A stretch of 64,000 nt of DNA from Alphaproteobacteria bacterium (GTDB lineage: Bacteria > Pseudomonadota > Alphaproteobacteria > Rhizobiales > JAKIUO01): NCBI GenBank assembly GCA_024280895.1, contig JAJRPI010000018.1:1-64000 (forward strand), in the 5' to 3' direction. The translations under genes were made by a program, and so were the position numbers. The notes below the pieces were generated by a model, which was not told where the DNA came from, did not search any database, and was given only the letters and a program-made list of their open reading frames with translations. Of this stretch, positions 1 to 64,000 are shown piece after piece. The first letter of the stretch is position 1. The number at the start of each line of letters is the position of its first letter.

Positions 1-7
1 AACATCA

Positions 8-37
8 AAAACCCCGCAATTTGCGGGGTTTTTTTGT
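8..37 (+). terminator. Rho-independent terminator
   Basis: The arms AACCCCGC and GCGGGGTT pair around a short AATT-type loop and are followed by a run of seven T. It ends transcription of a plus-strand gene lying to the left of the window, and insulates the pilus operon that starts about 115 bases later. The left flank is A-rich, so it may also work on the other strand. Confidence 0.85.
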
Positions 38-153
38 ATCTGTCTCATCGTTATCCAAAAATGATACAGCGGTTAATACTCCATTGACCATGTTGCGCGA
101 CACAGGGCTGAAGAATTTTAGTGAAACCGTTCGAGTCGAAGGACCATAGTCAA

Positions 154-933
154 ATGAATCGCGGAAGAATTATCGTACTGGTAATGGCAGTAGCATGTGC
201 TGGGCTAGCCATGCTGTTAATGAAAAATATGGTTAAGGGTCCCCAAACCAAGATTGTGAAACAAGAAGTTTCAGAAATCCAGGTCCTTGTCGCAAAAGCC
301 GATATTGGCTTGGGTGGTCGCCTTAGACCTCATGATATGAAATGGCAGGCTTGGCCTGGTTCAGCCGCCAAAGGATATATTACCAAAAGACGTAATCCCA
401 AGGCGATCAAGGAATTCACTGGTTCCATTGCACGGGTTTCAATCGGCCTTGGTGATCCGATCCGAGCCAAGAAGTTGGTCAAAGCCGACCAGGGTGGTGT
501 CATGGCAGCGATCTTGCCGTCCGGTGTTCGTGCGATCTCTATTGAGGTTAGCAATGCAGCCGGGGTGAGTGGTCTTATTTTGCCAAATGATCGGGTCGAT
601 CTTATTTTGACGACCAAATCCGGACGTGGTGGTGATAAGAAATCGGCCAGTGAAACATTGTTAAATAATGTTCGGGTACTGGCAATCGGTACCACGTTCG
701 AAACGAAAAATGGGCAAAAGTCCATGAAAGCCAAAACAGCGACATTGGCCCTAACACCAAATCACGTGGAAATTGTCACACAGGCCAGATCGCGCGGAAA
801 AATCTGGCTATCACTGCGCTCCTTGACAGATTCAGCTGAAATCCAAGGTCCTTCCAAAAAACGTCAGGTCGGGTCTTCGAGCGTCAAAATGTTAAAATTT
901 GGAGTAGCTTCTCAGGCATTTGGCGTCGAATAG
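154..933 (+). CDS. cpaB: Flp pilus assembly protein CpaB (RcpC)
   Basis: CpaB/RcpC is a periplasmic, inner-membrane-anchored component of the Flp/Tad type IVb pilus that works with the secretin CpaC. The protein opens with a short basic stretch and one membrane segment (about residues 5-24), followed by an SAF-type domain and a long beta-rich region (ILPSGVRAISI, LILPNDRVDLIL) typical of the family. I chose ATG 154 because AAGGA lies 10 bases upstream and family members begin with this MNRGRII-type sequence; an in-frame GTG at 121 would add 11 residues. It is the first gene of cpaBCDEF-tadBC. The prepilin (flp/pilA) and peptidase (cpaA) genes that usually precede it are not in the window and may lie to the left. 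Confidence 0.9.
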   Translation: MNRGRIIVLVMAVACAGLAMLLMKNMVKGPQTKIVKQEVSEIQVLVAKADIGLGGRLRPHDMKWQAWPGSAAKGYITKRRNPKAIKEFTGSIARVSIGLGDPIRAKKLVKADQGGVMAAILPSGVRAISIEVSNAAGVSGLILPNDRVDLILTTKSGRGGDKKSASETLLNNVRVLAIGTTFETKNGQKSMKAKTATLALTPNHVEIVTQARSRGKIWLSLRSLTDSAEIQGPSKKRQVGSSSVKMLKFGVASQAFGVE

Positions 934-1006
934 GTTGCTCGCAACCATAGAGCATATCGACGCCTAGCGTTTGGTAAGTAGATATTATTTAAGAAGGTTT
1001 AGTGTG

Positions 1007-2497
1007 ATGATGAAGATCAAGAACAAGCTGGCGACCCCTGTTTCGCTGATTGCCGCGGGACTTCTTGCAATGTCCGTTTTTATATTGCCTGGCGGTGCGC
1101 AGCTGCAAGCGGCTGAACCAGCGATGGGCAATAATGCCTCGATCCTTCGTATTTCGTCAATGGACGCCAAGAAGGGTGCGAAATATGTCAAGATCGGTCT
1201 TGGTAAATCCATGGTGCTGGAGCTTCCGCGTCCCGTTCGAGATGTGCTTGTATCCAATCCAAAATTGATGGATGCCGTTGTTCATACTTCTAACCGTGTC
1301 TATTTGATCGGCCTCAAGGTCGGCCAGGCCAACGCGTTCTTCTTTGATCGCGACGGCAAGCAAATCCTCACGCTTGAGGTGAGTGTCGAACAAGATATGG
1401 AACCGGTCAGACGTTTGTTGAGCCGCCTGATCCCAGGTAGCAATATCAATCTGGAAAGCATCAATAATAATGTCATTATGACGGGTTCGGTTCGCACTCC
1501 CGCCCAATCAAATCGCGCCTCTGATATTGTTGGTCGCTTTATCGCCAAAGGCGGTAAGGAAAAAGAAGGTGCCAAGCGCGTCGTCAATATGTTGGCGGTC
1601 GAAGCACGTGAGCAGGTCATGCTCCAGGTGAAAGTCGTGGAGATGAACCGTGAAATCATCAAGCAGCTGGGTGTCGATATTGGCGCCGTGGCAAATGCTG
1701 GCAACCTGGCTTACAGATTGCTCTCCACTACGCCATTTTCAGCACTTGGTAAAAACGTCATCGAAGGTGCCACGCTGAATGGTTTGCCGATGGCAAATGG
1801 CGGCTTGATTACTGGTGGAACAAATAAGTTCTCAGTCAATGCGATGCTCAAAGCAATGGAGCGCAATGGCATGACCCGTACGCTCGCAGAACCTAATCTG
1901 ACAGCGATTTCGGGTGAAACTGCAAAGTTCCACGCAGGGGGTGAATTTCCAATTCCCGTTTCATCGGACAATAATTCGATCTCTGTCGAATGGAAGAAAT
2001 TTGGTGTTTTGTTGAACTTCACGCCGGTTGTCTTGTCAGAAGGTCGGATCTCCTTGCAGATCAAGTCCGAAGTCAGTGAATTGTCGCAAGAAGGCGCTAT
2101 TCAGGTCGGTGGTATCACGCTGCCGGCAATCGCCACGCGCAATGCTGAATCAACAGTCGAGTTGCCAAGTGGTGGATCGCTGATGATGGCGGGCCTTATA
2201 TCGTCGAAAACACGTCAGGCCGTTAATGGTCTTCCGGGTCTCAAAAACCTGCCAGTGCTTGGTACACTTTTTAGAAGTCGTGACTATGTCAAACAGGAAT
2301 CTGAGCTGACGATTATTGTCACCCCTTATATTGTCAAGCCGGTTTCAACTAGCAAATTGACATCCAGCGATGTGGGTTTTGCCGAGGCCTCTGACGGCAA
2401 AGCTAATCTGCTAGGTCATCTCAACCGCATTTACGGGCGCCGTGGACGTATGCCACGCGGACGCCAACACGGTGATTATGGTTTCATCGTCGAGTAA
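1007..2497 (+). CDS. cpaC: Flp pilus secretin CpaC (RcpA)
   Basis: This is the outer-membrane secretin through which the Flp pilus leaves the cell. It has a cleavable signal peptide (hydrophobic stretch around residues 13-36), an N-terminal pilus-formation domain (IGLGKSMVLELP, VHTSNRVYLIGLKVGQANAFFF), a BON-like stretch (residues about 140-195) and the C-terminal secretin domain with VEMNREIIKQLGVD, AEPNLTAISG, GGEFPIPV and the VPGLxxLPxLGxLFRS-type ending (GLPGLKNLPVLGTLFRS). AAGAAGG lies 9 bases before ATG 1007; GTG 1004 and a distant TTG 971 are alternatives. The length of about 496 residues is normal. It lies 70 bases downstream of cpaB in the same operon. Confidence 0.93.
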   Translation: MMKIKNKLATPVSLIAAGLLAMSVFILPGGAQLQAAEPAMGNNASILRISSMDAKKGAKYVKIGLGKSMVLELPRPVRDVLVSNPKLMDAVVHTSNRVYLIGLKVGQANAFFFDRDGKQILTLEVSVEQDMEPVRRLLSRLIPGSNINLESINNNVIMTGSVRTPAQSNRASDIVGRFIAKGGKEKEGAKRVVNMLAVEAREQVMLQVKVVEMNREIIKQLGVDIGAVANAGNLAYRLLSTTPFSALGKNVIEGATLNGLPMANGGLITGGTNKFSVNAMLKAMERNGMTRTLAEPNLTAISGETAKFHAGGEFPIPVSSDNNSISVEWKKFGVLLNFTPVVLSEGRISLQIKSEVSELSQEGAIQVGGITLPAIATRNAESTVELPSGGSLMMAGLISSKTRQAVNGLPGLKNLPVLGTLFRSRDYVKQESELTIIVTPYIVKPVSTSKLTSSDVGFAEASDGKANLLGHLNRIYGRRGRMPRGRQHGDYGFIVE

Positions 2498-2524
2498 TTA
2501 CGGGAATTTCAAGGAGTATTTTCG

Positions 2525-3298
2525 ATGTTTATTGTGCAGCCCCAGATGCTTTCCAGTAAGAAAGCGCTTTTGAGCAAGAGAAGTTTTATGAGCAAAAAAT
2601 CGATGATGATCAAGATAACTGTCGGATGTATTTTGGCAGCTGGTCTGGCCGGGTGCGAGGCTTATAAGGACAGGCCAATCAAAGTGGGTAAATTGCTTAT
2701 CACAAATTCAAAAGGAAATCACCCAATCAGGGTTTCCAAGCAGATGATCAAGATGCACATTCCTGTTCGTCGTGGGGACTATGGTCTCAATGCTGAAAAG
2801 AAAATGGAACTGGGCAATTTTGTCGACCAGTACCGCCGTGAAGGGGAGGGGCGTTTGATATTGTCCGCTCCGGCAGGGCAGCCAAACGAAGTGGCCGCTT
2901 TCAATGTCTTGAACGATGTGAGAGCCAGCATGAAATCTCATGGCATCGTGCGCCAGATGGTCAGGCTTTCTCCCTACACGCCAAAAGGTGATCCAGAAGC
3001 GCCAATTGTTGTTTCTTATCTTGGCTATAAAGCCGAGGGGCCTAAATGTGGTCCTTTGACAAGAGACTTGGGTGGTGAGAGACGCAATCTTCCTTATGAG
3101 CAACATTCGTGTGCGACACAAGCCAATATAGCGGCGATGGTTGCCAACCCTAAAGACCTAGTTGAGGCCCGTGACGAGTCACCTCGCTCTGGCGAACGCC
3201 GGGATCAGCTGTGGGATAAATATGTGAGCGGCGATAGCACAGTAACGAAGAAATCCAGCGATCAGAAGAAAACTCTAAGCAGTTCGGTAGGAAACTAA
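2525..3298 (+). CDS. cpaD: Flp pilus assembly lipoprotein CpaD
   Basis: CpaD is an outer-membrane lipoprotein thought to help assemble or localise the CpaC secretin. A lipobox (LAGC, cysteine near residue 44 from this start) follows a hydrophobic stretch. The body shows the CpaD family features RPIKVGK, FVDQYRREGEGRLILSAP and PFCGPLTRDLG-like CGPLTRDLG followed by NLPYEQHSCATQANIAAMVANPKDL. AAGGAG at 2511-2516 supports ATG 2525, which gives an unusually long basic region before the hydrophobic core; ATG 2588 would give a more ordinary lipoprotein signal but has a poorer ribosome site. The gene ends one base before cpaE starts, so translation is probably coupled. Confidence 0.9.
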   Translation: MFIVQPQMLSSKKALLSKRSFMSKKSMMIKITVGCILAAGLAGCEAYKDRPIKVGKLLITNSKGNHPIRVSKQMIKMHIPVRRGDYGLNAEKKMELGNFVDQYRREGEGRLILSAPAGQPNEVAAFNVLNDVRASMKSHGIVRQMVRLSPYTPKGDPEAPIVVSYLGYKAEGPKCGPLTRDLGGERRNLPYEQHSCATQANIAAMVANPKDLVEARDESPRSGERRDQLWDKYVSGDSTVTKKSSDQKKTLSSSVGN

Positions 3299-3299
3299 T

Positions 3300-4589
3300 A
3301 TGAGCAGCGTCGAATATACAGAAGCCGAAACCAGGATCGAGAGCGATCGTAGCCAGCGGAAATCTTCGCAGGAATCAATGGATCGGTCCCGTGTGGTGCC
3401 TCGCATCACCATTCAGGCATTTTGCGAAAACGAACAGACTGGCGAAGCGATTTCCAACGCTTCAGCCGATCGGCGGCTCGCAAAGTCACATGTAACGGTA
3501 CAGATGGGGGGCGCACGCGCTGCCAACAGCTTTTATCAAAGCGCGCCAACTCCCAATCTGATTATCATCGAAAGTCAGGCTGAACGTGAGGCGATGTTGG
3601 TTGATCTTGATAAGCTTGCTGAGTCATGTGATGCAGGCACCAAGGTACTTGTCATTGGCACCGTCAATGATGTGGTGCTGTATCGCTCGTTGATGCAGCG
3701 CGGGGTCAGTGAATATATGGTAGCACCGCTCGAGCCCTATCAGGTGATCGAGGCGATTGCCAATCTGTATGCTGATCCAGATGCAGAACCAGTTGGCCAA
3801 ATCATTGCTTTTGTTGGGGCAAAGGGTGGTTCAGGTTCTTCAACGATTTGTCACAATACGGCCTGGGCAATGTCAAAAATTACCGATACAGATGTTGTGA
3901 TCTCTGATTTTGATCTGGCATTTGGCACGGCTGGTCTCGACTTTGATCAAGACCCTGTGCAGGGGATCGCGGACGCTTTGTCTGCGCCTGAGCGTCTTGA
4001 TGAAGTTCTACTTGATCGCCTGCTCACCAAATGTTCTGAAAATCTTAGTCTTTTTGCAGCGCCAAGTACTCTTGATAATGTCTATGATCTATCGGAAAAA
4101 CAGTGTTCAACCGTGATCGATGTCATGCGCTCTAATCTGCCTTATGCCTTTGTGGATGTTCCTCACATGTGGACAGGCTGGTCACGTCAAATGCTGGTTC
4201 ACGCTGATGATATTATCATCACGGCGACCCCAGACCTTGCCTCGTTGCGCAATACAAAAAATCTGATTGATTTGATTGGCAAAGAGCGCACAAATGATTC
4301 TCCCCCGCACATTGTGCTCAATCAGGTCAACATCCCCAAAAAGCCTGAGATTTCAGTTGCTGATTTCAATAAATCTCTTGATCGGGACGTTGATATTGTC
4401 ATTGATTTCAATCCGCAGCTTTTTGGAACCGCAGCCAATAATGGTCAAATGATTTTGGAGTTTGAGCCCAAAGCCAAAGCTTCAGAACAATTTAATGATC
4501 TTGCGTCAAAGATTGCAGGTATATCCGATCAAAATGTGGAAAGTGGATCAGCTTTTGCAAAACTTCTCGGGAAGTTAAACCGCAAATAA
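3300..4589 (+). CDS. cpaE: Pilus assembly ATPase CpaE (MinD/ParA-like)
   Basis: CpaE localises the Flp secretion machine. The N-terminal third (about residues 60-155) is a receiver-like domain (NLIIIESQAEREAMLVDLDKLA, LVIGTVNDVVLYRSLMQRGVSEYMVAPL) without an obvious phosphorylatable aspartate. The second part is a MinD/ParA ATPase with a deviant Walker A motif GAKGGSGSST (near residue 174) and DFDLAFGTAGLDFD as the switch region. The 429-residue length is normal. It starts one base after cpaD ends, with TAGGAAAC just before the start, and is followed 14 bases later by cpaF. Confidence 0.92.
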   Translation: MSSVEYTEAETRIESDRSQRKSSQESMDRSRVVPRITIQAFCENEQTGEAISNASADRRLAKSHVTVQMGGARAANSFYQSAPTPNLIIIESQAEREAMLVDLDKLAESCDAGTKVLVIGTVNDVVLYRSLMQRGVSEYMVAPLEPYQVIEAIANLYADPDAEPVGQIIAFVGAKGGSGSSTICHNTAWAMSKITDTDVVISDFDLAFGTAGLDFDQDPVQGIADALSAPERLDEVLLDRLLTKCSENLSLFAAPSTLDNVYDLSEKQCSTVIDVMRSNLPYAFVDVPHMWTGWSRQMLVHADDIIITATPDLASLRNTKNLIDLIGKERTNDSPPHIVLNQVNIPKKPEISVADFNKSLDRDVDIVIDFNPQLFGTAANNGQMILEFEPKAKASEQFNDLASKIAGISDQNVESGSAFAKLLGKLNRK

Positions 4590-4603
4590 CAGGATGAGAA
4601 TAG

Positions 4604-6103
4604 ATGTTTGGCAAACGAAGCGATACTGATAGTTCAGCAAATGGACGGGCCATTACCCCCGTGCAATCAAATACCAGTTCTCCCGCATTGGCGGAGCAGG
4701 TTCTTGATGTGATTGCCGAGGCCCCGGTCCCGGCAACTGAATCGGTAGCAAAGGTCGAAGAGGCCGCCGTTGAAGAGAACGTGCGCACATCTGAATATTA
4801 TTCGGTTAAGACCACCGTCTTTAACGCTCTTATCGATACCATCGATTTGGCGCAACTCTCGCAGGTGGAAAAAAGCGTTGCCCGGGACGAGATCAGAGAT
4901 ATCGTTACAGAAATCTTGTCGATCAAGAACGTCATCATGTCGATTTCCGAGCAGGAAGAGCTGCTTGAGGATATTTGCAATGACGTGCTTGGATATGGTC
5001 CTTTGGAGCCACTTTTGGCCCGCGACGACATCGCCGATATTATGATCAATGGTGCCCATACCTCCTATATCGAGGTCAATGGCAAGATGCTGAAAGCGGG
5101 CATTCAATTTGCTGACAATGCCCAGCTTATGAATATTTGCCAGCGGATCGTTTCGCAGGTTGGCCGACGTGTTGACGAATCAAGCCCTATTTGCGACGCG
5201 CGTTTGCCTGATGGCTCTCGTGTCAACGTGATCGCGCCGCCCCTTTCGATTGATGGGCCTTGCCTGACTATTCGTAAGTTTAAGAAGGATAAGCTGACCC
5301 TGGCGCAGCTGGAGAGCTTTGGCTCGATCACGCCTGAAGGCAGGACGATCCTTGAAATTATTGGCCGGGTTCGCTGCAATGTGGTTATTTCGGGAGGTAC
5401 GGGTTCTGGTAAAACAACCCTTTTGAACTGTATGACCGCTTCCATTGATTTGGATGAACGCATCATTACTTGCGAAGATAGTGCCGAGCTGCAATTGCAG
5501 CAGCCTCACACGGTGCGCCTTGAAACTCGGCCCCCCAACCTTGAAGGGGAAGGGGAGATTACCATGCGTGATCTTGTCAAGAACTGCCTGCGTATGCGCC
5601 CGGAAAGAATTATTGTTGGTGAGGTTCGTGGCCCTGAAGCCTTTGACCTTTTGCAGGCGATGAATACCGGTCATGACGGATCGATGGGAACGCTGCATGC
5701 GAACTCTCCGCGCGAAGCCATCTCTCGTCTTGAAAGTATGATCATGATGGGCGGATTTTCGCTGCCATCAAGGACCATCCGCGAAATGATTGTTGGTTCA
5801 GTCGATGTCATCGTACAAGCCTCGCGCATGCGTGATGGTTCGCGTAAAATTACCCATATTACCGAGGTGATCGGTATGGAGGGCGATGTGCCAACCCTGC
5901 AGGATCTGTTTGTCTACGAGATGAACGGAGAAGATGACGACGGTAAAATTATTGGCCAGCATCGTTCAACCGGGATCGCTCGACCAAAATTTTGGGAACG
6001 CGCACAATACTTTAACGAACAACACCGATTGGCCAAAGCATTGGCAGACGCCGAGACGGGCAGCGGATTTGGGAACAATAACGAGGAGGCGAGTTTTGTT
6101 TAG
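4604..6103 (+). CDS. cpaF: Flp pilus secretion ATPase CpaF (TadA)
   Basis: This is the cytoplasmic hexameric ATPase of the VirB11/GspE superfamily that powers Flp pilus polymerisation. A variable N-terminal stretch (about 90 residues) precedes the ATPase domain: [20 protein letters not shown], Walker [13 protein letters not shown] (near residue 267), Asp box [11 protein letters not shown], Walker B with [24 protein letters not shown], and the histidine box [16 protein letters not shown]. All nucleotide-binding motifs are intact. It overlaps the start of tadB by 8 bases. Confidence 0.95.
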
Positions 6104-7085
6104 CTCTGAGATGATACAATTTGCCGTCATTATACTTGGCGCGTTGGCGGTTGGCGGCTTTGTCTATGCCATAGCGACACCCTATTTTAATGGCGAGAAA
6201 AAAGCCGGACAGCGCGTTGCCGGTCTAAGGTCCGAGAAAACAGATCGGTCACGATATTCGCCTGAGCAAAAGCGCCGCAAGGCCGTGCAGGATGTGTTGG
6301 AAGAACTGGATAGTCGCCAAAAAGAAAACGCCAAGATCTCCATGCGTCAGCGACTTTTGCAAGCTGGTTTCAGCATCAGCCCGATCACCTTTTATATGAT
6401 CAGCGCGTTGAGTGCGATTGCCTTGGGTGTGGTTACATATATATTCGTGGGCGAGAGCGTTGCGCTTTATGCGACGGGCGCTGCGATCTTTGCTGGCGGC
6501 ATTGGCTTGCCACGTTGGGTCGTCAATTTTCTATCCGCCCGTCGGCAACGAAAATTTGTTAGCCAACTTGCCAACGCCATTGATATTATTGTGCGCGGTG
6601 TAAAAACCGGTTTGCCGCTGAATGATTGTATCGGTATTATTGCGGCAGAATCTCCCGCGCCGCTCGGTCAGGAATTTGCCAAGATCGTTGAGGAACAACG
6701 TATTGGTGTGACCTTGGCGCAGGGCATTGAGCGCATGTATGAGCGCATGCCGTTGCAAGAGGTCAGCTTTTTATCGATCGTCATCTCCATTCAGTCTGCA
6801 GCCGGCGGTAACCTGGCAGAAGCTTTGCAGAATTTGTCCAATGTTTTGCGTGAGCGCAAAAAACTGGAAGGAAAAGTGCGGGCGTTTTCTCAAGAAGCCA
6901 AATCATCTGCGGCGATTATTGGTTCACTGCCCATCTTGGTGATGGGGGCCGTTTATATGTCGAAACCAGATTATATCATGATCCTTTTCAACGAACGTTC
7001 AGGAAATATGATGCTGGCGGGTAGCGCGGTGTGGATGCTGATGGGCGTTCTCATGATGCGCAAAATGATTAATTTCGACTATTAG
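6096..7085 (+). CDS. tadB: Flp pilus inner-membrane platform protein TadB
   Basis: TadB belongs to the GspF/T2SF family and forms with TadC the membrane platform of the pilus. It has an N-terminal membrane segment (residues about 6-28), a cytoplasmic linker, two central membrane segments (FYMISALSAIALGVVTYIF, ATGAAIFAGGIGLP), the T2SF domain (LANAIDIIVRGVKTGLPLNDC, EEQRIGVTLAQGIERMYERMP, SIVISIQSAAGGNLAEALQNLS) and C-terminal helices. The start is chosen as TTG 6096 because GAGGAGG (6083-6089) lies 6 bases upstream; the first ATG (6111) is 21 bases away from that site. It overlaps cpaF by 8 bases, so the two are translationally coupled. Confidence 0.92.
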   Translation: MFSSEMIQFAVIILGALAVGGFVYAIATPYFNGEKKAGQRVAGLRSEKTDRSRYSPEQKRRKAVQDVLEELDSRQKENAKISMRQRLLQAGFSISPITFYMISALSAIALGVVTYIFVGESVALYATGAAIFAGGIGLPRWVVNFLSARRQRKFVSQLANAIDIIVRGVKTGLPLNDCIGIIAAESPAPLGQEFAKIVEEQRIGVTLAQGIERMYERMPLQEVSFLSIVISIQSAAGGNLAEALQNLSNVLRERKKLEGKVRAFSQEAKSSAAIIGSLPILVMGAVYMSKPDYIMILFNERSGNMMLAGSAVWMLMGVLMMRKMINFDY

Positions 7086-7195
7086 CCATTGTCAATTCGT
7101 GCGTTTTGCGCGCTGCTTGAACGTGGCGGGACGATTGATTTATTCGGGACTTCTAATGAGGCTCGATCACATTTAAAAACACAGGTCAGGTGATC

Positions 7196-8167
7196 ATGTA
7201 TAATTTTATTGATCAGTTTTTCACAGTCGAGATTGCCATTATGGCGCTCATCGGCCTTGCCACATTTGGCACGATTATAACCATTGTGGGGCCACTGCTA
7301 TCTGGCAGTAAGCTGAACACCAGGATGAAATCGGTGTCCACTGAGCGCGATGTCTTGCGCAAGGCCCGTCTTGCCGAACTCAAAGCTGGCAATGGCACTT
7401 TGCGTCATGAAAACCAGGGGCCCGTCAAGGCGATTGTTGAAATGCTACATCTCGACAAAGCGCTTGATCCCGAAAAAACCCGCGAGAAACTGAAATCCGC
7501 CGGGTTACGCGGCCCCGCGCCTCTCATGATGTTTATGTTTTTCCAGATTGTCATGCCCGTTCTGGTGGGCATTGGCACAATACTCTATCTGACCTACCTT
7601 AATGATCATGGCTATGAGCCTACGATGAGGATTGGTCTTAGTATTGGTGCAGCGCTGATTGGTTATTATCTGCCGACTGTGTTTGTTTATAATATTGTGC
7701 AAAAGCGCAAGGACTCTATCAGGAAAGCGTGGCCAGATGCCCTCGATCTGCTGCTGATTTGTGTGCAGTCTGGAATGTCAATCGAAGCGGCGTTCAAACT
7801 GGTATCTTCGGAGATTGGCACGCAGTCAATCCCGCTGGCGGAAGAGCTGACCTTGACCACTGCCGAGATGTCCTATTTGCAAGAGCGTCGCCAAGCCTAT
7901 GAAAATCTGGGTATTCGTACCGGACTTGAGGGGGTTAAATCAGTGACCACTTCCTTGATGCAGGCCGAACGCTACGGTACGCCGCTTTCACAAGCGCTAA
8001 GGGTGCTGGCACAAGAAAACCGCGATATGCGCATGGCAGAAGCCGAGCGAAAAGCGGCTGCTCTGCCGCCAAAACTTACGGTGCCGATGATTACCTTTTT
8101 CTTGCCGGTTCTGTTCGTTGTTATTTTGGGACCTGCAATTATTCAGGCTCTAGCAACTCTCAAATAA
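7196..8167 (+). CDS. tadC: Flp pilus inner-membrane platform protein TadC
   Basis: This is the partner of TadB in the pilus platform, also of the T2SF family. Membrane segments lie near residues 12-32, 100-122, 130-150 and at the C-terminus (PMITFFLPVLFVVILGPAIIQAL). The T2SF core reads WPDALDLLLICVQSGMSIEAAFKLVSSE and TSLMQAERYGTPLSQALRVLAQE. ATG 7196 is preceded by AGGTGAT-like pairing to 16S rRNA; GTG 7190 is an alternative. There is a 110-base gap after tadB, longer than elsewhere in the operon, with no gene in it. A terminator follows. Confidence 0.92.
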   Translation: MYNFIDQFFTVEIAIMALIGLATFGTIITIVGPLLSGSKLNTRMKSVSTERDVLRKARLAELKAGNGTLRHENQGPVKAIVEMLHLDKALDPEKTREKLKSAGLRGPAPLMMFMFFQIVMPVLVGIGTILYLTYLNDHGYEPTMRIGLSIGAALIGYYLPTVFVYNIVQKRKDSIRKAWPDALDLLLICVQSGMSIEAAFKLVSSEIGTQSIPLAEELTLTTAEMSYLQERRQAYENLGIRTGLEGVKSVTTSLMQAERYGTPLSQALRVLAQENRDMRMAEAERKAAALPPKLTVPMITFFLPVLFVVILGPAIIQALATLK

Positions 8168-8193
8168 GCCGCGAAATCCCTACAAGAATTCGA

Positions 8194-8228
8194 AGCACCA
8201 GTGACCAGGCGGTTGCTGGTGCTTTTTT
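8194..8228 (+). terminator. Terminator of the cpa/tad operon
   Basis: AGCACCAG and CTGGTGCT form an 8-base-pair stem around a 14-base loop and are followed by six T. It lies 26 bases after the tadC stop and closes the pilus operon. Confidence 0.88.
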
Positions 8229-8298
8229 GGCGGCTTGCCCCTAATATCGTGCTCGTTCTATCATGCAGGTATATTGCTGCAACCAGATGGAACATGTC

Positions 8299-9147
8299 AT
8301 GCCTCATATATTCAACTCACGTCTGCAAATGACTGTCGCTCTTGGCATCTTACTGGCCTTGTTTGCGCATCCGGTATCCGCGAGGGCGGGCCAGTCCAGC
8401 CAAGAGTTGACTGCCTTACAAAAGATCATAGCTGGAAATCATCGGGCCAAGCGCAATAGCGTGCGCGATGTCTATCGGCATCCCTTTGAGACCTTGAAAT
8501 TCTTCGGCCTGAAGCCTGGCATGACCGTCGTTGAGATATGGCCTGGTGGTGGTTGGTATAGCGATATCATCGCCCCTTATGTCAAAAAACACGGTACATA
8601 TTACGCGGCTGGCCGTAATCAAGATACTGGTAATAAACGCATTCTGGCATCGATCAAACGCTATGATGCCAAGCTGAAGGCGCGCCCCGATCTGTTTGGA
8701 GGCGTTATCGTCACCCAGCTTTCGCAAAAGAAGACCAATATCGCTCCGCCCGGTTCTGCCGATCTGGTGCTGACCTTCCGCAATATTCATAACTGGGTGA
8801 AATTTGGCTTTGAGCGCACGGTGTTTGAGGCGATGTTCAAGGCTCTGAAACCTGGAGGCGTACTCGGTGTGGTTGAACACCGCGAAGACCCGGAAGAATT
8901 TCCTGACCCCCAGACCTTGTCTGGATACGCGCAAGAGCAGCAGGTCAAGGATATGGCCGCAGATGTCGGCTTTGAGTTCGTGGCCGCTTCACAGATCAAC
9001 GCCAACCCAAAGGATACGCGCAAGCACCCCAAAGGCGTTTGGACGTTGCCGCCAACCCTGCGACTTAAAGATCAGGACCGCGAGAAATATCTGGCAATCG
9101 GCGAGAGTGATCGCATGACACTGGTGTTCCGCAGACCGCTCAAATGA
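8299..9147 (+). CDS. Exported class I SAM-methyltransferase-like protein (COG4798 type)
   Basis: After a clear signal peptide (hydrophobic residues about 10-25, cleavage near VSARAG) comes a Rossmann-like domain resembling class I methyltransferases: MTVVEIWPGGGWYSDIIAPYV is the SAM-binding loop, ADLVLTFRNIHNW motif IV-like, and MFKALKPGGVLGVVEHR post-motif. This combination is typical of the family annotated as predicted methyltransferase COG4798. Its substrate is unknown, and SAM supply outside the cytoplasm is not established, so either the signal is retained as an anchor or the fold serves another role. The start is uncertain: 8263 and 8290 are in frame, but 8299 gives the best signal peptide. 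It stands alone after the pilus terminator. Confidence 0.75.
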   Translation: MPHIFNSRLQMTVALGILLALFAHPVSARAGQSSQELTALQKIIAGNHRAKRNSVRDVYRHPFETLKFFGLKPGMTVVEIWPGGGWYSDIIAPYVKKHGTYYAAGRNQDTGNKRILASIKRYDAKLKARPDLFGGVIVTQLSQKKTNIAPPGSADLVLTFRNIHNWVKFGFERTVFEAMFKALKPGGVLGVVEHREDPEEFPDPQTLSGYAQEQQVKDMAADVGFEFVAASQINANPKDTRKHPKGVWTLPPTLRLKDQDREKYLAIGESDRMTLVFRRPLK

Positions 9148-9251
9148 CGAACGAGCGATTTGCGTGTTGAACTTTGCGGTTGATTAACACGGCTATTCAC
9201 GCCATGAGTGCCTCTCGCATCCAGTGGATCAATTGATAAAGCAGCTCACAA

Positions 9252-10184
9252 TTGTTTGTCACAATCATCAATATTATTGCACCGGTGTTTATCGTTATTG
9301 GTGCGGGTTATCTTGCCGTTAAGAGCAAGCTGATGAGTGATGATATGGTGGATGGCCTGAACCGCTTTGTCGTGCTGTTTGCCATCCCTTGTCTGTTGTT
9401 CAATGCAACCTCTACGCTGGACCTTGGTGCAGCTTATAGCTGGCGCGTATTGATCTCATTTTACACGGGTGCGGCGCTTAATTTCGTGATTGTCACCACC
9501 CTTGCCATCAAGCTGTTTCACCGCCCGCCCGGTGAAGCAGTGGCGATTGGCTTTGGGGCGCTGTTCTCTAATTTGCTATTACTCGGCCTGTCCATTTCGG
9601 AGCGCGCATATGGGGTGGAAAGCCTTGATCCAGCCTATGCTATTATTTCCCTTCATGCGCCGTTTTGTTATCTGCTTGGCATCACCGCCATGGAGTTTAT
9701 GGGGGCCCGTGGTCCGACTGTTTTGGGGACGGCACATATTATCGTCAAGGCCATGTTTCGCAACAGTTTGATGATCGGTCTGGGGCTTGGGTTTGCGGTT
9801 AATTTGAGCGGTTTGGCGTTGCCAGATGTTGCGCAATCGGCGGTTGACATGATCAGCCGCGCCGCGTTGCCAGCCGCCCTGTTCGGGCTTGGGGGCGTGC
9901 TGACACGCTATGTTGTGTCTGACACAATCTATGAGGCTGGCATGGTTTCGAGCTTGTCACTGATCTTGCACCCGACCATCGCTTATGGTCTTTGTCTGTT
10001 GCTGGAGGTACCAGAAACCACTACGCGCTCGGTGGTTTTGCTTGCCGCAATGGCGCCAGGGGTGAATGCCTATCTGTTTGCCGCCATGTATAACAAGGCC
10101 CTCAACACGGCAGCCAGCGCCGTCATACTGGGCACCTCATTTTCAGTGATCACCATCAGCATCTGGTTATGGATTTTGGGGTGA
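9252..10184 (+). CDS. AEC-family transporter (auxin efflux carrier type)
   Basis: This is a 310-residue membrane protein with about ten hydrophobic segments, of the auxin efflux carrier (AEC) family that in bacteria includes malonate and malate carriers. Family features are the N-terminal IIAPVFIVIGAGYLAVKSKLMSDDMVDGLNRFV followed by FAIPCLLFNA, and the C-terminal half with AALPAALFGLGGVL, LLLEVPETTTRSVVLLAAMAPGVNAYLFA. The substrate cannot be read from sequence. Initiation appears to be at TTG 9252, since no ATG precedes the first helix; the ribosome site is weak. It converges with the tadD-like gene. Confidence 0.82.
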   Translation: MFVTIINIIAPVFIVIGAGYLAVKSKLMSDDMVDGLNRFVVLFAIPCLLFNATSTLDLGAAYSWRVLISFYTGAALNFVIVTTLAIKLFHRPPGEAVAIGFGALFSNLLLLGLSISERAYGVESLDPAYAIISLHAPFCYLLGITAMEFMGARGPTVLGTAHIIVKAMFRNSLMIGLGLGFAVNLSGLALPDVAQSAVDMISRAALPAALFGLGGVLTRYVVSDTIYEAGMVSSLSLILHPTIAYGLCLLLEVPETTTRSVVLLAAMAPGVNAYLFAAMYNKALNTAASAVILGTSFSVITISIWLWILG

Positions 10185-10193
10185 GTGCAAATA

Positions 10194-10228
10194 AACAACC
10201 CCGAACCAGATATTGGTACGGGGTTGTT
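10194..10228 (-). terminator. Terminator between AEC transporter and TadD-like gene
   Basis: AACAACCCCG and CGGGGTTGTT form a perfect 10-base-pair stem with a 15-base loop. The leftward (minus) side is T-rich in RNA (TTGTTTATTT), so it fits best as the terminator of the minus-strand tadD-like gene, but its position between converging genes lets it serve both. Confidence 0.7.
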
Positions 10229-10253
10229 GATGCTTGGCATTATTAACGGCTGT

Positions 10254-11180
10254 TTATTGGCGGGCCGAATCCAGCTGCATAGGCGCACCGATGCTTGCTG
10301 TTGTGGCGGGACCGTCATTGAGGTTACCAGCCATCGTATTGGCGATGGGCGGCGTGGTTTCATCGGTCAGCTCAATACCGTCTTGAGGGGTTGTTGTGGA
10401 CAGCATGGTTTTTAGATAAGCGATGTTTTTCTTGGCTTGAGCCGGCGGCAGGTCGGTTGTTGCCATTGCTTGTGCTTCATCATATTTGCCTTGCAAGGCC
10501 AGAACGAGCGCCAGGTTCTGGCGCAAACGGGCGCCAAAGCGGCCACTGTCATCGGCATTGCGCAATAGGTTCTCGGCTTCATCAGGCTTGCCTCCAAGGG
10601 CAATCGAGAGCGCCAGATTGTTGAGAACAGAGGCTTTTTTGGGAGCCAGCTCGCGCGCCTGCTGGAAATAGCTGGTGGCTTTATCATAAGAGCCATTGCG
10701 CGCCTCGATGGTGCCAAGGGCCGACAGGGTATGCCAGTTTGGAGCAGCTTTTTTCTCTATGCGACCAAGCACTCTTTGAGCTTGCAGGGTTTTGCCAGAT
10801 CCAAGTAGTAAACGCCCATATTCAGATGCGATGATGGGATGTTCGGGATTGGCTTGATAGGCACGGTACAAGACATTGACCGCTTGTTGCTGCATGCCAA
10901 GGGAGCGCAGAGAATAGACATAGTTGATGGCAACCTCGCTATTGGCGGGGTTTTTATTAAAGGCCTTGGATAATCTGGTTGTTTTGTTGGCCAGAGGGCT
11001 TGCTTTGAGGGGTAATTGCGCACGGGTCGTGTGTTTGGCAGGGCTAATGCGTTTGAGGCTACCAGTGACGCCTGGGCCCCGCGACTTCTTTGAGTTTGTA
11101 CATCCCGTTAACAACAAAACCACCGCCATGCTCGAGAGTAGAGCGGCCGTCTGAAAACCAAAAGATCGATTCCGTACCAT
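10254..11180 (-). CDS. tadD: TadD-like TPR lipoprotein
   Basis: The protein has a lipoprotein signal (VVLLLTGC, cysteine 27) followed by a linker and about four to five tetratricopeptide repeats (SEVAINYVYSLRSLGMQQQAVNVLYRAY and ALGTIEARNGSYDKATSYFQQA are clear examples), then a proline/threonine-rich tail. TadD proteins are TPR lipoproteins needed for Flp pilus biogenesis and are often near tadBC; here it lies 2 kb from tadC on the opposite strand. Assignment to TadD rests on architecture and proximity rather than a unique motif. GGAATAG upstream of ATG is a weak ribosome site. Confidence 0.78.
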   Translation of the reverse strand: MVRNRSFGFQTAALLSSMAVVLLLTGCTNSKKSRGPGVTGSLKRISPAKHTTRAQLPLKASPLANKTTRLSKAFNKNPANSEVAINYVYSLRSLGMQQQAVNVLYRAYQANPEHPIIASEYGRLLLGSGKTLQAQRVLGRIEKKAAPNWHTLSALGTIEARNGSYDKATSYFQQARELAPKKASVLNNLALSIALGGKPDEAENLLRNADDSGRFGARLRQNLALVLALQGKYDEAQAMATTDLPPAQAKKNIAYLKTMLSTTTPQDGIELTDETTPPIANTMAGNLNDGPATTASIGAPMQLDSARQ

Positions 11181-11424
11181 GTGCTATTCCTGACTGATAG
11201 ATGGACGCAATACAGACTGAAACATAAATAATAATGGTGACCTTAGAGGCGAACTCTTAAGAAATCGCTTAAACACGGGTTAATATGAAGCCTTCTTGAT
11301 CATCACCTTTGTCATTGATGACGATCTGGGCCGGTTGGTATTATCCATATGGACTTCAAGCGCTCATATGTTAAAAATGAAAGCTATGAACAAACACGAC
11401 AGCAAAAAACGCAAAAGTAATCTC

Positions 11425-12822
11425 ATGAATGTGCTCTTGTCAAAGAGCTCAAAAGTGAAAACCATTCCAATATTCTTTGCGGCCCCCGGGTCTCTTGGAA
11501 AAGATCTGGAAGCTTTGACAAAACAGCAAAGAGCCTGGCTGCAGGATACTGGCTGGAAATCTGACAAGGGGTCGATTTCGATCCTGCCTGGCACCGATGG
11601 CCTCGTTGGCGGCGTTGTGCTTGGCCTTGGTGGTATACGTGACAAGGCCGAGATGGCTCTGTTGATTGGTCAGCTGGCACGCTCCATTCCCGCTGGTGCC
11701 TATCATTTTCATGAGGATCCGCCAGACGCAGAACTTTCCGCGATCAGCTGGTTGATGGGAGGCTATTATTATGATCGATATAGCGACCGGCATGGGCGTC
11801 TTGTCCGTCATCTAAGGCTGCCCGAAGGTGTCGACAAGGACAATGTCATGCGCATTGTCAATGGCATGGTGCTGGGGCGTGATTTGATCAATACACCACC
11901 CAATGATCTGGGACCAGCCGAGTTGTCCGCTGCCGCTCAGCACATTGCGGATCAGCATGGTGCTGAATTTAAAGAGATTGTCGGCGACGATTTGTTGCGC
12001 GAAAACTATCCGCTCATTCATGCGGTTGGCCGCGCGTCTGATCGCCCGCCAAGGCTTATCGAGCTTCGTTGGGGCGAAAGTCATCATCCCAAGGTGACGC
12101 TGGTTGGCAAGGGCATCACCTTTGATACGGGCGGGCTTAATCTTAAGCCCGGCAATTCCATGGCCTTGATGAAAAAGGACATGGGAGGAGCGGCGACCGT
12201 GTTGGCTCTTGCCATGATGATCATGAGCGCTGATCTGCCGGTTTGCCTGCATGTGCTGGTGCCAACTGCGGATAATAATGTTGGGCGCGATGCGTTTCGG
12301 CCCTCCGATGTGATCGCCAGTCGCCAGGGTATGAGCGTCGAGATCGGCAACACCGATGCCGAGGGCCGCTTGGTGCTGGCCGATGCGCTGGCCAAGGGCG
12401 ATGAAGACGAGCCTGAATTGATGATTTGTATTGCCACATTGACGGGGGCAGCGCGTGTTGCTCTTGGCGTTGAGGTGCCGCCCTTTTATGTTGATAATGA
12501 CGATATAGCACAGGCGTTATATCAGGTTTCACTCGAGACACGCGACCCCTTGTGGCGAATGCCGTTCTGGAAACCTTATGATGCGCAATTGGCAAGCAAG
12601 ATCGCTGACGTCAATCATATTACAGATTCAGGATTTGGCGGCAGTATAACCGCTGGCCTGTTCCTGAAGCGCTTTGTGACCAAGGCCACGGACTTTATCT
12701 TTTTGGATATTTATGGCTGGGTGCCGCAAGATCGCCCTGGCAAGCCTCGCGGTGGAGAACCGCAAAGCGCACGCGCCTTGTTTGAATTTTTAAAAAATCG
12801 TTATGGAAAACGGCAAGCATGA
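11425..12822 (+). CDS. M17-family leucyl aminopeptidase
   Basis: This is a cytosolic two-metal aminopeptidase of the M17 (PepA-like) family that removes N-terminal residues from peptides. The metal and catalytic motifs are present: VGKGITFDTGGLNLKP (near residue 227, metal-binding Lys and Asp), MKKDMGGAA (second Lys and Asp) and the family signature NTDAEGRLVLADAL (near residue 309, Asp/Glu ligands and catalytic Arg). The start is uncertain: the open frame runs back to 11296, but ATG 11425 gives the usual 465 residues. It overlaps the next gene by 4 bases (ATGA). Alphaproteobacteria often pair this enzyme with an NlpC/P60 peptidase, suggesting breakdown of cell-wall peptides. Confidence 0.88.
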   Translation: MNVLLSKSSKVKTIPIFFAAPGSLGKDLEALTKQQRAWLQDTGWKSDKGSISILPGTDGLVGGVVLGLGGIRDKAEMALLIGQLARSIPAGAYHFHEDPPDAELSAISWLMGGYYYDRYSDRHGRLVRHLRLPEGVDKDNVMRIVNGMVLGRDLINTPPNDLGPAELSAAAQHIADQHGAEFKEIVGDDLLRENYPLIHAVGRASDRPPRLIELRWGESHHPKVTLVGKGITFDTGGLNLKPGNSMALMKKDMGGAATVLALAMMIMSADLPVCLHVLVPTADNNVGRDAFRPSDVIASRQGMSVEIGNTDAEGRLVLADALAKGDEDEPELMICIATLTGAARVALGVEVPPFYVDNDDIAQALYQVSLETRDPLWRMPFWKPYDAQLASKIADVNHITDSGFGGSITAGLFLKRFVTKATDFIFLDIYGWVPQDRPGKPRGGEPQSARALFEFLKNRYGKRQA

Positions 12823-13727
12823 ATAATACCAGCAGTAAGGATCGCTCACAAGTGCCATTGGATGCCCGCACCAACGCCTATCGTTTGGATTGCGCCGCCG
12901 CTCATTTGCGCGGAATGGTCAAAGCCCCAAACTATGTTGAGGGTCATATATCCCGTATCACAGCTGCCAAGGTGGCGTTACACAAAGGCCCCGATTTAGG
13001 CGCGGCGGTTGTTAGTGAACTCATTTTTGGGGATGATGTGACGGTCTATGACGAGGCGGGAAACTGGGCCTGGGTTCAGAATAATCGCGACGGCTATGTG
13101 GGCTATGTGCCAGCTGGCTGTCTGTCCCCCGACTTGCTGCAACCGACCCATAAGGTTACGGCTCTTTCAACCTTTGCTTATGGTGCCGCTGATCTCAAAA
13201 CCCCGTTACCCTGTAAGCTTTACATGAATTCCCGATTGCACATTGTGGAGCGCGAGGGCGACTATATGCGCCTGCATGATGGCCTTTATGTGTATCGCCG
13301 ACATGTGGGCGAGCTGCAAGAAGTGGCTGATGACTTTGTCTCGGTTGCAGAGCGTTATCTGGAGGTGCCCTATCTTTGGGGCGGCCGCACTTGTGACGGG
13401 ATTGACTGCTCTGGATTGGTGCAGATCGCCTATGAATTTGCCGGTTTATCGTGTCCGCGTGATAGTGATATGCAGCAGTCTCTTGCCGGGCGTGCCCTTG
13501 ATCTTGGCGGCATGGAAGAGATGCAGCGAGGGGATCTGGTATTTTGGCCGGGCCATGTCGCCATAATGGTGGACGATGCCATGCTCTTGCACGCCAATGC
13601 CCGTGATATGGCGGTCAGTGTTGAACCCTTTTTCGCGGCTGTCACCCGCATAGCCTCGCGCGGCGATGGCGATGTCATGACCATTTTGCGCCCCCCAGCC
13701 TTGTCGGCTGGCGAACTGGCTGAATAA
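12819..13727 (+). CDS. C40 (NlpC/P60) peptidase with SH3-type domain
   Basis: This is a cell-wall peptide hydrolase of the NlpC/P60 family, probably cutting gamma-D-Glu-diaminopimelate bonds. The first half holds SH3-like segments (ISRITAAKVALHKGPDLGAAVVSELIFGD; WAWVQNNRDGYVGYVPAG). The C-terminal papain-like domain shows the catalytic Cys197 in GIDCSGLVQIAYE, His246 in GHVAIMV and the third polar residue at His258 (LLHANA). No signal peptide is visible, so it probably acts on imported muropeptides in the cytoplasm, consistent with its 4-base overlap with the upstream aminopeptidase. Confidence 0.88.
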   Translation: MNNTSSKDRSQVPLDARTNAYRLDCAAAHLRGMVKAPNYVEGHISRITAAKVALHKGPDLGAAVVSELIFGDDVTVYDEAGNWAWVQNNRDGYVGYVPAGCLSPDLLQPTHKVTALSTFAYGAADLKTPLPCKLYMNSRLHIVEREGDYMRLHDGLYVYRRHVGELQEVADDFVSVAERYLEVPYLWGGRTCDGIDCSGLVQIAYEFAGLSCPRDSDMQQSLAGRALDLGGMEEMQRGDLVFWPGHVAIMVDDAMLLHANARDMAVSVEPFFAAVTRIASRGDGDVMTILRPPALSAGELAE

Positions 13728-13777
13728 TGTCGGGCAGGGGAAGCTTATGTTCTTCCACTCAATTTAATTTACAAGAG

Positions 13778-13791
13778 TTGATCTATTTCAA
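13778..13791 (+). promoter_or_regulatory. FNR/FnrL-type box upstream of hemN
   Basis: TTGAT-CTAT-TTCAA matches the FNR consensus TTGAT-N4-ATCAA at 9 of 10 positions. It is centred 70 bases before the hemN ATG. If it acts at the class II position (-41.5), transcription would start near 13826, with GATACT (13812-13817) as the -10 element. Oxygen-regulated hemN under FNR/Anr/FnrL control is established in many proteobacteria; the site here is inferred from sequence only. Confidence 0.7.
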
Positions 13792-13801
13792 GGAGATCAA
13801 T

Positions 13802-13858
13802 TTGAACTGGCGATACTATCTTGGCAACGAAGATAGAAAAGAGCCAGTCAAATCATGA
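13802..13858 (+). CDS. Possible 18-codon leader ORF overlapping hemN start
   Basis: A strong ribosome site AAGGAG (13790-13795) is followed after 6 bases by TTG 13802 opening an 18-codon frame (MNWRYYLGNEDRKEPVKS) whose TGA overlaps the hemN ATG as ATGA. HemN itself has only a weak ribosome site, so translation coupling would make sense. However, if the FNR-dependent transcript starts near 13826 the leader would be absent from it. It may therefore be made only from a second, upstream promoter, or it may be fortuitous. Confidence 0.35.
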   Translation: MNWRYYLGNEDRKEPVKS

Positions 13859-15204
13859 AATCCGAGCACCTGAAATATGCTTTGAGCGAAGTACCACGCT
13901 ATACGAGTTACCCAACAGCGGCGCAATTTGGCGAACTTGGTGAGCCACAATATCTGCAATGGCTTGGGGAGTTGAGTGTGGATCAACCGATTTCGCTTTA
14001 TGTGCATGTGCCGTTTTGCCATGAGATGTGCTGGTATTGCGGCTGTCACACGACGATTGTTGCTGGGTATGATCGGGTCGGAGCCTATTTCAAGACCTTG
14101 ATGCTTGAAGTGGAACTACTGGCGGCGGCCTTGCCGTTCAAAGCGCAAATCTCTCATCTGCATTTTGGGGGTGGCACGCCAACGATCTTGTCACCCGAGC
14201 ATTTTGGCGCGTTCATGGCCCAGTTGGGAGCGCATTTTACGTTTATTCCAGATGCTGACTTGGCCGTAGAGATGGACCCGCGCACGCTGACACCTGAAAT
14301 AATCGAGGCGCTTGCAAGTTCCGGTATCAATCGCGCCTCGCTTGGCGTGCAGGATTTTTCGCCTCATGTGCAGGCCAATATTCACCGTATTCAGCCGTTT
14401 TATATTGTTGATCGCTCTGTCAAATGGCTGCGTGCCGCCGGTATCAATGCCATCAATTTTGATCTGATGTATGGCTTGCCATATCAAAAGCCCTCGGATG
14501 TGGAACGTACGGTCAAGCGGGCACTGTCGCTGCAACCTGATCGCATTGCCATGTTTGGCTATGCGCATGTGCCCTGGTTCAAAAAGCATATGCAGGTGAT
14601 ATCGGACGACAGCCTGCCTGATGTGCTGGAGCGTTACGCAGAGGCGCAGCTGGCGGCTGATTTGATCAAGCAGCACGGCTATCAGGAAATCGGCTTTGAT
14701 CACTACGCCAAGCCTGATGATGCCATGTCAATCGCAGCGCGTGATGGATACTTGAAGCGAAACTTCCAAGGCTATACGGTGGATGAAGCCGACATCATGC
14801 TGGGACTTGGGGCCTCTTCGATTGGCCAGATGCCGCAAGGTTATGTGCAAAATGCCCCCAAATTGAACGAGTGGCGCGAGACGGTCGAAGCGGGCCGCCT
14901 GACGGTCGTACGAGGCTTGGCAATCACCAGTGATGACAAGTTCATCCGTGCGGCCATCGAAAAAGTCATGACGGACCTGGCTCTGGACATGGAAGCACAT
15001 TGCGCCGAACATGATCGCCCGATCACAGCGCTGGACCAGGCATTGCCAAAATTGCAATGGCTGCAAGCAGACGGGCTTGTCATTTTGGATCATCGCCAGC
15101 TGACAGTCGTTGAGCCACAAGGGCGCCGCTTTTTGCGCTCTATTGCAGCAAGCTTTGATCGATACTGGACCCCCAGTAAGTCAAAACACTCTAAAGCTGT
15201 TTAG
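13855..15204 (+). CDS. hemN: Oxygen-independent coproporphyrinogen III oxidase HemN
   Basis: This radical-SAM enzyme decarboxylates coproporphyrinogen III to protoporphyrinogen IX without oxygen. The HemN-type cluster motif CX3CX2CXC is present as Cys55, Cys59, Cys62 and Cys64 (VPFCHEMCWYCGCHT), where most HemW paralogues lack the fourth cysteine. Further HemN features are HFGGGTPTIL, AVEMDPRTLT, RASLGVQDF and GFDHYAKPDD. The length of 449 residues is normal for a true HemN. An FNR-type box lies upstream, fitting low-oxygen induction of haem synthesis, and a small membrane protein gene follows 18 bases later. Confidence 0.95.
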   Translation: MKSEHLKYALSEVPRYTSYPTAAQFGELGEPQYLQWLGELSVDQPISLYVHVPFCHEMCWYCGCHTTIVAGYDRVGAYFKTLMLEVELLAAALPFKAQISHLHFGGGTPTILSPEHFGAFMAQLGAHFTFIPDADLAVEMDPRTLTPEIIEALASSGINRASLGVQDFSPHVQANIHRIQPFYIVDRSVKWLRAAGINAINFDLMYGLPYQKPSDVERTVKRALSLQPDRIAMFGYAHVPWFKKHMQVISDDSLPDVLERYAEAQLAADLIKQHGYQEIGFDHYAKPDDAMSIAARDGYLKRNFQGYTVDEADIMLGLGASSIGQMPQGYVQNAPKLNEWRETVEAGRLTVVRGLAITSDDKFIRAAIEKVMTDLALDMEAHCAEHDRPITALDQALPKLQWLQADGLVILDHRQLTVVEPQGRRFLRSIAASFDRYWTPSKSKHSKAV

Positions 15205-15222
15205 ACAACAACAGGAGATTGC

Positions 15223-15456
15223 ATGCAAAAAAAGCCCGGATATTACACATTGCTGATAGTTGGCTGGATATTTCTCGTGCTTAGTGTCGGGTTGATTTTG
15301 TGGAGCTGGTGGATGGTGTCGCAGCCATTCGAGGTCTACCAAATCAATGGTGATTTCTTGTGGCGAATCTTCACAGTTTCGGGGGTTCTGGCTGGGACGG
15401 CGCTGGGGCTTTTGTGCACGGGATACTTTCTGCAATGGCGTCAATTACGTCGCTAG
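15223..15456 (+). CDS. Small two-helix membrane protein, unknown function
   Basis: I do not recognise this 77-residue protein. It has two hydrophobic helices (about residues 9-33 and 47-68) joined by a short polar loop, with basic residues at both ends, so both termini are probably cytoplasmic. AGGAG lies 8 bases before the ATG and the gene follows hemN by 18 bases, so it is most likely cotranscribed with it and oxygen-regulated. No catalytic or metal-binding motif is visible. Confidence 0.65.
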   Translation: MQKKPGYYTLLIVGWIFLVLSVGLILWSWWMVSQPFEVYQINGDFLWRIFTVSGVLAGTALGLLCTGYFLQWRQLRR

Positions 15457-15483
15457 CAGATCGAAACAATGTAGTAAATGTAC

Positions 15484-16467
15484 CTATTCCGGCACACAGA
15501 TTTTGCCTTGCATTGCGGCTTTAAGCGTATTGAGCAGCAAGATGAAGATCAGCACGCCAGTGATCACATAAAGAGTGATACCTGCCGTTTTCATATAAGT
15601 CAGACCAGAGAGTTCATAAAATTTGAACGTCGCCAGGGTCAGCGCTGCCATGGGGAATGAGTAAGCCCACCACGGTAATCCGAATTTGAGCTTTGCCAGC
15701 AGGTTGAATTTGGTGGCCAGCAGCAGCAGAAACAAAACGCCCGCATAATACAAGAAATGCGCAAACGGATCGATGGTGGTGGCGTTGGTGAGGCTTGTAT
15801 AGGATAAAAACCCTACAGCTGGCGGCGCGATCAGAATAAACAGGGTCGGCAGCAAGCGTTCCGGCAGGGGAGTGTGAAAAATCAGGCGATTAAAGATGAT
15901 GGCTTGCAAAATGATCCAGAACAGCAGACCAAACGAGAAGAAAAACCAGCTGATTTCAGTAAAGCCGTGAGCCATGCCGGCGACGGGCACCAGTATATTG
16001 CCAACGGCCGGGATAAACCAGGCCGGGTTGAGATGTTGTTCCTTAAAATGGACTTGCTTGATCCAGTAGCGGATCACCGATAGTGCGGTGATCAATTGAA
16101 TGGTCGCGCCAGTGATCCAGACCCACAGCGATAGCTGTTTGTTGATCGCCAAAAAACATATGGAAAGAATGAGCATGGAAATGCTGATGGCGGGGAAGAA
16201 CGACAGTTTGATGGGATGATTCCATTCCGCCTTCACGGCTGCTGGATAGCGGAGCAGCTTGAGCAGATAGATCGCCAGTAAAAACATGAACATCCCCGAG
16301 GCGAAGGTGATGGTTGCCGTGCTGAGTGTATTCGTCCAGCCCAGGATCATTTCCAGCTTGTGGGTGGCAATCCCAAAACCACCAAGTCCCATAATCAATG
16401 CAAAAATATTGATAGGAAAATGTTCGAGCCGACTCTTTGCCGGTTTATCACAGAGTGTGTTGCTCAT
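15484..16467 (-). CDS. SLAC1/TDT-family anion channel or exporter
   Basis: This polytopic membrane protein (about ten helices) belongs to the tellurite-resistance/dicarboxylate transporter (TDT, TehA/SLAC1) family. Features are FPINIFALIMGLGGFGIATHK at the first helix, EWNHPIKLSFFPAISIS, NPAWFIPAVGNILVP and FSFGLLFWIILQAIIFNRLIFHTPLPERLLPTLFILIAPPAVGF. The family includes plant SLAC1 channels, bacterial TehA and the yeast sulfite pump Ssu1. ATG 16467 is chosen because GGAAGAG precedes it. Its promoter (-35 TTGACT at 16568-16563 on this strand) contains a BigR/SqrR-type operator, so export of sulfite or another sulfur anion is a reasonable inference, not proven. Confidence 0.82.
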   Translation of the reverse strand: MSNTLCDKPAKSRLEHFPINIFALIMGLGGFGIATHKLEMILGWTNTLSTATITFASGMFMFLLAIYLLKLLRYPAAVKAEWNHPIKLSFFPAISISMLILSICFLAINKQLSLWVWITGATIQLITALSVIRYWIKQVHFKEQHLNPAWFIPAVGNILVPVAGMAHGFTEISWFFFSFGLLFWIILQAIIFNRLIFHTPLPERLLPTLFILIAPPAVGFLSYTSLTNATTIDPFAHFLYYAGVLFLLLLATKFNLLAKLKFGLPWWAYSFPMAALTLATFKFYELSGLTYMKTAGITLYVITGVLIFILLLNTLKAAMQGKICVPE

Positions 16468-16540
16468 AGTCGGGTCTCTTCCGTTCAAGATTTGGATTTA
16501 CAGCGGGAAAACTCCCGGAGAAACAAGATATCACCATATA

Positions 16541-16562
16541 AATATTCACTAATACGAATATT
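16541..16562. promoter_or_regulatory. BigR/SqrR-type operator in SLAC1 promoter
   Basis: AATATTC-N8-GAATATT is a perfect 7+7 palindrome that contains the ATTC-N8-GAAT core described for the persulfide-responsive ArsR-type repressors BigR and SqrR. On the minus strand it falls directly downstream of a TTGACT -35 element and so inside the SLAC1 promoter. The same motif occurs once more in the window, in the rhodanese promoter. An overlapping shorter palindrome (ACTAATA-CGAA-TATTAGT, 16548-16565) is also present. Confidence 0.7.
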
Positions 16563-16762
16563 AGTCAACTGCCGCAATGTCGCGCTGGTCGGGGCCTTTG
16601 AGACTGGGGCTGATTTACGGGACTGGCACATGTCATGGTGTGAACAAGATCATCACCTCCCGTCAATCATCAAATGAGGCCTATAGTAATCAGATTGGGT
16701 GCGACAAAGCCATGATCAATGGGTTTGAAGAAGCGGAACAGGCAAAATGGGTGAGCAATGAC

Positions 16763-17236
16763 ATGATGCAAAGACTGATGGGTAAAATTTTACAACCAAT
16801 CTGGCGCTTGACGCGGGGCTTGACCCTTGGTGTTCAGGGCTTGGTCATTGATGAAAATGATCAGGTTTTACTGGTGCGTCATGGCTATCGGCCAGGCTGG
16901 CATTTGCCGGGCGGCGGGGTTGAGCGGGGCGAAACCATTCTTCAGGCACTAGAGCGTGAATTAGACGAAGAAGTGAGCGTTAAGCTCACGCAAATACCCA
17001 AACTGCATGGCATTTTCGCCAATTTCACCCATTTCCCCGGCGATCATATTGCCATCTATATCGTGCGTAACTGGCAGCAAACCGATATTCCACAGCCAAA
17101 TGTGGAAATATTGGAACAAAAATTTGTGCCCCTTGATAAGTTGCCAAGTGAGCTTGTGGCGGGTGCTGGCAATCGTATTCGCGAACATTTTGAGGGTGTT
17201 GCGGTCTCTCCGGGCTGGATTGAGGACAAAACATAG
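16763..17236 (+). CDS. NUDIX hydrolase
   Basis: This protein would hydrolyse a nucleoside diphosphate linked to another group; the substrate is not predictable. The Nudix box GGGVERGETILQALERELDEE is complete except that the usual small glycine near the end is serine (EEVSV). The preceding GLVIDENDQVLLVRHGYRPGWHLP is the standard beta strand and substrate loop. ATG 16763 gives the usual length of about 157 residues beginning with a basic amphipathic segment; in-frame ATG 16712 and 16577 are upstream alternatives. It is divergent from the SLAC1 gene and stands alone before the lipid transport operon. Confidence 0.85.
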   Translation: MMQRLMGKILQPIWRLTRGLTLGVQGLVIDENDQVLLVRHGYRPGWHLPGGGVERGETILQALERELDEEVSVKLTQIPKLHGIFANFTHFPGDHIAIYIVRNWQQTDIPQPNVEILEQKFVPLDKLPSELVAGAGNRIREHFEGVAVSPGWIEDKT

Positions 17237-17353
17237 CGCGGCTTGAGGGACACAGCAGGAATAAAAATCTCCCATCGAGAGGGGGGTTGCTTCCAAATAT
17301 GTCAATTTTTTGGCAAAGTTAGTCACTTATTAAAGTTTTCAGATTGGTAAACC

Positions 17354-18538
17354 GTGACGATAACGAAGGATGCTCTTGAAGCGTATTCCCATTATGAAGA
17401 CAATCGTGTGGGATTTCATGTTGAGCACGAAAGCAATATATTTCGCCTGAAAATAACAGGCGAGTGGACGATCCGGGAGGTTGCGCAGCTGCAACGCGAG
17501 ATCGACGCTATTCTTATGCCCTCTACACTTTTTTCTGACCATGTCGGCGAAATCGAACTTGGTGGATTGTTAAAGCTTGATGTTGCGGGCGCCTGGTTGA
17601 TCAATAGCACACGTAAAAAATGGTCGAGACGTGGCCTCAAAACAAGGTTTGCGGGCGCGCGCTCAGAACATCACATTTTGATAGATGAGGTGCGGCGCTC
17701 GGACAAAGCTGGACAACCCCAGCAACGGCAAAAGAGCCCCTTTCAAAGATCTCTTGATGATGCCCTCAAGGGCATTGGTGGCATTGGCAGTGATGCGTTG
17801 ATGATCCTCGGGTTCCTTGGCACCATCGCAGCGACATTCACTCATAGCCTTTTACACCCCAAAAGATTCCGTTGGGTGGCCTTTGTTCACCAGCTTGAGC
17901 ATGTGGGTTTTCGCGCTATTGGTATTGTCAGCCTGATCTGTTTTTTGATCGGCGCGGTGATATTACAACAGGGCGTTGTGCAGCTTAGCTATTACGGAGC
18001 CGAACCGCTGGCGGTGAATATGCTGGCCGTTTTGTCGTTGCGTGAGGTTGGCGTTTTGTTGACAGCGATTATCGTTGCCGGGCGCTCTGGTTCCGCCTTT
18101 ACTGCGGAAATCGGTTCGATGAAAATGCGTGAAGAAATCGATGCTATGCGTATCATTGGCCTCGATCCCATTGAGGTTTTGGTATTGCCACGGGTGTTGG
18201 CCCTGGTGGTCGTGGTGCCGCTTTTGGCCTTTGTGGGAGACATGATGTGTCTGCTTGGTGGTGCTATGATGGCGTCGTTTTATCTGGGCCTTGACTGGGC
18301 TGGATATGTGGACAATCTGCACGCATCAGTGACCATGAACCATTTTCTGGCTGGCATGATCAAGGCGCCGTTCGTGGCTTTGATCATCGGTATTGTTGGC
18401 TGTATGGAGGGCTTTAAAGTCGAAGGGTCGGCTGAAAGCCTAGGTTATCACGTGACGGTTTCGGTGGTCAAAGCGATCTTTTTGGTGATCATTGTCGATG
18501 CGGTCTTCGCAATGTTTTTAGCTGCGATTGGATTTTAG
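17354..18538 (+). CDS. mlaE: MlaE-family permease with N-terminal STAS-like domain
   Basis: This is the membrane subunit of an Mla-type ABC system that moves phospholipids between the two membranes. The first 110 residues resemble the STAS protein MlaB (FRLKITGEWTIREVAQL, LDVAGAWLI), here fused to the permease as commonly seen in alphaproteobacteria. The permease part (from about residue 150) has the MlaE features GFRAIGIVSLICFLIGAVILQQG, LREVGVLLTAIIVAGRSGSAFTAEIGSMK, EIDAMRIIGLDPIEVLVLPR and IIGIVGCMEGF. The start is GTG 17354 with a poor ribosome site. The mlaF gene begins 3 bases after the stop. Confidence 0.9.
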   Translation: MTITKDALEAYSHYEDNRVGFHVEHESNIFRLKITGEWTIREVAQLQREIDAILMPSTLFSDHVGEIELGGLLKLDVAGAWLINSTRKKWSRRGLKTRFAGARSEHHILIDEVRRSDKAGQPQQRQKSPFQRSLDDALKGIGGIGSDALMILGFLGTIAATFTHSLLHPKRFRWVAFVHQLEHVGFRAIGIVSLICFLIGAVILQQGVVQLSYYGAEPLAVNMLAVLSLREVGVLLTAIIVAGRSGSAFTAEIGSMKMREEIDAMRIIGLDPIEVLVLPRVLALVVVVPLLAFVGDMMCLLGGAMMASFYLGLDWAGYVDNLHASVTMNHFLAGMIKAPFVALIIGIVGCMEGFKVEGSAESLGYHVTVSVVKAIFLVIIVDAVFAMFLAAIGF

Positions 18539-18541
18539 AAG

Positions 18542-19342
18542 ATGAGCCAAGCCAATCAGCAAGCGGCTAAACCCAAATCGCGCGAAGCGGTCATATCGGT
18601 TCGAAATCTTTCCAAGGGTTTCGAGCAACAGATTGTTTTCGACAAGCTTAGTCTGGATGTTTTTCGCGGCGAGGTGCTGGGTATTGTGGGGGGGTCTGGC
18701 ACGGGTAAATCGGTGCTGATGCGCTGTATCACGGGGCTCATGCCGTATAAGAAGGGCACGATAGAAATTTTTGGCAAGGATGTGGAAGCACTCAGCCAAA
18801 GCGAGCGGATCGCCATGGATACGAGACTGGGGGTCTTGTTTCAAGATGGTGCCTTGTTTGGAGCTTTGACGGTGTTGCAAAATATTCAGGTGCCTATGCG
18901 CGAGCATCTCGATATGCCAAAATCAATGATGGATGAGCTGGCATTGATCAAGTTGAAAATGGTTGGATTACCCGCCAATGCGGCCTATAAGTTTCCCTCG
19001 GAATTATCCGGTGGTATGAGAAAACGCGCAGGGTTGGCGAGGGCTTTGGCGCTTGATCCAGAGATCGTATTTCTGGATGAGCCGACTTCGGGTCTTGACC
19101 CAATTGGTGCCGCCGCATTTGATCGGTTGATCCGGCAATTGCAATCGACCCTTGGTCTGACCGTTTATATGGTGACCCATGATCTTGACAGCCTGTTTTC
19201 CATTTGTGACCGTGTGGCAGTTTTGGCAGATTGGAAAATAGTACGCAGCGGGTTGCCAGAAGAGTTGCGTGAAATGCCGAATCACCCTTGGGTGGAAAGA
19301 TATTTTGGTGGTCCACGGGCGATGGCCAGAACATTTGGTTGA
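18542..19342 (+). CDS. mlaF: MlaF-family ABC transporter ATPase
   Basis: This is the cytoplasmic ATPase of the lipid transport system encoded around it. All ABC motifs are intact: Walker A GGSGTGKSVL (near residue 47), Q-loop VLFQDGALF, signature LSGGMRKRAGLARAL, Walker B IVFLDEPTSGLD and switch histidine MVTHD. The GxxFQ(D)GALF-type Q-loop and the KRAGLARA signature are typical of MlaF/Mkl ATPases as opposed to generic ones. It lies between the permease (3-base gap) and the MCE protein (46-base gap). Confidence 0.92.
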   Translation: MSQANQQAAKPKSREAVISVRNLSKGFEQQIVFDKLSLDVFRGEVLGIVGGSGTGKSVLMRCITGLMPYKKGTIEIFGKDVEALSQSERIAMDTRLGVLFQDGALFGALTVLQNIQVPMREHLDMPKSMMDELALIKLKMVGLPANAAYKFPSELSGGMRKRAGLARALALDPEIVFLDEPTSGLDPIGAAAFDRLIRQLQSTLGLTVYMVTHDLDSLFSICDRVAVLADWKIVRSGLPEELREMPNHPWVERYFGGPRAMARTFG

Positions 19343-19388
19343 GATATTTGTTTGAGATGAACGAAGTAAAGAAGTGAGCGGGTTTGAA

Positions 19389-20540
19389 ATGGAAACAAAA
19401 GCAAATCATATATTGATCGGGGCCTTTATTTTAATGGCCACCATCGCCGGTTTTGCTTTTGTATTCTGGATACAAAATTATGGCACCGGGACGTCGATCA
19501 ATCGCTATCAAATCGTCTTCAAGGGGCCTGTAACGGGGCTTGCACCGGCCAGCACAGTGCTTTTTAATGGTCTCAAAGTCGGTAAAATCGAAAGTTTCGA
19601 GATTGACCCTGATGATCCACGTATTACGAGGGTGCTGGTGACGGTAAAGAAAAATATTCCCGTACGGCGCAATTCTTACGCTCGCATTGTCTCTCAGGGA
19701 TTGTCGGCCTACTCTTCGGTGATGATTACGCCAGGGACGCCCGACGAAGAATTACTGGTGATGCTTGAGGATGGCAAGCTGCCCATCATTAATGCTGCCC
19801 CTGGTGGTTCGAGCGCCTCCGTGTTTGAGGCCGCTCCCAAGGTGCTTGAAAATGCCAACACGGTGTTGCGCCGTGTTGATGAACTTATCGCCAATAATGA
19901 GCAGCTCGTTCGCGATATGCTGAAGAATCTTGCAGGATTTACCGCAGAACTTGACCGCAACAAGGGCAAGATCGCCAGCTTGATGACCAACGCCGACAAA
20001 ACGCTCGTGACAGCCAATGAGGCAGCCGAAAAGGCCAGTGCAGCAATGACGCGCGTCGACAAGCTCATCGCCGCCAATGAGAACGAGATCAAGGATGTCA
20101 TTGCAAGCATTGCCGCGACTTCAAAAAATGCCGAAAAATTTAGCGCCATGCTGGCGAATAAGGAAAGCGATGTTGCCGCGATTATCGATAATGTCCGCTC
20201 TATGACCGAACAGTTCAAAGGGGTGGCCGCCAAGCTAGAGACGACGCTTGATGGCGTTGCCAACCTGTTGTCCAACGACAATGGCACCTCGATGATAACG
20301 GAGATCAATCTGGCTGCGACCTCGTTTCGCAGTTTGGCAGAAAAACTCGACAAATCGCTGGGTAGTAGTGCCGATGGTATGGCCCGATTTGCGAAAAGCG
20401 GCTTGAAGGAATTTGAAGGACTGATGCGAGAAGGTCGGCGAATGGTCAAGGCGATGGAGCGCGTGATGAATAATCTCGAGCGCAATCCACAAGGTTTGAT
20501 CTTTGGCTCCAAGCAAGTAAGAGAGTATAAATCGAACTGA
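19389..20540 (+). CDS. mlaD: MlaD-family MCE-domain protein
   Basis: This periplasmic, membrane-anchored lipid-binding subunit starts with METKANHILIGAFIL, one membrane helix (about residues 8-28) and an MCE domain (FKGPVTGLAPASTVLFNGLKVGKIESFEIDP, VSQGLSAYSSVMITPG). A long helical tail follows (about residues 160-380) with heptad-like repeats such as ELIANNEQLVRDMLKNLAGF and KLIAANENEIKDVIASIA, expected to form a hydrophobic tunnel or oligomer contacts. GTG 19374 is an alternative start five codons upstream. It sits third in the mlaE-F-D-lipoprotein operon. Confidence 0.9.
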   Translation: METKANHILIGAFILMATIAGFAFVFWIQNYGTGTSINRYQIVFKGPVTGLAPASTVLFNGLKVGKIESFEIDPDDPRITRVLVTVKKNIPVRRNSYARIVSQGLSAYSSVMITPGTPDEELLVMLEDGKLPIINAAPGGSSASVFEAAPKVLENANTVLRRVDELIANNEQLVRDMLKNLAGFTAELDRNKGKIASLMTNADKTLVTANEAAEKASAAMTRVDKLIAANENEIKDVIASIAATSKNAEKFSAMLANKESDVAAIIDNVRSMTEQFKGVAAKLETTLDGVANLLSNDNGTSMITEINLAATSFRSLAEKLDKSLGSSADGMARFAKSGLKEFEGLMREGRRMVKAMERVMNNLERNPQGLIFGSKQVREYKSN

Positions 20541-20640
20541 TAATCTGTTAGTGTACCGCGTTAAGATTGTTGATGGACCCAGATGCGCCAAAAGAGTGCG
20601 CAATCGGGGTCTTGTAAAAACAAGCGAAAGGGGACAGCCG

Positions 20641-21288
20641 GTGTTTTCAAACACCGGTTCAGCTATTGTGATGGTTCTGGTGAGCCTCGTTCTGTCAGGA
20701 GGGCTGACGGGATGCACTGTTGCGTCTTTGGTTGGCGCGAACAGTGAGCCTGCGCCTGCCACACATGATTTGCTGGCATCAAGTCGTCGAGGCCTTGGCC
20801 ATTTGCCAATTCAGCTGACGGTTGCAGAACCAAGTAGCGTGCAAGCATTGTCAAATTCGCGGATCGCCATCAAGCCTGGCCCTCATGAAATCAGCTATTT
20901 TGCGGCAGCTGTATGGACTGATAAGCTGCCTCGATTGCTGCAACTGCGTTTGATCGAAACCTTCGAGAACAGCCGTATATTGAAAGCTGTCAGCAGTGGT
21001 AGCGAACGTATTCGTGGTGATATCGGACTGGCGTGGGAAGTGCGCGATTTTCAGATCGAGGTCAGTAAGGGATCAGCACAAGCACATGTGCGTTTCTATG
21101 TGAAACTTGTTGATGAGGATAAAGGCGCTCTGGTTGCGGCAAGAGAATTTTCAGCCACCGTTCGCGCCGACAATGATAGCGTTGAAGCCGGGGTGGCCGC
21201 TTTGAAAGGCGCTTTTGCAGCAACATCCACGAAGATCATGCGCTGGATCACCTCAAGGCGCATTATCATCGCCGATGCCAGTGAATAA
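20641..21288 (+). CDS. ABC-type transport auxiliary lipoprotein
   Basis: This lipoprotein matches the family of auxiliary outer-membrane partners of MCE/Mla transporters (PqiC-like, ABC_trans_aux). A lipoprotein signal ends in LTGC; the body contains the recognisable SRIAIKPGPHEISYFAAAVWTDKLPRLLQLRLIETFENS. GTG 20641 is chosen because GAAAGGGGA (20626-20633) lies 7 bases upstream and gives a compact signal peptide; GTG 20551 would add 30 residues. It completes the four-gene lipid transport operon and probably links the MCE protein to the outer membrane. Confidence 0.85.
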   Translation: MFSNTGSAIVMVLVSLVLSGGLTGCTVASLVGANSEPAPATHDLLASSRRGLGHLPIQLTVAEPSSVQALSNSRIAIKPGPHEISYFAAAVWTDKLPRLLQLRLIETFENSRILKAVSSGSERIRGDIGLAWEVRDFQIEVSKGSAQAHVRFYVKLVDEDKGALVAAREFSATVRADNDSVEAGVAALKGAFAATSTKIMRWITSRRIIIADASE

Positions 21289-21310
21289 ACGGGGTGCTAG
21301 ATGCGTTCCG

Positions 21311-22210
21311 TTATTTAGGTTCTTTGGTCATTAGAAAATCAAGAAAAGTCTTGGTGACAACCGAAAGACTTTTTTCGCTTGGATAAATGGCGTGCCAGTG
21401 GCGATGCAAAGGAAAGCCGGTTGCATCAAGAATAGCGATTCCGCCGGTTTCAAGCTCAAGCTCGATGCTGTGGCGCGATAAAACCGCAATGCCAAGATTA
21501 GCCATCACAGCGTTTTTAATAGCGCCCGTATCTCCCAGTTCCATATAGGGTTTGATCGTAATATTTTGCGATGAGAAAATCTTGTTGGTCGCCTTGCGCG
21601 TACCCGACCCCATTTCACGCACAAGAAAACGCTCCTTTGCCAATTGCGCCAAAGAGACATTCTTTTTTTGACAAAGCGGATGGTGAGGGGAGGCGACTAC
21701 TTCGAGAATATTTTCGAGAAACGGGCGGGATTTGACTTTCAGACTTTTGGGGATTTGTCCCATAATATAAAGATTGTGACTGTCTTGCGAGAGTGCTTTG
21801 AGCATGGTTGCCTGATTGGTCACGGTGAGGCGGGGGATGACCTTGGGGTAAAGCTGTAAAAATTCTCCAAGAAATGAGGGCAAGAAATATTTCGCTGACG
21901 TGACAACCGCAATATCCAGCGAGCCAATCACCTCGCCTGTCAAATAATCAAGACCTGCGTGCATTTTTTCAATGTGGCGATGCACCGAATGGGCAGTGTC
22001 GAGTACGATTTTGCCAACTTCGGTTAAGCGGATCTGTTTGTTTATCTTTTCAAACAGGGGCTGGCCAATCGTCTCTTCAAGGCTTTTGATTTGCAGGGAA
22101 ACGGCCGGCTGGGACAGGTACATTTCCTTGGCAGCCAGAGAGAAGCTGTTATGGCGGACAATCGCGTCGAGTAACTTGAGTTGCTTTAGGGTAATCGCAG
22201 GATTGGCCAT
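21311..22210 (-). CDS. cbbR: LysR-type regulator CbbR
   Basis: CbbR activates the Calvin-cycle genes in response to metabolites. The N-terminal winged helix-turn-helix is clear (ITLKQLKLLDAIVRHNSFSLAAKEMYLSQPAVSLQIKSLEE in two overlapping pieces), followed by a two-lobed sensor domain (LDIAVVTSAKYFLPSFLGEFLQ, FLVREMGSGTRKATNKIF) typical of CbbR. ATG 22210 is chosen because the motif begins directly after it; the open frame extends further upstream without family similarity. It is transcribed away from cbbL, the usual arrangement, with 363 bases between the two. Confidence 0.92.
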   Translation of the reverse strand: MANPAITLKQLKLLDAIVRHNSFSLAAKEMYLSQPAVSLQIKSLEETIGQPLFEKINKQIRLTEVGKIVLDTAHSVHRHIEKMHAGLDYLTGEVIGSLDIAVVTSAKYFLPSFLGEFLQLYPKVIPRLTVTNQATMLKALSQDSHNLYIMGQIPKSLKVKSRPFLENILEVVASPHHPLCQKKNVSLAQLAKERFLVREMGSGTRKATNKIFSSQNITIKPYMELGDTGAIKNAVMANLGIAVLSRHSIELELETGGIAILDATGFPLHRHWHAIYPSEKSLSVVTKTFLDFLMTKEPK

Positions 22211-22268
22211 TACATGATCTCGTATTGGGTCCGCGATCGCGAACAGGTTTAATGTCAGGTGGAAATAA

Positions 22269-22287
22269 TTATAAGATTTTCTTATAA
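22269..22287. promoter_or_regulatory. Probable CbbR operator in the cbbR-cbbL intergenic region
   Basis: TTATAAG-N5-CTTATAA is a perfect inverted repeat containing the T-N11-A core (TAAGATTTTCTTA) of LysR-type binding sites. A second, weaker palindrome ATAATA-ATT-TATTAT follows about 10 bases later. Both lie close to cbbR, 58 bases upstream of its start, and about 290 bases from cbbL, so the cbbL promoter may be nearer than the long leader suggests or the leader is untranslated. No other gene is visible in the 22211-22573 gap. Confidence 0.6.
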
Positions 22288-22573
22288 GTAACAATATAAT
22301 AATTTATTATCAAATGATGTTTTTTTGCGCTAATGTCCGCACCAGAGTGCAACATTCTCCAGCTGTTGCAACCGATTTCATATTTTGATCACGGTTCAGT
22401 GGTTCTAGGGAGCCGTGGATATGTTCCTGCCAAAGATTGAAATCGCACTGATGGAGCTATGACAAGAACAAGTTTTACTCGTTACCTGGAAACTCGATCC
22501 ATGTGGCACTGATGATAAATGAAACTATCATCGAACAATTTTATAAACCCCTCGCAGATGAAGGAGCGCCACA

Positions 22574-23992
22574 ATGGCCAAAACCTACGATTCCGGTGTG
22601 AAAGACTACCGCGAAACCTATTGGGAACCAAATTATACCCCCAAAGAAACCGATATTCTGGCGTGTTTTAAAATCACTCCACAGGCAGGTATTCCTCGCG
22701 AAGAAATCGCTGCGGCTGTGGCTGCTGAAAGTTCAACTGGTACATGGACCACAGTTTGGACCGACCTTTTGACCGATCTCGACTATTATAAAGGCCGTGC
22801 CTATCACATCGAAGATGTTCCAGGTGATGACACTTGTTTCTATGCTTTTATCGCTTACCCGATTGACCTTTTCGAAGAAGGTTCTGTCGTCAACGTTATG
22901 ACGTCTCTGGTTGGTAACGTGTTTGGTTTTAAAGCGCTGCGTGCTCTTCGTTTGGAAGACATCCGCTTCCCAATCGCTTATGTCATGACCTGTAATGGTC
23001 CTCCTCAAGGTATTACTCTTGAGCGCGACATTCTCAATAAATATGGGCGTCCAATGCTCGGCTGTACCATTAAGCCAAAGCTTGGTCTCTCCGCCAAAAA
23101 CTATGGCCGCGCCTGTTATGAAGGTCTTCGTGGTGGTCTCGATTTCACCCAGGATGACGAAAACGTCAACTCACAGCCTTTCATGCGTTGGAGAGCCCGT
23201 TTTGACTTCGTCATGGAAGCCATTCACAAAGCTGAAGCTGAAACTGGTGAGCGTAAAGGTCATTACCTGAACGTGACTGCGCCAACAGCCGACGAAATGA
23301 TGAAACGTGCCGAATATGCCAAGGAAATTGGCGCACCGATCATTATGCATGACTACATCACCGGTGGTTGGGCTGCTAACACGCAGCTGGCTCAATGGTG
23401 TCAGGACAATGGTCTGCTGCTGCACATTCATCGTGCCATGCATGCTGTTCTTGACAGAGACCCCCATCACGGTATCCATTTCCGCGTTTTGACGAAAATT
23501 CTTCGTCTGTCGGGCGGCGACCATCTTCATTCCGGTACTGTTGTTGGCAAGCTTGAAGGCGACCGTAACGCGACCCTTGGTTGGATCGACCTCATGCGTG
23601 AAAGCTACATCAAGGAAGATCGCTCACGCGGTATCTTCTTCGATCAGGATTGGGGTGCCATGCCAGGTGTCTTCCCTGTTGCTTCTGGTGGTATTCACGT
23701 TTGGCATATGCCAGCGCTGGTCAACATCTTTGGTGATGACAGTGTTCTTCAGTTTGGTGGTGGCACCTTGGGTCATCCTTGGGGCAACGCTGCTGGCGCT
23801 GCTGCTAACCGTGTCGCTGTTGAGGCCTGTGTACAGGCTCGTAACGAAGGTCGTGAGCTTGAAAAAGAAGGCAAAGACATTCTTACAGCTGCTGCGAAAC
23901 ATTCTCCAGAGCTTGGTGCTGCCATGGAAACATGGAAAGAAATCAAGTTTGAATTCGACACCGTCGATAAGCTGGATGTAGCCCATAAATAG
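22574..23992 (+). CDS. cbbL: RuBisCO large subunit, form IA, with K201Q-type substitution
   Basis: This is the large subunit of form I ribulose-1,5-bisphosphate carboxylase (472 residues, form IA by its N-terminus [13 protein letters not shown] and overall sequence). Active-site residues are present (spinach numbers in brackets): Glu52 (60), Asn115 (123), Lys167 and Lys169 (175, 177), Asp195 and Glu196 (203, 204), His286 and Arg287 (294, 295), His319 (327), Lys326 (334) and Ser371 (379). The exception is residue 193, which is Gln (codon CAG, 23150-23152) in DFTQDDEN; known active enzymes have Lys201 here, carbamylated to hold magnesium. As written the enzyme should not be activatable. A good AAGGAGCG site precedes the ATG. 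It is followed by cbbS, cbbQ and cbbO. Confidence 0.95.
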
Positions 23993-24013
23993 GCCAACAC
24001 CTATTGGTTTTGT

Positions 24014-24034
24014 CGGGGCATTTTAACTGCCCCG
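24014..24034 (+). other. Hairpin between cbbL and cbbS
   Basis: CGGGGCA and TGCCCCG form a 7-base-pair stem with a 7-base loop in the 107-base cbbL-cbbS gap. No T-run follows, so it is not a typical terminator; a transcript-processing or stabilising structure that adjusts the ratio of the two subunits is more likely. Confidence 0.55.
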
Positions 24035-24099
24035 GCGATTCCAAACTCTTATAATTTAGGACCAATATTGATTGGTCAAACCCTGCAAGGAATTTACTT

Positions 24100-24456
24100 A
24101 TGAGTGATGTACAAGATTATGCATCGAGCTTGGGCGATACAAGCAGCCGGAAATTTGAGACTTTTTCATATCTGCCACCAATGACCCCTGAGCAGATCCG
24201 CAAACAGGTGGAATATCTGGTTTCCAAGGGTTGGAACCCTGCTGTTGAACATACTGAACCTGAAAATGCTTCAAGCAATTTTTGGTATATGTGGAAGCTG
24301 CCTTTGTTTGGCGAAACTGATGTCGATGTTATTCTGGCTGAAGTTGAAGCCTGTCACAAAGCCCATCCTGAGAACCATCTGCGTCTCATTGGCTATGACA
24401 ATTATGCCCAGTCACAGGGTGCAAATATGGTCATCTACCGTGGTAAAACTGTCTAA
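24100..24456 (+). CDS. cbbS: RuBisCO small subunit, form I
   Basis: The small subunit caps the L8S8 complex. The 118-residue sequence has the family landmarks [58 protein letters not shown] and [15 protein letters not shown] lies 9 bases before the ATG. No substitution stands out, unlike in the large subunit. A strong terminator follows, so cbbQ and cbbO probably need read-through or their own promoter. Confidence 0.96.
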
Positions 24457-24477
24457 TAATTAGACCTGAAACTTGAT

Positions 24478-24529
24478 AAGGCTGCAATTCACCCAGATTT
24501 CTGGCACTTGAATTGCAGCCTTGTTTTTT
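24478..24529 (+). terminator. Terminator after cbbS
   Basis: AAGGCTGCAATTC and GAATTGCAGCCTT form a perfect 13-base-pair stem around a 19-base loop, followed by TGTTTTTT. It lies 21 bases after cbbS and probably attenuates transcription into cbbQ/cbbO, giving far more RuBisCO subunits than activase. Confidence 0.88.
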
Positions 24530-24624
24530 ACTAATGGGTATGGGGTCAAGCTTGATATATATCACGGCAGAACCCATACCCATTGATAGAATAGCGGATA
24601 CACATAAGTTAAAGGCTGATGATC

Positions 24625-25455
24625 ATGGCAACTGCTAGCAAAAAAACCGATAATCCATTGGATAAGACCCAATATCTGATTGGGGACGAGCCATATTACC
24701 GCTCTGTGCATGATGAGGTGGCGCTCTATGAGGCCGCATATGATGCCAAAATGCCGGTCATGCTAAAAGGCCCGACTGGCTGCGGTAAATCACGATTTGT
24801 CGAACATATGGCCTGGAAACTGAAAAAACCTTTGATCACGGTTGCCTGCAATGAAGACATGACGGCTTCGGATCTTGTTGGGCGCTTTTTGCTCGATATT
24901 AATGGCACCAAATGGCAGGACGGCCCGCTGACCGTTGCTGCTCGCATCGGGGCCATCTGCTATCTCGACGAGATTGTTGAAGCACGCCAGGATACCACCG
25001 TTGTTATCCATCCCTTGACCGACCATCGCCGTATCTTGCCGCTTGAGAAAAAGGGCGAACAGGTTGAGGCACACCCCGATTTCCAGATCGTCATTTCTTA
25101 CAATCCTGGCTATCAGAGCCTGATGAAGGATTTGAAACAATCGACAAAACAGCGTTTTGCAGCGCTCGATTTCGATTATCCGCAAGAAGATACCGAGACA
25201 GAAATTGTCGTCCATGAATCAGGGGTTGATGCCACCACCGCCAAGAAACTGGTGCAGATTGCCCAACGCTCTCGCAACCTCAAAGGCCATGGTCTTGATG
25301 AAGGCATGTCGACCCGTCTGTTGATCTATGCGGCCCTGTTGATCAAGAAAGGCATCAATCCAGAAGATGCTTGCCGCATGGCACTGGTGCGACCATTGAC
25401 CGATGATCCTGATATGCGTGATACGCTTGATGCCGCTGTGGCAACTTATTTTTAG
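24625..25455 (+). CDS. cbbQ: RuBisCO activase ATPase CbbQ
   Basis: CbbQ is a MoxR-type AAA+ ATPase that forms a hexamer and, with CbbO, removes inhibitory sugar phosphates from RuBisCO. Walker A is GPTGCGKS (residues 49-56), Walker B ICYLDEI (about 111-117), sensor 1 QIVISYNPGYQ, and the C-terminal CbbQ domain follows. ATG 24625 is used because AAAGG lies 9 bases upstream; ATG 24619 is too close to it. Presence of CbbQ/CbbO with no carboxysome shell genes marks a cytosolic form IA enzyme. Confidence 0.94.
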   Translation: MATASKKTDNPLDKTQYLIGDEPYYRSVHDEVALYEAAYDAKMPVMLKGPTGCGKSRFVEHMAWKLKKPLITVACNEDMTASDLVGRFLLDINGTKWQDGPLTVAARIGAICYLDEIVEARQDTTVVIHPLTDHRRILPLEKKGEQVEAHPDFQIVISYNPGYQSLMKDLKQSTKQRFAALDFDYPQEDTETEIVVHESGVDATTAKKLVQIAQRSRNLKGHGLDEGMSTRLLIYAALLIKKGINPEDACRMALVRPLTDDPDMRDTLDAAVATYF

Positions 25456-25525
25456 AAAATGGCTGGTGGTTTTTTGAAACCAGTATCACTGAGCAATTAA
25501 TGCAGAAATAAGATCAGAGTCCGTC

Positions 25526-27889
25526 ATGACCGTAAACTTCAACGAATATATCAGTTGTCTTGAGGAAGATCATCCTCATATCGCAGCGCTTGAAGCTTCC
25601 TATCATGAAGCTGGACGTGTCTTGTCTCCGCAAGGTCTCAATAACTATCTTGAAGGCGTGCGCGGTATGTGTGCGCTTGGTCGCGGTCCCGACCTGATCT
25701 TGAGCTATATTCAGGAAATACCGTCAGTTGCCAAGGAAGTTGGTGAAGATGTTATACCTGATATTATTGAAGCCATTATGAAAATGGCCTCCCATACGTC
25801 GGGGACTGTGATCGTACTGGTATTGCAAAGTCTGCCATTGGCGGCTCGGCGCTTTGGCGAAGCGGACATGATCCGCAATTATCTCAAACTGCTCCATACT
25901 ATGATTGGCCGGGCCCCGCGCGGTATTCGCCCAATGATGGAGAATATGGAAGAGCTGCTCTCAAAGCTGACTTTGGGCGGGTTGCGCCGCTGGGTTCTTT
26001 GGGGAACACAGGCTCATACGCGCGATCTTGATGGGCAGATGGCCTATTTCTCCCTGTCATCGGAGAGTTCAAAGAGCATGCTGCAAAAAGAGCGGCGCGG
26101 TACTTTGTTTGTCGACAATCAACGCAAGCTCAATTTTTATCTGCGCGCTTTGTGGGGCAGGGCTTTTTTCATGCGGCCAACAGCTGGCGATTATGAAAAC
26201 CGTCTTGGTCTGCGTCCGTTTATTGAAGACTATTTTCTTCATATGCCCGATGCCTTTGATGATTTTCATGGCATTAACGGCATGGAGATTTATCGCGCTG
26301 TCGCCGCCCATGCCGCCGCTCATATCGTTTATACAACAGAGCCGATCGAGGCACGCGAGCTAACCCCGGCTCACATGAAATGTATCGATCTGTTTGAAGA
26401 TGCCCGTGTCGAATATCTCGCCATGCAAGATTTTCCGGGGCTAAAAAAACTCTGGAAACCGTTTTTTGAAAAACAGGCGCAAAACCCTGACCCAGCCGCA
26501 CCATTGCACCCTTCGATGGCTTACATGACCAGAACCTCTCATCTGTTGATTGACGAAACGCTTCAAGATGAAGATGAAGCTTTGATGAATGTGATTGTAC
26601 AGTTTCGCCAAGCACTTGCCACCAATGCCAATGATAATCAGGCCAGCTGGAATGCCGGTATGGATTTTTATCACCTGATGTACAAGGCGACGGGATTGCC
26701 GTCACTCAATGTGCTGGAAAATTCGCCGATCCCTTACCGTGATGATAATCGCTATGTCTGGGGTTTTGCCGAGATGGCCTTTAACACCGATGGCGCGGAA
26801 TATATTCCCTCAAGCGCTGAGCAGGTGCGCCGCGATGTCGGTTTGATGGAATTCATCAATGAAGTGCCCAATGAATTTGCTGGCGATGATGCACAGGAAA
26901 TCTGGACATTGAAAACCGAGCTGATGCCCTATGAAGATATGGGGGTTTCGATCAATGAACAGCTAGGCAGGGAGCCGGTTTCTGACCCGTTCCACTATCC
27001 CGAATGGGACTATCATATCCAGCTGCATCGCCCTGACTGGGCAACGGTTATCGAGCGCCGCCAGCCCAAGGCTGATCCTGAAATCATGGATAAAATTCTG
27101 GTCAAGCACCGCCCAATCGCGGCGCGCATCCGTCATCTCGTTGACGCTATGCAGCCAGAAGGCATTGTGCGCAAGCGCGGTTATGAAGAGGGCGAAGAAA
27201 TCGATCTCAACGCCGCCGTTAATGCGATGATCGATATCCGGCGTGGCATTTCTCCCGATCCAAAAATCAATATCCGTATCACCCGTCATATCCGCGATCT
27301 GGCCGTGGTCATTTTGCTTGATCTGTCCGAAAGTACCAATGAGCGCATCAACAAAGATGATGACGAGGATAACTCAACGATTTTGTCTCTGACCCGCGAG
27401 GCCACAGGCCTGATGGCATGGGCTATCGACAGTATTGGTGATCCGTTCGCCATTCATGGTTTCGCGTCAGATGGCCGCCATGATGTGCAATATTATCGCT
27501 TCAAGGATTTTAACGAGAGCTATAATGATGATGTCAAAGCACGTATGGCTGGCATGAAAGGTGGCCTGTCGACGCGCATGGGCACCGCTTTGCGCCATGC
27601 AGGTCATCATTTGTCAGAGCAGCCCGTAAAAAAACGCCTCGTGCTACTGATCACCGATGGCGAGCCCGCTGATATCGATGAGCGCGATCCGCAATATCTG
27701 CGCCATGATACGAAAAAGGCGGTTGAAGATCTGGCCATGCAGGGCATCTACACCTATTGCCTGACCCTCGACCCGCTGGCTGATCAATATGTGGCGCGGA
27801 TCTTTGGCGATAACCGCTATTCCATCATCGACAATGTAGAGCGTTTGCCAGAAAGATTGCCGGCTGTCTTTGCGGCCCTTACTGGCTGA
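25526..27889 (+). CDS. cbbO: RuBisCO activase adaptor CbbO (VWA domain)
   Basis: CbbO is the adaptor that links the CbbQ hexamer to RuBisCO. The 787-residue protein ends in a von Willebrand A domain with an intact MIDAS motif D599-L-S601-E-S603, a conserved threonine/aspartate region (GGLSTRMGTALRHAG; LLITDGEPADIDERDPQY) and the characteristic preceding region NIRITRHIRDLAVVILL. The N-terminal part is helical, as in other CbbO proteins. The gene follows cbbQ by 70 bases with no terminator between them. Confidence 0.93.
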   Translation: MTVNFNEYISCLEEDHPHIAALEASYHEAGRVLSPQGLNNYLEGVRGMCALGRGPDLILSYIQEIPSVAKEVGEDVIPDIIEAIMKMASHTSGTVIVLVLQSLPLAARRFGEADMIRNYLKLLHTMIGRAPRGIRPMMENMEELLSKLTLGGLRRWVLWGTQAHTRDLDGQMAYFSLSSESSKSMLQKERRGTLFVDNQRKLNFYLRALWGRAFFMRPTAGDYENRLGLRPFIEDYFLHMPDAFDDFHGINGMEIYRAVAAHAAAHIVYTTEPIEARELTPAHMKCIDLFEDARVEYLAMQDFPGLKKLWKPFFEKQAQNPDPAAPLHPSMAYMTRTSHLLIDETLQDEDEALMNVIVQFRQALATNANDNQASWNAGMDFYHLMYKATGLPSLNVLENSPIPYRDDNRYVWGFAEMAFNTDGAEYIPSSAEQVRRDVGLMEFINEVPNEFAGDDAQEIWTLKTELMPYEDMGVSINEQLGREPVSDPFHYPEWDYHIQLHRPDWATVIERRQPKADPEIMDKILVKHRPIAARIRHLVDAMQPEGIVRKRGYEEGEEIDLNAAVNAMIDIRRGISPDPKINIRITRHIRDLAVVILLDLSESTNERINKDDDEDNSTILSLTREATGLMAWAIDSIGDPFAIHGFASDGRHDVQYYRFKDFNESYNDDVKARMAGMKGGLSTRMGTALRHAGHHLSEQPVKKRLVLLITDGEPADIDERDPQYLRHDTKKAVEDLAMQGIYTYCLTLDPLADQYVARIFGDNRYSIIDNVERLPERLPAVFAALTG

Positions 27890-27949
27890 TAGAGCTTGGC
27901 TGGGCGATAAGCAAGCAATGCTGTGTTTATGGGGCATATCTCGCGCACA

Positions 27950-28495
27950 TCAAAAATTTTCATCGAGGTGCTGAAGATAAGCCGCTTCGATCCAGCCAGT
28001 GTCTCCTGCAATGACGTCTCCGGCGTGAAATGTCGGTATCTGATCGCGAATACTCAAATAGTGATTGGTCATAATAAGGGGGCGCAATAGATCGTCAATC
28101 GTGGGTGCATTTTTCAATACAAACCCTTTTCCTAGATCAGAGGCTTTCATATTGGAAGTGGTGACGATCATGAACTGGTCAGCCGGTATCAATCCGCCTT
28201 CACCATATTCTTTTGTGATCACAAAGGTCTTGTTGTAGATGAGCACTTCGTCGAGCCATTTGACCATGGGGGCTGGCATATTGAACCACATGATCGGCAT
28301 TATATAGACAATACGATTTGCCCATAAAAGCTTGTCGACTTCTCTTTGTACCTCCCAGTCTTTGGTGACATCGGAAAATTTTACTTTATGACCTTTGGCG
28401 GTCAGGTTTTTATCTGTGAGATATGCCAAAAAGCCGTTCAGTTGCCCCTTGGCATCAAAGAGAGAATATCCAGCTGTTACAATCAATATTTTCAT
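27950..28495 (-). CDS. NAD(P)H:quinone oxidoreductase, MdaB/flavodoxin-like fold
   Basis: This is a 181-residue FMN- or FAD-binding protein of the flavodoxin_2 family, close to MdaB, which reduces quinones by two electrons. It begins MKILIVTAGYSLFDAKGQLN, has the DVTKDWEVQREVDKLLWANRIVYIMPIMWFNMPAPMVKWLDEV region in which WFNMP contacts flavin, and KEYGEGGLIPADQFMIVTTSN. It lies 65 bases downstream of the VOC gene on the same strand and is probably cotranscribed; both may be controlled by the divergent LysR regulator. AGGGATTCTGAT precedes the start. Confidence 0.82.
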   Translation of the reverse strand: MKILIVTAGYSLFDAKGQLNGFLAYLTDKNLTAKGHKVKFSDVTKDWEVQREVDKLLWANRIVYIMPIMWFNMPAPMVKWLDEVLIYNKTFVITKEYGEGGLIPADQFMIVTTSNMKASDLGKGFVLKNAPTIDDLLRPLIMTNHYLSIRDQIPTFHAGDVIAGDTGWIEAAYLQHLDENF

Positions 28496-28560
28496 ATCAG
28501 AATCCCTGTTTTTATTGTGAGAAGTTTATGGCGACATTATTCGTTGCATGGCTTGGTGCT

Positions 28561-28992
28561 TCATTCTGGTTTAGGGATCTCATTCATTTGAAACTGCACC
28601 TCTATTCTCAGCCCTTCGGGTCCATCAACAAACAGCTGATGTTCTCGCGTCAAAGGGACCGTTCTTTCAAAAAACTTCAATTGGTGACGCTTCAGGCGTG
28701 CTTTGAGAGCTGCATAATCCTTACCGCCAAAGGCAATATGATCAATGATGCCGGTGCCACATCTTTGAGCGATCTCCTTACTTTTCAGATAGCTCGTGTC
28801 ACCTTGGTTTGCGGGGGTAGTGTCGACGAGATGGATGATTGGGGCATCTTTCGACCATAGCCAGGCCCCTATAAAGGGAAAGGGAGGGCGAGGACCATTC
28901 TTGAGGTCAAGCGACTGCTCAAAAAACAGGATCATCGCTGCCATGTCTTTGGTGTTGATCAGTATATGATTGATCGCAAATTCCATGACCAT
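28561..28992 (-). CDS. VOC-family protein (glyoxalase/dioxygenase fold)
   Basis: The 143-residue protein has the two beta-alpha-beta-beta-beta modules of the vicinal oxygen chelate fold: INHILINTKDMAAMILFFEQSLDL begins the first and IDHIAFGGKDYAALKARLKRHQ the second, ending in the VDGPEGLRIEVQF strand. Candidate metal ligands are His9, the histidine of IDHIAF and the glutamate of IEVQF. The substrate is unknown. AGAGGAAT lies 5 bases before ATG. It is divergent from the LysR gene and upstream of the quinone reductase gene. Confidence 0.78.
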   Translation of the reverse strand: MVMEFAINHILINTKDMAAMILFFEQSLDLKNGPRPPFPFIGAWLWSKDAPIIHLVDTTPANQGDTSYLKSKEIAQRCGTGIIDHIAFGGKDYAALKARLKRHQLKFFERTVPLTREHQLFVDGPEGLRIEVQFQMNEIPKPE

Positions 28993-29131
28993 ATTCCTCT
29001 AGTAGTTCGCATGACGTGTATTCGTTGAATTCTTCTTTTCACAATTCGAAAATATCAACTTGACGAAATGAAAACAATTGCGACAATTACTGAATGACTA
29101 TTTCGTTTTACAAAATAATATAGAGATGATG

Positions 29132-30052
29132 ATGGATAAGCTGGGTGACATGGATTTGTTTGTGCGCGTGGTCAAACTTGGAGGGCTGGCCGTTGCGGGG
29201 CGCGAGGTTGGGCTTTCGCCTGCCAGAGTAACGGCACGTATAAATAACTTGGAGGAACACTATCAAACACGGCTATTAAACAGAACCACGCGCAAAATTT
29301 CGATCACTGATGCAGGTCGCCGGTTTTACGAGTCATGCGAGCGAGTATTGGCCGAAGTCGCGCAGGCCGAAGCACTTTTGAATAATGACAAGAGCTATTT
29401 GTTTGGCTCCTTACGCATGACGGCGCCGTCAGATTTTGGTAGACAGTATGTGGCACCGGCGCTTAGTGAGTTTGTGCAATTGCATCCCAGTGTCATTCCA
29501 TATTTACATGTGAGTGATGGCGTGAGCGATCTGGTTGAATATGGGTATGACCTTGCTGTTCGCTATGGAAATTTACCAGATAGCGGCTTGATTGTTCAAC
29601 GCCTTGCCAACAATCGGCGCGTTTTGGTTGCCTCTCCGGCTTATCTTGAACAATATGGGGCGCCTAAGGTTCCAGATGACCTTGCCAAACATACCTGTTT
29701 GTTGATGGAGCGGCTTGGAGAGCCTTTGAATAGATGGCAGTTTCAAGCCAAAAAGGGTGTTAAAACCATCAAGGTTTCTTCTGCCTTAAGTAGCAATGAT
29801 GGGGAGATCATTCGATTGTGGGCTTTGGCGGGCAGAGGGATTGCCTATAAATCTCTTTTGGATGTCCAGCGCGACATTGACGCGGGCAATCTTCAAACCG
29901 TTCTAGATGATTTCGCGCGCGGCTTCCAAACCGCTGATACAGAACAAACGGGTTTGCATCTGATCTATCCAGATCGCCGGTATCTCGCGTCTCAAGTGAC
30001 AGGGTTTATTGATTTTTTTAAAGAGTTTCTATCAAAACAGCTCCGCCCCTAA
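29132..30052 (+). CDS. LysR-family transcriptional regulator
   Basis: The N-terminal helix-turn-helix reads MDLFVRVVKLGGLAVAGREV followed by GLSPARVTARINNLEEHYQTRLLNRTTRKISITDAGRRFYE, and the C-terminal effector domain contains GSLRMTAPSDFGRQYVAPALSEF and LAGRGIAYKSLLDVQRDIDAG. This belongs to the DhcR/YafC-like LysR branch often found next to small redox or detoxification genes. The start is chosen at ATG 29132 (MDKLGDMDLF); the frame is open from 29078. It is divergent from the VOC and quinone reductase genes and probably controls them. Confidence 0.88.
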   Translation: MDKLGDMDLFVRVVKLGGLAVAGREVGLSPARVTARINNLEEHYQTRLLNRTTRKISITDAGRRFYESCERVLAEVAQAEALLNNDKSYLFGSLRMTAPSDFGRQYVAPALSEFVQLHPSVIPYLHVSDGVSDLVEYGYDLAVRYGNLPDSGLIVQRLANNRRVLVASPAYLEQYGAPKVPDDLAKHTCLLMERLGEPLNRWQFQAKKGVKTIKVSSALSSNDGEIIRLWALAGRGIAYKSLLDVQRDIDAGNLQTVLDDFARGFQTADTEQTGLHLIYPDRRYLASQVTGFIDFFKEFLSKQLRP

Positions 30053-30119
30053 CGCGGACTATTGCGAGCGCGTTAGGATAAAAATCTTGCGAATAAATAT
30101 TCAAAACGGGCTTGGAATC

Positions 30120-30497
30120 TCAGTGATAATACTCGGTTAGGCGCTCATTGAGCATTTCTTCCATCAGGACCAGGGATTTGGCGCGCACGGCAGAGGCGGC
30201 AAAATGATAATAGTTGAGTTTGCATGATATAGGTTCGTGGAGCGTTGAGCGCCCTTTGTCTTGCAAATCTATCCAGGCCAGCACCAAAGCACTGTTTCGC
30301 GATAGATCGACAATAACCCAATGATCATCGGTGAGGTGAAGTTGGAATTCGTTGATTTTGGGTAAAATCATTTTCATTGGCGCTCCCCAGACATTGCGGG
30401 CGCGTCGCCAGACATTATAGGCACTGGCATCAATATGGCTTTTGCGTTGTGCCATGATAGGCATTCTGTCAAGCTGCAGGTCGAGTTCGGTAAGCAT
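30120..30497 (-). CDS. Hypothetical protein, 125 residues
   Basis: I do not recognise a family. The protein is soluble, with mixed alpha and beta character, has no signal peptide, and contains an aromatic-rich central part (DDHWVIVDLSRNSALVLAWIDL) and a helical C-terminus (MEEMLNERLTEYYH). The ribosome site AAGGAGAAA 6-8 bases before ATG is excellent, which supports a real gene. It stands alone between the LysR gene and another small unknown gene on the other strand. Confidence 0.6.
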   Translation of the reverse strand: MLTELDLQLDRMPIMAQRKSHIDASAYNVWRRARNVWGAPMKMILPKINEFQLHLTDDHWVIVDLSRNSALVLAWIDLQDKGRSTLHEPISCKLNYYHFAASAVRAKSLVLMEEMLNERLTEYYH

Positions 30498-30751
30498 GGG
30501 ATTTCTCCTTCATGATCTTGCTAGTTCAAATGGCTCCTTGTGCTCACTATTGAAAACGATAGGGAACGGGGTCCCAACTTACTAAATCATCGTTCGATAT
30601 TCGTCTTACGCAACACAGATCAACCAATCCGTAATGCAATTAAAACAATCTGCCATAGATTATAGGCCAGTGAATTGTTAAGAATTGCCTTAACGAATTT
30701 TATATAAATCAGTTTGACTGATTTTCTTGACAAAATAAAGGGAACTGTAAA

Positions 30752-31081
30752 ATGCCTCATAAACCTGGCAAGTCGGGTCAAAAATATGTTGGTTATCAAG
30801 AGGATATCTCTCACGGCATGACAACGACCGTCAAAATTATCCTGGACGCCCGGGTATTTGGCCTGATTGAGGAAGATGAAAACTGCGATGGCTGGTTGGC
30901 TGCGGGTATTCTTGCACTGCAGGAAAAAGTCGCTGCCGCGTGGGACAAGAGCGGCTTTATCCCCTCCAGGTTGCCCGATGAGCTGCGCGAGCGACATATG
31001 CGCCTCTATAAACAAGCGGTACAAGAGGCGCGCGCCAATGGCTGGGACCCCGACCGTGAAATAGAAGAAAAACATCGCTAG
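30752..31081 (+). CDS. Hypothetical protein, 109 residues
   Basis: No family is recognised. The sequence is hydrophilic and charged, with a probable alpha-helical C-terminal half (LPDELRERHMRLYKQAVQEARANG) and a conserved-looking acidic centre (IEEDENCDGWLAAGILALQEKVAAAW). There is no signal peptide or membrane segment. AAAGGGAAC precedes the ATG by about 7 bases. It has no obvious operon partner: the neighbours on both sides are transcribed from the other strand. Confidence 0.55.
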   Translation: MPHKPGKSGQKYVGYQEDISHGMTTTVKIILDARVFGLIEEDENCDGWLAAGILALQEKVAAAWDKSGFIPSRLPDELRERHMRLYKQAVQEARANGWDPDREIEEKHR

Positions 31082-31181
31082 TTTTATGTAACAATGATGA
31101 TTTTGGTCCGATACCGGTCGATTTACCTGTTAATTGGTGCTGAAAGTATCAAGAAGCTCGAGGCATTTTGCGATAAAGCTT

Positions 31182-31559
31182 TTAGAATAGCTGCTCCAGT
31201 TTGAGTTCTGCCTCGCGTTGGCACGGGCGACCTCTAATAACGCATTTGGCATCTTTATGAGACCGGGTCTCGCAGGTAATGTCGCGGCCACGTGCATTGT
31301 GCCAGCTGGCAAAAGAGAGCCCGTAGTTGCGCGCTTTTTTCGACCATTTGACCAGGGCTCTTGTTCGGGCAATGGATTTTGAGCCGACACCAGATGACCA
31401 GGCGATGACGCTGATTGGAGCTTCACAAACTTCATGAGCAGAAGTGATTGATTGCCCAAGCTCCCCAAAATCCCCCCAGCCTTTTTGATGGGCCGCGCTA
31501 AGCGCTGCGCTTGTGCCAATCGTTACAACGGTGATTGCGATGGTGGATGCAGCACTCAT
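31182..31559 (-). CDS. Hypothetical exported cysteine-containing protein
   Basis: This 125-residue protein begins with a hydrophobic stretch (residues 5-22, IAITVVTIGTSAALSAA) that looks like a signal peptide. The mature part is basic, contains four cysteines (HEVCEAP, DITCETR, DAKCVIRGRPCQ) that could form disulfides, and has the phrase WSKKARNYGLSFASWHNARG. I do not recognise its family. AGGAAAG lies about 13 bases before ATG. It is 190 bases downstream of nothing on its strand and appears monocistronic. Confidence 0.55.
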   Translation of the reverse strand: MSAASTIAITVVTIGTSAALSAAHQKGWGDFGELGQSITSAHEVCEAPISVIAWSSGVGSKSIARTRALVKWSKKARNYGLSFASWHNARGRDITCETRSHKDAKCVIRGRPCQREAELKLEQLF

Positions 31560-31748
31560 TTTGGTTCAGTAATCTTTCCTGGTGGTTTGATGACAAATAG
31601 AGTTTGCGCTCATCCATGAGAACTTTCAACAAAACTCACTTGGCAGAGCAAATGGGAAAATAACCGATTGCCGAAAAGTCGATATAAGTTTAATTAAAAT
31701 TGTCGGGGATTTTTTTAGGAGTTGTTCTGTGCGGGAGAGACGCACCGC

Positions 31749-32465
31749 TTATTCAGGGGCTTTTACGGCTAAAATCCGTTGCTCAATTTTGTTGCGTGTG
31801 TCAATTGCTGCGCTCGTCCAGTTGGCGCTGCGTGAGGCCACCAGATTGGCCTGGCTCTTGAGAATGACCCCATCCTTGAGAATTTTCAGGTGATTGGCCA
31901 CCAATGTTTCACCGGTCGAGGTGATATCAACGATCAGTTCGGCGCTGCTGTTGGCGGGGGCCCCTTCGGTTGCGCCAAGGCTTCCGACAATGCGATAGCC
32001 AAAAAAACCGTTGCGGGCGAAAAACCGTCCGGTCAGATTGACATATTTGGTCGCAAGACGCAGACGCCGCCCGTGATATTTTTGGAACTGCGCTGCGACA
32101 TCTTCAAGATCGGCAACCGTTGCCACATCCAGCCAGCTTATGGGAACGGCAACGATCACATCAGCATGGCCAAACCCCAAGGGCTTGATGAAGGTCACGC
32201 GCTTGTGGTGGTCAGCGATGGTTTCGCGCACCAGATCTTCGCCAGTGACCCCCAGATGAATGCGTCCAGAGCGCAGATCATGGGCGATTTCGCTGGCTGA
32301 GAGAAATGCCACATCGATTTCTTCATGCTCCACTACCTTGCCGTGATAGCCGCGTTCATGACCGGTTTTTTTGATGGTCATACCAAGCTTTGCGAACATT
32401 TCCAGGGTCTTGTCCATCAAGCGGCCTTTGGATGGCACGGCAAGGATCAGAGTTTTTTCACTCAT
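31749..32465 (-). CDS. hisG: ATP phosphoribosyltransferase, short form HisG
   Basis: HisG catalyses the first step of histidine synthesis, joining ATP and PRPP. The 238-residue sequence lacks the C-terminal regulatory domain, so it is the short form that needs HisZ. Visible features are LAVPSKGRLMDKTLEMFAKLG, HLGVTGEDLVRE and the PRPP-binding loop region ELIVDITSTGETLVANHLKIL. It overlaps the hisZ stop by 4 bases, fitting joint expression of the hetero-octameric complex. Confidence 0.95.
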   Translation of the reverse strand: MSEKTLILAVPSKGRLMDKTLEMFAKLGMTIKKTGHERGYHGKVVEHEEIDVAFLSASEIAHDLRSGRIHLGVTGEDLVRETIADHHKRVTFIKPLGFGHADVIVAVPISWLDVATVADLEDVAAQFQKYHGRRLRLATKYVNLTGRFFARNGFFGYRIVGSLGATEGAPANSSAELIVDITSTGETLVANHLKILKDGVILKSQANLVASRSANWTSAAIDTRNKIEQRILAVKAPE

Positions 32466-33634
32466 TCCATTTCCCCCTCAACGACGGTGAGCAAACGCTC
32501 GGTGTGGATCGCACATCCAACGGCGCGTACTTTTTCCATGGCGCCAAGTTTTTTCAGCAGACCGTCATAACGCCCGCCGCCAGCGACCGGACCGATCTCC
32601 TGTGAATTAGGCGCCTCGATCTGAAACACAAAGCCCGTATAATATTCAAAACTGCGCCCGAACTCGGCACTAAATTCCGTGTTTTTCATTTCAATGCCGC
32701 GATCCTTGAACAGATCGAGGCGTTTTTCAAAGCGCTTGAAGGCCTTGGCGATATTGATATCGGCCTTGTCTGTGAGGTCGATGATGCGGGCCATGGCGGC
32801 GCGCGGTGGCCCCTGAATGGCCAGATAGTCTTCGATCAGTTGCACTTTTTCTTTTGAAAGGCGTTCTTCTGCGGTATCCAGTTGGCGATCCATCAGGCGT
32901 TTTGTGATCTCTTCAAGCGAGCGGGTACCAATCAATGGAATTTTATGGTCGCGCATATAAGTGCTGATGATCAACATGCCTCCCAGCAGATCTTTTGGAT
33001 CAAGTTTGGGCCAGCCATTTTTTGGCAGGGTACTGGCTTCATCTTCGCCAGATAGTTCGCGCAATAGTTTGTGGAACATATCGGGGCGCCAGAAATGATG
33101 TTTGAGACGGGTTCGCCAGCGCGGCGGCATGTCGATGGCGTCAATAAATGCGGTAAACAGACCAAGGTCGCCGATCCGGATTTTATAATCGGTAAGCCCG
33201 GCTTTTTCGATGCCGTCAATGGTCAGTTTGAAAATCTCGGCTTCGGCCGCCAGGCGATCATTCATGGCGTAAAGCTCCAGCCCCATTTGCCGGAATTCGC
33301 GGGGGCGGGTGTTTTTGCCATCAGCAGGAGAATAGCGAAAGGTTGGGCCGTTATAGCAATAGCGTGCTTCTTCGTGCACCGTTGGGTTACGCTCCAGATA
33401 AAGCCTGGCGGTTGGTACAGTAAGGTCGGGGCGCAGGCATAATTCATTGCCATCAAGGTCGGAAAAAACATAAGTGCGGGCGCGCAAAGCCTCCCCAGAG
33501 CAATCCAGCAAAATATCTGCTGGCTGCAAAATGGCAGGGGCCACCGGTTCAAAGCCTGCCTTGGTGAAGGTCTCGCGCAGCTCGGTGGCCAGCGTTTCAA
33601 GAGCTTCAAATTTCTGCGCGGTTTCTGCTTTCAT
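32462..33634 (-). CDS. hisZ: ATP phosphoribosyltransferase regulatory subunit HisZ
   Basis: HisZ is a histidyl-tRNA synthetase paralogue without aminoacylation activity that forms a complex with short HisG and confers feedback control by histidine. It has the class II synthetase core ([45 protein letters not shown]) but lacks the anticodon-binding domain, ending soon after ERLLTVVE. ATG 33634 is chosen over the upstream in-frame extension to 33688, which would run across the hisS stop. It lies 4 bases after hisS in the order hisS-hisZ-hisG. Confidence 0.93.
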   Translation of the reverse strand: MKAETAQKFEALETLATELRETFTKAGFEPVAPAILQPADILLDCSGEALRARTYVFSDLDGNELCLRPDLTVPTARLYLERNPTVHEEARYCYNGPTFRYSPADGKNTRPREFRQMGLELYAMNDRLAAEAEIFKLTIDGIEKAGLTDYKIRIGDLGLFTAFIDAIDMPPRWRTRLKHHFWRPDMFHKLLRELSGEDEASTLPKNGWPKLDPKDLLGGMLIISTYMRDHKIPLIGTRSLEEITKRLMDRQLDTAEERLSKEKVQLIEDYLAIQGPPRAAMARIIDLTDKADINIAKAFKRFEKRLDLFKDRGIEMKNTEFSAEFGRSFEYYTGFVFQIEAPNSQEIGPVAGGGRYDGLLKKLGAMEKVRAVGCAIHTERLLTVVEGEME

Positions 33635-33638
33635 GTCC

Positions 33639-35123
33639 CTATGCCTTATGCCGCTTGAGGACAGATTGTACGGCTTCGAGCAGCTCATCTCGCTTGACTG
33701 TGAACTGTGCCGGGCGGCCTTCGCGCCATTCTTTATTGTCGGTGATTTCTTTGGAAAGTTCAGAACCCTCGACGAGATCCTTGATCGTCACTTCCCCGGC
33801 TTCAAATTCGTCAGATCCTTGTATGATGACACAAGGCGCAGACCGCTTGTCGGCATATTTCATCTGGGCGCGCATGCCTGAGCCGCCCACATACATTTCG
33901 GTGCGGATGCCAGCAGCACGCAATTCGTGCGTCATGGCTTGAGTGTCGGCGATACGCTCTTTATCCATCACCAGAACAAGCACGGGGCCTTTGGTTTCTT
34001 TGTTAAGTCCATCGAGCGCCTGTAGCGCTGTGTAGAGCCGCGAGACACCAATAGACATGCCGGTGGCAGGAATTTCGATGCCTTTGAAACGCGCTACCAA
34101 GCCATCATAGCGACCACCGCCGCCAACAGACCCAAATTGAATGACCTGTCCCTTGTCGTTTTTAACATCAAAGGTCACCTCGGCCTCGAACACGGGACCG
34201 GTGTAATATTCAAGGCCACGTATGACGGAAGGGTCAATGCGGATGCGATCGGGGCCATAGCCCGCAGCTAACAGCAGGGATTGAATATCTGCCAGTTCGC
34301 TAAGCCCTTCAGCGCCATTGCCCTGCGATAGTTTGTCGAGCTGCTTTTCGACATCTGCGTCAAAGCTTTGCTCTGCGGTGCCGATATATGCCATTAAAGT
34401 GCTGATCTGTTCTGGATCAAGTTCGGCGCCTTTGGTGTAATCGCCGCTCTCGTCTTTGCGCCCTTTGCCAAGCAAGAGTTCAACACCTTCAGGTCCAAAT
34501 TTATCGAGCTTGTCAATAGCGCGCAAAACGGTGAGGCGGCGCGATGTGTTTTCCTCGTCACCAAGGCCAATGGCGATCATGATGCCATCAAATATTTTAC
34601 GATTATTGACGCGAATAATATAGTCGCCGCGCTTGATGCCAACGGCTTCCATGACGTCGGCCATGAGCATGCACATCTCGGCGTCCGCTGCCCCAACTGG
34701 CGCACCAACCGTATCGGCGTCAAACTGGGTGAACTGGCGAAAGCGGCCCGGCCCTGGTTTTTCATTGCGCCATACAGAGCCGGTCGCATAACGGCGATAA
34801 GGTTTTGGCAAGCGGTCATAATTCAGCGCCACATAGCGGGCGAGGGGGGCGGTCAGATCATAGCGCAGGGACAACCATTGCTTGTCCTCGTCTTCAAACG
34901 AGAACACGCCGGCATTGGGGCGATCCTGATCGGGCAGGAATTTGCCCAGCGCATCGCTATATTCGAAGGCTGGTGTCTCCAGTGGCTCGAAGCCATAGAG
35001 TTCATAGACCGCGCGGATTTTTTCCAGCATGGCGTTCATGGCGCGGATCTCGCGCGCTTCGCCATCTCTCATGCCTTTGGGAAGACGCGCCTTTGGCCTT
35101 CTGATCTTGTTCTTTTTGCTCAT
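33639..35123 (-). CDS. hisS: Histidyl-tRNA synthetase
   Basis: This class II synthetase charges tRNA-His. It contains motif 2 ([30 protein letters not shown] in two parts: the arginine loop and FRQFTQFD), the histidine A box ([15 protein letters not shown]), GGGGRYDGL and motif 3-like [11 protein letters not shown], and a C-terminal anticodon-binding domain (about residues 400-494). ATG 35123 is chosen as the start; the open frame continues to 35201 without similarity. The first gene of hisS-hisZ-hisG, it is divergent from the rhodanese gene. Confidence 0.95.
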
Positions 35124-35256
35124 GTGGTAAGCGTCTCGATTGTTGGTTGATCTGCCTTCTAGCCTATCCTTTGGGGTACGACAAGGTGTGCATTCGTTCA
35201 TAGTAAGTAAAACCGGGCCTCTGGTGGGGACTTGATTTTACTGGTTAGAACTGTTA

Positions 35257-35278
35257 AATATTCATTAAATTGAATATA
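35257..35278. promoter_or_regulatory. BigR/SqrR-type operator overlapping the rhodanese promoter
   Basis: AATATTC-N8-GAATATA contains the exact ATTC-N8-GAAT core of persulfide-responsive repressor sites. Its right arm runs into a perfect -10 hexamer TATAAT (35275-35280), so a bound repressor would block RNA polymerase. It is 83 bases upstream of the rhodanese ATG. The only other exact intergenic match I found in the window is in the SLAC1 promoter at 16541-16562. The repressor gene itself is not in the window. Confidence 0.72.
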
Positions 35279-35360
35279 ATATCCCGGCACGCGACATTTT
35301 TGACCTTGCCACTGGGGTATCTGAGGCCCTATTCATGGGGTATCTACGGGAGAAGGTATA

Positions 35361-35753
35361 ATGACAATGACTGCTGATCAAACAGGTAATACACCAATGC
35401 CAGAGATTTTGAGCGCTGAAAAAGCTCTTGAGATGAGCCAGGCGGGTGATTTGATGATTATTGACGTGCGCACCCCTATGGAATGGATGCGTTCTGGTGT
35501 AGCGCAAGGTGCTTTGACGATCACACCGCAAAACCCCACCTTCATGCAAGAGCTTAATGATGCCGTTGGCGGCGATATGAGCAAGCCGATAGCGTTGATT
35601 TGCGCGACCGGACAGCGCACCGCTAAAATCTCCAGCTTTTTGCGTGAACAGGGCTTTAGCGCTGTCGCCGATATATCTGAAGGCATGATGGGCAATTTTT
35701 CGGCCCAGGGCTGGTTGCGCAAAAACTTGCCGACCGTGCAATATAACGCCTGA
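35361..35753 (+). CDS. Single-domain rhodanese
   Basis: This is a cytoplasmic single-domain sulfurtransferase of 130 residues. The rhodanese landmarks are MIIDVRTPMEWMRSGVAQGALTI and the active-site loop CATGQR with Cys81 carrying the persulfide, then SISEGMMGNF-like DISEGMMGNFSAQGW. GGAGAAGG lies 4-11 bases before ATG. Its promoter carries a BigR/SqrR-type operator, which fits a role in persulfide or sulfide handling. It is divergent from hisS and followed by its own terminator-like hairpin. Confidence 0.9.
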   Translation: MTMTADQTGNTPMPEILSAEKALEMSQAGDLMIIDVRTPMEWMRSGVAQGALTITPQNPTFMQELNDAVGGDMSKPIALICATGQRTAKISSFLREQGFSAVADISEGMMGNFSAQGWLRKNLPTVQYNA

Positions 35754-35782
35754 TCTTTGATCTGAAATAACCGAAATGAACA

Positions 35783-35818
35783 AAACCCCGTATTGAGCAT
35801 TCTCTCACTACGGGGTTT
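35783..35818 (+). terminator. Hairpin terminator after rhodanese gene
   Basis: AAACCCCGTA and TACGGGGTTT form a perfect 10-base-pair stem around a 16-base loop 30 bases after the stop codon. The T-run is short (TTT, then CCCTTATTTC), so efficiency may be moderate. Confidence 0.7.
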
Positions 35819-36044
35819 CCCTTATTTCAGCGCAAATATTTTGATTTTATCATCTTTTTATGCCTCGAAGGCTTGCAAATTGCCCTGTGGATCGCCACCA
35901 TAGTGGTATGGAATTGGCACGATCTTTGGCTTTGATCCTGATCATGATAATTCTGCGGTGATCCTCATTCATCTGACCAAGACAACTGCTAGTTGGAGCG
36001 TTTGTTGCGGCCCTTTTTTCAGATGATGCTGAAAGGTCAATTTT

Positions 36045-36095
36045 ATGAGACGTCTTTTACATACTGGTTCGACCCCGCCCCCTCACTTTGCGTGA
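36045..36095 (+). CDS. Putative leader peptide with a triple-proline run
   Basis: GAAAGG (36031-36036) lies 8 bases before ATG 36045, which opens a 16-codon frame, MRRLLHTGSTPPPHFA, ending in TGA at 36093. The three proline codons CCG-CCC-CCT (36075-36083) coincide with the 5' arm of the terminator at 36077-36109. Runs of proline stall ribosomes and need EF-P, so a ribosome paused there would hold the terminator open. The frame ends 58 bases before the EF-G-like gene. The peptide could also be fortuitous; its strength is the joint arrangement of ribosome site, stall codons and terminator. Confidence 0.45.
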   Translation: MRRLLHTGSTPPPHFA

Positions 36096-36109
36096 CAGGG
36101 GGCTTTTTT
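36077..36109 (+). terminator. Terminator/attenuator upstream of EF-G-like gene
   Basis: GCCCCCT and AGGGGGC pair (7 base pairs, extended internally by CAC/GTG) and are followed by six T, a textbook intrinsic terminator. It is 45 bases before the EF-G-like start and 320 bases after the rhodanese stop, so it has no protein gene of its own to terminate other than the overlapping leader frame. The region 35820-36040 holds no convincing gene; a small hairpin TTTCAG-ATGATG-CTGAAA covers the leader ribosome site. Confidence 0.8.
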
Positions 36110-36153
36110 GTGTTCGAATTCCTGCCGTGTGAGGACCCTACAAAGGAGGAAAT

Positions 36154-38196
36154 ATGATGGGGAAAAATAGTCAAGCTGGCAGCTCTTCGCGCTGTATCGC
36201 CCTGGTCGGCCCATATCTGTCTGGCAAGACCAGCCTGCTTGAAAGCATTTTGCAACATACCGGCGCGATCAATCGCCAGGGAACGGTTGCCGAAGGCAAT
36301 ACGGTTGGGGACGCTTCTCCCGAAGCGCGCGCCCATGATATGAGTGTCGAGCTGAATGTGGCGCAGGTCGATTATCTTGGTGACAGTTTTACGTTTATTG
36401 ATTGTCCAGGCTCCATCGAGTTTAGCGAAGACGCCAATACTGTTTTGCCCGGGGTAGATGCGGCGATTGTCGTGTGTGAGCCCGACCAAAAGAAAACCGC
36501 CGCCCTGCAGCTTATTTTGAAACAGCTGGAAGATCGCAATATCCCGCATTTCCTGTTTCTCAATAAAATCGACAAGGCAGAGCTGCATGTGCGCGATATT
36601 ATTCCCATGTTGCAACCGGCTAGCGACCTGCCACTCGTGCTGCGGCAGATCCCCATTTGGGAAAATAATATTGTCACCGGGTTTGTCGATCTGGCCCTGG
36701 AGCGTGCCTATCTTTACCGCGAGCACCAAACCAGCAAGATCATCGATTTGCCAGAAAATCTGACCGGGCGCGAAGAAGAAGCTCGCTTTGAAATGCTGGA
36801 AACACTGGCGGATTATGACGATGAGCTAATGGAGCAATTGCTCGAAGATATTGAGCCGCCCCAAGACAGGATTTTCGATGATCTGTCGGATGATCTGCGC
36901 TCTGGCACGATCTGCCCTGTACTTATTGGTTCGGCGGAAAAAGGCCATGGCGTCAATCGCTTGCTTAAAGCCTTGCGCCATGAGGTACCTGATGTGAGCG
37001 CGACAAGAGAGCGTCTTGGTATTGAAGCGCGCACGCTGGCGCATGTGATGAAGACCTTTCATACAGAGCATGGCGGTAAAATATCGCTGGTGCGGGTGTT
37101 CGCGGGTGAGTTTGATGATGGCGATCAATTGACCGGCAGTAAGGGCACTAATCAGCGCTTGTCGGGCCTGTTCAGCGTCCGGGGCCAGGAACCTAAGAAA
37201 TTCTCAGGCACCGCCAAAGCAGGGGACACGTTGGCCTTTGGGCGTCTTGATGCGGTGGAATCAGGTGAAAGCTTGTCCACAGATCAAGGCAAGGTGAAGC
37301 AGATCGATGTGATTGAGGCACCGTCACCGGTTTATGGTCTGGCGATCACGGCGAAGGCGCGCCGCGATGAAGTCAAGCTGACTGCAGCAATCAGTAAGCT
37401 CATCGAAGAGGATCAATCTTTATCACTGCGCCAGGATCAAGCGCTTGGCGAGATGGTGTTGTGGGGGCAAGGAGAGATCCATTTGCGGGTCGCGGCTGAA
37501 CGCTTAACACGCAAATTTGGCATCGGTATTGAAAGCCGCACACCAAATATCCCCTATAAGGAAACCATTCGCAGTCAGGTTGAAGTGCGCGGGCGTCACA
37601 AGAAACAGTCCGGTGGGCACGGGCAGTTCGGGGATGTGGTTGTTGAGATCAAACCCATGCCGCGTGGGACCGGTTTCACCTTTTTTAATTCAATCGCTGG
37701 CGGGGTGGTGCCGCGTCAGTATATCCCGGCGGTGGAACATGGCATTGAAGATTATCTTGGCGCTGGCCCCTTGGGATTTCCGGTTGTGGATTTATCGGTT
37801 GAGCTTAAGGACGGCTCTTATCATGCCGTGGATAGCTCCGAACAGGCATTTCGCATGGCTGGAGTAGTGGCGATGAAAGAGGGTATGCCGCAATGCAATC
37901 CCATCCTGCTGGAGCCCGTCATGGCGGTGGAGATTTTTGTTCCGTCAGAAGCGACCGCTCGTATTAACGGCATTGTCTCAAGCCATCGCGGGCAGATCCT
38001 TGGATTTGACGCAAGACCGGGTTGGCTTGGATGGGATCTCGTCAAGGCGCACATGCCGCAAAGCGAGTTGCAGCGGTTGATTGTCGATATCCGCTCGGCA
38101 ACGGCCGGCGTTGGTACTTTCACGTTCAGCTTTGATCGGCTCGCCGAAATCAATGGCAGATTGCGCGATCAGGTCCTGACAGAATATGCGGCTTAG
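36154..38196 (+). CDS. Elongation factor G-like translational GTPase
   Basis: This 680-residue protein has the EF-G domain order but is the divergent alphaproteobacterial EF-G-like type rather than canonical FusA. The P-loop is GPYLSGKTS (about residues 19-27), the G3 motif is DCPG (83-86, DTPG in canonical EF-G) and G4 is NKID (137-140). Domain II is shortened; domains III-V are recognisable (GQGEIHLRVAAERL, RGRHKKQSGGHGQFGDVVVEI, SHRGQILGF). Its cellular role is not established; paralogues of this type can act in recycling or under stress. AAAGGAGG lies just before ATG. A terminator with a proline-rich leader frame sits directly upstream. Confidence 0.85.
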   Translation: MMGKNSQAGSSSRCIALVGPYLSGKTSLLESILQHTGAINRQGTVAEGNTVGDASPEARAHDMSVELNVAQVDYLGDSFTFIDCPGSIEFSEDANTVLPGVDAAIVVCEPDQKKTAALQLILKQLEDRNIPHFLFLNKIDKAELHVRDIIPMLQPASDLPLVLRQIPIWENNIVTGFVDLALERAYLYREHQTSKIIDLPENLTGREEEARFEMLETLADYDDELMEQLLEDIEPPQDRIFDDLSDDLRSGTICPVLIGSAEKGHGVNRLLKALRHEVPDVSATRERLGIEARTLAHVMKTFHTEHGGKISLVRVFAGEFDDGDQLTGSKGTNQRLSGLFSVRGQEPKKFSGTAKAGDTLAFGRLDAVESGESLSTDQGKVKQIDVIEAPSPVYGLAITAKARRDEVKLTAAISKLIEEDQSLSLRQDQALGEMVLWGQGEIHLRVAAERLTRKFGIGIESRTPNIPYKETIRSQVEVRGRHKKQSGGHGQFGDVVVEIKPMPRGTGFTFFNSIAGGVVPRQYIPAVEHGIEDYLGAGPLGFPVVDLSVELKDGSYHAVDSSEQAFRMAGVVAMKEGMPQCNPILLEPVMAVEIFVPSEATARINGIVSSHRGQILGFDARPGWLGWDLVKAHMPQSELQRLIVDIRSATAGVGTFTFSFDRLAEINGRLRDQVLTEYAA

Positions 38197-38202
38197 TTTG
38201 GT

Positions 38203-38580
38203 CTCGCGGCTATTCCGCCTGACGGCGGGCCTCCGACGGGGCGCGCTACAGCGCGGCGCGTAGTCACGCTTGCCTCCCGATGGTCGGAATTCCTTTTTCA
38301 AAGGGAGGGCGGTGCTAGGAAAAAAACAACCGATGTGGTCATCGGCAAGGGCGACTGCCCGCCGGACTTTTTTTAACGATCTACCGCTGCGCTGTCTGAG
38401 ATCGATGCCCGCCCACGGCCCTCAAGCAGCGAAGCGTTAGGGCAACTAAAATGCAGGCCGCGCGTTAGCGCGATTAGCCGTGAGGACAAGAACAACCGAT
38501 GTAGTCATCGGCAGGGCCGACTGGCCGCCGGGCATTGCCCGCCCCATCGGAGGCCGCGCGTTAGCGCGATTAGCCGTGAG
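38203..38580. repeat. Long palindromic repeat element, copy A (with internal extra copy)
   Basis: The 400-base gap after the EF-G-like gene is filled by a GC-rich element. A left arm (38203-38285, beginning CTCGCGGCTATTCCGCC) and a right arm (38493-38580, ending GCGCGATTAGCCGTGAG) are imperfect inverted copies of each other. Between them lie a partial right-arm copy (38453-38484; its last 30 bases are identical to 38551-38580) and a second partial CCGATGTGGTCATCGGCAAG block (38331-38350). A related element lies at 61113-61325. No coding sequence is visible. Confidence 0.8.
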
Positions 38581-38601
38581 ATATACAAAAAGGAGACTAT
38601 T

Positions 38602-39018
38602 ATGGAAAAACAACACGGGACTTTTAACTGGAACGAGCTGATGACAACAGATGTCGAAGCGGCCAAGGAATTTTATACGAATGTCATTGGCTGGTCCTCG
38701 CAAGATGTGCAGTTTGGTAACCCTACGCTTCCGGCGATCCCGGGGGAGCCCAGTTATACGCTTTGGACTGTCGGTGATCTGCAGGTTGGTGGGGCCATGA
38801 AGCTGGAGGGGCCTGAGATGGAAAATATTCCGCCCCACTGGATGTACTATGTCGGCGTTGATGATGTGGACAAGGTCGTGGAGAAGGTGATTGCCCATGG
38901 TGGAAAAGTCGTAATGGGACCAATGGATGTTGAATCGGTTGGACGCTTTTATATGATCGAGGATCCGCAAGGGGCTGTGCTGGGGCTTGGCACCAGCACC
39001 ATGGCCGATAGCTCATAA
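38602..39018 (+). CDS. VOC-family protein
   Basis: This 138-residue protein has the two-module vicinal oxygen chelate fold (GTFNWNELMTTDVEAAKEFYTNVIGW; HWMYYVGVDDVDKVVEKVIAHGGKVVMGPMDV; RFYMIEDPQGAVLGLG). It matches the subgroup in which the first module begins with FxWxEL and lacks one obvious metal ligand, so binding of a small molecule rather than catalysis is possible. AAGGAG lies 7 bases before ATG. It directly follows repeat element copy A. Confidence 0.8.
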   Translation: MEKQHGTFNWNELMTTDVEAAKEFYTNVIGWSSQDVQFGNPTLPAIPGEPSYTLWTVGDLQVGGAMKLEGPEMENIPPHWMYYVGVDDVDKVVEKVIAHGGKVVMGPMDVESVGRFYMIEDPQGAVLGLGTSTMADSS

Positions 39019-39120
39019 GGTCAGATCTTGACAGTTGATCGAGACGGTGTGACGCTGGCATTGCTTTTGTTTGTGTTGTTTGGATCCGCGGTTTTTTTCG
39101 TTCAACTCTAAAGGCTCTTT

Positions 39121-39702
39121 ATGGCAGTATTTTTTTTCTCGATAAAAACCAGGAAAGTTGCAGGGATGCTTGGCTTTGCTTTCTTGTGTTTTACCGGGGT
39201 CGCGCTGGCCAGCTCTTCCTTGCCGATGGTCTGGATGGATGATGTCAACGGCTACGCGATTGCTGGCTATGATCCCGTTGAGTATTTTGTCAAAGATCAG
39301 GCTGTGCGGCCAAATATCGGTATTGAGGCTGTATGGGGCGGGGTGAGCTGGAATTTGCGCAATACCGGCAATAAAGCCGCTTTCTTGGCAGACCCGCATG
39401 TCTATGCCCCGCGCTTTGGGGGGGCCGACCCCTATCAGCTAGCCAATAATCAAAGCGTTCTTGGAAGTCCCGCTTTGTTTGATATCTATAAGCAAAGGCT
39501 CTATCTGTTTTATGATGGTGTCTCGCTGCTTGCCTGGAAGCGAGACCGCAAAGCGTATATTGCCCGTGCTACTCTTGCCTGGCCAAAAGCAGCTGCGAGC
39601 CTTGGGCTTGAATTCACGAATGAACAGATCGCGCCTGTTGTACGTAAAAAAAATGATGGATTTTTATTTCCTAAATCCAAAAAAAGCAGCAAGCTCAAAT
39701 AG
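39121..39702 (+). CDS. Exported YHS-domain-like protein
   Basis: The 193-residue protein has a signal peptide (hydrophobic residues about 13-30) and the phrase GYAIAGYDPVEYFVKDQAVRPN, diagnostic of the YHS-domain (seleno)protein family, followed by WNLRNTGNKAAFLADPHVYAPRFGG. Family members are periplasmic and thought to bind metal or a cofactor; the function is not known. AAAGG lies about 9 bases before ATG. It is convergent with the chemoreceptor gene; a small CCCCT/AGGGG hairpin (39752-39773) lies between them. Confidence 0.72.
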   Translation: MAVFFFSIKTRKVAGMLGFAFLCFTGVALASSSLPMVWMDDVNGYAIAGYDPVEYFVKDQAVRPNIGIEAVWGGVSWNLRNTGNKAAFLADPHVYAPRFGGADPYQLANNQSVLGSPALFDIYKQRLYLFYDGVSLLAWKRDRKAYIARATLAWPKAAASLGLEFTNEQIAPVVRKKNDGFLFPKSKKSSKLK

Positions 39703-39782
39703 AGGGCAAAGGCCGATCAGTTTTTATTCTGATTATTGAACTTTGTTTTGATCCCCTCTCTTTTTAAAGGGGCTTGCATCCC

Positions 39783-41849
39783 TTACCATGATGTTCGGAT
39801 GGTGCCAACGAAATGGGCCACCTTGTCATCGAGAAGCTGGCTTTGATGCGCGAGATCTTTGGCATATGAATTGAGCTTGCCGGCTGTCTCGCCAGTTTCT
39901 GTGGCCGCTATTCGCACCATGGAGATGCCTTGCGTCACTTCATTAGTACCAGAAGCTGCCATCTCGATATTGAGGGCGATTTCACTCGTCGCAGCGCTTT
40001 GCTTGGTAATGGCTCCGGCCACTGATGCCGAAAATTCATTCATCTGTACGATCACCTCGTCGATCTCGTTCATATTGTCTGCAGCTTTTGCGCTGATTTT
40101 TTGCAGTGCGTTGATCTGTGTGGCGATTTCTTCTGTTGCTTTTGAGGTTTGTTCTGCAAGGGTTTTGACCTCGGAGGCAACCACTGCGAATCCACGACCG
40201 GATTCTCCGGCTCGAGAGGCTTCAATAGTGGCGTTCAAAGCCAGCAGATTGGTCTGGCCTGCAATATCATTGATCATCCCGACAATATGACTGATCTTAT
40301 CTGTGCGTTCGATCAGGTCTTGCATGGTTTGTTTGGATTTTTCAGATTCAGCAAGGGCTGCGCTGGCGACTTTGTTGGATTGCTCCACCTCGCTATTGAT
40401 GCCCTCGATCGAGGCCTGAAGTTCTTGCGATGCCATGGCCACAACGGTGACGCTGGCGGCGGATTCTTCCGCTGCTGAATTGACATTATCTGTCTGATCG
40501 ATACTGCTGCTGGCATTATCGTGCATGGTCGTCGCGGTTTCTTCCAGAGACTTAACGGCAGCGCGAGTAGACTGGACGACGCCTCCAACAGATTCCTCGA
40601 AATTGTTGGCAAGCTCCAGCATTGTTTTTTTGCGTCTTTCGATCGCCATTTCTTCCAGTTGAAGCTTATCGGTTTCCAGGCGGGTGACCTCGATAGCATT
40701 TTTCTGGAAGACTTCGATCGCACGGGCCATGCTGCCAATCTCATCTTGTCTATTGGTATAGAGTATTTCGACATCTTTATTGCCACGAGCCAGTTTGTAC
40801 ATGATATTTTTGATTCTGCCGATCGGCCTGACAATGCGCGCAAAAATAATTGTGGAGTTTAGCAGGACTAGCAGGCCGGTTGCGATGAGTGCAAGCCATA
40901 GGGCTGACAGGGAGAGTGTTGATGCAGTTTTGAGGTTGCCGGTCAGTTCTCTCTTCTTACCTGCGATGTTCAGTTCAATGGCTCTCTTCAGTTTTCTGAG
41001 CCCTTGCTCTAGATATTTGGGATCCAGTTTTATGCGGTGTAATATATCAACCGGTAGCATGCCGCTTGCGATGAGGCCCTTGGCGATGAGTAGGTTTTCC
41101 TCATATTTTTTGACCATTCTATCAATTGTATCAAGACCTTGTCGCTCTTGCTCATTGATGCCAAGGCGGCGATAGGCTTGCGCGGTCCGACGATATTCAG
41201 CAATGGATTTTTTGATTTTGGCGAGTCTGGGCGTATCTCGGCGGATGAGATAATTTTTAAATTGGTGAATGAGGCCGCCATAGCCAAGAGCCGAGAGCAT
41301 ATTGCCATATTGCTCTGTCTTGGTTCCTTCATCGGTTTTATTCTTATTATGGATGGCTGCGCGAAGAACATTGATGGCATGGAGTGCGGGGGCATCGTTG
41401 ATCTTGACCATTTTATCAATCCCGGACGTGACTTCGCCTTCCATAATCGCTTCGGTCGCAATCGGGATCGCTTTCATATATTTCATGGTCGTGTTGCGAA
41501 TGGCGCTGAGTGCGGCTTGCTCTTTTGTTGTATGCGGGGATGATTTGTATGCTTCGATTGCGGCCAGAGCAGCTCCGGCGCTGAGTGTTGCTTTTTGGGC
41601 AAATTCTTCTTCGCCTGTCAGGATGAATTCTTTATAGTGATCGATCATTCCCCCATAACCAAGATTATTTATGAGTGAAGACAAAGATTGAGCGCGATTG
41701 GCACTGACGCGCTGATAATTATTCCAGATGGTGCGGCTGTCCTGAATTTCCGTGCGAATCACAAAAGCGCTGGCGACATAGATGACCCCTGTCGCAAGCG
41801 TTGCCGCAATGACGGAAATGCCCAGAAGGCGGATGGTCGGCGTTTTCAT
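39783..41849 (-). CDS. Methyl-accepting chemotaxis protein
   Basis: This 688-residue receptor has an N-terminal membrane helix (residues about 8-28), a periplasmic all-helical sensor of about 280 residues with two similar four-helix halves ([20 protein letters not shown] and [17 protein letters not shown] recur), a second membrane helix (about 312-334), a HAMP domain ([21 protein letters not shown]) and the signalling domain with the hairpin tip [19 protein letters not shown]. The repeated LGYGG..H.K motif resembles helical-bimodular or nitrate-sensor-like domains; the ligand is unknown. AGGGAAA precedes ATG. No other chemotaxis gene is near. Confidence 0.92.
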
Positions 41850-42428
41850 AAACTGTTTCCCTGAACCGTGTTCTCATTGATTCTTGTCCACGCTTTTTTG
41901 CGTAGATTATTTTTTTGTCGGAATATTTTTTAAGAATGAGAAAGCAAAACGAAAAAATAGGATCAAAAAGGTCAATATTTGTTATCGACTCAAGTTTTAA
42001 TGATTACATCTTCTTGGGAGATGCTTAAGGTAATATTTGCGCACATAAAGTTAAAAAAACATGAAAGCTATGATTGCTTGTTCATGAATAAATAAAGGTG
42101 CGATATTCCAGTGGCTTACTGCAGTGCGCAGAGGTGTTTATTAATAGTCTGCATTCGTCCTGTCACTTCCTGATAGGGGCCTTTCAAAGTTTCCTCCATG
42201 CGAATCATTGAAAAAACTGAACTAGAAAAATTGATCCCCCGTCGCGCGGAGACCATGCCAGCTGCATCTGGCATATTTTTCCAATGAACCATTGACCCTG
42301 CAGCCTGTCAAAGCGAGGTGTGAAACAACAAGATTTTTGTAAGAGGGCCAGTAAGCATGAATTGGCAGGCGACTGATATTTGAGCTGTTGTACAACTTCG
42401 AAAATCTCACTGTTGAAAAAGCCAGCTG
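41850..42428. other. Intergenic region without a supported gene
   Basis: This AT-rich gap between the chemoreceptor start and the large TPR gene (both on the minus strand) contains the chemoreceptor promoter region and several short A/T runs. A 29-codon frame at 42198-42287 and a 62-codon minus-strand frame ending at 42222 are open, but neither has a convincing ribosome site. I see no RNA gene. Confidence 0.5.
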
Positions 42429-45242
42429 TCAGTTAAGGCGCAGGGCAACATAGCGTGTGTCCCCTTTGGAGCTTTCAACTTGAACCAAAAAGGCGTGACG
42501 TCCGGCTTTGCGCATCTTGTCAATGGTAGAAGCCAAATCCGCCATACTTCCTATCTGGTGACCATTTACAGCGATAATAACATCTCCGGTTGCCACCTTC
42601 TTGCTGGCCGCCGCCGCGCGCTTTGGATCAATGGCGAGAATAACAAGGCCGCTCACCTTGTCTTTGAGCTTGTATCTGGCCCGCAACGCATCATTCAAAT
42701 AGGCGAGGGTGAGGCCTATCATTTTTTTGGTTTTTAGCGATTTGAGATCTAGTGGCTTTTGTGGTTGATCGGGGCCGTTCGCTTTTTCTGTCGCCGCCAT
42801 TTTTTCAAGATTTGCCCCAAGCGCGCGGGCCCGCTTGAGATCTTTTGACGCTCGAGATTTGTTTCCGTTTTTTTGATAGGAAACAGCACGGTAATAATAT
42901 GTTTTTGAGTTTTTTGAACTTTTTGGGTCAAGGCGTATGGCTTTACTGTAATCAGCAATGGCGTTGTTATATTGCCCTTTGTGGCGATAGGCGTTACCGC
43001 GCGCGATATAATCGTCCGGGTCTTTTGCATTAATGCTGATGGCCCGATTGTAGTCGGCGATGGCGCGATCATATTCTCCAATCTCCGCATAGACGATACC
43101 ACGATCATAATAAGCTTCGGCATTTTTGGGTGAGCGCTTTAGCGCTTTGTTGAAATCCGCGAGAGCCTTGCCGGTTTTGCCAATTTCTGAATAGGCTTGT
43201 CCACGGGAAACATAAGCTTCGACATCTTCGGGGCTTAATTCGAGCACCTGCGTCAAGTCGGAGATGGTCTTGTTATACTGGTTCTTGTTGGCATAGGAAT
43301 AGGCTCGCATCTTGTACGCCAGAGCATCGTCGGGAGTTCGCTTCAGCCTTTCGCTGAAATCGGCGATCGCCTTGTCGAATTCTTCTTTGTTAAAATAGGC
43401 CCCAGCACGGTTAAAATAGGCCTTGTCCAGTTCTGGGTCCAGCCGAAGAGCTTTTGTGAAATCCCCGATGGCTCTGTCATACTGATCCTTACCAAAAAAA
43501 GTTTTGCCCCGGTTGAGAAAGGCATTGGCATTTTGGGGGTCAAGCCGAATTGCTTTATTATAGCTGACAAGAGACCGATCAAATTGTTCCAGATCACCAT
43601 AGACTGAGCCACGGCCAATATAGGCGTCGACATGTTTGGGGTTGAGGCGGATGGCCCGGTTGAAATCTTTGAGGGCGCGCTTGTTTTGTCCTAGAGCGTT
43701 ATATGAATTTCCGCGATTGACGTAAGCCGCGGTATCTTTTGGTGTCAGGCGGATGGCCTGACTATAGTCTTTAATCGCTCGCTTTTCGTCTCCCTTATCG
43801 CTAAAGGCAGTGCCGCGAGCATTATATGTGACAGAGCGATTATAATGGCTCATTCGGCGCCGCTTCAGCAAGCGCGAACAGGCAGTAATGCGCATGTCGG
43901 GGTTACCATCGTTCGAACATCTGGAATAGATATCTTTCTTTTTAGTGCGCCTGCTTGCCTGCTTGGTCGTTTTGCTATGAGTGGAAAAATTACTGGGTTT
44001 ATTGACGGTGGAAACAAGGGTTGGTTTGACACCTAGCCTGACAAGGTCCTTGCGGCTCCTCTTATGATTGGGATCGAGCGACAGGGCTTTTTGATAGGCC
44101 TTGATGGCGCTGTCCTTGTGCCCCATGGCCTCGTGTATCTCGCCAAGCGTATCCCAGGCGGAAAAATCCTCCGGCTTTGTCTCGACAACAATAAGGGCAT
44201 GTACGAGCCCCTTTTCCGGTTGTTTGAGCTTTAGCTGGACCTTTGCCATAAGTTTCCGGTGTTTGATTGTTGGCTTTTTTGCCATTTTGGAACGGAGCAG
44301 TTTCAGGGCATAGCGATAGTCATCGTGTGCAAGGTCGTCGCGGTCTGCCTTCGCATAGGCATTGCCTCGGCTGATATAGAAGATTGTATAGCCTTTGGGG
44401 TCAAGTTTGATGGCCCTGTCAAAGTCGACAATGGCTCGGATAATTTTGCCGTTGTGCTTGTTCGCTATGGCGCGATTGAAATAGGGGTTGGCATATTCAG
44501 GATCAAGCCGGATGGCCTCGTTATACTCGGCGATTGCCTGGTCATATTGCCCTTTGTCTCTATAAACGACGCCGCGATTATTAAAGGTGTTGGCATGATT
44601 GGGTCTGTATTCGAGAGCCTTGGTATAATCGGCAATGGCCCGGTCATGCTGGCCGATATTGTTATAAGCAATCCCGCGATTATTATAGGCGGAGGGAGAG
44701 TTCGGCTTATAGCGCAGGGCTTTCGTCGTATCTGCAATGGCCCGTTTGAATTGGCCTTTGTCGATATAGTGGTTTGCGCGATTGATATAGGCTGAAACAA
44801 AGCTTGGCTTGAGTCTTATCGCCCGGCTATAATCGGCGATGGCCCTGTCAGCCTGACCGTTGTTGCCGTAGGATACCCCGCGATTGTAATAGCTATTAGC
44901 TTCTTTTGAATTAAGCCGGAGTGAGCGAGTATAGTCAGCGATCGCGCGTTTCCATTGCTGCTTGCGGCGATAGGCATTACCTCGATTATAGTAGACAATC
45001 GCCCGGTTTCTCCTGTTCAATCGGTAGCGCTTTAGTACGCGCGTGCAGCCTTTGATAGAGCGCGCTATATTTCCATTTTGGTTGCAATCATCCATCGCGT
45101 CGGCCTTGGCCGATGTGGCCATGAGCGGAGCGGTGAAGATTGCCAATAAGAATGCCAGAATATAGGGCATGTTTCTTCTCAGCGAACAGATGGAGAGGGC
45201 AGGCGTTGTCCCGCCGAACGAGGGGTGCTTGCGACTTGCCAT
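42429..45242 (-). CDS. Large exported TPR protein with C-terminal PDZ domain
   Basis: This protein of about 937 residues has a signal peptide (MPYILAFLLAIFTAPL region), roughly 18 tetratricopeptide repeats of the type AYxxRGxAYxxxGxxxxAIADYxxAIRLDP, and a C-terminal PDZ domain (GLVILAIDPKRAAAASKKV, GDVIIAVNGHQIGSMADL). It is built of two consecutive units, each opened by a small Cys-containing cap (DDCNQNGNIARSIKGCTRVLKR; SRCSNDGNPDMRITACSRLLKR), so it looks like an internal duplication. ATG 45242 overlaps the upstream stop as TGATG; ATG 45170 with AGAAG is a competing start that gives a standard signal peptide. It probably acts as a periplasmic scaffold. Confidence 0.82.
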   Translation of the reverse strand: MASRKHPSFGGTTPALSICSLRRNMPYILAFLLAIFTAPLMATSAKADAMDDCNQNGNIARSIKGCTRVLKRYRLNRRNRAIVYYNRGNAYRRKQQWKRAIADYTRSLRLNSKEANSYYNRGVSYGNNGQADRAIADYSRAIRLKPSFVSAYINRANHYIDKGQFKRAIADTTKALRYKPNSPSAYNNRGIAYNNIGQHDRAIADYTKALEYRPNHANTFNNRGVVYRDKGQYDQAIAEYNEAIRLDPEYANPYFNRAIANKHNGKIIRAIVDFDRAIKLDPKGYTIFYISRGNAYAKADRDDLAHDDYRYALKLLRSKMAKKPTIKHRKLMAKVQLKLKQPEKGLVHALIVVETKPEDFSAWDTLGEIHEAMGHKDSAIKAYQKALSLDPNHKRSRKDLVRLGVKPTLVSTVNKPSNFSTHSKTTKQASRRTKKKDIYSRCSNDGNPDMRITACSRLLKRRRMSHYNRSVTYNARGTAFSDKGDEKRAIKDYSQAIRLTPKDTAAYVNRGNSYNALGQNKRALKDFNRAIRLNPKHVDAYIGRGSVYGDLEQFDRSLVSYNKAIRLDPQNANAFLNRGKTFFGKDQYDRAIGDFTKALRLDPELDKAYFNRAGAYFNKEEFDKAIADFSERLKRTPDDALAYKMRAYSYANKNQYNKTISDLTQVLELSPEDVEAYVSRGQAYSEIGKTGKALADFNKALKRSPKNAEAYYDRGIVYAEIGEYDRAIADYNRAISINAKDPDDYIARGNAYRHKGQYNNAIADYSKAIRLDPKSSKNSKTYYYRAVSYQKNGNKSRASKDLKRARALGANLEKMAATEKANGPDQPQKPLDLKSLKTKKMIGLTLAYLNDALRARYKLKDKVSGLVILAIDPKRAAAASKKVATGDVIIAVNGHQIGSMADLASTIDKMRKAGRHAFLVQVESSKGDTRYVALRLN

Positions 45243-46237
45243 CAATACAGTCCTCTTGTTTCAGCTTCTTTGAGATGTTTGACGCCGGTTTTATGTATGG
45301 GATCAAGTTTTATGGCCTTGCGAAAAGCCTCAATTGCCTTTTCTGTTTTTCCCATCGCCTCGTAAATACCGCCCAGCGTATCCCATGTGTTGAAATCCTC
45401 GGGGGTTTGTTCGAGCGCGATCAGGGCGTGTAACAGGCCTTTTTTGGGCTGCCCCAACTGTTTCCACAAATAGGCTATACTCGCTCGGTCATTTGCAGTT
45501 GGACTGGTCTGCAATTTGGGACGGAGCAGTTGTAGGGCATAGAGATAATCTTTTTTTGCCAGATCCAGGCGATCCAGTTTTGCATATGCGTCGCCCCGGT
45601 TACCGTAAAAATTGGCATGTTGCTGTGGGTCGAGGCTGATGGCCTGGTCAAAATCGGCAATTGCCCGCACAAAGCGCCCCATGGCGATAAAATTGTTGGC
45701 ACGATTATTATAGACACAAGGCAGGCAGGCGCGGTTTTCCCCGCCCAGAGTTGCCCGTTGATGAATTGAAATAAGATCGATGGCTCTGTCGTAATCGGCG
45801 ATGGCTCGATCATGTTCACGAATGGCACTGTGGCTGTCGGCTCGTCGGAAATAATTCATGCCGTTTTTGGGAAACTGCTTTATCGCCCGATTATAGTCAG
45901 CAATGGCATCGCGCTCTTGTCCCAGTTTGGAATAAGAAGTGCCGCGGTTCGAATAGGCGTCCGGGTGCTTCTTGTTGTGCCCGATGGCCTTGTCATAATC
46001 TGCGATGGCTTTTTCGTAGTTTCCCTTATTGAAGTAAACATTGCCGCGATTATTATAAGCAACCGAGAGATTATAGTGCGAGTCGCGACCGCGCCGGATG
46101 ATGCGAGAACAGCCTCTCATTGCGCGCTTGGCACTGTCGCTTTCACAATCGCGCCAATTGCGGGATTTTGCCTCGGCAGGGGATATGTTGAGAGGGATGA
46201 AAAACGATAGAACTAATGCTAATGACAGTATGCGCAT
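45242..46237 (-). CDS. Exported TPR protein related to its downstream neighbour
   Basis: The 331-residue protein has a signal peptide (MRILSLALVLSFFIPLNISPAEA), the same Cys-containing cap as the neighbouring 937-residue protein (DCESDSAKRAMRGCSRIIRR), then about seven tetratricopeptide repeats (AYNNRGNVYFNKGNYEKAIADYDKAI and similar), ending IKLDPIHKTGVKHLKEA. It equals one half-unit of the larger protein without the PDZ domain, so the two genes arose by duplication. The stop and the next start overlap by one base (TGATG). Confidence 0.82.
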   Translation of the reverse strand: MRILSLALVLSFFIPLNISPAEAKSRNWRDCESDSAKRAMRGCSRIIRRGRDSHYNLSVAYNNRGNVYFNKGNYEKAIADYDKAIGHNKKHPDAYSNRGTSYSKLGQERDAIADYNRAIKQFPKNGMNYFRRADSHSAIREHDRAIADYDRAIDLISIHQRATLGGENRACLPCVYNNRANNFIAMGRFVRAIADFDQAISLDPQQHANFYGNRGDAYAKLDRLDLAKKDYLYALQLLRPKLQTSPTANDRASIAYLWKQLGQPKKGLLHALIALEQTPEDFNTWDTLGGIYEAMGKTEKAIEAFRKAIKLDPIHKTGVKHLKEAETRGLY

Positions 46238-46605
46238 TATAATTACTCCAATCTACATGGTCTCATTGTAATAGTTTTAATTTTATATTTAAATTTTAAT
46301 ATTTCAATTGTCATATAAACGGCACTTGTTGTCAATTCAGATAAATGTGAATTTTTGTCGGGTTCCGACTGTCTGTTCGTCCTTTACGCAACAAAGTCAG
46401 GACTGGTTTGGCACTGGCTCCGCTTCACCAATGAAGTGTCGAGCTGAATAATTTTATCCACAAATATTTAAATCCCTCAATGAAGCATCGAGCGAACGCC
46501 GCTGCAATGGGGAGCTGCATCTGACAGCTGCATTTGACATGGGAAATATTTCTCTGCAATGGCAAAAAAGTGAACGAGATCCCGACAAATATAGTTAATA
46601 AACCA

Positions 46606-46680
46606 TTGACGACCATATAGTCCCATGATATTCCATTTTTACCCATCTAAGGTGGGGACTTTTAGATGGGGCGGTTGGGG
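46606..46680 (+). promoter_or_regulatory. Candidate mraZ promoter with TGGGG repeats (MraZ operator)
   Basis: A TTGACG hexamer (46606-46611) and a weak -10-like TATTCC (46629-46634) precede three direct TGGGG repeats at 46653, 46667 and 46676. MraZ proteins bind repeated TGGG-type boxes in the mraZ promoter and repress their own operon. The spacing here (14 and 9 bases) departs from the regular 10-base spacing in E. coli, so this assignment is tentative. Confidence 0.5.
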
Positions 46681-46869
46681 AAGCTGGTTTGCATTAATGT
46701 CTGTGTCAGGACGCATCTTTTGTGAGGCCACAAGGATGCCTGTAAACCAGCTTCCCCCCTGTTCCTGTGAGATTGATCCATATGGATCAATTGGGGTTTT
46801 GCGGCGCGAGAAGTGACTTTTAAAGTCCGGCGCGCCCTGTGTTTTTGAGGGGCCTTGGGGGGCTTTTTT
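46677..46869 (+). ncRNA. Structured leader or small RNA upstream of mraZ
   Basis: A dense run of complementary segments lies in the 690-base gap before mraZ. GGGGAAGCTGGTTT (46677-46690) pairs perfectly with AAACCAGCTTCCCC (46744-46757), enclosing a second stem (CATC-TTTGTG with CACAAG-GATG, 46714-46738). Next comes a perfect 20-base palindrome ATTGATCCATATGGATCAAT (46772-46791), then a third hairpin GGCGCG-GACTTT-T-AAAGTC-CGCGCC (46803-46836), and a T6 run at 46864-46869. I could not match it to RNase P, 6S, SRP or tmRNA. It may be a long 5' leader or an independent small RNA. The rest of 46238-46605 shows no gene. Confidence 0.45.
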
Positions 46870-46930
46870 GATTGTAGATCTGATTATTGGCGCTCCTTGT
46901 TAGCGACCAAAAAGGCATGAGCTAGTAGGT

Positions 46931-47418
46931 ATGGGGCAGTTTGTTTCCTCTTTTACAAATAAGATTGACGCCAAGGGACGCGTGTCGGTTCCGGCTAGCT
47001 TTCGTGCTATATTGGCGAAAGAAGAGGGGGAGGGTGTTTACTGTTATCCCTCGCTAGATGCGCCCGCTCTTGATGCTGGTGGCACTCGCCTTGTGAACAA
47101 GATCGGTGAGTTGCTTGAGGACCTGGCTCCTTTTGGCGATGAAAAAGATCAACTTGCAACAGCGCTATATGGAGACAGCATGATGTTGAAGATCGACACT
47201 GATGGCCGGATTAATCTGCCGCTCGCCTTGCGTGAGCATGCGGGTATTACCGACAAGGTTGTGTTTGTTGGTCTTGGTGGAAAATTTCAAATCTGGGAGC
47301 CTGCAAAATTTGAGGCTTACCGGTTGCAAGCACGCGAAAAAGTCCGCGAGCTTCGCAAACTTCTCGGCGTGGGGCGCCGCTCCAACAGGGGCGGCGAAGC
47401 CGAAGGAGGGCAGGAGTA

Positions 47419-47419
<1 letters not shown>
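46931..47419 (+). CDS. mraZ: Division/cell-wall cluster regulator MraZ
   Basis: MraZ is a DNA-binding protein with two AbrB-like domains that regulates the dcw operon. The two copies of its signature are present: DAKGRVSVPASFRA (residues about 14-27) and DTDGRINLPLALRE (about 90-103). The 162-residue length is normal. The stop overlaps the rsmH start by one base (TAATG), with AGGAG upstream, so they are coupled. Confidence 0.95.
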
Positions 47420-48495
<1,076 letters not shown>

Positions 48496-48670
48496 ATCAG
48501 CGCCCGAAATGCGCGCGCCGTGCGGTGTTTTTCGCAAAGGGCGCGACTAGGGACTGGCTTTTGTATCCCCCTTTCAAGAGAGAGCTGGATATCTATTGCA
48601 GGCCCTATGTGCCTGTGCGATTGTTTTTATTTCGTATCATCCATGTTTACACGGGCGCGCGGAGGTGACG

Positions 48671-49084
48671 ATGACCAGTATATTCCATTTGGCTTTTAAT
48701 GTGACAAATCTTGCGGATGCGCGTAATTTTTACGGGGAAGTGCTTGGTTGTCGTGAGGGAAGAAGTACGGATAGCTGGGTAGATTTCGACTTTTTTGGGC
48801 ATCAAATTTCTCTGCATCTTGGGGAGCCGTTTGAAACCAGAGCAACAGGCAAAGTCGGGGAACATATGGTGCCAATGCCGCATCTTGGTGTTGTTCTTGA
48901 AATGCCTCGTTGGCAGGATCTGGCGGCGCGGTTAGAGCACGCTGGGATTAAGTTTGTGCTTGCGCCGCAAGTGCGGTTTGCAGGTGAAGCGGGAGAGCAA
49001 AGTACGATGTTCTTTCTTGACCCAAGCGGCAACCCCATTGAAATAAAAGGCTTTGCAAATTTTAAAGAGGTGTTTTCCGTGTAA
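48671..49084 (+). CDS. VOC-family protein inserted between rsmH and ftsL
   Basis: This 137-residue protein starts MTSIFHLAFNVTNLADARNFYGEVLGC and ends FFLDPSGNPIEIKGF, matching the glyoxalase/bleomycin-resistance fold; metal ligands may be His6, the histidine of PHLGVVL and the glutamate of IEIKGF. ATG 48671 follows a strong GGAGGTGA (48661-48668); the frame is open from 48596 but without similarity. Its presence inside the dcw cluster is unusual. A 175-base gap separates it from rsmH, and ftsL follows 74 bases later. Confidence 0.8.
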   Translation: MTSIFHLAFNVTNLADARNFYGEVLGCREGRSTDSWVDFDFFGHQISLHLGEPFETRATGKVGEHMVPMPHLGVVLEMPRWQDLAARLEHAGIKFVLAPQVRFAGEAGEQSTMFFLDPSGNPIEIKGFANFKEVFSV

Positions 49085-49158
49085 GTCTGGCAATTTTTCT
49101 TGCAGAGTATTTCGATGAAGAAAATATCGTCAATAAGAGGCTAAGGGAATAGTTGATT

Positions 49159-49422
49159 GTGAACACAGCAATAAAACTGGCTTTGCCTCTATTGGCTCTC
49201 GCACTGTTCGCTGGCATTTATGTCACCAAGGTCGAGACTTGGCAATTGAAGCGCGAAGCCAAGAAGCTTGAGCGCCAAATCGATAAGGAACAACGTGCCA
49301 TCCTTGAGCTACGCGCCGAATGGGCTTATCTGACCCGTCCGCAGCGCATTGAAAAACTGGCGCGAAAACATCTAAAAATGCGCCCGCCAAAACCACAACA
49401 GATCATTGTTCTGGAGAAATAA
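49159..49422 (+). CDS. ftsL: Cell division protein FtsL
   Basis: FtsL is a small bitopic divisome protein that bridges FtsB/FtsQ and FtsWI. The 87-residue sequence has a short cytoplasmic end, one membrane helix (IKLALPLLALALFAGIYVT), a coiled coil (WQLKREAKKLERQIDKEQRAILELRAEWAYL) and the ending RPQRIEKLARKHLKMRPPKPQQI that is typical of alphaproteobacterial FtsL. GTG 49159 is used because AAGGGA lies 10 bases upstream; TTG 49153 is possible. ftsI, which normally follows, is absent. Confidence 0.88.
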   Translation: MNTAIKLALPLLALALFAGIYVTKVETWQLKREAKKLERQIDKEQRAILELRAEWAYLTRPQRIEKLARKHLKMRPPKPQQIIVLEK

Positions 49423-49592
49423 GTCGAAGCTCCTTGGGCTTTGCATCCAGGTGAATGTCCACTGCTTCATTTTTTTTGTGTATTGAAGGTGTTTGCGCAG
49501 ATTATTCTGTCATCAAATAGCCCATGATTTAACTCATCAATCCAGATATATGTTTTTTCAGCAGATCAACATTTTCCGTGGAAGGATATTCT

Positions 49593-51056
49593 TTGGACAA
49601 CATCACCCGTCGTGCCTTTGTCAAGGCTGGGGTCAAGGCTGGTGCCATGGCGGCATTGGTCGCGGCCGTGCCTTCGCTGGCATTCGCGAAAGCTGGTAAA
49701 ACGCTCAATGATGCCAGCGGTCTTAGTTCAACAAAGATCCGTAAACATATCATCGTCAATCGACAAAGCGACCAGCAACTGATTGCGCTACTGCGCCAGG
49801 AGCTGAAAACGGCGGCGGCTGAAAAACGGCCCGTTGTTGCAAGCGCGGCGCGCCATTCCATGGGAGGGCAATCGCTGGCTGATGATGGCACCGCCATTAC
49901 CCTTGGGCGGGCCAATATGGAGCTGGATGAAAAGGCAGGCACGGTTCGGGTGAGTGCTGGTATGCGCTGGCACCAGCTGATCGCAGCACTTGATCCAAAA
50001 GGTTTTTCCCCCGCTGTCATGCAATCCAATTCGGACTTTGGTATCGCCAGCACATTTTGCGTCAATGCGCATGGCTGGCCGGTGCCCTATGGACCGTTTG
50101 GCAGCACGGTGAATGCGGTGCGCATGATGATGTATGATGGAACCATTCTGACTTGTAGCCCTAGCGAGAACGCTGATCTGTTTTCGCTCGCAATGGGGGG
50201 CTATGGACTATTTGGCATCTTGCTTGATCTTGAATTGAAGGTCGTTAAAAACCGCCTGATGAAGCCCACCCTCGCGAAGCTGTCATCTGGCATGTTTGCA
50301 AAGCATTTCGTGAGTGAGGTGCTCGATCCAAAGGTCACGATGGCCTATGGGCGCCTTGATGTGACGCGGGACCGTTTTTTCGAGAGCGCGTTGGCCGTAA
50401 GCTATCGTGCCCAGCCAACGCCGGATGAGGGCTTGCCCAAGGTGGATGACTGGAGCCTCATGTCTTATTTTTCGCGCAAGGTTTATCGCGCGCAAATTGG
50501 CTCGGAACGGGCCAAGAGATTGCGCTGGACAATGGAAACCAGCGTTGGGCCGATGCTGTATTCGGGCATTGCAACCCGCAATACGCTGATGGCCGAACCG
50601 GTGGTCAATCTCGCCGGTGATGATGCGTCGCGCACCGATATATTGCACGAATATTTCGTTCCTCCTCATCGCTTGTCGCAATTCATCACCGCGTGTCAAA
50701 AAATAATACCCCCATCCGATCTGGAGTTTCTCAATGTCACCTTGCGTTATGTAGGGGCTGACAAGCAGAGTGTACTTGCCTATGCTCCCGAACCAAGGAT
50801 CGCTCTTGTGATGTCTTTTTCTCAAAAACGTACCCAAAAAGGTGAGCTTGAAATGCGCCGGGTCACAAGGGCCTTGATCGATGCCGCCTATCAGGCCGGC
50901 GGCAGCTATTATTTGCCTTATCGTTTACATGCCACGAACAAACAGTTGCAAGAGATCTATCCAAGGGTTCGTGAATTTGCAGCACGCAAGCGCCATTTTG
51001 ATCCAGGTCTGTTGTTCCGCAACAATATGTGGGATCATTATTTTTCAGATCTTTAG
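49593..51056 (+). CDS. Tat-exported FAD-binding oxidoreductase (aldonolactone oxidase-like)
   Basis: The protein begins with a twin-arginine signal (ITRRAFVKAG then a hydrophobic stretch to LAFA). It has an FAD-binding PCMH domain (VVASAARHSMGGQSLADDGTAITL, VRVSAGMRWHQLIAAL, NAHGWPVPYGPFGSTVNAVRMM) in which the histidine of RHSMGGQ could carry covalent FAD, and a C-terminal domain ending FDPGLLFRNNMWDHYF, as in the L-gulonolactone/D-arabinonolactone oxidase group. The substrate is unknown. TTG 49593 is chosen because GGAAGGA lies 6 bases upstream. It heads a four-gene group with overlaps between the later genes. Confidence 0.8.
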   Translation: MDNITRRAFVKAGVKAGAMAALVAAVPSLAFAKAGKTLNDASGLSSTKIRKHIIVNRQSDQQLIALLRQELKTAAAEKRPVVASAARHSMGGQSLADDGTAITLGRANMELDEKAGTVRVSAGMRWHQLIAALDPKGFSPAVMQSNSDFGIASTFCVNAHGWPVPYGPFGSTVNAVRMMMYDGTILTCSPSENADLFSLAMGGYGLFGILLDLELKVVKNRLMKPTLAKLSSGMFAKHFVSEVLDPKVTMAYGRLDVTRDRFFESALAVSYRAQPTPDEGLPKVDDWSLMSYFSRKVYRAQIGSERAKRLRWTMETSVGPMLYSGIATRNTLMAEPVVNLAGDDASRTDILHEYFVPPHRLSQFITACQKIIPPSDLEFLNVTLRYVGADKQSVLAYAPEPRIALVMSFSQKRTQKGELEMRRVTRALIDAAYQAGGSYYLPYRLHATNKQLQEIYPRVREFAARKRHFDPGLLFRNNMWDHYFSDL

Positions 51057-51119
51057 GCTGAATGATCGCCAGCGTGACACGGGCATGATGCTGGAGCCAT
51101 TTATAATCAGGAGAAAAAT

Positions 51120-51533
51120 ATGCGGACATTTGCGCTCATCTACGCCCTGCTGCTTGCCGGGGCCGCAGCTCTCAATTATGTGCCTGGCATCACAGATGCC
51201 GAGGGCAGGGCTTTTGGTATTTTTGCCCTTGATATTTACGATGATTTACTGCATTTGACTTCGGCTTCCTGGGCCGTGGTAGCCGCGTTAATATCGCGAT
51301 CGTCTTCAAGGTTTTTTTTGCAGGCTTTTGGGATATTATATCTGGCCGACGGTTTATTGGGAATGGCGACCGGGTCGGGGTATCTCGATCTTGGTATTAT
51401 CACTTATGGCGTGCAGAATTTACCAATGAGCTTCAAGCTGATGGCCAATGCGCCTCATATAGCGCTTGGTGGCGTGGCGGTGATTGCCGGGTTTGCGTTT
51501 GGTCGCTCAAATGATCAGGTGGCCATGTCATGA
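51120..51533 (+). CDS. DUF4383-like small membrane protein
   Basis: This 137-residue protein has four hydrophobic helices (residues about 4-22, 42-60, 68-86, 108-126) and resembles the DUF4383 family (ITDAEGRAFGIFALDIYDDLLHLTSASWAV is characteristic: N-terminal loop, then the D-x-x-x-x-LHL..G/S motif). The function is unknown. A CAGGAG site precedes ATG. It overlaps the next gene by 4 bases and belongs to the flavin oxidase cassette. Confidence 0.75.
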   Translation: MRTFALIYALLLAGAAALNYVPGITDAEGRAFGIFALDIYDDLLHLTSASWAVVAALISRSSSRFFLQAFGILYLADGLLGMATGSGYLDLGIITYGVQNLPMSFKLMANAPHIALGGVAVIAGFAFGRSNDQVAMS

Positions 51534-52618
51534 GCTCGCAGCGTGGTAAGTTTGCCCGTTGGCTCAGGCGCATTGGCGTGGCTTTTTTGGTGCTTACATT
51601 GCTGGCACTGGCTCCGGTTATCTGGGTTGAAACGGCCTGTTATGCCAACAAGAATGTTACGGACGGGTTTCAATCAAGATTGCCCAGGAGTGCTCAGCGC
51701 GAGGAGGTCAATTCCTATTTGACTTATCCAGAATGGTCGATTGTTCATGCCTATCAGGACCTGGCCTTTGTATCGAAGGCTGGCAGCCCGAGCGATTTTT
51801 CCTATCTTGCCAGCGTTGGTGGCTATTGGCGCAACCTTTGCAATATTGTTGGCTACGCCTCGGCGCGCAGCAAGGTATCTGGCGAATACCGAGCCATGTT
51901 GCATATCATTGGTGTGAGTTTTAGTGCTGAGATGGTCGTCAAGGGAGTATATGAAAAAACAATCGGGCGTTTTACCGCCTGGTTACGCGGCAAAGACAAA
52001 ACCCCTGAAGATCAGTTCGCGCAAAAAGTTGCCGATGAATATGCCGCTTTTTTGCATCAAACACCGTGGTATGAATTTCCGTTTGGCCGCCGTCTGGGGC
52101 AGTTCTGGTCCACGACACCGTTTGGTATGAGCCATTTCATTCGGCGCGTAGAACGACGGGTTGCTCTTACCCTTGAATATGGTGGTAAAGCCATCTATGC
52201 GCAGGTCATCGGGGCGCTGGCTGGTGCGGTTCCAGCGCCGCTTTCCATACAAAGTATTGTCGTGGGGGCCGATCCGGCCATTGTTCCGGGCGTAAAAATC
52301 ATCAAAAGGTTAAGCCAGGGAGAGGTCGTGATCGAGACGCCGCGCTATGCGAAATTTACGGTCATCATGGGGGAATTGGCCAGAGCTGGTATCGTGTTTC
52401 GTGAGATTGCTGGCAATGATGATATCATGGTTGCACTGCTGGTGCCACGCCAGAGCACTTTCCAGCATCCAGGCATGAGCGAGCTTATGTCTGTGGCGGT
52501 GGCGTTCAAGCCCGGCTGGAGGCGGTTGATGGTCAATGTAAAAGTTGGTTCGCTGGCGGATTTGTTGGAAAAATCCCGCGCGCAAGGTGTGCAAGTCGAG
52601 CATGTCTATGACTATTGA
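51530..52618 (+). CDS. Unknown membrane-anchored protein, 362 residues
   Basis: I do not recognise this family. It has one N-terminal helix (residues about 14-34, VAFLVLTLLALAPVIWVETACY) and a further weaker hydrophobic region (residues about 215-235), with basic amphipathic stretches. Noticeable segments are SYLTYPEWSIVHAYQDLAFV, YWRNLCNIVGYA, FHQTPWYEFPFG-like FLHQTPWYEFPFGRRLGQFW and a C-terminal part (about 260-362) with a mixed alpha/beta, possibly ACT-like pattern. It starts inside the DUF4383 gene (ATGA overlap) and overlaps the next gene, so the four are a tightly coupled unit. Confidence 0.68.
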   Translation: MSSQRGKFARWLRRIGVAFLVLTLLALAPVIWVETACYANKNVTDGFQSRLPRSAQREEVNSYLTYPEWSIVHAYQDLAFVSKAGSPSDFSYLASVGGYWRNLCNIVGYASARSKVSGEYRAMLHIIGVSFSAEMVVKGVYEKTIGRFTAWLRGKDKTPEDQFAQKVADEYAAFLHQTPWYEFPFGRRLGQFWSTTPFGMSHFIRRVERRVALTLEYGGKAIYAQVIGALAGAVPAPLSIQSIVVGADPAIVPGVKIIKRLSQGEVVIETPRYAKFTVIMGELARAGIVFREIAGNDDIMVALLVPRQSTFQHPGMSELMSVAVAFKPGWRRLMVNVKVGSLADLLEKSRAQGVQVEHVYDY

Positions 52619-52961
52619 GCGAGCGGCAAATAAACCTGGAGTGGGCCGCTTTATGGCCGGTCTGGCATTCATACTTGCCGTCTGGTTCGTTACCCTTGCG
52701 ATGGTGCCGCGTCTGCTTGATGAACCCGGCCAATATATCCTCATTGGTCCCCAGCGCACAGGAATTGAAGCGCTTGCTGCAACAGATGTCCTGTTTGTTG
52801 GTAGCGGGCGTGGTTATATTCAGATTGAAACCTCGTCAAAAGGTACGCTCTCGCAGCTCTATGGCGCGGGGGCCTGGTTGATATTGCCAGCCTCCAATGG
52901 TGGCTGCTTAAGTCTGCGCGATGGGCAAAAGCTGGTGCAAGGCTCCCGAAATTCGCAATAG
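52602..52961 (+). CDS. Small membrane-anchored protein, last gene of the flavin oxidase cassette
   Basis: This 119-residue protein has one hydrophobic helix (residues about 16-36, MAGLAFILAVWFVTLAMV) and a small globular part outside (IEALAATDVLFVGSGRGYIQIETSS, GAWLILPASNGGCLSLRDG). No family is recognised. ATG 52602 overlaps the upstream gene by 17 bases; ATG 52608 is also possible. The gene depends on coupling, as no separate ribosome site is evident. Confidence 0.6.
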   Translation: MSMTIERAANKPGVGRFMAGLAFILAVWFVTLAMVPRLLDEPGQYILIGPQRTGIEALAATDVLFVGSGRGYIQIETSSKGTLSQLYGAGAWLILPASNGGCLSLRDGQKLVQGSRNSQ

Positions 52962-53015
52962 GGGAGGTATTCACAAACAACATGATTTATCATGCATATT
53001 TCACCCATCCAATGA

Positions 53016-53042
53016 AAAAGCGAGGCCCGAATGGAGCCTCGC
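53016..53042 (-). terminator. Hairpin after flavin oxidase cassette
   Basis: GCGAGGC and GCCTCGC form a 7-base-pair stem with a 9-base loop. The T-run is on the minus-strand side (AAAAA before the stem on plus), so it would stop leftward transcripts best. It is near-identical, including the preceding TTTCACCCA, to the terminator at 56553-56584. The rest of 52962-53335 holds a GA-repeat (53276-53290) and no gene. Confidence 0.6.
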
Positions 53043-53173
53043 AGATTCTTGTTCTGGAAAAGTAATTGTCTGCTTTCAATGGGTTCGGCATAATGGGGCC
53101 CCGCTGCTTGGACGGCCAGGTTATTTTTTTGAAGCTAATATTTGTTGGCAGAAATTACGTGACTTGATTGTTC

Positions 53174-53208
53174 GGAAAAAAAGGGCGCTCAAATGAATGA
53201 GCGCCCTT
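53174..53208 (-). terminator. Terminator of the dsrE-like gene
   Basis: AAGGGCGCTCA and TGAGCGCCCTT pair perfectly (11 base pairs, 6-base loop). On the minus strand the stem is followed by six T (AAAAAA precedes it on plus), so it terminates the minus-strand dsrE-like transcript about 130 bases after its stop codon. Confidence 0.82.
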
Positions 53209-53335
53209 AGGTCACATATGATGGTCAGTGCATTATTGGTTTTGTATAATTTCTTTTCCTCGTAAGTCTTTTAGTGAGAGAGAGAGAGAAAGGAACCACT
53301 AACTTTCATATGTAATTAGATTGAGGTAACCGCCA

Positions 53336-53818
53336 TCAAGGTCTGATATAGGCGTATCCTTCAGCCTGAAGCTTTGCCAGTTCAGCAACACCGCTTGGAA
53401 CGATATCTGCTTTGCTGACATCATACAGATCTTCTTCATAGTTTATTTTTTTGCCGCGCAAGGTATTGGCGCAGACATTGAATTTAACGCCTTGTTGTTT
53501 TAGGCCATCGATCTTTGCTGTAATGACATCCGTCGCATTACCATATTTTAGTTTTGTATTTTTAAGGGCATCTGGTTCGAGCACTAATGAAAGTCCCTTG
53601 CCGTGCATAACCACTTTTAGGTCGAGATTGTCTTTGCCCACAGCATTAATATGATTTTGTATGTTGCGCAGGGCACCAGCTTGCGCTTTTGGATTATCAT
53701 AGTTGATATGATAGACGACTTTTTGTTTGCCATAGCCTTGCTGAGCTAAAACACTTTGCGTCCCCAACAGGGCGAACGCCATAAACAAAGATGCGGCTAA
53801 TGTTGATATTTTCATCAT
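53336..53818 (-). CDS. Exported DsrE/DsrF-family protein
   Basis: This 160-residue protein has a signal peptide (ISTLAASLFMAFALLGTQSVLA) and a DsrE-like alpha/beta domain (KVVYHINYDNPKAQAGALRNIQNHINAVG, LDLKVVMHGKGLSLVL) with a conserved cysteine in FNVCANTLRG. DsrE-type proteins carry sulfane sulfur on such a cysteine, but this periplasmic subfamily is less studied. Its position beside the TtrS/TtrR-like pair and fccAB supports a sulfur role. The ribosome site AGGAGAAG lies in a perfect inverted repeat (53825-53848). It has its own terminator. Confidence 0.82.
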   Translation of the reverse strand: MMKISTLAASLFMAFALLGTQSVLAQQGYGKQKVVYHINYDNPKAQAGALRNIQNHINAVGKDNLDLKVVMHGKGLSLVLEPDALKNTKLKYGNATDVITAKIDGLKQQGVKFNVCANTLRGKKINYEEDLYDVSKADIVPSGVAELAKLQAEGYAYIRP

Positions 53819-53824
53819 GCTTAC

Positions 53825-53848
53825 TTCTCCTATGATTTCCTAGGAGAA
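53825..53848 (-). promoter_or_regulatory. Inverted repeat covering the dsrE-like ribosome site
   Basis: On the minus strand TTCTCCTA-N8-TAGGAGAA is a perfect 8-base inverted repeat whose second arm contains the AGGAGA ribosome site of the dsrE-like gene, 7-9 bases before its ATG. In RNA it would form a hairpin hiding the site; as DNA it could be an operator. Which applies cannot be decided from sequence. Confidence 0.5.
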
Positions 53849-53909
53849 AAGATTACGAGATTCAAGAGAGATAAAAAATTGTGTGTTTCCCATAGGTGGG
53901 TACGGGTAT

Positions 53910-54533
53910 TTACCTATTTGGCGTGAGACTGAGGACCAGTTTCATCAAGTCCTGAAGGGAAGTCGCCATTGTTTTATCCATGATATTTGCACGGTGAACT
54001 TCAACGGTTTTGTCGGCTATGCCAAGTTGCAAGCCGATGTCTTTGTTTGTGTTGCCAGCGACGATGAGATCGAGAACTTCATATTCGCGAGGCGTTAGCT
54101 TGTCTAGTCGCTCTTGTTGATTGGTTTTGTATTGGCGTTTTTTAGTAGTTTTTGCATTTAATTTCATGGCCTTATTAATCAGGTCGATGAGCCTTTGATC
54201 GTTGAAGGGCTTTTGGATGAAATCCAGCACACCATCTTTCATGGCGCGGACAGCCATATCAATATCTCCATGAGCTGTCATGATAATGACTGGTAAATCT
54301 GGATATTCTTTGGCAAGAATAGATTGCAATTCCAATCCGCTCAGCCCTGGCATACGGACATCGACGAGCACGCAGCCATTATCGCTGGTATTTATTTCGG
54401 TTAGAAAATTTTCTGCACTATGAAACAGTTCAATCGATAGATTGACCGAGTTCAGGAGAAAACGCACACTTTTGGCAAATTCAATATCGTCGTCGATGAC
54501 AAAAACACTCTGTTTGGTTGCTTTATTGATCAT
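53910..54533 (-). CDS. Response regulator, FixJ/TtrR type
   Basis: The 207-residue protein has a receiver domain with the phosphorylated aspartate Asp58 (VLVDVRMPG), acidic pocket (FVIDDD) and Lys108 (IQKPF), then a LuxR-type helix-turn-helix (LTPREYEVLDLIVAGNTNKDIGLQLGI followed by TVEVHRANIM). This is the FixJ/TtrR/DctR-like class. It starts directly after the kinase stop (TAAATG) so both are made together. Its targets are likely nearby sulfur genes (fccAB, dsrE-like). Confidence 0.9.
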   Translation of the reverse strand: MINKATKQSVFVIDDDIEFAKSVRFLLNSVNLSIELFHSAENFLTEINTSDNGCVLVDVRMPGLSGLELQSILAKEYPDLPVIIMTAHGDIDMAVRAMKDGVLDFIQKPFNDQRLIDLINKAMKLNAKTTKKRQYKTNQQERLDKLTPREYEVLDLIVAGNTNKDIGLQLGIADKTVEVHRANIMDKTMATSLQDLMKLVLSLTPNR

Positions 54534-56354
54534 TTACTCTCCTGTTGGCAGGCTGAAGCAAAACTTTGTTCCTTGCGGACTACTCGACTCGATCCATAAC
54601 TGGCCCCCGTGGCTTTTGATAATGAAGCAGCTTATCGACAGGCCCAAGCCCATGCCTTCCTCTTTGGTTGACACAAAGGGGTGAAATATCTTGTTTTGTA
54701 TTTCACTTGTAATGCCCGGTCCGTTGTCATTTATGGAGACAAGTATCCCAGTTTCATTGTGCATGGACGTCTCGATGATGATGTGCCGTTTTTCATCAAT
54801 GGTATTACGCATCGCTTCAATGCCATTGCCAACGAGATTGAGCAACACCTGTTCTAATTGAATTGGATCGACCAGCACAGATGGCAAGCCTTCACATAAC
54901 TCAATCGCCAGCGTTGTATGGTTGTTTCTCAAATTGAATTCGAGGAGATCAACAACATCACGCACAATATCATTGACGTCCAGTTTTTTTCGTTCACGCT
55001 TGTTCTCGCGCATTGTATCGCGCAACCCGCTGATGATTTTTGATGCCCGGTTTGCCTCACTTGATACGCGTTCGAGAATTTCCAGTATTTCATTTTTGTC
55101 GTTATTGCCGTCACGCAACCTGCGGATACAACCCGTTGCGTAATTCATAATTGTTGCCAGTGGGTGATTGAGTTCGTGTGCGATACCAGATGCGAGTTCT
55201 CCCATTGAGTTCATCTCTGCGACGCGTGACAGCTCGGCTTGCCGATAGCGTGCTATTTCTTCGGCGCGCTGGCGTTCAGTAATCTGGTTCGCCAGCTCCT
55301 TATTCGTTAGTGATAATTCACGTGTTCGTTTTTTGACCAGAACCTCTGCCCGCGTGGACCAGACAATCATCATGATCAGCCCCATCAAGGTAAGAGCAAG
55401 CCAGTGACCATATTGGTTGACTATCCTTGAAACAGTGATCTTGCCGCGTTCAGCATATGGGGCGATACGCAGTTCTTTAAACAAGTCGTGAACGGGCTGA
55501 TAGTCGAGGGGAACGGTCCAGCCGGAATAGTTTCCAGCTTTGGCTGCGATGCCGTCTGCTGGCATGCTTAGTAGTGCAATGGCCACTTTTTGAGAAAGTT
55601 CTTCTTTTGTTGTTTTGAGTTTTGCAAAAGGCCATTCGGGGTAAAGTTTCGTTGTGACCTGGAGATGGAACCCTTCGTGTTTTGCCGGCTCCAGGGTTTT
55701 AAAGTCGGAAAGTTTGATTTTTCCTTCTGCCGCCATGTTTTCAAGTGTGCCAGTGCGAAATGTACCAGCGTCAACCAGCCCATCGCGCACGGCATAAGCC
55801 ACGCCATCTTGAGGAAAATTGCTAAATGTCAGTTCAGAAAAATCATTGAACGGATCAATGTTTCTCTCTTTCAATTTACGCCATGCCATCTGAAAGCCGC
55901 CAAACCCCATGCGCTTGACGCCCATAAAGCGTTTGCCGCGAAGGTCGGAGAGGTTAGTGAGGTCGTGGCGGTCACTGCGTGTAAAAATGACCGCGCCGAA
56001 AACATTCGTTTTGGCAATATTGGAGGGAGCGCGTTTGGTGGCGATCCGACTGATGCCGTAGGGCGTCTCCAAGGTCACATAATGACCGGTATTGGTCAAA
56101 ATGAAATCAATTTGACTAAGGGCAACGGCGTTGTTCAGTTCCTTGTGAGAATAGGGCGTGATTTCAAATTTATAACCTTTGATTTGGTTTGAGAGATAGC
56201 GGGCTGTTGGCTGCCAGCTCTTCAGGCATATATCGTGACCGCGAAAAGCGAGGACGCCAATCTTGACAATCATCTCTTGTGCCTTGACCAGGCGAACAAC
56301 CATGAGGGTGACGATGAGAATAACAAAAACAATAAGAGCTTTTTTTCTGACCAT
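54534..56354 (-). CDS. Sensor histidine kinase with PhnD-like periplasmic domain (TtrS type)
   Basis: This 606-residue kinase has an N-terminal membrane helix, a periplasmic PhnD-like ligand-binding domain (VKIGVLAFRGHDICLKSWQPTARYLSNQ, LTNTGHYVTLE, FGAVIFTRSDRHDLTNLSDLRGKRFM), a second membrane helix (about residues 332-350), a coiled-coil linker and the kinase core with phosphoacceptor His393 (GIAHELNHPLATIMNYATG), N box (NLVGNGIEAM) and G boxes (DNGPGI, GMGLGLSI). PhnD-type sensors include TtrS, which detects tetrathionate. By context this one may sense an oxidised sulfur compound, but the ligand is inferred. AGAGATATCC lies upstream of the start. Confidence 0.9.
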   Translation of the reverse strand: MVRKKALIVFVILIVTLMVVRLVKAQEMIVKIGVLAFRGHDICLKSWQPTARYLSNQIKGYKFEITPYSHKELNNAVALSQIDFILTNTGHYVTLETPYGISRIATKRAPSNIAKTNVFGAVIFTRSDRHDLTNLSDLRGKRFMGVKRMGFGGFQMAWRKLKERNIDPFNDFSELTFSNFPQDGVAYAVRDGLVDAGTFRTGTLENMAAEGKIKLSDFKTLEPAKHEGFHLQVTTKLYPEWPFAKLKTTKEELSQKVAIALLSMPADGIAAKAGNYSGWTVPLDYQPVHDLFKELRIAPYAERGKITVSRIVNQYGHWLALTLMGLIMMIVWSTRAEVLVKKRTRELSLTNKELANQITERQRAEEIARYRQAELSRVAEMNSMGELASGIAHELNHPLATIMNYATGCIRRLRDGNNDKNEILEILERVSSEANRASKIISGLRDTMRENKRERKKLDVNDIVRDVVDLLEFNLRNNHTTLAIELCEGLPSVLVDPIQLEQVLLNLVGNGIEAMRNTIDEKRHIIIETSMHNETGILVSINDNGPGITSEIQNKIFHPFVSTKEEGMGLGLSISCFIIKSHGGQLWIESSSPQGTKFCFSLPTGE

Positions 56355-56552
56355 GAGAGATATCCAGATGAGAGCGATTTTAGCTATTCTAGATAATTTT
56401 CAGTCGTTATGACGTTTTTTATCGATATTAGATTAAATGGTTTTCAGTATCAGTGTGAAATTATCTTGATCATCAAGAGAGCGCCAAAATAATGAGATGA
56501 GATCGCCAGACGGACCATATGATCAACGTGGCGCGCACAGTAGGATTTCACC

Positions 56553-56584
56553 CACAAAAAAAGCGAGGCCCAGTTGAGCCTCGC
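56553..56584 (-). terminator. Terminator of the fccAB operon
   Basis: GCGAGGC and GCCTCGC form a 7-base-pair stem with an 8-base loop; on the minus strand seven T follow. It is 50 bases past the fccB stop and separates fccAB from the kinase gene that starts at 56354. It shares more than the stem with the hairpin at 53016-53042. Confidence 0.8.
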
Positions 56585-56633
56585 TTCTTTATTATTCTAA
56601 ACCGGGACATTCGCTAGGAAGGTCCCTTAGCTT

Positions 56634-57953
56634 CTAGCCAAAGATATCATTGGTGATATTCTTGTACCAGCTGTGAGCATAGGTTTCTTCACTGGCAAGC
56701 ACACTTGGTGATGCTTTGCTTGGGGTCAGACCACCAGAAACTTTCTGTACTTTTGAACCATCTTCCTTGAGACGGTAAACAGCAGCAACAGAGAAGCCAT
56801 AGCCAGGTCCTGCAATGGAATAACAGGTATTGACATAAGCTGGTACCGGTGCGTCTTTGCCGGCCAGAGAAGCAGCAACGGCAGCAGCCGCAACTTTTGC
56901 TTCGGAGTTGGCAGCATAACCAGATTTTGGCAGACCTTTGGCAGCCGCACTATCACCAATGACATAAATGTCTTTGTGGATGGTGCTCTCGAAGGTGCGC
57001 AGATTAACCGGGCACCAGTCGCCTTTGGTGAGACCAGCTGCAAAAGCAATTTTACCAGCTTTTTGAGCAGGGATGATGTTGAGAACGTCACCATTTTCAG
57101 TACCAAAACCGGTTTCGATTGATTTGCCGGCCACATCGACTTTAACGATTTTATTATCGTCGGAGCCTTTTGGAGTGCCGCGCCAGACGATCATGCCGTC
57201 ATCGGAACCTTCTTTAAAGCCATAGAGCTTGCCCCATGCCTGTTTGAACAGACCAAATTTGGAGAACTTGCCTTTTGGATCAAGGATAAGAACTTTTGAT
57301 TTTGGTTTGTGCTTTTTGAAGTAGCCTGCAACCTGTGCAGCCCGCTCATATGGTCCTGGAGGACATTTGAACGGATTGGGAGGAGGAGCCATCAGGAAGG
57401 TTCCACCATCCTTCATTTCTTCAAGCTGCTTGCGAAGCATGGCAGTTTGGGCGCCAGCATTCCAGGCATGAGCGATGGTGCCAGAAGCAGCTTCGTCATA
57501 TCCAGGTGTTGATTCCCATTTGAAGTCGATACCAGGGGAGACGATGCAACGATCATAAGCGATGCTTGCGCCACCTTTGGTGGTGATCTTCTTGGCTTTG
57601 GCATCAATGCCGGTGACATAGTCGTGAACGACTTTCACACCATGTTTGGCAAGGCCGCCATAGCCGTGACCGATGCTGTCGATCCCTTTGCCGCCGCCAA
57701 TCACATAGACGTTGGACAAATAGCAAGTGTAGTAAGTCTTATTGGGCTCAATAAGGGTTACATTAATGCTGGGATCGGCACGTTTCAGATATTTGGCAGC
57801 TGTTGCGCCACCAGTTCCGCCGCCGACAATCACAACATTTTTCTTGCCGTGAGCTGCGCCTAGCACGATGCTTGGCATGGCAATAGTGCCAGCTGCTGCC
57901 GTTGCAGCACCCGCTGAGCGGATGAAGCTTCTGCGGTTCATTTTCTTACTCAT
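56634..57953 (-). CDS. fccB: Flavocytochrome c sulfide dehydrogenase, flavoprotein subunit FccB
   Basis: FccB oxidises sulfide in the periplasm and passes electrons to the haem subunit. The 439-residue protein has a Tat signal (NRRSFIRSAG), FAD-binding GxGxxG (VGGGTGG, residues 43-49), a cysteine at 77 (YYTCYLSN) at the position of the covalent FAD attachment, and Cys197 (FKCPPGPYERA) and Cys377 (VNTCYSI) corresponding to the redox-active disulfide. The second FAD motif is IYVIGDSAA. All key residues of active FccB are present. The gene follows fccA by 31 bases with AGGAGAAC before ATG. Confidence 0.94.
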   Translation of the reverse strand: MSKKMNRRSFIRSAGAATAAAGTIAMPSIVLGAAHGKKNVVIVGGGTGGATAAKYLKRADPSINVTLIEPNKTYYTCYLSNVYVIGGGKGIDSIGHGYGGLAKHGVKVVHDYVTGIDAKAKKITTKGGASIAYDRCIVSPGIDFKWESTPGYDEAASGTIAHAWNAGAQTAMLRKQLEEMKDGGTFLMAPPPNPFKCPPGPYERAAQVAGYFKKHKPKSKVLILDPKGKFSKFGLFKQAWGKLYGFKEGSDDGMIVWRGTPKGSDDNKIVKVDVAGKSIETGFGTENGDVLNIIPAQKAGKIAFAAGLTKGDWCPVNLRTFESTIHKDIYVIGDSAAAKGLPKSGYAANSEAKVAAAAVAASLAGKDAPVPAYVNTCYSIAGPGYGFSVAAVYRLKEDGSKVQKVSGGLTPSKASPSVLASEETYAHSWYKNITNDIFG

Positions 57954-57984
57954 TTTTATAGTTCTCCTATTTCAAAGGTGCTGC

Positions 57985-58620
57985 TTACTGCTGAGAGGCG
58001 TAATAAGCCATCAGCTCGTCAAAGGCAGCATCACCACCCTTAGTGTGGAGTTTCATGACCTTCTTCTTCATCTTTCTGGTCATTGGGCGTTTACCAGCAA
58101 TGAAATCAGCCATGGTTGATTTTAGATAATGTGTCCACTGACCAGCCAGGCGGCCTGTGTCATCATCTACATCGGTACCACCATCTTCATGACATTTTTC
58201 GCAGTTTTTTTCGTGCAACTTTGCGCCTTTGGCAGCTTTTGCCTTGTCATAGCTCTGTTTTGCAGGGACAAATGGTTTGCCACCGAAATAAGTAGCCATC
58301 TTTTTGACCTCATCGCCTGTATAGCCTTTGGCAATGCGGCCCATGATGGTTGAGGGGATTTCACCCGATTTGAAGCCTTTCATCAGTTCGACGAAATATT
58401 CTGATGACAAACCTGCAATTGTTGGCGTTCCAGGTCCACCACTGGCACCATCGGTACCGTGACATCCTGCACATGTGTTAGCCAATGCCATTCCACTGGC
58501 GCCCATCAATGTCTTTGGAGCCATTTTCTTTTTCGCATGTTTGGCAGCCATCGCAGCGCTTGACATTCCAAATGCCAGACCAGCAACCAGTAGTATACGA
58601 GTTATGGTTTTTATGACCAT
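57985..58620 (-). CDS. fccA: Flavocytochrome c diheme subunit FccA-like cytochrome c
   Basis: This 211-residue exported protein has a signal peptide (hydrophobic residues 5-25) and two CXXCH haem motifs, CAGCH (50-54) and CEKCH (140-144), each followed at the expected distance by a methionine ligand candidate (Met93 in STIMGRIAKGY and Met180 in KRPMTRKM). The layout, with repeated half-domains, matches the two-domain cytochrome c553-like FccA. ATG 58620 is preceded by AAAGGAAA. It is the first gene of fccAB. Confidence 0.9.
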   Translation of the reverse strand: MVIKTITRILLVAGLAFGMSSAAMAAKHAKKKMAPKTLMGASGMALANTCAGCHGTDGASGGPGTPTIAGLSSEYFVELMKGFKSGEIPSTIMGRIAKGYTGDEVKKMATYFGGKPFVPAKQSYDKAKAAKGAKLHEKNCEKCHEDGGTDVDDDTGRLAGQWTHYLKSTMADFIAGKRPMTRKMKKKVMKLHTKGGDAAFDELMAYYASQQ

Positions 58621-59343
58621 GTTCTGGTTTCCTTTCTTTTCTTCTCTCACAAACTTCTTATTAACGAAGTGCTTTTGTTTTAGCGAATATCTATTTCAAA
58701 AAACCCGCCGGTGTCACCCCGTTATTGTCTCGGGATTATTGAAAGTTCTGTTAAAGTTCAAATGAAGTGTAATAATTGAAATAACCGCTAGACAGTGCGT
58801 TAGCTATGTGACCGAACAGAGGCGCAATGACAATGATCAGTGCACATCCAAATATTCGCCTGCGTTTCAGGAGAATATGTGCAAAACTATAGCGTCAAAT
58901 TATTATGGTTCACTCCCAATTTCCTCTAGCTAACTCAGTTGACTGCTTGATCCGGCATGTTTTTTATATCTGTTGTTCAGGTGTTTACAGTTCCCGACCA
59001 AAGACCATTTTCCGGCAGTTTCTTCTTGTTATTGTGCGGCGTATAGACCGCAGTTGGGACTTCATATCATGAGCTGATATGTTGATCCTTTTTGGATGCT
59101 ATTTTATCTTGCCCGTTTTGTCCAGTGCGGAAGTCGTTCGAGCGAGGGGCTTGCGATTAGAAGTGTGATTGACTTTTCTTGGTCAAAATCTGGCAATGCA
59201 CTGATTAATCACAACTTTATAAAAGGTTCTGGTCGGCGAGGTTGGTTTTGAAGCCTTCAAATCCAATCTAGAACTTTTCTATTGGGCGCATGCACGCATA
59301 TAATATGGCCGGTAAACAAGTTGTTTCGCCCTTGCTCGGTGCA
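58621..59343. other. Intergenic region between fccA and the tetraheme cytochrome gene
   Basis: No gene is supported in this stretch of about 720 bases. It must hold the fccAB promoter. A perfect 7+7 palindrome CATATCA-TGAGC-TGATATG (59063-59081) and a TTGAC/GTCAA pair (about 59168-59185) are candidate binding sites, 440-560 bases upstream of fccA. I found no ATTC-N8-GAAT operator here, unlike the rhodanese and SLAC1 promoters. Confidence 0.5.
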
Positions 59344-59961
59344 CTATTGTAATTTGCTCATTGGCGGATTGTTCGATTGAGAATCGAGTGCCGATGTCTG
59401 TTGTTTGACATCTTTTTCTTCTGGCTCATCGGGTTCTTCGTGGGCAATTCCCTTGTGGCAATCAATACAGGTCTTGCCTTTTTGCATGGCGCGGGGATGT
59501 TTCTTTCTGGCCTGTTTGTCTTGTTCGTTGAGATCCATGGCGTCCCAGGAATGGCAAGAGCGACATTCGCGCGAGTCACTGGCCTTCATTTTTGCCCAGA
59601 CACGGCTCGCCATATCCCAACGATGCTTCTCATATTTTTCCTTGGTGTCGATGGTGCCGATGATCTCATGCCAGACATCCTTGGCAGCCATGACTTTGGC
59701 AATCATTTTGGGAATAAAAGGCTTTGGAACATGGCAATCCGAGCAGGTAGCACGCACGCCAGATGCACTTTTATAATGCGGCGTCTTTTTATATTCCTCA
59801 AGATTGATTTTCATGGTGTGGCACGAGGTGCAAAAACTCATCTCATTGGTATATTTGAGACCGTGGCTGAAACCTAATGAGAACAATATCCCAAGTATGA
59901 AGAGTGGGCTCATCAGTATGAGTTTGACAAACCAGGACCGTGATTTTGGGTCTTTGTCCAT
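59344..59961 (-). CDS. NapC/NirT-family tetraheme cytochrome c
   Basis: This membrane-anchored cytochrome transfers electrons between the quinol pool and periplasmic redox partners. The 205-residue protein has one N-terminal helix (LILMSPLFILGILFSLGFSHG) and four CXXCH motifs: CTSCH (44-48), CSDCH (73-77), CRSCH (133-137) and CIDCH (165-169), the NapC/NirT pattern. ATG 59961 is used (AAAGGGAAC upstream); the frame is open to 60051. No nitrate, nitrite or TMAO reductase gene is in the window, so its partner is unknown; fccAB downstream on the same strand makes a sulfur-linked role possible. Confidence 0.9.
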   Translation of the reverse strand: MDKDPKSRSWFVKLILMSPLFILGILFSLGFSHGLKYTNEMSFCTSCHTMKINLEEYKKTPHYKSASGVRATCSDCHVPKPFIPKMIAKVMAAKDVWHEIIGTIDTKEKYEKHRWDMASRVWAKMKASDSRECRSCHSWDAMDLNEQDKQARKKHPRAMQKGKTCIDCHKGIAHEEPDEPEEKDVKQQTSALDSQSNNPPMSKLQ

Positions 59962-60292
59962 TATAGTTCCCTTTGTATCGCTTGCACAAGAAGGCGCCAC
60001 TCGCCTCCATTTTGTTTTAATTGATTGTTTCTTGTGCCCCCTTGAGGACATGGCTTTTTGTGTCAGTTTAGACGATGAAAATGACTATTGCCAACCCCAT
60101 AAATATGAGGCGGAATAATGGAGCTGGTGGATTGAAATGAAAAAGGCGCTCTTTTGGTAAGGCCAAATTGACGCTGTTAGTTGAAAAAGTTTGATCAAAT
60201 TTAGCTAATATAAGACAATAGAAAAGGAGAAATAGGCTTGTACAGGGGTTTTTATTGTGCGGTCCGGTCTTTTGTATGAGGGAGTTGTTGGG
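59962..60292. other. Divergent intergenic region, tetraheme cytochrome and lipase genes
   Basis: No gene is supported. GCACAAGAA (59984-59992) and TTCTTGTGC (60029-60037) form a perfect 9-base inverted repeat in the cytochrome leader. AAGGAG (60224-60229) is followed by TTG 60238 opening only a 13-codon frame; a true start of the lipase gene there is excluded by the frame. Confidence 0.45.
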
Positions 60293-61096
60293 ATGATCAG
60301 ATTTTTGGTCTTGATGTGTGCATTGGCGACGCTGACCCCTGGGGCGGTGCTTGCTGATACATTATTACTGGTTCCTGGCTATCTGGGTTCCGCGCAAAGC
60401 TGGCGCGGTAACAATATACCTTATGGATTAAGCCGGGCTGGTTGGCGCGATGCCGGGCATTTATCTGTCGGGCCGCGCGGTACATTTATTCCGCGCCAAA
60501 AAGTACAAGGCAAGAAGCGTTCCTACACGATTGATCTGCCTACAGAAGCCCCCCTTGTCGTGCAAGCAGATCTGATTGCTCGCTATGTGGTTCTGGTCCA
60601 AAGGCGTCATGTTGGTGAGAAGGTCATTCTTGTTGGCCATTCGGCGGGAGGCGTCGCGTCGCGTTTGACTATGGTGCGATATCCAGCTTTGAAAATTTAT
60701 GCTCTATTGACGATCGCGTCTCCCCATCTGGGGTCAGGCATGGCTGATCTTGGGCGCTCGGTTTCCAATAGTCCGCTGTCCTGGTTCGCACCGTTCATGG
60801 GAGCTGGCACGATCAATCGTTCGCGGGCGCTCTATCATGACCTTGGCCGCGAGGGGCCGCATAATCTTTTGGGTTGGCTTAATCGTGCAGCTCATCCCAC
60901 GGCCCATTATATTTCGGTCATTCGCACCAAAGACGGCAATGTGGCCAGTGGCGATTCGATGACCGTTGGCTGGCGTCAGAATATGAATTTTGTACCAGCA
61001 TTGCGGGGCAGGGCGCGCACCTTCGCCTCGCGCGGCAATCATGAATTGCGTCCCGCCGACAGCGTCTTGATCGCGCAAATTCTCTCTCGTTTATAG
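60293..61096 (+). CDS. Exported lipase/esterase-like alpha/beta hydrolase
   Basis: The 267-residue protein has a signal peptide (IRFLVLMCALATLTPGAVLA) and an alpha/beta hydrolase core. The nucleophile elbow is GHSAGG with Ser117 and the oxyanion region is LLLVPGYLGSAQSW; a late GNHELRPAD supplies the catalytic histidine and SGDSMTV a candidate acidic residue. The LLVPGYLGS opening and KIYALLTIASPHLGSGMADL are typical of the triacylglycerol lipase-like family. ATG 60293 gives the best signal; GTG 60257 is in frame. It ends just before repeat element copy B. Confidence 0.8.
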   Translation: MIRFLVLMCALATLTPGAVLADTLLLVPGYLGSAQSWRGNNIPYGLSRAGWRDAGHLSVGPRGTFIPRQKVQGKKRSYTIDLPTEAPLVVQADLIARYVVLVQRRHVGEKVILVGHSAGGVASRLTMVRYPALKIYALLTIASPHLGSGMADLGRSVSNSPLSWFAPFMGAGTINRSRALYHDLGREGPHNLLGWLNRAAHPTAHYISVIRTKDGNVASGDSMTVGWRQNMNFVPALRGRARTFASRGNHELRPADSVLIAQILSRL

Positions 61097-61112
61097 AGCT
61101 TGTATTTATTGA

Positions 61113-61325
61113 GCTCACGGCTATTCCGGCTAACGCCGGGCCTTCGCTGGGGCGGGCAACGCCCGGCGCGTGGTCACGCTTGCCGATGGGACCATCGGAT
61201 TGGTGTTTCCATATAAGATTGACTTTTTAATAAGAAACCCGAAGTACCCTTCGGCAAGTCCGACTGGGCGCCGGGCTTTGGCCCGCCCCAGCGGAGGCCG
61301 CGCGTTAGCGCGAACAGCCGTGAGC
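61113..61325. repeat. Long palindromic repeat element, copy B
   Basis: Arms of about 77 bases (61114-61190, beginning CTCACGGCTATTCCGGC, and 61247-61324, ending GCGAACAGCCGTGAG) are imperfect inverted copies separated by 56 AT-rich bases. The right arm contains the same 30-base block (AGGCCGCGCGTTAGCGCGA followed by CAGCCGTGAG) as in copy A at 38455-38484 and 38551-38580. It fills the gap between two converging genes and could also act as a bidirectional terminator. Confidence 0.82.
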
Positions 61326-61330
61326 TAAAA

Positions 61331-61816
61331 CTAGAGAGTTTTCAGAAGTGCTTCGGCGCTGCTTTGTTCTGCATTATGAAAGTCATCTTCAATATTGAGC
61401 GTTTTGACAGTGCCATCGACAACCAGCATGGCGTAGCGTAGCGAGCGCATGCCAAGGCCACCTTCGGTCAGATCCAGATCAAGACCAGTTGCTTTGGCGA
61501 AGGCGGCGCTGCCATCGGCCAGCATGGTGATATTATCGCCAATGCCGCTCGCCTTGCCCCAGGCATCCATCACGAAAATATCGTTGACAGCGGTGCAGAT
61601 CACTTCATCGACACCTTTGGCCTTGAGGGCATCGGCATGTTTGATGAAGCCTGGCAGATGGGTCATGGAACAGGTGGGAGTATAGGCTCCAGGAACAGAA
61701 AATATGGCGACGGTACGTCCGTCAAAAATATCACTGCTTTCACGAGGTGCCGGACCATCGGCTCCCATGATCATAAAGGTCGCTGCTGGAAGTTTGTCAC
61801 CAACTGAAATAGTCAT
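61331..61816 (-). CDS. Peroxiredoxin, Prx5 type
   Basis: This 161-residue thiol peroxidase reduces hydroperoxides. The peroxidatic Cys49 lies in PGAYTPTCSMTHLPGF, the Prx5/AhpE-like signature with the supporting Thr and Arg (SLRYAMLVVDG). A second cysteine occurs in VICTAVND. The start ATG 61816 is preceded by GAGGCAA. It is transcribed in the same direction as the DsbD-domain gene, 78 bases downstream of it; in related alphaproteobacteria these two and yqgE are neighbours. Confidence 0.93.
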   Translation of the reverse strand: MTISVGDKLPAATFMIMGADGPAPRESSDIFDGRTVAIFSVPGAYTPTCSMTHLPGFIKHADALKAKGVDEVICTAVNDIFVMDAWGKASGIGDNITMLADGSAAFAKATGLDLDLTEGGLGMRSLRYAMLVVDGTVKTLNIEDDFHNAEQSSAEALLKTL

Positions 61817-61894
61817 AATTATTGCCTCGTGAGTAAATACCAATCTTGTGAGTCAAGATATAGCTTTTTTCACGACATGGAACCAGTGGCAATT

Positions 61895-62830
61895 TCAGTT
61901 TATTTTGTGCGTGTATACGATGCCCGTTTTGTCACCAACAAGGGTGAACGCCAACGTGCGACCGACTAAATCTTTGGGTGGGTCGCTTTTGGTCAGGTCA
62001 ATAATAAAACGACGCTGATTTCCAGCTGAAGGTCGCTCATTGATTGTCAGTGGCAGGTAAAATCCGTTCGAGGCTTCTACGTATAGCTCGGCCTTTTTTG
62101 TGTCCAGTGGCACACTGGTTTCGACGACAATATTTGGCTTCTTTCCCTTTAAGTTGATCGATACTTTGCGAAAGGAAAATCCGTTCAAAACCTTGCCTGT
62201 GGACGCAACGGGTTTTGGCACCATTTTGCGATAGTGCGATAGCAGTAAATTTTGTGTGGCCTGGCGTGGTGGGATGGTCAGTTTAAGACGTTTTTCGACT
62301 GGCACACATATATCGGAGCAAATGCCGTATCCAAGACGTAACTTCATTTTCACAGGCTTGCTGGCATCGGTAGCTGTGATTTTTAGAGGCAAAATTACCT
62401 CACTTTTATAGCCGATGCTTGTCGAATATTGGTCCTTGTATTTCTTGGGAACCGGCCACTCGATGCTGATATGTTTGAGATTGTCTGATCCACTCCAATC
62501 AAAACTTGGTGGTACACCACTATCTCCAGGAGAGCGCCAATAGGTTTTCCAACCCTTTGACATTTGTATCTGGATGCCGGCATAGGAGCCATTCTTTGCT
62601 GAAAAATCGGTCGCACCAGAAATAATGCGAACTCTTGATTTATAGGCTTTATTCCAGCTGCTGTCTGCTTGGGGGGAGCTTTGCAAGGTGTTTTGAAAGG
62701 GGGATCCCGCCGCGCTTGGGATGCTACTGGAAAACCCATTTTGAGCCATTGCTGGGAGAGGGGAAAAAATGAGCACAAGCGAAGCCAAGCCGCATAAGAA
62801 AACGTTAAGCATGATTGGTTTTTGCGTCAT
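61895..62830 (-). CDS. Exported DsbD N-terminal-domain-like protein
   Basis: The protein has a signal peptide (LNVFLCGLASLVLIFSPLPAMA) and a domain like the periplasmic N-terminal part of the thiol-disulfide reductase DsbD: GIQIQMSKGWKTYWRSPGDSGVPPSFDW and YGICSDICVPVEKRLKLTIP, where the two cysteines CSDIC could be the redox pair. There is no membrane domain, unlike full-length DsbD. It may receive electrons from a CcdA-like partner elsewhere. ATG 62830 is used (CGGGAAT upstream). It is divergent from yqgE. Confidence 0.82.
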   Translation of the reverse strand: MTQKPIMLNVFLCGLASLVLIFSPLPAMAQNGFSSSIPSAAGSPFQNTLQSSPQADSSWNKAYKSRVRIISGATDFSAKNGSYAGIQIQMSKGWKTYWRSPGDSGVPPSFDWSGSDNLKHISIEWPVPKKYKDQYSTSIGYKSEVILPLKITATDASKPVKMKLRLGYGICSDICVPVEKRLKLTIPPRQATQNLLLSHYRKMVPKPVASTGKVLNGFSFRKVSINLKGKKPNIVVETSVPLDTKKAELYVEASNGFYLPLTINERPSAGNQRRFIIDLTKSDPPKDLVGRTLAFTLVGDKTGIVYTHKIN

Positions 62831-62990
62831 CAATATTCCCGTACTACGTGTTGTTGGCCATTATGCTCTTGCAATATACAAGATAACTGATCACGAAATC
62901 CAGACAATATTCCGTGATCTCGTCTACATTATATAGGGGGCGTCCTTGTAAAAAAAAGGCTTCACAAGTTTGCATCCACTAGCTACCTTA

Positions 62991-63614
62991 ATGAGCATGG
63001 ATAAAGACAAGTTAAAAGCGCGGGATTTGTACGGCCCCAGCTATCTCAATGGCCAGTTCCTGATTGCTATGCCCAGCATGAAAGATTCTCGTTTTGCGCG
63101 TGCTGTCATCTTGCTGTGCGCTCATTCCAAAGAAGGGGCCATGGGGATCATCGTTAATCAGCCATCTGGCGAAATCAGCTTTGGCGATCTTATGGAGCAG
63201 CTTGAGCTTCTTGGGGATGAAGAGTTGGCGCCGCTTGCCGATGAGTTGGCTATCAAGCCGGTTCATGTAGGGGGGCCGGTTGAAAGCAGTCGCGGGTTTG
63301 TGCTTCATTCCGCTGACTATAATGTGTCAGACGCGACCTTGCCGATCCAGCCTGGTGTTTGTTTGACCGCAACGATCGATATTTTACGCGCCATTGCTAA
63401 TAATGAGGGCCCGGAGCACTCGTTTCTGGCGCTGGGCTATGCGGGTTGGGCACCGGGTCAACTCGAAGATGAACTGGCGTCAAATGGCTGGTTGAATTGC
63501 GCGATTGATGCCGATCTGGTTTTTCAGAACGGCCTTGGTGACAAATATGATCAAGCTCTGGCGCTGCTTGGCATTGACCCATGTTTCTTGGCGGCTGAAG
63601 CCGGGCACGCCTGA
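62991..63614 (+). CDS. YqgE/AlgH family protein
   Basis: This conserved protein of unknown biochemical role has the family landmarks [57 protein letters not shown] and [21 protein letters not shown]. Length (about 207 residues) is normal. The start is uncertain: 62970, 62991 and 62997 are in frame and none has a strong ribosome site. It converges with the LysM gene. Confidence 0.92.
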
Positions 63615-63675
63615 TTTTTCGCGTATAACACAGATGCCTCGTTCTTGGCCCTATCCTCTACCTTGGCCTAACTCT

Positions 63676-64000
63676 CTATTTGGGAATGGTCAGGCGCATG
63701 CCGATTGCCAGATTATTGGCGTTCTTGATGGTGGCTTTGTTTGCATTGAATATTCTTGGATAGGCAAACGCATCACCATATGTTGCATAAGCAATGGAAC
63801 TTAGCGTATCCCCCGCTTTGACAATCAAATAGCTGGCTTTGCCTTCTTGCTTGATGATGCGGGATGTGAGAGCTGTTCTTGCGCCTTCATTTTCAATAAG
63901 AGCCAGATAGTCAGAATCAGCGCTTGGCGTTTGGGTCTTGCCATCTGAGCGTTTTACGACACTGGCAATGAGCGTCGATATATCCAGACTGCCATCCTTG
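63676..64000 (-). CDS. LysM-domain protein, C-terminal part (runs off the window)
   Basis: The minus-strand frame ending in TAG at 63676-63678 is open to the right edge. Its C-terminus is a LysM peptidoglycan-binding domain: YLIVKAGDTLSSIAYATYGD, then AFAYPRIFNANKATIKNANN and LAIGMRLTIPK. Upstream residues are low-complexity (SDGKTQTPSADSDY). The N-terminus lies beyond 64000. It is the typical single LysM at the end of alphaproteobacterial exported proteins, of the type found with Ig-like or peptidase domains. Confidence 0.85.
   Translation of the reverse strand, partial: KDGSLDISTLIASVVKRSDGKTQTPSADSDYLALIENEGARTALTSRIIKQEGKASYLIVKAGDTLSSIAYATYGDAFAYPRIFNANKATIKNANNLAIGMRLTIPK

Follow-up and report, generated by a model that had tools for sequence, protein, structure and literature searches.

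Transcription attenuators that are read by the ribosome are already known, including some in front of genes for GTPases that act on the ribosome. For the tet(M) gene of Tn916, Su et al. (1992, cited in PMC5418344) reportedly described a transcription attenuator made of a leader open reading frame (ORF) and a terminator. In the case of pyrL, in front of E. coli pyrBI, no antiterminator is involved, as a ribosome that follows close behind the RNA polymerase itself keeps the hairpin from forming (PMC10135430, PMC5021804). The hflXr/rli80 attenuator of Listeria has a 14-aa ORF, and its mechanism involves an antiterminator as well as an RLR drug-stall motif (PMC6310831). In the alphaproteobacterium Sinorhizobium meliloti, uORF attenuation in front of a DUF1127 gene senses translation inefficiency (PMC12218461). 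Lastly, reporters for polyproline stalling and EF-P have indicated that stalling uncouples and increases termination (PMC5021804).

Here, we describe a candidate for such an attenuator in front of the gene of an EF-G paralog, found in a window of 64,000 nucleotides (the whole stretch of DNA analyzed) from a metagenome-assembled alphaproteobacterium. It resembles that of tet(M) in that a leader ORF and a terminator precede the gene of an EF-G-like translation GTPase, but the gene is not of the tet family, and it is chromosomal, lineage specific and without any known link to a drug. The resemblance to pyrL is that the leader ORF extends into the terminator, here with the stop codon (36093-36095) inside the hairpin (36077-36103). 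However, in pyrL the polymerase pauses on a U-rich template, which is how UTP is sensed, and no comparable tract is conserved here (a T6 run at ca. 36014-36019 in G000, checked as a U-rich pause tract, is not conserved across the genus); besides, the ORF has 16 codons and the regulated gene codes for a translation factor. With hflXr it shares a very short leader ORF that would control premature termination, in that system before the gene of a ribosome-splitting GTPase homolog, although neither an antiterminator nor an RLR motif was found here. The DUF1127 leader is also alphaproteobacterial, with uORF translation controlling premature termination, an SD-sequestering hairpin and C-rich codons. 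However, it has no intrinsic terminator (Rho has been proposed), whereas the uORF described here runs into an intrinsic terminator, and the loss of uORF translation raises expression there but should lower it here. Finally, as in the EF-P reporters, Pro codons, the ribosome and an intrinsic terminator would interact, but the PPP is not conserved here. What is new is the controlled gene and the restriction to one genus.

The EF-G paralog

EF-G paralogs, which to our knowledge are of unclear function, occur widely among Alphaproteobacteria. The gene behind the leader (Table 1) was described as EF-G-like in an initial reading made from the sequence only (the sequence-only reading), an assignment borne out by the NCBIfam profile NF009379, which it matches with 1003 bits (cutoff of 513). 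Membership in the tet-type ribosomal protection proteins could be ruled out (tet_protect NF012153, 214 bits for a cutoff of 775). The main EF-G of the cell is encoded by a separate gene elsewhere in the genome, with 31% identity to the paralog and the motif DTPGHVDF at the switch-II position. At this position, DCPGS[IVF]EF was found in 29 of the 30 orthologues examined (L001-L030), while the 30th fell outside the pattern used for the search.

In translational GTPases, catalysis is carried out by the His of DTPGH, which is Ser in 29/30 sequences of the paralog family; the P loop is also altered (GPYLSGKT). Since the catalytic His is replaced, paralogs with DCPGS may hydrolyze GTP differently, or not at all. 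In one orthologue (L005, in G003), the matched frame has an in-frame TAA at codon 481 (GRHK*QSGGHGQ), which would be either a sequencing error or a broken gene, the assembly coming from a low-coverage metagenome. Downstream of the paralog gene, at 38329-38346 and 38495-38512 on the minus strand, there are near-identical GCCGATGACNACATCGGT hairpins with T-rich tails, possibly members of a small repeat family.

A putative promoter in front of the terminator

Upstream of the orthologous gene, the pattern TTGC-N20-ACSAT appeared 47 times at the exact spacing in 67 loci from the whole order, compared to about 0.09 expected from a shuffle control of the same loci, run with a one-spacing pattern of nearly equal content. 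Positions outside the search pattern were also conserved (C before TTG in 51/53 and G at +21 in 45/53), as a real −35/−10 pair with an extended −10 would predict, and it is from the position, spacing and conservation of the motif that we infer a promoter. This promoter-like motif, which precedes the orthologue at some 50 loci across the order, has an unusual −10. A candidate sigma-54 promoter near 35925 was dropped on inspection, its spacing being off by one. On the other side, a terminator-like hairpin at 35784-35817, after a gene with a rhodanese domain, sets that gene apart from the promoter of the paralog.

The distance from promoter to start codon is 245 to 283 nt in the genus and 85 to 240 nt (median of about 120) in other families. 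The leader of the genus is therefore about 125 to 160 nt longer than the median elsewhere, and the extra stretch holds the uORF and the terminator. A terminator between promoter and gene was present in 5/5 genomes of the genus versus 2/52 of the others, both of these with a poor T run. Since it lies 3′ of the motif-based promoter, the terminator would be part of the leader of the gene’s own transcript. This order of promoter and terminator, which goes beyond what the sequence-only reading had, is the strongest argument supporting attenuation.

The same promoter could also give rise to a small independent transcript, either an sRNA or a tiny gene, that ends at the terminator, with the paralog expressed by ordinary leakage or from an undetected promoter. 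The strength of the terminator would suit such a transcript, and so would a leader with no more than two conserved blocks. However, the promoter is the orthologous gene’s own, found directly upstream of it in some 50 other loci, the 44 bases between the T6 run and the ATG of the paralog are too short for a further promoter plus an SD, and the element is always found at an EF-G paralog gene. We consider this explanation improbable.

Layout and conservation of the leader element

According to the sequence-only reading, the stretch 36031-36157 contains a Shine-Dalgarno sequence (SD), a frame of 16 codons with a run of Pro, a terminator with T6 and the SD and start of the gene, and direct reading of the sequence recovered the same layout (Table 1). 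The codons of the uORF are ATG-AGA-CGT-CTT-TTA-CAT-ACT-GGT-TCG-ACC-CCG-CCC-CCT-CAC-TTT-GCG-TGA. The terminator hairpin (GCCCCC-UCAC-UUUGC-GUGA-CA-GGGGGC, −15.7 kcal/mol in the window) was overlooked by the default terminator scan, presumably owing to its 2-nt bulge. Among the 21 terminator-like hairpins that the window contains, no other has a frame with SD and ATG that ends within it. As a whole, the 158-nt region has an ordinary folding energy (z of 0.03); the signal lies in this particular hairpin with its U tract, and in their conservation.

TABLE 1 Features of the leader and the EF-G paralog gene (positions in the window)
Feature	Position	Strand	Basis or remarks
Putative promoter, TTGCAA-N17-CACCAT (motif CTTGC-N20-ACSAT)	35873..35901	+	Order-wide motif; start expected near 35908
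EF-G paralog 5′ leader, about 245 nt	35908..36153	+	Deduced from promoter position
Predicted SD-sequestering hairpin (GAAAGGUC/GAC..CUUUU), AUG in loop	36031..36058	+	Minimum-free-energy fold, G000/G001/G002
uORF Shine-Dalgarno, AAAGG	36032..36036	+	Sequence reading; 8 bases 5′ of ATG 36045
Upstream ORF (uORF), MRRLLHTGSTPPPHFA, 16 codons	36045..36095	+	Length and frame same in 5/5 genus genomes
Intrinsic terminator, hairpin 36077-36103 and T6 36104-36109	36077..36109	+	−12.8 to −17.9 kcal/mol, five genomes
Shine-Dalgarno of EF-G paralog, AAAGGAGG	36142..36149	+	Sequence reading
EF-G paralog, NF009379 family, 680 aa, DCPGS for DTPGH	36154..38196	+	NCBIfam profile and motif

The comparison set was made up of five genomes of the genus (G000 to G004), closely related with the exception of G003; no other genera of the family were found among the relatives listed. 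The element is directly 5′ of the orthologous gene in all five, in each of which the uORF keeps its ATG, its length and a stop codon within the hairpin, while the terminator keeps both its hairpin and its U tract. The SD of the uORF is present in G000, G001, G002 and G004 but weak in G003. The five predicted peptides are MRRLLHTGSTPPPHFA, MRRLLHTGSNPPPHLA, MRRLLHTASILPPHIT, MRRVLHIGSIPPPHAV and MTRLYPQGLIRPPHQR. Identity to the divergent G003 is about 40% 5′ of the SD, 57 to 71% from the SD to the ATG, 83 to 92% over the ATG and codons 2 to 4, 40 to 50% over codons 5 to 11, 74 to 85% over the hairpin, 100% over the U tract and 34 to 44% downstream. In the terminator, the arms are conserved in the five genomes and the loop is free in sequence, always with a length of 5 nt. 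As the rest of the leader diverges in the comparison with G003, selection has retained two blocks with a constant spacing between them, namely, the terminator and the region of initiation.

A chance juxtaposition of these features without any regulation is very improbable. They are short, and a frame with SD and ATG ends within a random 27-nt stretch at 2.2% of positions, but terminator, U tract, start block and spacing have all been kept in G003 in spite of the ca. 40% identity around them. From the sequence comparison, the arrangement of uORF and terminator exceeds chance.

The element seems to be confined to the genus. When ca. 290 further genomes of the order were searched with a hairpin pattern allowing up to 2 mismatches, there were nearly no hits, and those found (L031, L032 and L038) lacked the uORF/U-tract arrangement and were discarded; another hit of the pattern, G000:C94, is an ordinary gene-end terminator. 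A covariance-model search recovered the element once in each of the five genomes, plus one weak match that corresponds to a gene-end terminator. In a scan of 84,980 species genomes it was found in this genus only, with scattered single matches in unrelated phyla. The named records of the genus are metagenome-assembled Alphaproteobacteria, of a small group that is uncultured.

Two other structures were discarded. One is a longer overlapping frame that would run from 36023/36026 (MMLKGQFYETSFTYWFDPAPS...) to the EF-G start, but has no SD, is frameshifted in G001 and lacks a start in G003; of its six variable columns in the shared stretch four are third positions, an excess with an estimated probability of about 0.1 by chance before correction for three frames. 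The other, an outer stem around the terminator (TTCGA/TCGAA), fails in G003 in the same register.

Alternatives to reading by the ribosome

The counts of synonymous and nonsynonymous changes give no sign of purifying selection on the uORF peptide, and the conservation of the start block could thus serve an RNA hairpin instead. In this main rival explanation, the 130 nt that precede the terminator would respond to a ligand, a protein or temperature through RNA structure alone; the uORF would be there incidentally, and the block conserved around the ATG would form one side of a hairpin. It is the main rival because this block doubles as a predicted hairpin arm, pairing with AAAGGUC in the predicted folds. 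The SD-sequestering hairpin has 90% of cells paired in the five genomes, and no compensatory changes were found in the SD or the terminator helices of the five sequences. Upstream, a helix (CAUCUGA/UCAGAUG) has a double change once and G-U changes twice, which would also fit an RNA-only device. On the other hand, the predicted folds contained neither a conserved antiterminator nor any fold in which a conserved partner sequesters the terminator arm, and the Rfam covariance models gave no match to the leader at the gathering cutoff, nor at E values up to 1. Besides, G003 has no more than about 40% identity in the upstream region, and covariation falls within the range of shuffled sequences. We regard a structure-only attenuator as somewhat unlikely, although it deserves more credit than the other alternatives.

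The sequence-only reading had proposed that ribosomes stalled at the polyproline when EF-P is limiting open the terminator and raise the expression of the EF-G paralog, in a feedback on elongation stress. The general part of this proposal, i.e., an attenuator in the leader of an EF-G-like gene, is supported by the conserved promoter, terminator and uORF, while the sensing of polyproline or EF-P is not. Its geometry is sound since, in the masking calculation described below, a ribosome paused at the Pro codons (11 to 13) covers the 5′ arm of the terminator. However, PP is found in 5/5 genomes and PPP only in 3/5, the others having LPP and RPP; that is, two relatives have kept the terminator, the frame and the PP but not the PPP, which is in part what the sequence-only reading had named as a refutation, and there is no Pro run conserved independently of the hairpin. 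Codon 11, the first Pro, is CCG, CTG or AGG and sits in a stretch evolving at the background rate, whereas codons 12 to 14 (Pro-Pro-His) are the hairpin arm CCCCCUCAC itself. With codon 11 evolving freely and codons 12 to 14 being the arm, the polyproline is best read as a by-product of the C-rich terminator arm. The absence of purifying selection on the peptide also speaks against polyproline sensing. Moreover, in E. coli reporters a polyproline stall before a terminator raises termination (PMC5021804), although the stall is there outside the arm. EF-P sensing is therefore doubtful, about as much as the small transcript. The case calls for some caution, as a C-rich terminator arm can yield Pro codons in a leader as a by-product.

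A proposed model of attenuation by the ribosome

The explanation that we favor, with a probability of about one half, is that the EF-G paralog is under a ribosome-dependent transcription attenuator of the pyrL type. Promoter motif, leader, terminator, frame, conservation and geometry were read from the sequence; that the uORF is translated, and that its translation prevents termination, is what we infer from them. In the masking calculation, the edge of the ribosome was set at 12 to 16 nt beyond the P-site codon. With the P site at codons 1 to 6 the hairpin remained intact (about −16 kcal/mol), from codon 8-9 through the stop codon it was nearly abolished, and at codons 11 to 13 the entire 5′ arm was masked. 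Given that no conserved antiterminator was found, direct masking is the simplest route.

Transcription would begin near 35908, at the gene’s own promoter, and stop by default at the terminator. With its P site anywhere between about codon 8 and the stop codon, a ribosome would lie over the 5′ arm and block the hairpin, allowing read-through into the gene, while a ribosome at the start codon or within the first six codons, or none at all (SD hairpin closed), would leave the terminator free. Thus, an occupied second half of the uORF would mean on, and no initiation or an early arrest would mean off. The hairpin at the start of the uORF could set how often ribosomes enter, and the Pro-Pro pair plus the stop codon may prolong their dwell; the third Pro would be outside the design. 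Whatever slows the ribosome toward the end of the uORF or at the stop codon would raise read-through. Observations that go against the attenuator are that the SD hairpin is predicted to hide the start of the uORF, that the SD is weak in G003, that the peptide gives no sign of purifying selection, that compensatory changes were absent from the SD and terminator helices, and that the comparison covers five sequences, all but one of them closely related.

A further step, which we put forward as unlikely but worth stating, is that the device acts as a lineage-specific elongation sensor, in which read-through follows the dwell time of the ribosome and the paralog, with its altered catalytic G3 motif (DCPGS), is supplied when elongation or termination of translation is slow. 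If true, this would be a feedback loop on a noncanonical translocase, outside the antibiotic resistance genes.

Implications for EF-G paralogs

The regulation of EF-G paralogs gives a direct hint of the circumstances in which they act. If the attenuator is indeed read by the ribosome, it would imply that this paralog is wanted when ribosomes behave unusually. The promoter, shared by the whole order, provides a testable handle on the paralog gene in cultivated species.
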